From positions 1 through 30,694 of the IMG/VR virus record IMGVR_UViG_3300046683_000196: a stretch of 30,694 bases of DNA. The stretch is one strand, 5' to 3'. The stretch's first letter is position 1. Each line of letters begins with the position of its first letter. Shown one piece after another: positions 1 to 30,694 of this stretch. The notes under the pieces are model-generated. The model did no database searches. It saw only the letters and a list, made by a program, of their open reading frames with translations, and was not told the origin of the DNA. The position numbers were made by a program, and so were the translations under genes. The stretch comes from a virus.

Positions 1-406
1 CACGGTCGGCGTCTTTCTTCCGGTCGAGGCGGCGGTTGTGGTCGGGCCACTTCCGGATCGCCAGCGCGCGGGAGAGTTCTTTGTCGGGCCCCCGGAGGCC
101 GTGGTAGGCCTTCCACTGGGAGGGGGCTACGAGCGTCAGCGGAAGCCGCAGGGCCCCGGTAACGCCGTGGATGATGCCGACACCCATGCCGAATTTGAAC
201 GTACTGGAGAGGCCCTGCTTGGGCATGGAATGCACGTTCTCGACGACCATGTGCTCGACCTTCATATCCTGCAAGGCATGGGCAAAGGCGGTGCTGTCCA
301 GCATGCCGTTGACGGTGCGGATGTCGTCCACGAAAACGGGGGTGCCGTCATGGAAGACGGCTAGGGCGGCATGCACGGCCCCGGGATCGACGGCGGCGAA
401 GATCAT
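1..406 (-). CDS. RuvC-like Holliday junction resolvase, C-terminus beyond window
   Basis: This gene probably encodes a phage RuvC-fold endonuclease that resolves branched DNA before packaging. The N-terminus reads MIFAAVDPGAVHAALAVF, the first RNase H-like strand with its catalytic aspartate at residue 7. It is followed by VVENVHSMPKQG and then FKFGMGVGIIHGV, the second acidic strand and the glycine-rich helix typical of phage RuvC proteins (E-x-V-x-x-M-P-x-Q-G). The start at 406 has a strong GGAGG five bases upstream and overlaps the stop of the preceding small gene as ATGA. About 135 residues are visible; the last catalytic acidic residues lie left of the window. It is the last visible gene of a leftward operon. 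Another RNase H-fold nuclease is possible but less likely. Confidence 0.82.
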   Translation of the reverse strand, partial: MIFAAVDPGAVHAALAVFHDGTPVFVDDIRTVNGMLDSTAFAHALQDMKVEHMVVENVHSMPKQGLSSTFKFGMGVGIIHGVTGALRLPLTLVAPSQWKAYHGLRGPDKELSRALAIRKWPDHNRRLDRKKDADR

Positions 407-474
407 TTGCCCTCCGGGCAGCAGAACACCACGACGAGCATCATCAGCACCATCATCACGATCTCAGGGTTCAT
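403..474 (-). CDS. 23-residue hydrophobic membrane peptide (putative)
   Basis: This is a very short reading frame linked by ATGA overlaps to the genes on both sides: its start overlaps the stop of the 56-residue gene and its stop overlaps the resolvase start. The peptide begins MNPE, continues with about 15 hydrophobic residues (IVMMVLMMLVVVFCC), and ends PEGK, so it could form one membrane-spanning helix. A GGAG lies eight bases upstream of the ATG. The coupling at both ends and the clear hydrophobic profile argue that it is translated. Its function is unknown; a small membrane or lysis-related peptide is possible. It is too short for homology to decide. Confidence 0.5.
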   Translation of the reverse strand: MNPEIVMMVLMMLVVVFCCPEGK

Positions 475-641
475 TTGCCCTGCTCCGGTGCGAGGGCGGC
501 GTTAACGAGGGCGTAATCGGCGTCGGAAATAAGGTCAGGATCAATCCGCAAGCGAGCTACCCGCAGCGCCGCCTCTAGTTCCCAGATACGGGAAAGGGCC
601 TTTTCCAGTTCCAGTCCAAGCTCGATTTCGCGTTTGGTCAT
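471..641 (-). CDS. Small coiled-coil protein, 56 residues, unknown function
   Basis: I start this gene at the ATG at 641, which overlaps the stop of the upstream gene (ATGA) and has AAAGG about nine bases before it. An in-frame ATG further upstream would overlap the preceding gene deeply and give a proline/arginine-rich leader, so I reject it. The protein begins MTKREIELGLELEKAL and continues with a charged heptad-like stretch (SRIWELEAALRVARLRI), predicting one long amphipathic helix, then a short acidic tail ending in EQGK. It belongs to the translationally coupled leftward cluster ending in the RuvC-like gene. Function is not recognisable; a small accessory protein of replication or recombination is a guess. 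Confidence 0.65.
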   Translation of the reverse strand: MTKREIELGLELEKALSRIWELEAALRVARLRIDPDLISDADYALVNAALAPEQGK

Positions 642-925
642 TTTTGTGCGCCTTTCGGGGTAAGTTTGAAGTCGCGCACCAGCGCGTCCATCGGGGTCTC
701 GATCAGGCCCGCGTCCTGCGCCAGCGAAAACAGCGCAGGGCTCCACGAGCCGGGAACGCTGTTGCGGGTGCTCCAGCCCTGAACGGTATCCGCCCCGGGC
801 GGGAAGAAGCCCTTCGCCATGAGTTTTTCCGTGGTAGGGCCCACGCCGCCGAGCTTCTCGATGATGTCCCGCACTTTCCAGACAGGCGGTGCCGGGGAGA
901 AAATGGTGCGGTTACGCTTGGGCAT
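638..925 (-). CDS. Small helix-turn-helix (Cro/YdaS-like) DNA-binding protein
   Basis: This 95-residue protein starts MPKRNRTIFS. Residues about 18-75 fit a compact helix-turn-helix: VRDIIEKLGGVGPT, then a short helix, then DTVQGWSTRNSVPGSW and SPALFSLAQDAGL. The pattern 'LGG...TVQGWSTRNSVP' followed by 'ALFSLA' is typical of Cro/YdaS-like and related small phage or plasmid HTH proteins that read DNA through the helix containing V-x-G-W. The start at 925 has GGAG seven bases upstream; a second ATG at 940 would overlap the preceding gene. It is the second gene of the leftward operon and the only likely DNA-binding regulator in the window, so it is a candidate ligand for the repeated AGGGGTTGACA elements. 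That link is inference. Confidence 0.68.
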   Translation of the reverse strand: MPKRNRTIFSPAPPVWKVRDIIEKLGGVGPTTEKLMAKGFFPPGADTVQGWSTRNSVPGSWSPALFSLAQDAGLIETPMDALVRDFKLTPKGAQK

Positions 926-926
926 T

Positions 927-1247
927 TCAGTTCTCCACAAGTTTCACGGTCTTGAAGCTGGTTGCCTTGACGAAGGGGGCAATGGCCGCTTCACCAAAAG
1001 CTTCGGTAATGGCCTTGCGGTCGAGCGTCTCGCGGGTGCCGGGATGGATCACGGCGGTGTACTGGTCGCCTTTCAGGTCCGCGCCTTCGGCGAGAAGCTG
1101 GTCGCGCAACTCGTCGGCGCGATTGGTCAATATCTTGATCTCTTCACGAACCGCCGAGAGTTCGTCGGCGGGATGGATGTTGGGAAGTTCGGCTTGCCGC
1201 GCTTCGGGGGTGTTCTTGCGGGAACGGTCGGCTAGGGTCTTGGCCAT
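927..1247 (-). CDS. Small coiled-coil phage protein, 106 residues, unknown function
   Basis: This is the first gene of the leftward operon. It starts at 1247 with GGAG nine bases upstream and a good promoter at 1273-1300. Residues about 27-55 (DELSAVREEIKILTNRADEL and following) form a charged amphipathic helix likely to be a coiled coil. The C-terminal half reads DQYTAVIHPGTRETLDRKAITEAFGEAAIAPF, resembling small phage proteins where a 'leucine-aspartate' strand precedes a short helix. I do not recognise a catalytic motif. Its first position in an operon with an HTH protein and a resolvase suggests an early replication or recombination accessory role, which is inference only. Confidence 0.7.
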   Translation of the reverse strand: MAKTLADRSRKNTPEARQAELPNIHPADELSAVREEIKILTNRADELRDQLLAEGADLKGDQYTAVIHPGTRETLDRKAITEAFGEAAIAPFVKATSFKTVKLVEN

Positions 1248-1272
1248 CTGGGATCTCCGTTGTTCGAGGGGG

Positions 1273-1300
1273 TTGTAGCACGCACAAAGTCATTGTCAAC
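1273..1300 (-). promoter_or_regulatory. Sigma70-type promoter for leftward operon
   Basis: Reading the minus strand, a perfect -35 TTGACA (complement of 1295-1300) is followed by a 16-base spacer and a -10 TACAAC (complement of 1273-1278). The -35 is embedded in AGGGGTTGACA, an 11-mer also present in front of both genes of the CobS/CobT-like pair. Transcription would start near 1266, just ahead of the ribosome binding site of the 106-residue gene. Confidence 0.7.
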
Positions 1301-1322
1301 CCCTTTTTGATGCGCTATGTTG
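1294..1322 (+). promoter_or_regulatory. Divergent promoter for DNA polymerase operon
   Basis: On the plus strand TTGTCA (1294-1299), a 17-base spacer and TATGTT (1317-1322) form a plausible sigma70 promoter with start near 1330. Its -35 overlaps the opposite-strand -35 (1295-1300) almost base for base, so the two divergent promoters cannot easily be occupied together. This gives a built-in exclusion between the leftward small-gene operon and the rightward polymerase operon. Confidence 0.5.
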
Positions 1323-1346
1323 GTTGCCCCACCACAGGAGGGCCCG

Positions 1347-3284
1347 ATGCCCAAACCCACCCACGACCTGCATCTCGATTTCGAGACCTACTGCGATCTG
1401 GATCTCAAGAAGGTCGGCATCCATCGTTACGTCGCGGACCCTTCGTTCAAGGTGCTGATCGTCGCATGGAAGCTGGACGGCAGGGCGGCAGGGCACACCA
1501 TCCTGCCGCAGCATTTGCCGCCGGATCTGGTGCAGGCATTGCAAAGCCCGGACGTGCAGGGGCATGCTTTTAATGCCGCGTTCGAAACCGCCGTGCTGGA
1601 CTGGCTGGGCGTGTTCGTCGCCAACCCTCTTAGCTGCACCATGCAAAGGGCTCTGGCTTATGGCCTGCCGGGAAACCTCGCATCGGCAAATCACGCGCTG
1701 GGGCTGGCTTCGCAGAAAGACATGGCCGGGCACCGGCTGATGTTGAAAATGTCCCGGCCCTTGAAGGTGTACGCGCCATGGAGCGTGGCGGACTACGTGG
1801 CGCTGGGGGCCTATTGCCAGAAAGACGTCGAAGCCGAGGCGGCGCTGGCCGCCGTCATCCCCGAATTGCCGCCCGACGAAGCCGAGCTATCGCGGCTCGA
1901 CGCCGACATGAACGTGTCGGGCGAATTGGGGATCGACTTTAACCGGGTCTGCACGCTGCAAGGCGTCGCCGGGGCCGCCGAGAAGATCGACGCGGCACGC
2001 TGCGCGAAAATTACGGGCGGCGCGGTGACGTCGCCGGGGACGCAGACGGCAAGGCTGCTGGCGTGGCTGGCTTCGCGAGGGCTGGTGCTGGCCGACACGC
2101 AGCGGGCCACCATCGAGGAAACGCTGCTGACGGAGATCCTGCTGCCTGATGTTGCCGAGGTCTTGGCGATCAGGCTGCGGATGGCCCGGGCCTCGACGCG
2201 CAAGCTGCAACGGATGCTGGACATGGCGAGCCAGACAACCCGGGCCATACGGGGCCAGTTCCAGTTCTGCGGGGCCGGGCGAACCGGTCGCTGGTCGGGG
2301 CGGGGGGTGCAGGTGCAAAACCTGCCGCGTGTTCCGAAAGGCTTCGATCCCCAACTGTTCTACGACATGGCCGCCGCCGACCCCAATCACCTCGACACGG
2401 TCACATCGGCACCTCTGTTGGACTGCGTGTCATGGTCGCTGCGGAGTTGCCTGAAAGCCGCCGACGACAAGAAAGTGCTCTGGTCGTTCGACTTCGCTCA
2501 AATCGAAGCGCGCGTATTGGCGTGGCTGGCGGGCCAGCACGACATTCTCGCGGTGTTCGCGGCGGGCGAGGACGTCTACGTCTGGGCGGCGGCGCAGTTC
2601 GGGTCGAAAGATCGCCAGTTGGGCAAGGTCCTCGTGCTTGCGCTGGGCTTCGGCATGGGCGCGACCAAGCTGCGCGAAACCGCGCTCAAGTCGTATGGCG
2701 TGCGGCTGACGGCTTCGCAGGCCGAGAAGTTCAAGGACGGCTGGCGGCAGGCCAATCGGCACATCGTCCAGTTCTGGGCGGGACTGGACTACGCGGCGAA
2801 GCACGCCATCCTCAACCGGCACCAGACCGTGCCGGTCGGCGGGTCGGGGGTGGCGTTCTGCTGCACGTCGCGGACGCTGCAGATGCGGTTGCCGTCGGGG
2901 CGCGTGCTCTACTATCACAAGCCGCGTCTCGATCCGGCGACGAGTTCCATCGTGTACTGGGGCTCCGAAGTCGGCGGCCGCTGGGTCGAGCAGCGGACAT
3001 GGGGCGGCAAGCTGGCCGAGAACGCGACGCAGGCGGCGGCCCGGGACATCATGTCGGAAGCCATGCTGTGGGCCTTCCGGCGGGTCGGCGCGGTGCCCTG
3101 CATGACGGTGCACGACGAACTGGTTTATGCGCTCGCCAATCCGCAAGGATCTGCCCCGGTACTGGAGGCGCTGATGCTGGAGCCGCCGCCGTGGGCCGGG
3201 GGATTGCCGCTGGCGGGCGAACACAAGATCATGCGGCGCTACGGCGTAGCGGCACCGTCCATGGTGATTGCCAAATCGCCCTGA
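1347..3284 (+). CDS. Family A DNA polymerase with 3'-5' exonuclease
   Basis: This is the phage replicative DNA polymerase, 645 residues from the ATG at 1347, chosen because AGGAGG sits five bases upstream; an earlier ATG at 1317 has no comparable site. The N-terminal domain has a DnaQ/Pol I-type exonuclease: motif I D11-F-E13, motif II N76-x3-E80, motif III Y156-x3-D160. The polymerase domain carries motif A (SFDFAQIEARV, catalytic D382), motif B (K427 followed by GFG around 434-436), and motif C (TVHDEL, H589-D590-E591). There is no 5'-3' exonuclease domain, as usual for phage family A enzymes. It acts with the primase-helicase encoded next. A 123-bp gap containing a hairpin separates the two genes. 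Confidence 0.95.
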   Translation: MPKPTHDLHLDFETYCDLDLKKVGIHRYVADPSFKVLIVAWKLDGRAAGHTILPQHLPPDLVQALQSPDVQGHAFNAAFETAVLDWLGVFVANPLSCTMQRALAYGLPGNLASANHALGLASQKDMAGHRLMLKMSRPLKVYAPWSVADYVALGAYCQKDVEAEAALAAVIPELPPDEAELSRLDADMNVSGELGIDFNRVCTLQGVAGAAEKIDAARCAKITGGAVTSPGTQTARLLAWLASRGLVLADTQRATIEETLLTEILLPDVAEVLAIRLRMARASTRKLQRMLDMASQTTRAIRGQFQFCGAGRTGRWSGRGVQVQNLPRVPKGFDPQLFYDMAAADPNHLDTVTSAPLLDCVSWSLRSCLKAADDKKVLWSFDFAQIEARVLAWLAGQHDILAVFAAGEDVYVWAAAQFGSKDRQLGKVLVLALGFGMGATKLRETALKSYGVRLTASQAEKFKDGWRQANRHIVQFWAGLDYAAKHAILNRHQTVPVGGSGVAFCCTSRTLQMRLPSGRVLYYHKPRLDPATSSIVYWGSEVGGRWVEQRTWGGKLAENATQAAARDIMSEAMLWAFRRVGAVPCMTVHDELVYALANPQGSAPVLEALMLEPPPWAGGLPLAGEHKIMRRYGVAAPSMVIAKSP

Positions 3285-3323
3285 GGGGAAGACTATGACG
3301 TTTCTCTGACACCCAAAAAGAAA

Positions 3324-3352
3324 CGGCCTTCGCGTGGGGAACACGAAGGCCG
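3324..3352 (+). other. Hairpin between polymerase and primase-helicase genes
   Basis: Arms CGGCCTTCG (3324-3332) and CGAAGGCCG (3344-3352) form a perfect 9-bp stem with an 11-base loop. No T-run follows, so it is not a standard intrinsic terminator; it could stabilise or be a processing site in the transcript. The surrounding 3285-3407 holds no convincing gene, only a four-codon frame at 3295. Confidence 0.45.
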
Positions 3353-3407
3353 GAACTGCAAAGCTAACTCACTTTACCCACCACAGGCCAAGAAAGGCGC
3401 TTGCATT

Positions 3408-5582
3408 ATGCCAACATATACAGACACCGAGCGGTTCCTCCAAGCGGTATTTCCGGACTGGGGAACCCATGGGATCTTTGCGCACTCGACGGCAACGGGA
3501 ATGGCGCATTTCCGCAAGCTGTCACGGCTCGACGGCACCCGCGACTGCTACTGGTCGGTCGCGAGTTTTCCCGGTCTCGACGGATCGGCCAAGCGGACCA
3601 CGGACAGGGCCTTGGAGGTTCGGGCCCTCGTGATCGACGACGTCTGCACAAAAGTCCACATGGGGGACGTGCGGCGGGCTCTGGGGCCGCCGACGGCGGT
3701 GGTCGAGACGTCGGCAGGGAACTTCCAGTGGACATACCGGCTCTCGAAACCTGTGGCCATCGCCGACTGGGCGGGTTTCTTTTCGGCAATCGAGAAGCTG
3801 GTCGGCACGGGCCTTCACGGGCGGGATGCGGTGCACCTGTTTCGGCTTCCTATGGGGCTCAACACCAAACCGGGGCGGGGCGGGTTCGCGGTGCGGCTGA
3901 CGGAGCTGGACCCTTCGAGCGCGCTTGAAGTCGGTAACATAAATTCGGTACCGAAGGCGGGCTCGTCAGGGCCCGTGGGCCCTAAAGGGCCCCAAATGCC
4001 CTCTCCGGCAGGTGACATGGGGATCGACAAGTTACGATCGCTGATGAAGCTGATCCCCAACGACCTCGACGAGCGCGACGCGTGGGTCGAGATGGGGCAC
4101 GATCTCAAGGCGATGTGCTGCAACGATGACGAGGGCTTTACGGTGTTCGACGAATGGTCGGCACAGCACCCCAGCTACGACGCCGGGGAGACGAGGCGGG
4201 TGTGGGACAGCTTGGGGGCCTCGGGGCTGCGGTCCACGGGCGGCAGGCTGAGGGCCCGGGCCGAGAAGCTTAATCCTTCAGGATATGCGGCCATCGTGTT
4301 CGACGACGGCTATGTGCAGGAGGACCCTTTCGCCGAGCCTCCTGCGGCAGCGGTGGAGTTCGCCCGGGGGGCGGAGGACCAGATCCTTTCGTCGATGGAC
4401 AACGCGGCGCGCGGGATTTTGGGGCTGGGGCTGCGGTGCCGCTACGACGCGTTTCACCGCCGGTTCACTATCGGGGACGAGCGGCTGACCGATCACCGGG
4501 CCATGCGGCTCCGTGTGGAAATCATCAACGCGTTCGGGAAGGACTTCGGGGATCGGCATATCTGGGATGCCATTACGGCACTGGCACTGGGGAACACGTT
4601 CAATCCGGTCATGGACATGCTGGCGGCGGCTCAAAAGGCTTGGGACGGGGTGGCGCGGCTGGACCGGCTGGGGCCCGATTATTTTCACACCGAAGATACC
4701 GCGCTGGCCCGGGCATGCGTTCGCAAGGTGATGATCGCGGCGGTACGGCGAGCGCGGAGGCCCGGATGCAAGTTCGACCAGATACTGGTGCTGGAAAGCC
4801 CGGAAGGGTGGAACAAGTCAACGGCATGGGCGGTGCTGGCAGGCGAGGGTAACTTTTCGGACGCAAATATTTTAGGGAAGGATGCCAGATCCGTGCAGGA
4901 AGAACTGGCTGACATATGGATACACGAAAACTCGGACTTGTCGGGGCTCTCGAAAGCCGAGGTCGAGCACGTCAAGAGTTTCGCTTCGCGGCAGGTGGAC
5001 AGGGCCCGGCCCGCCTATGGCAAGGTTTTGCTGGATCAGCCACGACAGTCGATTGAGGTGGGGACGACCAACGCCACAAGCTATTTGCTCTCGCCGACAG
5101 GGAACAGGCGGTTCTGGACGTTCACGATAGGCAAGCCGATCAATCTGGACCGGTTGAAAGCAGACCGGATGGCGCTTTGGGGTGAGGCAGCAGCGGCAGA
5201 GGCGCAGGACGAGACGCTGGTGCTGGATCAGAAGCTGTGGGGTGAAGCGGCAGCGGAGCAGGAAAAGCGGCGGGTGGTAGATCCGTGGGAGGATGAACTG
5301 GGTAACCTTACGGGGCACATGGCCGTGAAAATGCGAAAAGGCCGGGAGTTCATAACCCGTGTCGGGGTGCACGAGATTTTACGCCAGCGGGGGCAAGCCA
5401 TTAACGCAGGGTCAGGGCGACGTATCGCCGAGATCATGCGTCGGCTTGGCTGGGATGATTGCCGGTACAAGATTGAGGGCGAAGCCGTAAGAGGATTTGA
5501 AAGAGACCCGGTAAATAAAGACGACAGTGACATGTTGGAAGAACTTAGTGGCACCGATATGTCACCGAAAAACCCCTTTTAA
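3408..5582 (+). CDS. Primase-helicase: RepB-like primase, PriCT-2 and VapE/VirE-type ATPase
   Basis: This 724-residue protein looks like a fused primase and helicase that would prime and unwind phage DNA. The N-terminal part has features of RepB-like archaeo-eukaryotic primases: the acidic strand ALVIDD (D77, D78), then ETSAGNFQWTY and LFRLPMGLNTK. Residues about 203-270 (LRSLMKLIPNDLDERDAW through YDAGETRRVWDSL) match a PriCT-2 domain. From about 390 the protein follows the VapE/VirE P-loop ATPase pattern: a Walker A-like segment ESPEGWNKST (K470), a Walker B-like strand WIHENSDL (E507), and RRFWTF as sensor. The glycine normally before the Walker lysine is N469. The start at 3408 has AAGG ten bases upstream, a weak but usable site. 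The iteron-like region begins within its 3' end. Confidence 0.85.
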   Translation: MPTYTDTERFLQAVFPDWGTHGIFAHSTATGMAHFRKLSRLDGTRDCYWSVASFPGLDGSAKRTTDRALEVRALVIDDVCTKVHMGDVRRALGPPTAVVETSAGNFQWTYRLSKPVAIADWAGFFSAIEKLVGTGLHGRDAVHLFRLPMGLNTKPGRGGFAVRLTELDPSSALEVGNINSVPKAGSSGPVGPKGPQMPSPAGDMGIDKLRSLMKLIPNDLDERDAWVEMGHDLKAMCCNDDEGFTVFDEWSAQHPSYDAGETRRVWDSLGASGLRSTGGRLRARAEKLNPSGYAAIVFDDGYVQEDPFAEPPAAAVEFARGAEDQILSSMDNAARGILGLGLRCRYDAFHRRFTIGDERLTDHRAMRLRVEIINAFGKDFGDRHIWDAITALALGNTFNPVMDMLAAAQKAWDGVARLDRLGPDYFHTEDTALARACVRKVMIAAVRRARRPGCKFDQILVLESPEGWNKSTAWAVLAGEGNFSDANILGKDARSVQEELADIWIHENSDLSGLSKAEVEHVKSFASRQVDRARPAYGKVLLDQPRQSIEVGTTNATSYLLSPTGNRRFWTFTIGKPINLDRLKADRMALWGEAAAAEAQDETLVLDQKLWGEAAAEQEKRRVVDPWEDELGNLTGHMAVKMRKGREFITRVGVHEILRQRGQAINAGSGRRIAEIMRRLGWDDCRYKIEGEAVRGFERDPVNKDDSDMLEELSGTDMSPKNPF

Positions 5583-5722
5583 TTCAACGTGGTGACTAGG
5601 TGACACTAAGTGACATCTTCTATCTTTAATTATATTATAGAAGTGGTAGTGACCTAAAGAGAAGTGCTATAGGCACTTAGTACTCTATAGAGGTGACCGT
5701 CACCTGCTGTCACTTCTGTCAC
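5527..5722. repeat. GTGAC/GTCAC iteron cluster, candidate replication origin or control region
   Basis: The 5-mer GTGAC occurs forward at 5527, 5592, 5600, 5610, 5649 and 5693, and inverted (GTCAC) at 5561, 5699, 5709 and 5718. That is ten copies in about 196 bp, where less than one is expected by chance. Several are spaced 8-10 bp, about one helical turn, and 5692-5704 forms the palindrome GGTGACCGTCACC. Between the groups lies an AT-rich stretch (5616-5640) unusual for this genome. Iterons flanking an AT-rich segment right after a primase-helicase gene are the classic layout of a replication origin; a multi-site operator is the alternative. Confidence 0.55.
5610..5638 (+). promoter_or_regulatory. 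Sigma70-type promoter inside the iteron region
   Basis: GTGACA (5610-5615), a 17-base spacer and TATTAT (5633-5638) give a good promoter match in the AT-rich core, with start near 5645. It would transcribe the 53-residue gene at 5761. The -35 overlaps one of the GTGAC repeats, so a protein binding the repeats could regulate it. A 6-bp hairpin (AAGTGC 5662-5667, GCACTT 5673-5678) lies in the leader. Confidence 0.5.
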
Positions 5723-5760
5723 CAACCCCGACATAACCCTGCTGGATGGAGCCGCTTCCC

Positions 5761-5922
5761 ATGACTGAGAAAGAAGTCGAGATTGTCTTGTTTCTGCGGA
5801 AATACCCGGAATGGGCGAATGCCCCGATTGTTGGCCTTCCGCTTCTTGTACTGGCTGAAAAATCCGAACCCGAGAAGTTCAAAGCGTGGTCCAAGGAAGA
5901 AGTGGCTAGCCGGTCTTTATAG
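5761..5922 (+). CDS. Small protein, 53 residues, unknown function
   Basis: A short frame with ATG at 5761 and GGAG nine bases upstream, ending TAG at 5920-5922. The protein begins MTEKEVEIVLFLRKYPEW, then has a hydrophobic middle (NAPIVGLPLLVLAEKSEPEK) and a lysine/tryptophan-rich end (FKAWSKEEVASRSL). It is mostly helical and charged, with no motif I can name. It stands alone between the iteron cluster and the GC repeat array, downstream of a plausible promoter, so it may be a small early regulator or a host-takeover protein; that is speculation. The coding signal is modest but the ribosome site, promoter and lack of a competing gene support it. Confidence 0.55.
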   Translation: MTEKEVEIVLFLRKYPEWANAPIVGLPLLVLAEKSEPEKFKAWSKEEVASRSL

Positions 5923-5946
5923 GCAACCCTAGTAAGTCTTTATAGG
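5914..5946 (+). repeat. Direct repeat TCTTTATAGG
   Basis: The 10-mer TCTTTATAGG occurs at 5914-5923 (covering the stop of the 53-residue gene) and again at 5937-5946, 23 bp apart. Together with CTATAG at 5667 and 5685, TATAG-type motifs recur through the control region. They could be -10 elements or protein sites; no clear -35 accompanies the second copy. Confidence 0.35.
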
Positions 5947-5963
5947 AGATCGCCCCGCGGGTA

Positions 5964-6070
5964 TGCGCGCCTGCGCGCCTGCGCGCCTGCGCCTGCGCGC
6001 CTGCGCGTCTGCGCCTGCGCGCCTGCGCGCCTGCGCGCCTGTGCGCCTGCGCGCCTGCGCGCCTGCGCGC
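5964..6070. repeat. Tandem repeat array, unit TGCGCGCC
   Basis: Fourteen consecutive units are visible: mostly the 8-mer TGCGCGCC, with two shortened 6-base units (TGCGCC at 5988 and 6010), two single-base variants (TGCGCGTC at 6002, TGTGCGCC at 6040) and a last unit broken at 6070. The array is almost pure alternating purine-pyrimidine between CC steps, so it could form Z-DNA or slip during replication. An open frame reads through it on the plus strand but has no proper ribosome site and encodes a low-complexity Ala/Arg peptide, so I treat it as non-coding. Confidence 0.85.
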
Positions 6071-6219
6071 AGGAGCGCGTGTGAGGGTGTTGGAATACCT
6101 TGGGCCCTAGACGGGCCCTGCGGGGCCCGTCCGTGCGTTTTGCACCCTGCGGGCCATCACCCTAGCAGGGGTTGATTTTAAACCCCTCACGGGCCCTCCC
6201 AAGGGCCCTAGCAGGCATG

Positions 6220-6246
6220 AAAAAGGGCCCGCATTGCTGCGGGCCC
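6220..6246 (-). terminator. Intrinsic terminator of the CobT-like gene
   Basis: Arms GGGCCCGC (6225-6232) and GCGGGCCC (6239-6246) make a perfect 8-bp GC stem with a 6-base loop. Read on the minus strand it is followed at once by five T (6220-6224). It lies 24 bp beyond the stop of the CobT-like gene and is a textbook rho-independent terminator for leftward transcription. Confidence 0.85.
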
Positions 6247-6269
6247 GGGATGTTCAAACCTTTGAGGCC

Positions 6270-8126
6270 CTAGAGCGCCTGCAAAACCGTGACGAAGTGA
6301 TCTAGGCCTATTTCCGAAAGAGCCGCGCCGCAGGGCACGCGGACTTCCGCCCGAAACGCGCCGGTCAAGGCCGTGCCGATTGAGACATGCGCCATGATTG
6401 TCCCCAAGGCCTGTTCCAGATAGTTCGCCATGCGCTTGACGGTTTGCGGGCCATAGTCGCAAGCCCCGTCGGTCACCACGAAAAGCACGCGGCGTTTTTG
6501 CGGCGCGCGTTTGGCTTGATTGACCGCAGCGCGGGCCATGTGCGCGCTCAAAGGCGTACCGCCGCTTGCGGCGTTTTGCAGCGCGCCGAATTCGGCCGGG
6601 TTAGGCGTGCGCTTCGAGGCCAGCGCGCCAGCGCGGATGAAGCCCTGCGAGTTGAACACTTCGACCGTACAGGATGCGCCGACACTTGCCGCCGCCTGCG
6701 ACACAACGAGACCAACTTCGAGCGCGCTTATCATGTTCGCGCCAGCCATTGAGCCGGACGCATCCAACAAGATGCAAACGTCCGTGTCAAAACCTTCCGA
6801 AATATCGCGGCGCTCGAAGACGTTTGTCGCGCCCGCGCTGGCCCTCGCTAATGCGCTGCGGTCCAATCGGCCTGCCTTGCGGCCGCCTTCACGGTCGTCG
6901 GTCTCGTTTGCGCGCAGGGCCCTCGCCAATAGCGCGCGCTGGCGTGAAGCATTGGCTGCGCTGGCCTTCAAGCGCAAACCGTTCGCGCCCATGCGGGGGT
7001 TAGGCCCGTTGCGTGGTTCCGATTGAATGACCTTGTCGCGCAGAATATCAATCACGGTTCTTTCCGCGTTCGCCCCTTGGCTTGGTTCCATGGCCTCGCC
7101 AGCGGGTGCCAGATCATGTTCCGCCAGATCATTTTCGTCATCAATGGGTGTTTCGTCATCATCGGTCGCGCCCGTGCCGTGGCCGGTACCGCCTTTGCCA
7201 GCATTGGTATCGCCCTCGCTGTCAGAGGCCTCGCCCGTGCGTTCTTTTTCGCTGGCCTCGCCAGCCTCGCCTTCGTCTTCGCCCTCGCCAGCGGCCTCGC
7301 CAGCCTCGCCAGCGGCCTTTCCAGCCTTGCTCTCGTCTTCGCTATTGGTCTCGCCCTCGCCCTCGCCAGCCTCGCCTTCGCTTTCGCCAGCCTCGCCAGC
7401 CTCGCCAGCCTCGCCAGCCTCGCCAGCCTTGCCTTGCTCGCCCATGTCTGGCGTGTTGCCGGTCTGCGGTGTCTTGAGCGCCGTCATGATGCGCTCCGCC
7501 AACGCGACGCAATCGGATGTTGACTGACAGGCCGCCAGCGCAGGCATGGCCCAGCCCATGACGGTTTCAACCGTCGAACCGGGCTTGATTTGCGACTTGA
7601 TCCAATCCAGATCGGTTTGCTCAATGGCATAACCATTTGCTGCGCGGCCCAGCACGCAAACCGTCCAACCGAATTCGGAGCGCGCATTGGGTTTCCAACC
7701 GTTGGTACGGGCCTCGATCACCTTGCGGGAGATTAGGCGCGAAAGCACACGGCGCGCATTGGGCACGATACCAGACGCAATGACGGCCTTTTCCATGCGA
7801 ACATCTTCAAGCGCGTTGACCATGCGCGACACGCCTAGCCGCACCGCATGGTTCCAAGCGCTCTTGCTGGTATGTGTCGGATGGCCCAATTCATGCAAAA
7901 CGTAGGCAATCCAATCCTCGAATTCCTCTTGCGCCATGCGCGAAGTTGCGGCGCGAACTGGCATGGTAATTTTCACTTCCCATGTGTCCCAAGTGACTGA
8001 GGCCGTTTGCGCGTAGGCATCGCACACCAAGCGCACGGGCGCGTTTTCATTCGGGCGCAAAGTCTTGATGTAGTCGTTCGCGATACTCTCTAGCGCAGAG
8101 AGTGCTTCCGGGTAAGTATAAGACAT
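6270..8126 (-). CDS. cobT: CobT-like VWA-domain protein with HExxH motif
   Basis: This 618-residue protein resembles the CobT subunit of cobaltochelatase and other VWA partners of MoxR-type ATPases. The N-terminal domain contains HELGH (H78-E79-L80-G81-H82) and then NALEDVRME (E107, D108), the putative zinc-metallopeptidase-like signature seen in VWA-associated domains. Residues about 228-350 are a low-complexity acidic linker dominated by GEA repeats. From about 448 a von Willebrand A domain follows, with the MIDAS motif LLDASGSM (D455, S457, S459) and a later VVTDG strand. TAAGGA lies eight bases before the ATG at 8126. It would bind its metal-dependent partner and be remodelled by the ATPase encoded just upstream. 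A CobN-type chelatase subunit is absent here, so true cobalt insertion is unproven. Confidence 0.8.
   Translation of the reverse strand: MSYTYPEALSALESIANDYIKTLRPNENAPVRLVCDAYAQTASVTWDTWEVKITMPVRAATSRMAQEEFEDWIAYVLHELGHPTHTSKSAWNHAVRLGVSRMVNALEDVRMEKAVIASGIVPNARRVLSRLISRKVIEARTNGWKPNARSEFGWTVCVLGRAANGYAIEQTDLDWIKSQIKPGSTVETVMGWAMPALAACQSTSDCVALAERIMTALKTPQTGNTPDMGEQGKAGEAGEAGEAGEAGESEGEAGEGEGETNSEDESKAGKAAGEAGEAAGEGEDEGEAGEASEKERTGEASDSEGDTNAGKGGTGHGTGATDDDETPIDDENDLAEHDLAPAGEAMEPSQGANAERTVIDILRDKVIQSEPRNGPNPRMGANGLRLKASAANASRQRALLARALRANETDDREGGRKAGRLDRSALARASAGATNVFERRDISEGFDTDVCILLDASGSMAGANMISALEVGLVVSQAAASVGASCTVEVFNSQGFIRAGALASKRTPNPAEFGALQNAASGGTPLSAHMARAAVNQAKRAPQKRRVLFVVTDGACDYGPQTVKRMANYLEQALGTIMAHVSIGTALTGAFRAEVRVPCGAALSEIGLDHFVTVLQAL
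7385..7429. repeat. 9-bp tandem repeat coding for the GEA linker
   Basis: Five exact copies of CGCCAGCCT stand head to tail and encode repeated Gly-Glu-Ala on the minus strand in the acidic linker of the CobT-like protein. Degenerate copies continue on both sides. Because the unit is a multiple of three, slippage would change linker length without breaking the frame. Confidence 0.85.
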
Positions 8127-8149
8127 TGTTTTTCCTTAGGTTTAGCGTG

Positions 8150-8191
8150 AAAAAGGCCTCGTTTTTCCCGCTTTTGCGGTAAAACGAGGCC
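8150..8191 (-). terminator. Intrinsic terminator after the CobS-like gene
   Basis: On the minus strand GGCCTCGTTTT (complement of 8181-8191) and AAAACGAGGCC (complement of 8155-8165) form an 11-bp stem, with an inner CCGC/GCGG hairpin in the loop, followed by TTTTT (8150-8154). A third copy of the arm at 8188-8198 can instead pair with 8181-8191 as the short palindrome AAAACGAGGCCTCGTTTT, so two alternative folds exist. The terminator separates the CobS-like gene from the CobT-like gene. Confidence 0.7.
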
Positions 8192-8193
8192 TC

Positions 8194-8222
8194 GTTTTAA
8201 CGGTCTAGGGGTTGACTGTCAA
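8194..8222 (-). promoter_or_regulatory. Promoter of the CobT-like gene within a palindrome
   Basis: Minus-strand TTGACA (complement of 8217-8222), a 17-base spacer and TAAAAC (complement of 8194-8199) fit a sigma70 promoter. Transcription would start near 8187, inside the first arm of the terminator, so transcripts from here would carry an incomplete terminator stem and escape it, while read-through from the CobS-like gene would be stopped. The -35 again lies in AGGGGTTGACA. Confidence 0.5.
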
Positions 8223-8229
8223 CCCCTAG
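8205..8229. promoter_or_regulatory. 25-bp palindrome, likely operator
   Basis: Arms CTAGGGGTTGAC (8205-8216) and GTCAACCCCTAG (8218-8229) are perfect inverted repeats around a single central T. The element covers the stop codon of the CobS-like gene and the -35 of the proposed CobT promoter. Perfect 12-bp symmetry suggests a dimeric regulator binding site. Half-sites of the same type occur at 1295-1305 and 9786-9796. Confidence 0.65.
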
Positions 8230-9704
8230 TATTGGGTGTCGGCAAAGGCATTGGACGCGGCGCTATTCGAGGGTGTCGCCGGTACCGGCTTGTTGTGCAT
8301 CAAGGCCTCGAAGGCCTCTGACCATGCGAGATCGCAAAGGCCTTCAATCGTGGCCTTTTCGGTTGCAGGCATGCGGCTTGAAATGGTGGTTTCAAAGGCC
8401 TCTTTCGCGTCGAAACCGTCCTGTATGCACTGGACGAAGCCAACCATTTGCCGCAGCGAGATCACAACCCCTGCCAGCGTCGGTTGCCTGCGGCATTGCG
8501 CGACAAAATCCGCCAAGTGCTTCGCGGCAGGCAACGGGCAGGCCGTGTGATTTGCCAAGGCTTCCGCTTCCCGTTGCGGGCTTAGGTAGTCCACATGGAT
8601 CATGCGTTTAAACCGCGTCACCAAGGCCGCGTTGGAGATATTGGTGCCAGCATAGAGGCCGCCTTCATCGCCCGCGCCCGTGGTGTTATCGGCGACGCAG
8701 AAGACGACACCATCCGCAGCGCGAACAACCTCGCCCGTCGGCAGGGTTAGCGAACGGTGATCGTCCGCGACTAGCTGCACAATGGCTTGCACGCCTGCGG
8801 GCGCGAACGTGAGTTCATCAATCAAGATGACCATGCCGGGTTGGCGCATCGCCTTGACCAAAGCACCATCTTCCCAAACCGTAGCGCCAGCGCGCAGGCC
8901 CGGGCCTCCCACAAGGGTTTCAACGTCGGTCTGGCGTGTCATGCCGATCTTCGTGAAGGGCCTCCCCAGCATCGCGCAGGCCTGCTCTGGCATGGTGCTT
9001 TTTCCCGTGCCAGCGGGGCCCGTTAGCCAGACGTTTGTTCCGCGCTCGAAGGCCGTCATGAGAAGCGCCATCTGGCTGCGCTCAATGACATAGAACGGAT
9101 CAGGGGCAGGCGAGGCCGTGCCTGTCCAAAGGGTCAAAGGCGTGTCAAGATAGGCGTCTTTTCTTTTTGAGCCCAGCACCGTGCGAACGGACACGCGCTT
9201 GTCGCGCCGCGCTTTCGGTGCCGTGGCAATGCGCGGGCCCTCGCCGGGCGCAACTTCCACAATGCGCTCAACTTCCACAATGCGCTCAACTTCGATTGGC
9301 CCTCGATTGGCTGCGGCAATGACGGGCGCAAGCGCGCCCGCAATTTCCTTGCGCACCAATGGCGAAAGCAATTGGTCAACCGTGCCCAAGATATTGTCCA
9401 ACTCGAAACCGCCAGCATTGGGCGCAGGGGTTGCAGGTGTTTCGTCAATCATGGTGTCGTCATCTTCCATTAGGGTTTCGGGTGCGTCTGCTTGCGCGCC
9501 CTGCGGTGACAGGTTTAGGATAGCGTTGATTTTGGTTATCAAGTCAGAGTAGCGCAGCGCAAACTCGATCAGGTCCGCGTTCTTTGCGCTGGCGCTAATC
9601 AGGCCTTTTTCGACTAGGAAAGCAGGCCAATCACTATGCGCTTTGACGATTGAGCGTACTTGACCACGGCAGGCCGTCGGAATTTGGGTATTTTGGGTAA
9701 GCAT
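8226..9704 (-). CDS. cobS: CobS-like MoxR-family AAA+ ATPase
   Basis: This 492-residue protein is an AAA+ ATPase of the MoxR/AAA_5 group to which CobS belongs. The N-terminal 200 residues hold a predicted helical region, an acidic spacer and a doubled VERIVE segment (encoded by an 18-bp direct repeat). The ATPase core has Walker A GPAGTGKST (K235), Walker B VILIDEL (D296-E297), a sensor-type asparagine in CVADNTTGAGD, and a likely arginine finger in ALVTRFKR. Such ATPases form hexameric rings that remodel a VWA partner; the partner is the next gene. The start at 9704 is preceded by TAAGGA, within a leader CCTAAGGAAAA shared with the CobT-like gene. Magnesium/cobalt chelatase motor or a chaperone for virion or host proteins are both possible. 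Confidence 0.88.
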   Translation of the reverse strand: MLTQNTQIPTACRGQVRSIVKAHSDWPAFLVEKGLISASAKNADLIEFALRYSDLITKINAILNLSPQGAQADAPETLMEDDDTMIDETPATPAPNAGGFELDNILGTVDQLLSPLVRKEIAGALAPVIAAANRGPIEVERIVEVERIVEVAPGEGPRIATAPKARRDKRVSVRTVLGSKRKDAYLDTPLTLWTGTASPAPDPFYVIERSQMALLMTAFERGTNVWLTGPAGTGKSTMPEQACAMLGRPFTKIGMTRQTDVETLVGGPGLRAGATVWEDGALVKAMRQPGMVILIDELTFAPAGVQAIVQLVADDHRSLTLPTGEVVRAADGVVFCVADNTTGAGDEGGLYAGTNISNAALVTRFKRMIHVDYLSPQREAEALANHTACPLPAAKHLADFVAQCRRQPTLAGVVISLRQMVGFVQCIQDGFDAKEAFETTISSRMPATEKATIEGLCDLAWSEAFEALMHNKPVPATPSNSAASNAFADTQY

Positions 9705-9953
9705 TTGATTTTCCTTAGGTTTTTGTTAAACGGGCTCAAGGCCCTTTGCGGGCCCTATGAATATGAAGCACGGAAAGGGTTTAGGTGTCAACCCCTCTAG
9801 GATTGATTGCAAGGCCCGCTGAGGGCCCTTTCGCGGGCCCGCTATCGGAGATGGGTTTAGGTGAAATAACGCATGGGCGGCGTTTTCGCGTTTTGTTCTC
9901 ACGGGAAAAGGGGCTGAAATACAACTCCCAGTAAAATCGAAGGCGAGGGATAC
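9705..9953. promoter_or_regulatory. Divergent control region between CobS-like and terminase genes
   Basis: This 249-bp gap has no gene. On the minus strand AGGGGTTGACA (complement of 9786-9796) supplies a perfect -35 for the CobS-like gene; no strong -10 stands at 17 bases, the best being CATATT at 20. GGGTTTAGGTG occurs twice (9777-9787, 9853-9863). GGGCCC occurs at 9750, 9823 and 9835, giving GC-rich stems. A rightward promoter for the terminase is expected here but I cannot point to a convincing one. Confidence 0.5.
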
Positions 9954-10871
9954 ATGGCGAGAGGTTTAATCGCGAGAGGCATGCGAAACGGAACGCAGCG
10001 CGGCGTTGTCTTGTATGGCGTTGAATTGCGAGACGCCAAAGAGGAAGTCTTTGTTCGCATGGTCTGCGACGGCCTTGCTTTGGGTATTGCGTTCGCAAGG
10101 GCTGGTTTTTCGAGCAAGGCAAAAGACGCGGCCGCAAACCTTTTCAATCTGCCAAGAGTTCAAGAGAGGGCGAGGGCGATACTTGAGGCCAGACGGTCAA
10201 CCGGCGTGGTGACCCTGCCTCAAGTCACCGACATGCTCCAAAGGGTTTTCGCAGGGGCTCACAGCGAGGGCGAGTATAGCGCCGCGCACAATGCGGCCTT
10301 CAGTCTGGCGAGGCTCTATGGCCACGTTACGGACAAGGCCACCTTGGAAGTTATCCGCAGGCCCTCGCGTGATCCCGACGCGCCTTCAGAGCAAGCCCTG
10401 AGCGCATGGGTTGAGGCCCTGCCAGCCCTTCCGGGCCCGGGCCCGGGCCTTGAGGGCGAGGCCTCAGGACAGGCCACGTTCCTGCGCCTCGCCGACGCGC
10501 CCGCAACTCTATTGGGCCCTCAAACCCCGGGCCCCGAGCCCTCAAACCTAAATGAAAACAATAGCTTACCAAGCCCTGAACCACCATTGCATCAAGCCCA
10601 ATCCGCAGGGCCCGGGCCCTCGGGCCCTGAATTGTTCAATGAAATCAATTGGTTACGAGGGCCCGAGCCTTGGGTGGCGGGGCGACCCGAAAACGGGGCC
10701 CCAGCTCGGCCGGTAACCGGGACCCCTATCAGTGGCGCGCACGCCGCCCCATTAAGCGAAGGGGTTGCACCCCCCACCCCCTCAAAGAAAGAGGGGTTGA
10801 TTGGCAATGAGGGTACCAGTACCAATACGGGGGAAAGCGAATGGCCTAGCGCGGAGGAGCTTTTCGGATGA
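9954..10871 (+). CDS. terS: Probable terminase small subunit with long Pro/Gly-rich tail
   Basis: The 305-residue product has an N-terminal helical region, FVRMVCDGLALGIAFARAGF followed by SSKAKDAAANLFNLPRVQERARAIL, that matches the helix-turn-helix layout of small terminase subunits, which recognise phage DNA and regulate the large subunit. A conserved-looking second helical part (QVTDMLQRVFAGAHSEGEYS, then AAHNAAFSLARLYG) follows. From about residue 155 the protein becomes a low-complexity Pro/Gly/Ala tail ending WPSAEELFG, making it longer than the usual 130-200 residues. GAGGG precedes the ATG by four bases. Its stop overlaps the large terminase start (ATGA), strong support for the assignment. 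The tail coding region carries nine GGGCCC palindromes. Confidence 0.72.
   Translation: MARGLIARGMRNGTQRGVVLYGVELRDAKEEVFVRMVCDGLALGIAFARAGFSSKAKDAAANLFNLPRVQERARAILEARRSTGVVTLPQVTDMLQRVFAGAHSEGEYSAAHNAAFSLARLYGHVTDKATLEVIRRPSRDPDAPSEQALSAWVEALPALPGPGPGLEGEASGQATFLRLADAPATLLGPQTPGPEPSNLNENNSLPSPEPPLHQAQSAGPGPSGPELFNEINWLRGPEPWVAGRPENGAPARPVTGTPISGAHAAPLSEGVAPPTPSKKEGLIGNEGTSTNTGESEWPSAEELFG
10433..10701. repeat. Cluster of nine GGGCCC palindromes inside terS
   Basis: GGGCCC occurs at 10433, 10439, 10514, 10529, 10608, 10614, 10622, 10659 and 10696, where well under one is expected in 269 bp. They encode mostly Gly-Pro, Pro-Gly and neighbouring residues of the small terminase tail. Packaging start sites often lie in or near small terminase genes, so a role in packaging recognition is possible; codon-level low complexity is the simpler explanation. 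Confidence 0.6.
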
Positions 10872-12286
10872 AGATCATCACGGGGTTCAAGCCCCAGCCC
10901 GGGCCCCAGCACCATTTCCTGACGTGCCCTGCCGATATTGTGGTTTACGGCGGTGCCCGGGGCGGCGGGAAATCTTTCGCGAGCCTTGGCGAATTTTGGT
11001 GCCATAGCGAGGACTGGGGTCCCGCCGCAAAGGGCTTGATGCTGCGCCGCTCTCGCGAGGATCTAAAAGACACCATAGATGTCGCCCGTCAGATGTACGG
11101 GGATGCCGCCGAGTGGAAAGACAAGGAGAAGCAGTTTCGTTTCCGCAATGGTGCCGTTTTTCACATGGCCTATCTGGAGAGCGATGCCGATGCGATGAAC
11201 TATCAGGGCTGGTCCCTGACGCGCGTCTATGTGGAAGAACTGACACAGTACGCCAGTTCTGCGGGTATCTTCAGGCTGTTCGCCACTTTGAGGACCACGT
11301 CGGGGGCCCGCTGCCAGTTCCGCGCGACGTGCAACCCCGGCGGCCCGGGCCATCACTGGGTAAAATCATGGGTGATCGACAACGGCGCGTATAAGCCAGT
11401 CAAGGACAGCGAGACAGGCCTGATCCGCATCTTCATCCCCGCGAAGATTTCGGATAATCCGCAGCTTCTCAACAACGATCCCGGCTACATCAACCGCCTG
11501 CGGGCCTCCGGCAGCGCCGCACTCGTTCGTGCTTGGCTGGAAGGCGACTGGAACGTGATCGAGGGCGCGTTCTTCCCCGAGTTCGATCCCGCCCGTCATG
11601 TGATAACTCCCCCGCGCATGCCGCTGCACTGGACGCGATTTAGGTCCATGGACTGGGGATCGGCAAGCCCGTTCTCTCTCGGCTGGTGGATCGTGGCGCA
11701 GGAGGACTTCATCCATGACAAGCGACGCATCCCCAAGAACGCCATCATCCGTTATCGCGAGTGGTACGGAGCCTCCGGACCCAACAAGGGCCTCAAGCTG
11801 CCCGCCGATGCCGTCGCCAAGGAAGTCGTCCGGCGCGAAACAGATGGCAAAGGCTTCAGGGAGCCCATTGCGTACGGTATCTTGGACCCCTCGGCATTTC
11901 AAGTTGTGTCAGGCCCGTCGATTGGTGAGACGTTTGCGCGGCATGGCGTTTATTTCAGGCGTGCCGATAATTCTCGTGTTTCGACCCCAAAACGAATGGG
12001 TGGTTGGGATCAGGTTCGTTGGCGGCTCCGTGGTGATGACGACGGCGACCCGATGATCTTCTTCGTCGATCATTGCAAGGACGCCATCCGCACGCTCCCC
12101 ATGCAGCAGCACGACGAGAACCGCATGGAGGACCTCGACACCGAGGGCGAGGACCACGCCGTCGATGATATTCGCTACGCCTGCATGTCGAGGCCCTTCG
12201 GGGCCCGCGTCGAGGCGGACGAGGATCTCAACCCGCTTCTTGTGCGAAACGCTTTCAAGCTCGACGAACTGTCCGAACGGGTGTAG
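10868..12286 (+). CDS. terL: Terminase large subunit (packaging ATPase-nuclease)
   Basis: This 472-residue protein is the motor that cuts and pumps phage DNA into the prohead. The ATPase domain has Walker A GGARGGGKS (K35), Walker B RVYVEEL (E123-E124) and the coupling motif CNPGGPGHHWV. The C-terminal RNase H-like nuclease shows its three acidic positions: SMDWGSAS (D262), LDPSAF (D340) and HAVDDIRYA (D433-D434). Length and motif order match complete large terminases. The start at 10868 has GGAGGAG eight bases upstream and overlaps the preceding stop, so the two subunits are translationally coupled. It docks on the portal encoded next. Confidence 0.96.
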   Translation: MKIITGFKPQPGPQHHFLTCPADIVVYGGARGGGKSFASLGEFWCHSEDWGPAAKGLMLRRSREDLKDTIDVARQMYGDAAEWKDKEKQFRFRNGAVFHMAYLESDADAMNYQGWSLTRVYVEELTQYASSAGIFRLFATLRTTSGARCQFRATCNPGGPGHHWVKSWVIDNGAYKPVKDSETGLIRIFIPAKISDNPQLLNNDPGYINRLRASGSAALVRAWLEGDWNVIEGAFFPEFDPARHVITPPRMPLHWTRFRSMDWGSASPFSLGWWIVAQEDFIHDKRRIPKNAIIRYREWYGASGPNKGLKLPADAVAKEVVRRETDGKGFREPIAYGILDPSAFQVVSGPSIGETFARHGVYFRRADNSRVSTPKRMGGWDQVRWRLRGDDDGDPMIFFVDHCKDAIRTLPMQQHDENRMEDLDTEGEDHAVDDIRYACMSRPFGARVEADEDLNPLLVRNAFKLDELSERV

Positions 12287-12312
12287 TCCGGACGTCAACC
12301 GGGGAAACACGA

Positions 12313-14706
12313 ATGGCCGAGACCAGCTACACCAAGGGCGACGACCTGCCGCAAGTCACGCCCGTCTCCCCCGAGGGCGACAACCCCGACCGCCCCACGG
12401 TAGCCGCCTCCGATCCCATGGACGTCGATACGTCCTTCTGGGAGCGGGCCCTCTCCGACGCCGAGCGTGCCGAAAAGGACTGGCGGCAGAGGGGAAGGGA
12501 GATCGTCCAGATCTATCGCGGCGATATTCCGATCACCCGCCCCAAGGCGGGCAAGTTCGTGTCCTCCACCAAACAGGGCCAGTCCTCCACCTTCAACATC
12601 TTGTACGCCAATACCGAAGTCATGCTACCGGCAGCGTATTCCAAACCGCCCGACCCGGTCGTGCGCTCGCGCTTCGTGAAGAAATCCGCGATGCCGCCGA
12701 TGCCGCCGATGATGCCGCCTCCGGGGATGGGGATGGGTCCACCTCCTCCTCCGGGGATGGGGCCCCCGGGTGAACCTCCTCCGATGCAGGGCCCCGGAGG
12801 CCCTCCAGCGGGGCTGGCTCCAGCCGGGGCCCCCGTTCCCCAACCACCTCAACCACCTCCACCTCCCGGCGTTGGCCCCCCTCCACCGGGAATAGGGCCT
12901 CCGCCTCCTTCGCCCGTTGACGGGGGCCCGCCCATGATGGATGCCGGTGGCATGCCTCCGCCGCCGCCGCCCCCTCAACCGCCTATCGGGCCCCAGACGG
13001 TGCCGCAGCCGTCGCCGATGCCGCCGGGCATGCCGTCGCAGCAGGACATCGAAACCGCCGCCGCCGTCATGGAGAAGGCGCTGGAGATCGTGGTTGCCGA
13101 CGAGGCCAGCCATGAAGCGGTGAAAGCCGCTGTCCGCGACATGCTGCTCCCCGGACGAGGCATCTGCCGCGTGCGCTGGAAGCCGGTGCTGAAGCAGGTC
13201 CCGGTCGAGGACCCCGTCATGGGCGGGCCCTTGAGCCATCCCGGCACCGGCCAGCCCGTGATGAAGGACGCCAAGATCTGGGAGACGGTGGACGACGAAT
13301 ACGTCTTCTGGGAAGACATCCTGATCGACCCCGTGCGCAACCACGGCGACGTCGAGTGGATCGCCTTCCGCCATCTGTTTGCCGAAAAGGCGCTGACCGA
13401 AGAATTTGGCGACAGCGAGAAACTGAAATCCTATCAAAAAGACGGCAAGCTATCGGAGCTGCTGAAATGGACCGAAGAAAGCGCGGCGAAGTCCCCCGTC
13501 GGGGGCGGGCAGGCGACCCGGGCCTCTGGAAAGCTGGACAGCGTTGTTCGGAAAGCCATGGTCTGGGAGATCTGGAACAGGAGTACGCGCGAGGTTCTTT
13601 GGATCATCCGCGAGGGCGGCGGTTGTGCGTTGCGCGTCGATCCGGACGTGCTTGGCTTGGAAGGCTTCTACCCCATTCCGAAACCGATTTATGCCGTGGT
13701 CACCACGGAGACCATGATCCCGAAGGCGTTCTATGACCTCTACGCGCACCTCGCCGCCGATCTGGACGACACATCCCGGCGCATATCGGATCTCACGGCA
13801 AAAATTAAAGTCCGGGGCGGCTACAACTCGGCCAACAAGGACATTGCAAACCTTCTCACCGCCGACGACGGCAAGCTGCTGCCTGTTGACGGTGTGGACC
13901 TCATGTCGGGCGGATTGCAAAATCATATCTGGCTGGTCCCCATCCTCGAATGGGTGAACGCGCTCAAGGAACTCTACATGAGCCGCGACCAGCAGAAGAA
14001 CGCCATCTACGAAATCATCGGCATCAGCGACATTGTCCGCGGCGCAACCAACCCGTACGAAACCGCCACCGCGCAGCGCATGAAGGGCACCGTCGGCTCC
14101 GGCCGCATGGCGGGCGTGCAGAACTCCGTCGGCAATTTCGTCCGCGACCTGATGCGGCTGAAGGGCGATATTATCGCCCGCAACTTCGATGCCGAAACCC
14201 TCACCCGCATGACCGGCGAGAACGTCACGCCGCCGGTCATGGATATTCTGCGCAACGATTTCTCGCGCATGTGCAGCATCAACATCGAGACCGACAGCAC
14301 CATCCAAGCCGACGAGGCCACCGAAAAAGAAGCCAACGCCCAGATCATGCAGGTGATCGGCGGCGTGATGCAGGCGGGGCAGGGCCTTCTCATGTCGGGC
14401 ATGCTGCCGCCGCCGATGGTCATCAACCTCGTCTTGGAAATGACCAAGATGCTGCTGCATCCCGTAAGACACTCGCGGGGCGTGGTCGATCTGATCGACG
14501 GTTATCAGGAAATGCTGCACGCCTACATGCAAGTCGATCCCACGGGCGCGATGATGCGGCCGCCCGCGCCGCCGCCCGGACCGCCGCAAGGCCCGCCCGG
14601 AGCCCCGCCGGGCCCCACGCGGGGCCAGAACGGCAAGGGCCCGCCCCGACCCGCACCGACCCAAGCCCCACCCCCGCCCGGCATGGGCGGTCCACCGCCG
14701 ATGTAA
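12313..14706 (+). CDS. Portal protein with polyproline insertion
   Basis: This 797-residue protein follows the large terminase and is the portal, the dodecameric ring through which DNA enters and leaves the head. The core reads like podovirus portals: residues 40-126 (FWERALSDAERAEKDWRQRG, then STFNILYANTEVMLPAAYSKPP) and 241 onward (RDMLLPGRGICRVRWKPVLK, IWETVDDEYVFWEDILIDP, then SDIVRGATNPYETATAQRMK). Residues 127-240 are a proline/glycine/methionine-rich insertion (PPPPPGMGPP and similar), and residues 748-797 are a second proline-rich tail ending PPPPGMGGPPPM. The insertion falls between two well-conserved parts, so it should loop out from the ring. The reading frame is intact through it. 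Start at 12313 has a modest GGGGA. Confidence 0.9.
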   Translation: MAETSYTKGDDLPQVTPVSPEGDNPDRPTVAASDPMDVDTSFWERALSDAERAEKDWRQRGREIVQIYRGDIPITRPKAGKFVSSTKQGQSSTFNILYANTEVMLPAAYSKPPDPVVRSRFVKKSAMPPMPPMMPPPGMGMGPPPPPGMGPPGEPPPMQGPGGPPAGLAPAGAPVPQPPQPPPPPGVGPPPPGIGPPPPSPVDGGPPMMDAGGMPPPPPPPQPPIGPQTVPQPSPMPPGMPSQQDIETAAAVMEKALEIVVADEASHEAVKAAVRDMLLPGRGICRVRWKPVLKQVPVEDPVMGGPLSHPGTGQPVMKDAKIWETVDDEYVFWEDILIDPVRNHGDVEWIAFRHLFAEKALTEEFGDSEKLKSYQKDGKLSELLKWTEESAAKSPVGGGQATRASGKLDSVVRKAMVWEIWNRSTREVLWIIREGGGCALRVDPDVLGLEGFYPIPKPIYAVVTTETMIPKAFYDLYAHLAADLDDTSRRISDLTAKIKVRGGYNSANKDIANLLTADDGKLLPVDGVDLMSGGLQNHIWLVPILEWVNALKELYMSRDQQKNAIYEIIGISDIVRGATNPYETATAQRMKGTVGSGRMAGVQNSVGNFVRDLMRLKGDIIARNFDAETLTRMTGENVTPPVMDILRNDFSRMCSINIETDSTIQADEATEKEANAQIMQVIGGVMQAGQGLLMSGMLPPPMVINLVLEMTKMLLHPVRHSRGVVDLIDGYQEMLHAYMQVDPTGAMMRPPAPPPGPPQGPPGAPPGPTRGQNGKGPPRPAPTQAPPPPGMGGPPPM

Positions 14707-14721
14707 CCGAGGAGAACCGCC

Positions 14722-15012
14722 ATGGCTGATACCCCGACAGCGACACCCGCGAACGCGCTTCCTCCCGAGGACTACCTGACCGAGAAGGAGCAGGACGCCT
14801 CGACCGGCGGCAGCGGCGTAGGGCCCGTCACCCCTGCCGAAGAACCGGCTCCGATAGAGACCATGGAGGATCTGGGCATCGGCGCGTCCGATCCCTATCC
14901 GTCTGCCGACACGCCACCTGCGCGGGACGTGAAAACCCCGAAAGCCGCGAAAGCCGCGAAAGTTCCGGCTTCCGACGCCTTCGGCAACCCGATCCCGAAA
15001 GGCGGTGCGTGA
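14722..15012 (+). CDS. Small acidic Pro/Ala-rich protein, 96 residues
   Basis: GAGGAG eight bases before the ATG at 14722 supports this start. The protein is acidic and disordered-looking: MADTPTATPANALPPEDY, then EPAPIETMEDLGIGASDPYP, and a lysine/alanine stretch KTPKAAKAAKVPASDAFG. No fold is recognised. It sits between portal and the IPT/TIG-domain gene and its stop overlaps the next start (TGATG), so it belongs to the head operon. A minor structural or assembly protein is likely; function unknown. Confidence 0.75.
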   Translation: MADTPTATPANALPPEDYLTEKEQDASTGGSGVGPVTPAEEPAPIETMEDLGIGASDPYPSADTPPARDVKTPKAAKAAKVPASDAFGNPIPKGGA

Positions 15013-15611
15013 TGGGCATGATCCGCTATCCGCTGCCGATCACCGCCGCGATGCTGGCACCCGCCAATACGTTCTGCGACCGGCCGCGCTACAGCTCGAT
15101 GACCGACTGGCACGGCGGCCAGTTCGGCAACGAGGAGGATCAGGCCGAGGCGACGCAGGCCATCGCCAACTCCTGCTCCGCCCGCGTCGAGACCGACTAC
15201 GACCCGCAGCACCAGAAGGCCAAGGCAGGCGACATGGTGCCGCCGTTGCAGATCCTCGACGATCTCGGCAAGGACTACGGCATCTACGCTGGCGGCGCGG
15301 GTCGTACCGGCTACGTCACGCCGCAGTCGTCCTATCCGGACGCCACCTCGCCGCCGGTCGTGACCAATGTCAGCCCGGCCTCGGGCTTGGCTGCGGGCGG
15401 CACCGCCATCACGATCACCGGCATGGGCTTTACCGGAACAACCGGCGTCACCGTCGGCGGTACGGCAGCCACGGCGGTCGTCGTGGTGAACTCCAGCACC
15501 ATCACCTGTACGACACCCGCGCATGCCGTCGGCACCGTTGACGTGCGGGTGACGACACCCAAAGGCTCCAGCTCGATCACCACCACCGCCGACAATTTCA
15601 TCTACACATGA
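15012..15611 (+). CDS. Virion protein with C-terminal IPT/TIG immunoglobulin-like domain
   Basis: I place the start at the ATG at 15012, overlapping the preceding stop, giving 199 residues; a GTG at 15009 is less likely. The first 110 residues (RYPLPITAAMLAPANTFCDR, then YSSMTDWHGGQFGNEEDQAE) have no family I can name. Residues about 114-199 form an IPT/TIG Ig-like domain: VVTNVSPASGLAAGGTAITI, then TGMGFTGTTGVTVGGTAA, and ITCTTPAHAVGTVDVRVTT, the usual 'P-x-x-G-x-x-x-G-G-x-x-V/I-T-I-x-G-x-x-F' pattern. Ig-like domains on phage heads and tails decorate the surface and bind cell-surface carbohydrate. A head decoration protein is my inference from its location before the scaffold and capsid genes. 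Confidence 0.75.
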   Translation: MGMIRYPLPITAAMLAPANTFCDRPRYSSMTDWHGGQFGNEEDQAEATQAIANSCSARVETDYDPQHQKAKAGDMVPPLQILDDLGKDYGIYAGGAGRTGYVTPQSSYPDATSPPVVTNVSPASGLAAGGTAITITGMGFTGTTGVTVGGTAATAVVVVNSSTITCTTPAHAVGTVDVRVTTPKGSSSITTTADNFIYT

Positions 15612-15880
15612 GCAGCGGCCTCAGACCCAACGACCAGATGCACCTGCCGGGCCTCGGCGTCCCCGTCGATCCGTGGACCCGGCAGCAGTTGCAGCCGGTA
15701 ATTTCGGAACGGCTCAACAGGCTCAGGATCGCCGAACGTGAGTTTCGCCTCGTCCTGCACGAATTGGACGGTACGACAGAAGGCTCGCGGCCCGGCAACC
15801 GGCGCATGGCCCTTGCCTTCACCAGCCTTGAGCAAGCCATGCTGTGGGCGGGGGAAGCAGTCTTGCACGGAGACGACTGA
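15608..15880 (+). CDS. Acb2/Tad1-type helical hairpin protein (candidate anti-CBASS sponge)
   Basis: This 90-residue protein starts within the preceding stop (ATGA). Residues about 32-54 (ISERLNRLRIAEREFRLVLH) form one amphipathic helix; after a loop, residues 65-87 (RRMALAFTSLEQAMLWAGEA) form a second. The second helix matches the hallmark of the Acb2/Tad1 hairpin family, roughly 'S-x-x-x-x-L-A-x-T-x-L-E-x-A-x-x-W-A-x-x-A-I'. Acb2 proteins are small phage oligomers that sequester cyclic dinucleotides and trinucleotides, blocking CBASS immunity. An N-terminal segment rich in proline precedes the hairpin, as in several homologues. The position inside the head operon would give late expression. 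It could also be an uncharacterised structural relative that does not bind nucleotides. Confidence 0.7.
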   Translation: MSSGLRPNDQMHLPGLGVPVDPWTRQQLQPVISERLNRLRIAEREFRLVLHELDGTTEGSRPGNRRMALAFTSLEQAMLWAGEAVLHGDD

Positions 15881-16155
15881 TGCCCGTCTATGTTCTCTAC
15901 GAGGGCCGGTTGATCGACAAGAGGTATCGCCCGGCGCGGTCCACACACGCCGCCTCCGATCTTCCGGCCCCCGCCGTGCAGTCGTTCGAGACTTACGCCT
16001 CTCCAGTTGACGACAGCACCATTTCGTCGCACCGCCAGCGCGACAAAGATCTTCACGCCTCGGGAAGCTACGACCCCCGGGACACCCCCGCGTCCTTCAG
16101 GAGAGCCAAAGATGCCCGCAGACAATCCAACCAACGAAGCGCCGCCCTCGCTTAG
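15880..16155 (+). CDS. Small conserved phage head-operon protein, 91 residues
   Basis: The ATG at 15880 overlaps the preceding stop (TGATG), so I prefer it to an upstream in-frame ATG at 15844. The protein begins MPVYVLYEGRLIDKRYRP and contains VQSFETYASPVDDSTISSHR followed by QRDKDLHASGSYDPRD. The arrangement 'F-x-x-Y-x-S-P-V...I-S-S-x-R-Q-R-x-x-D-L' recurs in small proteins encoded near scaffold genes in many tailed phages. It is basic overall with an Arg/Lys-rich end. Its last 44 bases overlap the scaffold gene in another frame. Function unknown; a head assembly role is inferred from location. Confidence 0.75.
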   Translation: MPVYVLYEGRLIDKRYRPARSTHAASDLPAPAVQSFETYASPVDDSTISSHRQRDKDLHASGSYDPRDTPASFRRAKDARRQSNQRSAALA

Positions 16156-17320
16156 GGACATCGCCGAACAGGCCTACGACGATCTCGAAACCGCCGCCGA
16201 GGCCGAGGCCCCCGCCGAAGGCCCGGGCCCCGCAGAAGAAGGGGGTGCCGAAGAACCCCTTGCGGAAAGCTCCCAACCGCGCGATAAAAGCGGTCGCTGG
16301 GTTCCCAAAGACGGGGAGCGCCAGCCGGGCGAAGCAATCGAACCTCTCGATCCAGCCCCGAAGAAACCAATTCAAGCTACCCAGACGCCGCCGACTGATC
16401 CAGCCGCCGCTCAACCGGCGCGAAGCAATCAGGTACCGGAGCACTGGAGCGCAGAAGACAAGGCGACCTTCGCCAAACTTCCTCAAGAGGGCCAAGCCTT
16501 CCTGCTGAAGCGTCACGGCGAAATGGAAGCCGAGTTCACGCGCAAATCACAGGCGAGTGCGGGAGCAGTCCAGTTCACGCAGGCGCTTGCGCCGGTCTTC
16601 AACGATCCGCAGATCGCGGCATCGTTGAAGCAGGCGGGGGTTCATCCGGTCCAAGCCATTCAGGAATGGGCGACTTGGCACAAGATGGGCACCTCGCCCG
16701 ACCAGCAGGACAAGTTCAAGCTGCTGGTGGGACTGACGCAACGCATGGGGCTGGACCCAGCGCGCATTTTCTCTGCCTTGAATAACCAGCCGCCGCCGGG
16801 CCCGATAGGGCTTTCCGAGGAAGACCTCAAGGACCCGGCAGTCAAGTTCATCGCCGACCACCTCGGCAAGACGTCGAACGAACTCGCAACCATCCGGGGC
16901 GAGTTGCAACGCAGGGATCAGATCGAGCAGCAGGCTCGGGCTGACTGGAGTGTCAGAAGTGCCAGACAGGGGATCGACGGCTTCGCGGACGAAAAGTCGA
17001 AGGATGGACGCCCGTTGCGCCCGCACTTCGACGCCGTGCTGCCGATCCTCATCGACTTCTTCAAGGCCAATCCGCAACGCAATCTGGCCGAGGCCTATGA
17101 CGCTGCCTGCTGGGCTCACCCGGAAGTCAGGAAGCAATTGCTGGCGGCGGAGCAATACCGCAGCCAGTCGCAGAATGACATCGCAAGGGCGCGGATTGCG
17201 CAAAGGGGCAACACGCGGGGGATCACCACTCCCGTCGCGAGGCCCAACGGCGCGGACGGGCCCTCGCGGGGCGGTATTCGGGACACCATCGAGCAGTCTG
17301 CCGACGAGGTTGGATTTTAA
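16112..17320 (+). CDS. Scaffold-like protein preceding the capsid gene
   Basis: The 402-residue product from the ATG at 16112 (AGGAG eight bases upstream) has a long acidic Ala/Glu/Pro-rich N-terminus (ETAAEAEAPAEGPGPAEEGG), then VPEHWSAEDKATFAKLPQEG and QAFLLKRHGEMEAEFTRKSQ, and helical charged repeats. This pattern, placed directly before the major capsid gene, is that of podovirus scaffolding proteins, which direct prohead assembly and then leave. The C-terminal part (ARIAQRGNTRGITTPVARPN and following) is basic, as scaffold capsid-binding tails often are. An in-frame ATG at 16007 would overlap the previous gene extensively and give a disordered leader, so I reject it. Confidence 0.78.
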   Translation: MPADNPTNEAPPSLRDIAEQAYDDLETAAEAEAPAEGPGPAEEGGAEEPLAESSQPRDKSGRWVPKDGERQPGEAIEPLDPAPKKPIQATQTPPTDPAAAQPARSNQVPEHWSAEDKATFAKLPQEGQAFLLKRHGEMEAEFTRKSQASAGAVQFTQALAPVFNDPQIAASLKQAGVHPVQAIQEWATWHKMGTSPDQQDKFKLLVGLTQRMGLDPARIFSALNNQPPPGPIGLSEEDLKDPAVKFIADHLGKTSNELATIRGELQRRDQIEQQARADWSVRSARQGIDGFADEKSKDGRPLRPHFDAVLPILIDFFKANPQRNLAEAYDAACWAHPEVRKQLLAAEQYRSQSQNDIARARIAQRGNTRGITTPVARPNGADGPSRGGIRDTIEQSADEVGF

Positions 17321-17337
17321 CTTCATAGGAGCGCCAT

Positions 17338-18291
17338 ATGGCCGACCCGACAGTCTCCATGCTCGTCGCCACCACGATCCAGAACTACCACAAGCAGTTC
17401 GCCGATAACGTCTCCAACAGTAACGCTGTTACCGCCCTTCTGCGCGAAGGCAACCGCGTCCGCGTCATCGAAGGCGGCCGCGCCATTGCGTGTCCGCTGA
17501 CCTACGCCGAGGAAACCTTTGCGTGGTACCTCGGGACCGAACTTCTGTCCCGCGCCACCAAGGACACGATCTCGGAGGCGCACTACGATCCGGCCAACGC
17601 CGTCGCCAGCATCACGCTCTCGGGCCCCGATCTGGCGAAGAACCGTTCGCGCGAGCGCATCCTCAATCTCCTTGAGGGCAAGCTCGACAACGCCGAAAGC
17701 ACCATGAAGAACAACATTACCAAGGCCGTCTACGGCGACGGTACGGTTGCCAAATCCTTCGTGGGCCTCAAGGGCATGGTCACGGCCGACGGCCTCGGCA
17801 TCATCGGCGGCATCGACGCGGGCACTTGGATCTTCTGGAAGAACCAGTTCCAAGCGGTCGCCCGCGCCACGGGCCTGCAATATCCGGCCCTCAAGGCAGG
17901 CATGAACGCGCTGTGGATGAAACTGATCCGTGGCGCAGAAAAACCCGACCTGATCGTCGCCGACGGCGAAATCTATTCCACCTACGAAAGCGGCCTTCAG
18001 GAGAACCAGCGTTACGCCGACGCCAAACTGGGATCTCTCGGCTTCGAGACGCTGAAGTACAAGAGCGCGCCGCTGGTGTTCGACGGTGCCGCAACGGGTA
18101 TTACCGGCGCGTACTACCTCAACACCAAGTACATGAAGTTCGAGATTTATTCCGGCCGTAATTTCGAGGCCCTCGACCTTCCCGACCAGAGCCCCGACAT
18201 GGACGCGGTGACGCGCCACATGGCGTTCATGGGGGCGCTAACGCTCTCCAACCGATCCATGCAGGGCAGGCTGACCGCTACGGGCACCTGA
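17338..18291 (+). CDS. Major capsid protein (HK97 fold)
   Basis: This 317-residue protein follows the scaffold with AGGAG seven bases before its ATG. It has the length and texture of HK97-fold capsid proteins without a prodomain: a helical N-arm (MADPTVSMLVATTIQNYHKQ), an E-loop-like strand region (VRVIEGGRAIACPLTYAEET), the spine-helix region (NLLEGKLDNAESTMKNNITK), and the axial/P-domain end (VTRHMAFMGALTLSNRSMQG). It forms the icosahedral shell. An intrinsic terminator stands right after the stop, which would make the capsid message the 3' end of a strongly expressed segment. Confidence 0.88.
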   Translation: MADPTVSMLVATTIQNYHKQFADNVSNSNAVTALLREGNRVRVIEGGRAIACPLTYAEETFAWYLGTELLSRATKDTISEAHYDPANAVASITLSGPDLAKNRSRERILNLLEGKLDNAESTMKNNITKAVYGDGTVAKSFVGLKGMVTADGLGIIGGIDAGTWIFWKNQFQAVARATGLQYPALKAGMNALWMKLIRGAEKPDLIVADGEIYSTYESGLQENQRYADAKLGSLGFETLKYKSAPLVFDGAATGITGAYYLNTKYMKFEIYSGRNFEALDLPDQSPDMDAVTRHMAFMGALTLSNRSMQGRLTATGT

Positions 18292-18297
18292 GCTGTA

Positions 18298-18334
18298 AAC
18301 GGCGACCGTCTGCGGGGAGCACGGTCGCCGTTTT
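18298..18334 (+). terminator. Intrinsic terminator after major capsid gene
   Basis: Arms AACGGCGACCGT (18298-18309) and ACGGTCGCCGTT (18321-18332) pair over 12 bp around an 11-base loop, with the T tract 18331-18334 at the end. It is a strong but probably leaky stop, since connector and tail genes follow on the same strand with no clear promoter. Confidence 0.8.
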
Positions 18335-18360
18335 CCCCGCTGCTCCCCGAAGGAGCATCC

Positions 18361-18912
18361 ATGTCCGATACCCCGACCCTCGTCCGCTTTTCGACCGGCT
18401 GGGAGCGCGACGGCAACGGCCCCGACGGGTTGCCGCTGTATCGCGAGACGACCCGTGTGCGGATGGACCGGCCGCCTTATCTCTCCATCGAACGCGAGGC
18501 CGAGGAAGCCGACATCGCCGATCATCCCGGGCCCTACGAAATGTACCGGAAGACCTGCGAGGCCCGCAAAGCCATCGTCGGCTATCCCCTCGCTCTCTGG
18601 CCCGCCTGTCCTCCGCACATTTTCCAGATGTGCGCCGTGCGCGACATCCACACCGTCGAGCAACTGGCGCAACTGGTTGGCAAGAAGCGGCGTGCCGAAG
18701 CCGTCAAGACCATGCCGCCCGACGTCATCGAGATCGCCGACCGTGCCGTCAAGATGATGGAGCTGCACAGCAAGGCGGGGCAGTACGAAGCCATCGTTAC
18801 CGATCTGCAAGGCCAGCTCGACGCGATGAAAGAGCAGTTCACCGAAGCCATCGCAACCATTTCCGCGCAGAAGACCCTGATCGAAACCCTCCGGCTGAAG
18901 GCAGCTGCATAA
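18361..18912 (+). CDS. Phage structural or connector accessory protein, 183 residues
   Basis: AAGGAG six bases before the ATG supports this start. The N-terminal half (LVRFSTGWERDGNGPDGLPL and ETTRVRMDRPPYLSIEREAE) looks globular; the middle has ALWPACPPHIFQMCAVRDIH; the C-terminal third (MKEQFTEAIATISAQKTLIE and neighbours) is a long coiled-coil helix. It lies between capsid and connector-like genes and is directly followed, without a gap, by the next gene. I do not recognise a named family; it may bridge portal and tail or act in assembly. Confidence 0.7.
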   Translation: MSDTPTLVRFSTGWERDGNGPDGLPLYRETTRVRMDRPPYLSIEREAEEADIADHPGPYEMYRKTCEARKAIVGYPLALWPACPPHIFQMCAVRDIHTVEQLAQLVGKKRRAEAVKTMPPDVIEIADRAVKMMELHSKAGQYEAIVTDLQGQLDAMKEQFTEAIATISAQKTLIETLRLKAAA

Positions 18913-19335
18913 ATGCCGAGACTGTCCACCATCGTCGATGCCGTGTCCGATGCTTCGCTCGAAATCGGCATCGTGCAGTTGCCCGTGACCAACGTCGTCG
19001 GCACGGCGGATCAGGACATCGCGCAGATGGCGGCATTGTTACAGAATGTTGCGGACGAGTTACTGCTCGACCCGCCGTACCGGGACCAGCTTGGCGACGG
19101 CAACTGGATCATCGACGCGGGCCTTCAGGTCCGGAAGTCCCGGCCCACCGCCGACACCGACATCATCCTGTTCGATCCCCGGCTCACCGTGAACGGGCTC
19201 AAGTACCGCTTCCTGAAAGCCAAGGGCCTCGAATACGGCGAGGAACAGCGCGACTTCATTTCGCGGCTCAACAAGCTCGCAGGACGTAATGCCCCCGTGA
19301 TCGACCTCAACGAAGACCCGGGGCGCGTGCAATGA
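18913..19335 (+). CDS. Probable head-tail connector protein (P22 gp4-like position)
   Basis: The 140-residue product starts immediately after the previous stop. It is rich in short helices (IAQMAALLQNVADELLLDPP) followed by a beta-rich part (DTDIILFDPRLTVNGLKYRF) and RDFISRLNKLAGRNAP. Proteins of this size and layout between capsid and P22 gp10-like genes are usually the adaptor that extends the portal ring, corresponding to P22 gp4. Its stop overlaps the start of the next gene (ATGA). The assignment rests on position and general texture, not on a diagnostic motif. Confidence 0.55.
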   Translation: MPRLSTIVDAVSDASLEIGIVQLPVTNVVGTADQDIAQMAALLQNVADELLLDPPYRDQLGDGNWIIDAGLQVRKSRPTADTDIILFDPRLTVNGLKYRFLKAKGLEYGEEQRDFISRLNKLAGRNAPVIDLNEDPGRVQ

Positions 19336-20918
19336 GAATGAGCCCCGGAAACCTCCTGCTGCTGAAGAAGCCCCGGGGCCCGCAGTCCCGCTTTCTGAAC
19401 AAGGGCCGCCCTGCGGCCAAGGTCGCGCATATCAGTGCGCCGCTGAAGGGGCTTTCCCGCTTCGCCGAAATCGCGCAGGCCGATCCGCAATTCGCCAGCA
19501 TCCTGACCAACTGGCTCACCGAAGAAGACCGCATCACCGTGCGGCCCGGCTACATCGTGATGGGCCAGATCACGCCCGCCGCGCCGATCTCGACGCTGAT
19601 CCCGTACTACGGCAGCGTCTCGCGGATGGCCGCCGCCTCCGGCACCGGCATCTACAATACCTCCGGAACCCTGCTGCAAGGCGGCTGGGGCGGCGACGAC
19701 TGGAGCTGGGCCGCCTACAGCGATCTCTCCGTCGCCGACTACACCGTCATGGTCAACGGCCATGACGGCGTGGTGTCGTGGGACGGCACCACCTTCGTCA
19801 GGGAAACCATCACGGTACCCGCAGGCGAGACGTGGATCTTGCCCGCCAAGTTCGACAAGGTGCTCGCGCACATGAACCGGCTGTGGTTCGCCGACAGCGA
19901 TAACCTCGCGGTGTACTACCTCCCCATCGGGCAGAAGACCGGGCAGGTCGAACTGTTTCCGCTGGACGTGCTGTTCAAGCACGGCGGGAATATCGAAGCC
20001 ATAGCTGCGTGGACGCTCGACGGCGGTCTGGGCCTCGACGATGCACTGGCGATCTTCTCCAGCAACGGCGAAGTAGTAATCTATTCGGGGATAGATCCCG
20101 AGAGCGATTTCAAGCTGGTCGGCATCTTCCATTTCGACAGTCCGATGTCGAAGAACAGCATCATGACGTTCGGCGGCGATCTCTACGTCATGGTTTCGAC
20201 GGGCCTCGTGCCGATGACGACGCTGCTGAAGGCCGAGGCCGAGAACCTCGGCATCCGCACCGATCACGGCGTCTCCAGCGAGTTCGAGACGGTCTCCCGC
20301 AGCCACCGCGCCGATTTCGGCTGGGGCGTGATGCTGAACCATCAAAGCGGCCACATGATCTGCAACATGCCGACCGGCGGCGGCAAGTATCAGCAGATGA
20401 TCCGGTCGATGCGCGGGCCGATCTGGACGAAATGGCTGGACGTGCCGTCGCGCTGCTGGGGCTGGCTCAACGACACCGCCTATTTCGGCACCGACGACGG
20501 CCGGATCTGCGTCGGGGGCCCGCAATATCTCAACGATGCCGGTGCGCCGATCACCGCCGACGTGCGTTTCGCGTGGTCGAACTACAAGACCGTCGCCACG
20601 AAAGACTTCAAGATGATCCAGCTCTACACCATCACCGACGGGTTGCCCCGGCCGTTCATGGACATGGAAGTGGACTACAGCAATCTGCCGCCGACCAACC
20701 AGCCGGAGATCACGTCCGGGCCCTCGGGCGGCGCGACGTGGGATACGTCGGCGTGGGATACGTCGAACTGGGCGCTGAACTCGCAGCCGAGACAGAACTG
20801 GCAGGGTATCACGGGCCTCGGGCGGGTCGGGGCCGCGCGTATTCGCGTCAGTATTTCCGGCGCGACGTTCTCGATCACCGGCCTCGACGTCCTCTACGAA
20901 ATGGGAGGGCTGATGTGA
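19332..20918 (+). CDS. Tail hub / DNA stabilisation protein, P22 gp10-like beta-propeller
   Basis: This 528-residue protein is almost all beta strands, with repeating blade-like segments: GYIVMGQITPAAPISTLIPY, DYTVMVNGHDGVVSWDGTTF, DALAIFSSNGEVVIYSGIDP, NDTAYFGTDDGRICVGGPQY. Repeats of 'G-x-V-x-x-Y-x-G' kind and the order after a gp4-like adaptor match the P22 gp10 class of hub proteins, which plug the portal channel and anchor the tail spike or fibre. The C-terminal strand segment ends VLYEMGGLM. Start at 19332 overlaps the preceding stop; a second ATG two codons later is also possible. Fold prediction would settle the assignment. Confidence 0.6.
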   Translation: MRMSPGNLLLLKKPRGPQSRFLNKGRPAAKVAHISAPLKGLSRFAEIAQADPQFASILTNWLTEEDRITVRPGYIVMGQITPAAPISTLIPYYGSVSRMAAASGTGIYNTSGTLLQGGWGGDDWSWAAYSDLSVADYTVMVNGHDGVVSWDGTTFVRETITVPAGETWILPAKFDKVLAHMNRLWFADSDNLAVYYLPIGQKTGQVELFPLDVLFKHGGNIEAIAAWTLDGGLGLDDALAIFSSNGEVVIYSGIDPESDFKLVGIFHFDSPMSKNSIMTFGGDLYVMVSTGLVPMTTLLKAEAENLGIRTDHGVSSEFETVSRSHRADFGWGVMLNHQSGHMICNMPTGGGKYQQMIRSMRGPIWTKWLDVPSRCWGWLNDTAYFGTDDGRICVGGPQYLNDAGAPITADVRFAWSNYKTVATKDFKMIQLYTITDGLPRPFMDMEVDYSNLPPTNQPEITSGPSGGATWDTSAWDTSNWALNSQPRQNWQGITGLGRVGAARIRVSISGATFSITGLDVLYEMGGLM

Positions 20919-21406
20919 AGATTGGTTTCGGCGATCTCCCGAAAGACGCGCAGGACATGCTGACCCGGCATCTTCGCGTGGACTTCACGCATTGCGACTT
21001 CCGGGCCCCGCGCTGGTTCTCGGCGTGGGCGCGCAACGACCTCGGAAATATCACCGGGATCTTCGCCATCGAGTTTCCGTTCTGGTTCGAGGGCCGCGTG
21101 ACCATTATGGTGCTCGATCCCCGCTGCATGTCGCGAAGGGTATTGCGCGCCATTTTCACGGCGGCTTTTTCCCAAGCCCGACGTCTCACCGCTGAAGTCG
21201 AACCCGACAACCGCCGGGCCCTGCGGCAAGTGCAGCGGCTGGGATTTGTCTACGAAGGCTACCGTCGTCTGGGGCTCGAAGGCACCCGCGACACGCTGGT
21301 TTACGGCATGCTGAAAGCCGACTGCAAATACCTGCCGGGCTACACGGGCCCTACCGTGATGGCGACGCCGACGTTGCCTGACACCGTCTATGAAAGGGTG
21401 CATTGA
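20915..21406 (+). CDS. GNAT-family acetyltransferase, GTG start
   Basis: I start this gene at GTG 20915, which overlaps the preceding stop and has GGGAGGG five bases upstream; the open frame extends further upstream but only as an out-of-frame shadow of the hub gene. The 163-residue product has the GNAT pattern: a central strand ITGIFAIEFPFWFEGRVTIM, a helix with RRVLRAIFTAAFSQARRLTA, then the diagnostic end EPDNRRALRQVQRLGFVYEG and DTLVYGMLKAD. GNAT enzymes transfer an acyl group from acyl-CoA to an amine. Its position among tail and ejection genes suggests either modification of a virion protein or a host-directed enzyme made late. Confidence 0.72.
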   Translation: MKIGFGDLPKDAQDMLTRHLRVDFTHCDFRAPRWFSAWARNDLGNITGIFAIEFPFWFEGRVTIMVLDPRCMSRRVLRAIFTAAFSQARRLTAEVEPDNRRALRQVQRLGFVYEGYRRLGLEGTRDTLVYGMLKADCKYLPGYTGPTVMATPTLPDTVYERVH

Positions 21407-22332
21407 TGGTCTCTCAGCCCTCTGCTCCAAATCCCTACGCAACGGCTGCGGCGCAAGGCGCGCAGAACCAAGCCGCCGCGCAGTATTCGACCGTCGGCAG
21501 CAACGCCAACGAGGTCAATCCCTACGGCACGGTGAGCTACAACGCCGTCGAACAGGTGCCGGTCTACACCAACGGGCAGATCAGCGGCTACGCGCCGCGC
21601 TATCAGCGCACCACGACGCTTTCGCCTGACCAGCAGAAGCTCATGGGGCTGGAAACCCAAGGCAAGTACAACCTCGGCACCACGGCGGTCGAACAGTCGG
21701 CGCGGATACGTGACACGCTCAACAAGCCGATGGACACCAGTTCATGGACGCCGTGGCAGACCGACCTTCAGGGCCAGACCCTGCGCAACGATGCCACGCC
21801 GACGGATCGTCCCGGCATCGAAAAAGCGATGATGGACAGCTACAACCGCTCGGTCGCGCCTACCGAAAAGGCGCAGGACGCGCAGCTTGCCGCCCGGGGC
21901 CTTTCACCGGGCGGCAAGGGCTACGGCAACGTCATGATGCAGCGTGACGACAGCCGTGCCGAAGCCGCGCGCCAAGCCTATCTCGGTTCGGGCAACGAGG
22001 CCCGGGCCGCGCAAGGGGCGTACAACGCCGCCCAGACCGGGCAGTTCAACATCGACCAGTCGTTGGCGAACTACTACAACACGCTGCGCGGCGGGCAGGC
22101 GACCGAGGCCTACGCGCAACGCAACCAGCCGATCAACGAGATCAGCGCGCTGATGAGCGGCGCGCAGGCGACCATTCCGCAGTTTCAGGCGTTCCAAGGC
22201 TCGCAGGTCGCGGCCCCGAACATCGCGCAATACATCAACGACCAGTACAAGGCCCAGAGCGCGGCGGCGTCGCAGACCAATGCGGGTCTGTTCGGTCTCG
22301 CGGGCGGCGCGCTGAAGGCGCTACCTTTCTAG
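21406..22332 (+). CDS. Virion or ejection-associated protein, Gln/Asn/Ala-rich
   Basis: The ATG at 21406 overlaps the previous stop (TGATG) with AAAGGG seven bases upstream; the 308-residue product is rich in Gln, Asn, Ala and Tyr: PYATAAAQGAQNQAAAQYST, TTLSPDQQKLMGLETQGKYN, then LAARGLSPGGKGYGNVMMQR and QSLANYYNTLRGGQATEAYA. It ends in a short glycine-rich hydrophobic stretch (NAGLFGLAGGALKALPF), possibly membrane-active. Similar proteins are encoded next to ejection and lytic proteins in podoviruses. I infer an internal virion or tail-tip role; no catalytic motif is visible. Confidence 0.65.
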   Translation: MVSQPSAPNPYATAAAQGAQNQAAAQYSTVGSNANEVNPYGTVSYNAVEQVPVYTNGQISGYAPRYQRTTTLSPDQQKLMGLETQGKYNLGTTAVEQSARIRDTLNKPMDTSSWTPWQTDLQGQTLRNDATPTDRPGIEKAMMDSYNRSVAPTEKAQDAQLAARGLSPGGKGYGNVMMQRDDSRAEAARQAYLGSGNEARAAQGAYNAAQTGQFNIDQSLANYYNTLRGGQATEAYAQRNQPINEISALMSGAQATIPQFQAFQGSQVAAPNIAQYINDQYKAQSAAASQTNAGLFGLAGGALKALPF

Positions 22333-22342
22333 GAGATGGATC

Positions 22343-22867
22343 ATGAGTTCAAGCGATGGCGGCGATGGCGGTCTGAGTTCGTTGCTGGCGATGCAGGCGG
22401 CCCAACCGATCTCGGGGCTTCCCGTCGCGGGTTCGAGCGGAGCCAACATAGATCCCTATTCCTACGGCCAGTTCCAGAATTTCCTCCCCGACGCCAAGGC
22501 CGAGGGCCCGAACGACGTCGCGACGGGCCTGAGGCCCGAGATGTTCAAGTACACCAAGCCCAATCCCGGCGGCGGCACCGTCGGGAACACGCTCGGAGGC
22601 GGCGACGCTGCTGCCGCTCCCGCCGCCGCTGCTGGCGGCGGAGCCGATCCGCGCAGCCAGTTGGCGGCGGCGATGATGGGCGGCGGCGGAGCTGCGCCTG
22701 CGGGGACGATGGGCTTGGGCGGGGGCGGCGGGCCTTTCGCGAACGGGCTTGCCCCGCCGCCGGGCGCGCAACAACTATCGACGCCTCCGGGGGGCTGGGT
22801 GACGCCGTATCCGGTGCAAACCAACACCAACAGCGGTTTCCCGACCGACTGGCGAAGCCGAGGCTGA
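22343..22867 (+). CDS. Gly/Ala/Pro-rich structural protein, 174 residues
   Basis: AGGAG seven bases before the ATG at 22343 and tight spacing to both neighbours support this gene. It begins MSSSDGGDGGLSSLLAMQAA, has a short ordered-looking part (PYSYGQFQNFLPDAKAEGPN), then long Gly/Ala runs (APAAAAGGGADPRS, MGGGGAAPAGTMGLGGGGG) and a Pro-rich end. A longer overlapping frame starting at 22336 on the same strand encodes an arginine-rich low-complexity protein and is a shadow. The role is unknown; a minor virion component is likely. Confidence 0.65.
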   Translation: MSSSDGGDGGLSSLLAMQAAQPISGLPVAGSSGANIDPYSYGQFQNFLPDAKAEGPNDVATGLRPEMFKYTKPNPGGGTVGNTLGGGDAAAAPAAAAGGGADPRSQLAAAMMGGGGAAPAGTMGLGGGGGPFANGLAPPPGAQQLSTPPGGWVTPYPVQTNTNSGFPTDWRSRG

Positions 22868-22870
22868 CAA

Positions 22871-23665
22871 ATGGCCCAGTACAACCTGCCGCGCAGGACA
22901 AATCTGGAGGCCCCGGTCAGGCCTCCGATGGTGCAGGCCTCGGTGCCCACGCCAACAGATCCGAGCGATCCGCGCGGCTTGACGGCGTTCATCCAAGCGA
23001 CGGCGGCCAAATACGGGATCGACCCGAACGTCGCGCTGCGGGTGGCGAAGTCCGAGGGCTTGTCCAGTTTTCAGTCGGGCGTGTTCAAGAACGGCGTGCA
23101 GGAGCCCAGCTATGGCGCATTCCAGCTCTACACGGGCGGGGGCCTCGGCAACCTGTTCCAGAAAGAGACCGGGCTCGATCCGTCCGATCCCAAGAACGAA
23201 AAGGCGACTATCGAGTACGCACTGAAACAGGCGTCTCAGGGCGGCTGGGGCCCGTGGTACGGTGCGAAGAACACCGGCATCGGGCAGTTTGAAGGGATCG
23301 GCACGGGGCCCGGGGGTGCGGGGAAGACCGCCGATTTCTATTCCGGCGACCCGATACCCGAGACCGATACCGCCCGCACTACCACGCCCAGCGAAGACGC
23401 CGCGCCCAAAGACGAAAAGAAAAAAGACAAGAAAAAAGATAACCAAGAAATTGCCGGGGATACGCTTGGCGACATCGGCAAGCTCTATGCCGAGGGCCCG
23501 GTCGCCAAGAACGCGGCCAAGGCCTCGGGCCCTGTGAATATCCCGACAGTGATGACATCGGCAGCTCAGGGCCCGATCCCGATGATGGACGCCAAGCGTG
23601 CCGAAATGCAGCGGCAACAGCTCGCTTACGCCATGCAACGTCTCAATAGCGGAAGGCTGGTCTGA
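22871..23665 (+). CDS. Virion lytic transglycosylase-like protein
   Basis: The 264-residue product carries a lysozyme-like segment at about 36-125: LTAFIQATAAKYGIDPNVAL, VAKSEGLSSFQSG with E62 as likely catalytic glutamate, then PSYGAFQLYTGGGLGNLFQK. The 'E-G/S...S-x-G-x-x-Q-x' order is that of soluble lytic transglycosylase and phage tail lysozyme domains, which open peptidoglycan during DNA entry. Residues about 170-192 are a lysine/aspartate-rich spacer (EKKKDKKKDNQEIAG), and the C-terminal helix (KRAEMQRQQLAYAMQRLNSG) may bind other ejection proteins. The next gene's ATG overlaps its stop. Confidence 0.72.
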   Translation: MAQYNLPRRTNLEAPVRPPMVQASVPTPTDPSDPRGLTAFIQATAAKYGIDPNVALRVAKSEGLSSFQSGVFKNGVQEPSYGAFQLYTGGGLGNLFQKETGLDPSDPKNEKATIEYALKQASQGGWGPWYGAKNTGIGQFEGIGTGPGGAGKTADFYSGDPIPETDTARTTTPSEDAAPKDEKKKDKKKDNQEIAGDTLGDIGKLYAEGPVAKNAAKASGPVNIPTVMTSAAQGPIPMMDAKRAEMQRQQLAYAMQRLNSGRLV

Positions 23666-24873
23666 TGGCGATTTTTGCCTCCACAACGACGTCGGGCTAC
23701 GGCGACCCGCTGAAGGCCCTGAGCATCAAGGCCCTCGAACAGCGCCAGCGGGATCTGCTCGCCCAGCAATCGGCGGCGGAGGCGAAAGCCTTCACGCCCG
23801 AGAACACGCAAACTCCAATTCAGGGCTTCGGCCAACTCGCCAACCAGCTCGGCGACCAGTTTCGGCAGAGCCGTGCCGACAGCGCGCTTGCCGCACAACG
23901 CGACGAACTGGCGAAAACGATTGCGGGCATCGACCCGGTGGCGGGCGCGAACCAGCAGCAGATGGCGAAGATCGCCGTCCTCGATCCCGAGGGCTTCAAG
24001 ACCATGCTGACGCAGCGCGAGGAAGCCAAGCGGCAGCAAGCGTTGTTCGGCCAGCAGGACAAGACGCAGGCTGAAAAAGCCAGACTGGACGAGGCAGCCG
24101 CTGTTGCCGCGGAAACCCGCGCTCAGGCGCGACCGCAAACCGAGCTTGAAAAACTCACGCACTCCCTCGGGCGCAAGCCGACGGAGGCAGAAGTTCAAGC
24201 CAACATCAAGAAGATCACCGAGGGCTCAGTCAGCGAAAAGAAGTTCATCACCGACCAGCAGGAAAAGAGCGTCGCCGGACAGTCGCTGCTGGGTACGCTG
24301 GACGAAGCTCTCGCGCTGACCAATCACCCCAAGGGCATTCACGCCGGGGCCCAAGGCGGCATGACACAATCCATCGGAGAAAACACCCCGAAAATCTTGC
24401 AGGGCTCCAGCATGTTGCCGGACCCGGAGACCACGGCGAACACGCAACGCTTCAACCAGATCATGGGCGAGCAGGCGTTGAATTTGCTGAACCAGATGAA
24501 AGGCGCGTCGTCGGACAGGGACGTTCAGGTCAACTTCAAGATCGCCAACGATGCGAACGCCACGGTCGAGAACAAGCGCAAGGCCATCATGTGGCTGCAA
24601 GCCAAGGTCGGTAGCTTGTTGCAGGTCCACAATAACAGCATCATAGAAGCGGGCGGCACCGTGCCGACAATGCCGAAGCCGAACGTCGGCGGTACCGCAA
24701 CGCCGCAGTCAAGCACCGCGGCAACGCCGCAGGCGACGGCAACGGCAGACGTACCGAGGCCCGCAGGCAAGACCGACAGCGAACTGATCGCGGAGGCTGA
24801 AGCTGCCAAGAAAGCGGGTAAGCCTGCCGCTGCCGTCGATGCGCAACTGCAAAAGTGGCTGATGGGGAAATAG
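23665..24873 (+). CDS. Ejection (internal virion) protein, 402 residues
   Basis: This largely helical protein has Gln/Ala/Glu-rich coiled segments (ALEQRQRDLLAQQSAAEAKA, EEAKRQQALFGQQDKTQAEK), a middle domain (LGTLDEALALTNHPKGIHAG, then RFNQIMGEQALNLLNQMKGA), and a Pro/Thr/Ala-rich linker before a short C-terminal helix. Such composition between a virion lysozyme and a glycine-zipper protein is typical of podovirus ejection proteins (P22 gp16/gp20, T7 internal core proteins) that leave the head and form a channel across the envelope. No enzyme motif is visible. Its start overlaps the preceding stop and its stop abuts the next ATG. Confidence 0.65.
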   Translation: MAIFASTTTSGYGDPLKALSIKALEQRQRDLLAQQSAAEAKAFTPENTQTPIQGFGQLANQLGDQFRQSRADSALAAQRDELAKTIAGIDPVAGANQQQMAKIAVLDPEGFKTMLTQREEAKRQQALFGQQDKTQAEKARLDEAAAVAAETRAQARPQTELEKLTHSLGRKPTEAEVQANIKKITEGSVSEKKFITDQQEKSVAGQSLLGTLDEALALTNHPKGIHAGAQGGMTQSIGENTPKILQGSSMLPDPETTANTQRFNQIMGEQALNLLNQMKGASSDRDVQVNFKIANDANATVENKRKAIMWLQAKVGSLLQVHNNSIIEAGGTVPTMPKPNVGGTATPQSSTAATPQATATADVPRPAGKTDSELIAEAEAAKKAGKPAAAVDAQLQKWLMGK

Positions 24874-26493
24874 ATGGGCGCGTTCGACCATATTCCTGAC
24901 GCTGCACCGGCTGCTTCCGCCGGAGGCTCGTTCGACCACATTCCCGACGAGCCCAAATCCATCGGTCGCGCCGCGCAGGACTTGCCCTCCGACATGCAGA
25001 TGCGTGCCGATTACCTGAAGAAGCTGATCGAGACCAAAGGCGAGCCCGGCTACGGCACCCGGCTGGCGGATAATTTCACGTTCGGGCTCGGACGTCCGAT
25101 CAGCGGCGCGACGGCGGCCATTAGCGGTGAAGGCACCGCAGGCGAACGCTATCGCGCAGGCGTCGGTGCCGAAGAAGACTACGTCAAACGTGCCGAGAGA
25201 AACACTAATCCTTATCTCGGCGCAGCTACGGACGTTGTCGGGGGCCTCGCCGCCGGAGGCCCTGCCAGTTCGCTCGTCAAGGGTGCGGGCAAGGTCGCCG
25301 TCGAGGCCCCGAGCACGCTCTCGAAAATCGGCCGGTGGATGATGGGCGCGACAGGCACCGGAGCCATCGAAGGCGCGGCGCGGAACGCCGAGAGCCTGCC
25401 GAATGCCGCCGTCGGCGCGGGCGTCGGCGGCGCTGTTGGCGGCACGGTTGGCAAGGTTGCGGGAGCCGTGACCAGCCGCCTGCCCGGCGTGCGGGCGGCC
25501 GAGAAGGAAGTCGCCGGAGCCGTTCGCGAAGGCGGCTCCGAAGCCCTCAAGAAAGAAGGTAGCGCGCTTTACACGAAGCTCGATCAGGCGGGCATCAAGT
25601 TCGCCGACACCGAGACCCCGAAGCTGTTGCAGGGCACCGTGCAGACGATGGCTGACAAGGGTTTCAACAAGGAGGTCCACAAGGAGCTGGTTCCGGCGCT
25701 CGAACAGATCGGCAACCTGAAAGGCAAGCCCGCGACGTGGACCGAACTTCAGAACATCCGCACGCAGATCAGCGATGCCAAGGCCAGCGACGACAAGCGG
25801 GTGCGGAAGATGGCCGGGTATCTCGGCAACGTGCTGGACAATTTCGTGGAGACCGCACGCCCGACACTCCCTGCCCGCAGCGTCGGCATCAACGTCGGCG
25901 CGGACAGCAAGGCCGCCAAGGATTTGTGGCGTCGAGGCTCGCAGGCCGAGACCGCCGAGTTTCTTTCCGGAAAAGGCATGGCTGCCGCCAAGGACGAAGC
26001 CCGCAAGCTGCAAACGAATTTTCAAACGGAACTGGACCGGATTAACAATCCGAAAAAATTTAGCTCGTTCCAGAACGACCCCGGGCAGAAGGAAATAATC
26101 AAGGACATTGCTACGGGTGACCCCAAGCGGACGGCACTCGCGGACTACCTCAGCAAGCAAAGCGGCAATCTTCTCAGCTTCGGCACCCTCGGGTTAGCGG
26201 GTGGCGGGGGCGCTCACTACTTCGGTAGCGACTATGGTGGCCCAATTGGTATTGGCGGCGCGACTTCGCTTGGGCTCGGTCTGCTCGGCAAGGGCGGCAC
26301 GCACATGCTGAATAGGTCAATTGCCAACCGAGGCGCGGAGCGCGTCAACGACCTCGTTCGTAACATCGTGACCGGCTCCACCGACAGGTCCGTCATCAAT
26401 ACGCCGCGCGATGCTTTGGCGAAAGTTCTGGCGGCCGAACAACTGAAACGCGGCGCAAGCCGGTACAGCAGCAGCTTCTTCAACAAGGAATAG
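24874..26493 (+). CDS. Ejection protein with glycine-zipper segments
   Basis: The 539-residue protein starts right after the previous stop with GGGGAA upstream. The N-terminus has a doubled FDHIPD motif (residues 4-9 and 20-25), seen as tandem 'F-x-x-I-P' motifs at the start of several phage ejection proteins. Two Gly/Ala-rich hydrophobic segments, one near 170-195 (AAVGAGVGGAVGGTVGKVAG) and one near 430-470 (LLSFGTLGLAGGGGAHYF, IGIGGATSLGLGLLGKGG), look like glycine zippers able to enter a membrane. Between them is a helical soluble domain. The likely role is forming the conduit for DNA across the inner membrane. Confidence 0.65.
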   Translation: MGAFDHIPDAAPAASAGGSFDHIPDEPKSIGRAAQDLPSDMQMRADYLKKLIETKGEPGYGTRLADNFTFGLGRPISGATAAISGEGTAGERYRAGVGAEEDYVKRAERNTNPYLGAATDVVGGLAAGGPASSLVKGAGKVAVEAPSTLSKIGRWMMGATGTGAIEGAARNAESLPNAAVGAGVGGAVGGTVGKVAGAVTSRLPGVRAAEKEVAGAVREGGSEALKKEGSALYTKLDQAGIKFADTETPKLLQGTVQTMADKGFNKEVHKELVPALEQIGNLKGKPATWTELQNIRTQISDAKASDDKRVRKMAGYLGNVLDNFVETARPTLPARSVGINVGADSKAAKDLWRRGSQAETAEFLSGKGMAAAKDEARKLQTNFQTELDRINNPKKFSSFQNDPGQKEIIKDIATGDPKRTALADYLSKQSGNLLSFGTLGLAGGGGAHYFGSDYGGPIGIGGATSLGLGLLGKGGTHMLNRSIANRGAERVNDLVRNIVTGSTDRSVINTPRDALAKVLAAEQLKRGASRYSSSFFNKE

Positions 26494-26497
26494 ATCA

Positions 26498-26776
26498 ATG
26501 GCAAGAACCACCGCAGACGTTCCCCCGCAGGTCGCCAGTGAATTTTCGAGGGCTTCAAGGCCCAGCGCGATTGCCGACGCGACGGGATCGCCCGGCTACA
26601 CCACGACCAAGGCGATGCAAAAAGGCATGCAGCGTCCAAGCCAGTTCGGCCTGCCGCCGTCACCGGGAAAGGGCCCGGGCCTGCGGCTGAAGATCTCGAT
26701 CCATCCGGATACGGACATGGACGAGCCCAAACTGAAGGGCGGCAGTTACATGGACAAGGACAAGGACAAGAAATAA
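26498..26776 (+). CDS. Small basic phage protein, 92 residues
   Basis: AAGGA about eight bases before the ATG supports this start. The protein has a disordered N-terminus (MARTTADVPPQVASEFSRAS), a glycine/proline middle (PSQFGLPPSPGKGPGLRLKI) and ends in a lysine/aspartate run (MDKDKDKK). It is one of two tiny genes between the ejection and tail fibre modules; its stop overlaps the next start (TAATG). Function unknown; a minor virion or fibre-assembly protein is possible. Confidence 0.6.
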   Translation: MARTTADVPPQVASEFSRASRPSAIADATGSPGYTTTKAMQKGMQRPSQFGLPPSPGKGPGLRLKISIHPDTDMDEPKLKGGSYMDKDKDKK

Positions 26777-26952
26777 TGCCCTCGAAATCGCAAGCCCAAG
26801 CCCGGCTGATGCAAGCGGTCGCGCACTCGCCGAAGTTCGCGGCAAAAGTGAAGATCCCGCAGTCGGTCGGCGAGGATTTCAATAAGGCCGACGAGGCCAA
26901 GCGTAAAGCCGGGCAGTTCAACCTGCCCAAGACGGTGAAGAAAAAGAGGTAG
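26776..26952 (+). CDS. Very small conserved-type phage protein, 58 residues
   Basis: This short gene starts at an ATG overlapping the preceding stop and ends TAG at 26950-26952, two bases before the tail fibre start. The protein begins MPSKSQAQARLMQAVAHSPK and continues KVKIPQSVGEDFNKADEAKR, ending in KTVKKKR. The layout 'S-x-x-Q-A-R-x-M-x-A-x-A...I-P-x-x-V-G-E-x-F-x-x-A-D' is a recurrent tiny phage protein found near tail genes in many genomes; its function is not established. Confidence 0.75.
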   Translation: MPSKSQAQARLMQAVAHSPKFAAKVKIPQSVGEDFNKADEAKRKAGQFNLPKTVKKKR

Positions 26953-26954
26953 TC

Positions 26955-27932
26955 ATGCCGTTCAACGGTTCAGGCGTTTTCCAGCGCGTGCGGAATTGGG
27001 TCGCGGATGCCACCGCTGGCGTCAAGATCCGCGCCGACTACCACGACGCCGAGGACGATGGTTTCGCCGCGGGCCTTTCCAACTGCATCGCCAAAGACGG
27101 CCAGAGCACCATCACGCAAAATATCCCGTTCAACAGCAAACGCATTACGGGCCTCGCCGATCCCGTCAACCCGCAGGATGCTTCGACCAAGGCCTATGCC
27201 GACACCAAACTCGCCAAGACCGGGGATGTATTGACCGGCGATCTCACGATCAAGAAAGACGGGCCCCAGCTCATCCTCGACGACACCGACGCGCACGGCA
27301 ACAGCATCGTCGGCCAGCACATCGACAAGACGCGCTGGATCATGCACCTCGGCAACGCCACGGTGGAAACCGGCACCGGCAACACCGGCTCGGACTTCGA
27401 CCTGCTGCCTTATGCCGACGACGGCGTCACGGGGCTCGGGACCGCGCTGCTGTTCAGCCGCGCGACGGGCCTCGGCACCGTCAAGGGCGATCCGACAGCG
27501 GGGCTTGGCATCGCCACCAAGCAGTACACCGATGCGGCTGACGCGGTGCTGCAAGCCAGCATCAATACCAAGCAGGCCAACCTCGGTTTCACGCCAGTCC
27601 AGCAGGGCGGCGGCAGCGCGATGACCGCCGACAAGATCTATATCGGCTGGACGGCTTCCGGTCTTTCCGCGCAGGTCAACGCCTCGCCGCTGGGGGCTTT
27701 CGTGTTCACCAGCACGTTGCCGAACGCGGTCACCGACACGCGGCTGGCTTATGCCGGAGACGTCGCCATCGCGACGGGCCCCCAGAGTTCGATCTACGAG
27801 CCCTATGGCGGCGCGGTGGTTACCGGCTGGATGTGGGCGATCATCGGCGGCATCGCGGAAGCCACGCTGTTCAGGCTACGCTATGTGCAGATCAACATCG
27901 GCGGTGGCTGGTACACAGTGGGGTATGCCTGA
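26955..27932 (+). CDS. Tail fibre protein with virion-anchoring N-terminus
   Basis: AGAGG seven bases before the ATG supports this start. The 325-residue protein opens MPFNGSGVFQRVRNWVADAT, then DYHDAEDDGFAAGLSNCIAK and FNSKRITGLADPVNPQDAST followed by KAYAD. That order (short basic helix, 'D-x-x-D-x-x-x-G', then 'K-I/R-T-G-L-A-x-P-x-x-x-x-D-A-x-T-K-x-Y-x-D') is common in podovirus tail fibres, where the first part binds the virion. The rest is beta-rich with Thr/Gly repeats and ends in a strand (YVQINIGGGWYTVGYA). It would start the receptor-binding apparatus; the next gene starts within its stop codon. Confidence 0.78.
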   Translation: MPFNGSGVFQRVRNWVADATAGVKIRADYHDAEDDGFAAGLSNCIAKDGQSTITQNIPFNSKRITGLADPVNPQDASTKAYADTKLAKTGDVLTGDLTIKKDGPQLILDDTDAHGNSIVGQHIDKTRWIMHLGNATVETGTGNTGSDFDLLPYADDGVTGLGTALLFSRATGLGTVKGDPTAGLGIATKQYTDAADAVLQASINTKQANLGFTPVQQGGGSAMTADKIYIGWTASGLSAQVNASPLGAFVFTSTLPNAVTDTRLAYAGDVAIATGPQSSIYEPYGGAVVTGWMWAIIGGIAEATLFRLRYVQINIGGGWYTVGYA

Positions 27933-28333
27933 TGGACACCAAGGATCATGGCCTCTGGCACCGCTACAAGCCCGAGAAGCTGCCGCCGGGCGTGCCCGCG
28001 AGCGTGATGTTCTCGCGCCGCGAAGGCGACGGCATAGACTGGTACGACTACGTCAACGCCGGGACCAACTTCGCCGCCGACAGCATCAAGATGACCGTCG
28101 TCGGCGGCATCGTCGGGGCGGCCAACCGCGACCCGACGACGCTGTTTCCCGGCGACGGCAACGTCATCGAGGTTTTCGGCGTTGCGGTGGACGACCCGCA
28201 GAAAGCCGCTGGCGGCAAGGCCTACGACGCGGCCAGCAAGACCTTCGGCGACCCGCCGCCGCCGCCCGTGCGTCCGGACCCGCTGGCCGAGATCCTGAAG
28301 CGGCTCGAAGCCCTCGAAGGCAAGGGGAAGTAA
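27932..28333 (+). CDS. Small fibre-module protein, 133 residues
   Basis: I start this gene at 27932, overlapping the preceding stop (TGATG), rather than at an upstream in-frame ATG inside the fibre gene. The product begins MDTKDHGLWHRYKPEKLPPG, has a beta-rich middle (AADSIKMTVVGGIVGAANRD, NVIEVFGVAVDDPQ) and a polyproline stretch before a short C-terminal helix (LAEILKRLEALEGKGK). Placement between two fibre genes suggests a fibre-associated or assembly protein. Function is not recognised. Confidence 0.65.
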   Translation: MDTKDHGLWHRYKPEKLPPGVPASVMFSRREGDGIDWYDYVNAGTNFAADSIKMTVVGGIVGAANRDPTTLFPGDGNVIEVFGVAVDDPQKAAGGKAYDAASKTFGDPPPPPVRPDPLAEILKRLEALEGKGK

Positions 28334-28339
28334 ACGCCC

Positions 28340-28951
28340 ATGCACCATGCGATCATCCACATCGACCCGGTCGGCGCGGCCCCGGTGGGCTTCGCGCAGG
28401 CGGCGGGCATGCCCGGGGACATCAGGTTCGACTTCAAGACGCAGGGCAACCTCGCCTACCCCGGCATCGCCAACATGTATCCGCAGCTCGTGCTGCGGCC
28501 GTTCACCAAGAACAGCATCTTCGGCTACGACATCGTCATCAACGACCCCACCGGGGCCTCGGGCATCGCCACGGTTCCCGGTTCCGTCATGAACGACCGC
28601 TATACCGTCGAGGTCTACGAGCGGAACTCGATAGGCCAGCCGCAACGGCTGCTGGCCTGCGGGCGGGCCGACCTGACCGGGTATTCCTACATGACTTCCA
28701 GCCCCCTTAGCCCGGCCACCTACGAAACGGGCCCTGTGGGCCCTGCGGGGCCTCAGGGTGCGACGGGAGCGCAGGGGGGCATGGGAGTGCCCGGCGAGCG
28801 CGGATCGCGCTGGTACACGGGCGCAGGGGCTCCGGGGATAGGCGTGCCGGACAACCGGGTGGATGGCGACATGTGGCTCGACGAGACCAACGGCGACGTC
28901 TGGCGCTGGAGCGCGGCGCTGGCGCGCTGGGCCCCGTTCAAGGGAGCATGA
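28340..28951 (+). CDS. Fibre protein with short collagen-like segment
   Basis: The 203-residue product has a beta-rich N-terminal domain (AIIHIDPVGAAPVGFAQAAG, YDIVINDPTGASGIATVPGS), then a collagen-like run of Gly-X-Y triplets near residues 130-156 (GPVGPAGPQGATGAQGGMG), and a C-terminal motif RWYTGAGAPG followed by DGDMWLDETNGDVWRW. Collagen-like triplets make trimeric rods in phage fibres, and the 'G-D-M/W-L-D-x-x-x-G-D-V-W' motif often ends them. It lies between two fibre genes and probably forms part of the same appendage. Confidence 0.75.
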   Translation: MHHAIIHIDPVGAAPVGFAQAAGMPGDIRFDFKTQGNLAYPGIANMYPQLVLRPFTKNSIFGYDIVINDPTGASGIATVPGSVMNDRYTVEVYERNSIGQPQRLLACGRADLTGYSYMTSSPLSPATYETGPVGPAGPQGATGAQGGMGVPGERGSRWYTGAGAPGIGVPDNRVDGDMWLDETNGDVWRWSAALARWAPFKGA

Positions 28952-28954
28952 CCG

Positions 28955-30694
28955 ATGTGGGGTGTCGAGACCAACATCAAGGGCCCGCCGGGACCTAAAG
29001 GCGATACGGGGGCCAACAGCACCGTACCGGGGCCGGTAGGACCGCAGGGCCCCACAGGCCCCGTCAGCACGGTACCGGGCCCGCCGAACACGCTCGCAAT
29101 CGGCACGGTCACGACGGTTGCGCCGGGCGGGGCCGCGACTTCGACCATCACCGGGACTTCCCCTAGCCAGACGCTCAATCTCGGCATCCCCAGCGGCGTG
29201 CAGGGCCCGAAGGGCGACAAGGGCGACCAAGGCGACCCGGGGGCCCCGGGTGCACCCGGCAGCGGCGCGGGTGACGTTATCGGGCCTGCGGGCGCGGTCA
29301 ACGACCACATCACGCTGTTCAACGGCCCGACCGGGAAGGTCCTCAAGGACAGCGGCAGGCTGCTCTCCAGTCTGGAAACCGCCGGGCAGTTTGTCGATAA
29401 TTACGACACCTTCCCGTTCGCCGACGGCAATTTCTACTCGCAGCCGGGAGCCGTCAATCCGCCGACGGCGGGCTACATCGCGGGCATCTGCTACGGCTCG
29501 GGCCTCAGCGCCATGATGCTTGAGGCCCGCGACCTGAGCAGCGCGCCCAACGTCGTCTGGTACCGGAGCAAGGTCAGCGGTGTCTGGAGTGCGTGGTCGC
29601 AGGGGCCGGGGTCAAAAGCCGACCTCGACGCCGCCTACGTCAACGTGGCGGGCGACACCATGACGGGCAATTTGCAAATCAATCCGTCGAGCGGTATCTG
29701 CGCTACGGGATTTTATGGTGCGGCTGGCTCCAATGTTGATTTGATCGGGAATAAAGGCGGGACGGCCCGTTGGATCGTCCGGTTGGCCAACTCAACGGCG
29801 GAGGGCGGAGCCGACGCCGGTTCCGATTTCGATATTTATGCTTTCAATGATGCTGCTTCCGCCGCCATCCAAGCGCTGCATATTCAACGAAAGACCGGCA
29901 ATGTATCGGTGCCGGTGACCACCGCCTCCACCTCGCCCACCACGGGCGCGCTGACGGTGGCGGGCGGGGTTGGGATCGGTGGTGCAACTTACTTCGGTAA
30001 CAATGCCTGTATGCCGAATGGGTTGGGACTAGGCTGGAAAAATGCCAGCGGCGTTGACGGCGGGCCAACCGAAACCGGCCTGACACTCTACACCGAAAAC
30101 AATTTCTACATGAGTAACCGATACGGGATGCTGTTGCTGCGTACAGGCACAGGTCCGACAATCCGCGTGTCGATTTCCGATACCTACGTCAACATCTCGC
30201 CTACCACCGCCTCCACCTCGCCCACCACGGGCGCGCTGACGGTGGCGGGCGGGGTTGGGGTGGGCGGGGCATTGAATGTTAACGGCCCTACTGCGATGAC
30301 CGGTCTGTCAATGACGGGGATACTCGGCATTGGCAACTTCACCACCACCGGCAATACTGCGCGTCTACAGTTGGACAGCAATACGCTCGCCGCTAACATC
30401 AACGGCGCATCCATCGGATTTACGCGATCCAGCAACCCGCTTTACGGCGCGTCGATCTACCACGGCGTCGGTGGCAGCGGCGAGGATGCGCTTACCTTTG
30501 GTGTGGCATCAAACGCCGATCCTTTTGCCCCAGCCAGCATGGTGATGCGGTTAAGGACGGACCGTATTGCGATCCCAATGACCACCGCCTCCTCCTCGCC
30601 TACCACGGGCGCGCTGACGGTCGCGGGCGGGATGGGGGTGAGTGGAAATATTTCAGTAGGCTTTGATGCGGCCAGTTCGTCTGTACGGTTTGGT
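28955..30694 (+). CDS. Large collagen-like tail fibre, C-terminus beyond window
   Basis: The frame is open from the ATG at 28955 to the window end (580 codons seen). It begins MWGVETNIKGPPGPKGDTGA, with more Gly-X-Y triplets (GPVGPQGPTGP, GVQGPKGDKGDQGDPGAPG), then a beta-rich region containing DTFPFADGNFYSQPGAVNPP and a GDTMTGNLQIN strand of the kind seen in many fibres. Three copies of the motif TTASTSPTTGALTVAGG follow at about residues 322, 417 and 543, separated by variable beta segments. Such repeats build the triple-stranded shaft and precede receptor-binding or chaperone domains, which lie outside. Start is supported by GGGAG eight bases upstream. Confidence 0.82.
   Translation, partial: MWGVETNIKGPPGPKGDTGANSTVPGPVGPQGPTGPVSTVPGPPNTLAIGTVTTVAPGGAATSTITGTSPSQTLNLGIPSGVQGPKGDKGDQGDPGAPGAPGSGAGDVIGPAGAVNDHITLFNGPTGKVLKDSGRLLSSLETAGQFVDNYDTFPFADGNFYSQPGAVNPPTAGYIAGICYGSGLSAMMLEARDLSSAPNVVWYRSKVSGVWSAWSQGPGSKADLDAAYVNVAGDTMTGNLQINPSSGICATGFYGAAGSNVDLIGNKGGTARWIVRLANSTAEGGADAGSDFDIYAFNDAASAAIQALHIQRKTGNVSVPVTTASTSPTTGALTVAGGVGIGGATYFGNNACMPNGLGLGWKNASGVDGGPTETGLTLYTENNFYMSNRYGMLLLRTGTGPTIRVSISDTYVNISPTTASTSPTTGALTVAGGVGVGGALNVNGPTAMTGLSMTGILGIGNFTTTGNTARLQLDSNTLAANINGASIGFTRSSNPLYGASIYHGVGGSGEDALTFGVASNADPFAPASMVMRLRTDRIAIPMTTASSSPTTGALTVAGGMGVSGNISVGFDAASSSVRFG
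29918..30637. repeat. Repeated 57-bp module in the fibre gene
   Basis: The 57-bp segment at 29918-29974 is identical, base for base, to 30203-30259. A third copy at 30581-30637 differs at about five positions. All encode TTAS(T/S)SPTTGALTVAGG plus flanking residues in the same frame. The intervening sequences are unrelated to each other, so only the module is conserved at DNA level, which makes it a likely site for homologous recombination between fibre segments. Confidence 0.9.

Follow-up and report, generated by a model that had tools for sequence, protein, structure and literature searches.

A candidate cyclic-nucleotide sponge of the Acb2/Tad1 hairpin superfamily in a conserved slot of a phage head operon

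The phage proteins Acb2 and Tad1 act as sponges for cyclic di- and trinucleotides, and Tad1 takes up gcADPR as well (PMC12043709). In Acb2 of phage T4 (Vs.4), the Y8A substitution abolishes Panoptes activation, and Phe82 makes a stacking contact with the ligand (PMC12657218). The T4 substitution T68M, at the position equivalent to Thr72 of the protein described here, reportedly lowers Acb2 binding (PMC12657230). The founding acb2 gene, that of PaP2, adjoins replication genes, whereas the gene described here lies in a head operon.

The window, that is, the whole 30,694-nucleotide stretch of viral DNA that we analyzed (IMG/VR record IMGVR_UViG_3300046683_000196), carries this hairpin gene among the following features.

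10868..12286, + strand: terminase large subunit, 43% identical to the annotated terminase of MW202489.1
12313..14706, + strand: portal protein with a proline-rich insert, weak match to the SU10 portal (E=1.4e-5), 29% identical to the annotated Mx8 portal
15009..15611, + strand: TIG (Ig-like) domain protein of 200 aa (PF01833, E=1.6e-17)
15608..15880, + strand: Acb2/Tad1-hairpin (PF24729) protein of 90 aa, encoding MSSGLRPNDQMHLPGLGVPVDPWTRQQLQPVISERLNRLRIAEREFRLVLHELDGTTEGSRPGNRRMALAFTSLEQAMLWAGEAVLHGDD
15880..16155, + strand: g91, a conserved 91-aa protein directly downstream of the hairpin gene, with no Pfam or PHROG match
16112..17320, + strand: putative scaffold protein, so named because its gene precedes that of the major capsid protein and weakly matches the Mx8 gene found there
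17338..18291, + strand: major capsid protein of Mx8 type, 317 aa, 38% identical to the annotated capsid of Bradyrhizobium phage ppBjS10J-1 and 35% to that of Mx8

Our preferred reading, to which we assign a probability of roughly 0.6, is that the gene is accessory and serves counter-defence: its product, from a new hairpin subfamily, would sequester a cyclic-nucleotide alarm signal, and the gene is carried in a head-operon slot.

The open reading frame runs from an ATG at 15608 to a stop codon at 15878-15880, where an earlier note on this DNA, made from the letters alone, had placed it. The protein consists of an N-terminal arm (about residues 6-25), helix 1 (30-54), the loop HELDGTTEGSRPGNRRM and helix 2 (65-87). 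The motif L-A-x-T-x-L-E-x-A-x-x-W-A, which the same note had read in the second helix, matches residues 69-81 exactly. The ATG shares the sequence ATGA (15608-15611) with the stop codon of the upstream TIG-domain gene, and the stop codon shares TGATG (15878-15882) with the ATG of g91. Given these overlaps and the lack of an obvious ribosome-binding site upstream of the hairpin ATG, translational coupling to the neighbours is plausible from the sequence. A promoter scan detected no internal promoter, although such a scan carries little weight at high GC content.

The earlier note had also assigned the protein to the Acb2/Tad1 hairpin family, and the profile search agrees: PF24729 (Acb2_Tad1_hairpin) matches residues 33-85 with E=1.6e-8 and 35.1 bits, above its curated cut-off of 27 bits, and is the only Pfam family to match. 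Homologues in the same operon slot fall into type A, to which this gene belongs, and type B, found in more distant relatives; PF24729 is detected at E<=1 in 40 of these 43 slot proteins. Other searches returned little. PHROGs gave weak matches to families of unknown function, NCBIfam and PADLOC gave none, and searching PDB sequences with this one protein yielded chance matches only. A profile built from 16 orthologues reached T4 Vs.4 weakly (E=1.6); a designed helical protein that ranked above it was dismissed as coiled-helix noise. Against 50,697 phage records, the best match to type A was 33% identical (E=0.05) and none was close, and type B had no match at E<=0.01; mycobacteriophage and Gordonia matches to type A were discarded, with E>0.3. 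Since no phage record matches closely, types A and B widen the range of sequences known for the family. Taken with the structure comparison below, membership in the Acb2/Tad1 hairpin superfamily is secure, and closeness to Acb2 itself is not.

AlphaFold predicted with high confidence two long antiparallel helices, one spanning 30-54 and the other 65-87; block means of pLDDT exceed 90 throughout residues 31-80. The prediction is in line with the two-helix hairpin that had been proposed from the letters. A second model, built with 43 sequences, likewise had low confidence at the N-terminus. A short helix at residues 7-11 appeared in the first model only and was disregarded. In a Foldseek search of 350,542 PDB chains, T4 Vs.4/Acb2 and PaP2 Acb2 led the list (probability 0.6-0.8) with either model; the top five hits were all Acb2 chains, but their E-values of 0.59-1.8 are non-significant alone.

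The protein has in common with Acb2 (PaMx33/PaP2, 8h2j and 8h2x; T4 Vs.4, 7uq2) two antiparallel helices and the Pfam family. Where Acb2 has a short N-terminal helix, however, it has an extended Pro/Gly arm. With Tad1 it has in common, by name, the Pfam hairpin model; the four-stranded antiparallel sheet at the Tad1 N-terminus is absent, as about 28 residues precede helix 1 and AlphaFold predicted no N-terminal beta-sheet in them. In type A the arm RPNDQMHLPGLGVPVDPWTG is nearly invariant (RPNDQMxLPGLGVPVDPxTG), and the loop consensus is LHELDGTTxGSxPGxRxM. Type B reads GPRD...VPVN..TG...MH.AEGS.PPGEHQEH.F.SRRM.IAATHLE.ALM.ARKA, so the arm is partly kept there (VPVN..TG). A third group, type C, comprises hairpins of IMG/VR phages with the consensus GEYRVGI.FNPS...RLKALAQT.IEDAAMWAVKAATK; these belong to the same family and are shorter than type A, with an aromatic-x-Pro N-terminus. 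HMM-HMM comparison linked type A to type B strongly (probability 98, E 4e-14). The links from type B to type C (probability 93) and from type C to canonical Acb2 (probability 95) were weaker than this, and the direct comparison of type A with canonical Acb2 was weak (probability 24).

To compare pocket residues, we anchored the alignment on the helix-2 Thr, the residue at T4 position 68, which is kept in the hairpin protein. An Arg seven residues before it is present in 25/25 type A, 17/19 type B and 26/26 type C proteins and in 27/29 PaP2-like Acb2 proteins, and is Asp in T4 Vs.4. In type A these residues are Arg65 (25/25) and Thr72 (21/25), and type C likewise keeps both. The Arg corresponds to position 67 of PaMx33/PaP2 Acb2, which we take to be a trinucleotide contact at the trimer interface. 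The aromatics of the Acb2 dinucleotide pocket are missing: the position of T4 Phe82 is Leu, Met or Ile in type A and mostly Leu in type B, and in a helix-start alignment no aromatic occupies the position of T4 Tyr8. Trp23, in the arm near that position, does not align with Tyr8 and is not invariant.

From its sequence, the hairpin protein is a new subfamily of the superfamily, as it has the Pro/Gly-rich arm in place of the Acb2 helix or the Tad1 sheet and lacks the dinucleotide-pocket aromatics. The missing aromatics also weaken any specific claim of Acb2-like dinucleotide binding. Since the helix-2 Arg is kept and the dinucleotide-stacking aromatics are not, we would weakly guess at a cyclic trinucleotide, bound at the trimer-interface site, as the ligand, though the odds are against this particular choice. 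A variant of our preferred reading is that the protein is a sponge for a signal that is not an Acb2 ligand, either gcADPR isomers, as for Tad1, or a novel signal, with the conserved arm as a new pocket. The conservation of the arm in types A and B and the loss of the Acb2 pocket aromatics point toward it, but the arm is too short for the four-stranded Tad1 sheet and has low AlphaFold confidence. We consider this variant possible, at well below even odds.

We next consider selection. Measured against the window sequences, the median dN/dS was 0.25 for the hairpin gene, 0.23 for the scaffold gene, 0.42 for the TIG-domain gene and 0.07 for the capsid gene. Together with the PF24729 match, this value and the presence of orthologues in 26 IMG/VR contigs argue that the reading frame is not a chance one; a search of the GTDB genome collection turned up no chromosomal orthologue. 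The gene is real, constrained and moderately fast-evolving. That some relatives do without it might suggest a decayed or neutral passenger, but purifying selection and 33 invariant columns in the alignment of 16 orthologues make this highly improbable.

The order TIG, hairpin, g91, scaffold, capsid was found wherever a contig reaches in the 26 orthologue contigs, a set selected by the hairpin itself. The placement in a head operon and the Ig-domain neighbour upstream, both claimed in the earlier note, hold in the window, and the position is conserved across relatives. As an independent sample, we took 80 loci picked by their capsid. At a capsid identity of at least 87%, every readable slot holds type A. 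At 79-84%, the slot holds type B in 12 loci, type C in L109 and an A-like protein in L100, and has no hairpin in L104, L105, L108, L111, L115 and L117-L119; some of the loci counted here are identical to one another. After identical loci were collapsed and the hairpin-selected loci were added, the census was 25 slots with A, 16 with B, one with A and C, one with C and three with none. In the A and C case (L090), the two genes stand in tandem, the 67-aa type C gene (L090:5349-5552) directly after the type A gene.

More distant relatives lack the gene. Aureimonas prophages, with capsids 45-48% identical, have portal, a g91-like gene, scaffold and capsid, and neither TIG nor hairpin gene; PF24729 at E<=10 found nothing in the records of Mx8, Mx9, BUCT555 and ppBjS10J-1. 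Since these prophages and Mx8/Mx9 have related capsids and portals, a head can be built without the hairpin protein, and this speaks against the protein being an indispensable component of the virion. The earlier note had entertained packaging into virions, an idea that none of these observations supports. Hyphomicrobiales akin to Aureimonas are a guess at the hosts.

These data bear on a different explanation, in which the Acb2 hairpin has been co-opted, with no nucleotide binding, for a helper in head assembly or a minor protein of the virion; the protein might, for instance, act as a chaperone of g91 or of the TIG protein. A gene that is never lost within the closest clade would also fit such a role, as would its conserved position with codons overlapping both neighbours, its scaffold-like dN/dS and the nearly invariant N-terminal arm, which is unseen in known sponges. 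On the other hand, relatives whose portal, scaffold and capsid are homologous lack the hairpin, another hairpin type replaces it (L109) or joins it (L090), and the only Pfam family matched is that of sponges. We regard a helper as unlikely, though well short of negligible. A head that can dispense with the hairpin and a slot whose content is exchangeable favour accessory cargo.

Under our preferred reading of a sponge, the protein would most likely oligomerise through its helical hairpin and, in the late phase of infection, sequester a cyclic-nucleotide alarm signal, thereby inhibiting CBASS or a similar signalling system. We infer the oligomer, the signal binding, the CBASS-type inhibition and the late timing by analogy with known sponges and from the operon. 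The placement in the head operon suggests late production with the capsid proteins, the hairpin protein being translated from the same message just ahead of scaffold and capsid. At that stage, capsid protein or late transcripts may trigger CBASS or Thoeris. Capsid mutations aid phage escape from CBASS, although wild-type capsid alone is not toxic (PMC10419184); Thoeris ThsB1 recognises the major head protein (PMC12043709); and a staphylococcal CBASS cyclase is reportedly activated by an RNA from terminase genes (PMC10686824).

The novelty lies in the slot, which is conserved and adjoins genes with products linked to the triggering of CBASS or Thoeris: a whole virus group carries a hairpin in its head operon next to such kinds of genes. 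If the sponge reading is true, the phage would produce its counter-defence along with the capsid proteins. A bolder version, which we hold only tentatively, is a dedicated sponge slot in the capsid operon that puts antidote and trigger on one message, the protein being a third architectural class with a separate pocket at the N-terminus and perhaps a novel ligand. In the open-access literature, to which our search was confined, nothing that we found describes a sponge slot in a head operon.

Hairpins of type C occur at several genome locations, in the same slot (L109, L090) or beside terminase or portal genes (L283, L234). An extra type C hairpin lies between terminase and portal in L043/L065 (L043:2614-2817) and L038/L078 (L038:650-853), and the unrelated phage contig L283 has the order terminase, hairpin, portal. 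A preference of type C hairpins for packaging genes was considered as a general rule and dropped, their neighbours being mixed and including ribonucleotide reductase and helicase genes. In G044, the contig of L118, which has no slot hairpin, PF24729 has a match on the upstream side of the head genes. Two relatives, L014 (5170-5718) and L078 (4514-5086), have a proline-rich ORF of 182-190 aa inserted between TIG gene and hairpin, so that other cargo also enters the slot.

The TIG-domain gene evolves fastest among the genes compared, and in some relatives it is shorter and apparently lacks the TIG domain (e.g. L090:4725-5078), a pattern that would suit a decoration protein in contact with the host. 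A shorter look-alike of g91, matched by eye, apparently holds the position right before the scaffold gene even in the Aureimonas prophages, and g91 may be a core head-assembly factor. The portal protein has a long Pro/Gly/Met-rich insert near residues 130-245, plus a Pro-rich C-terminus.
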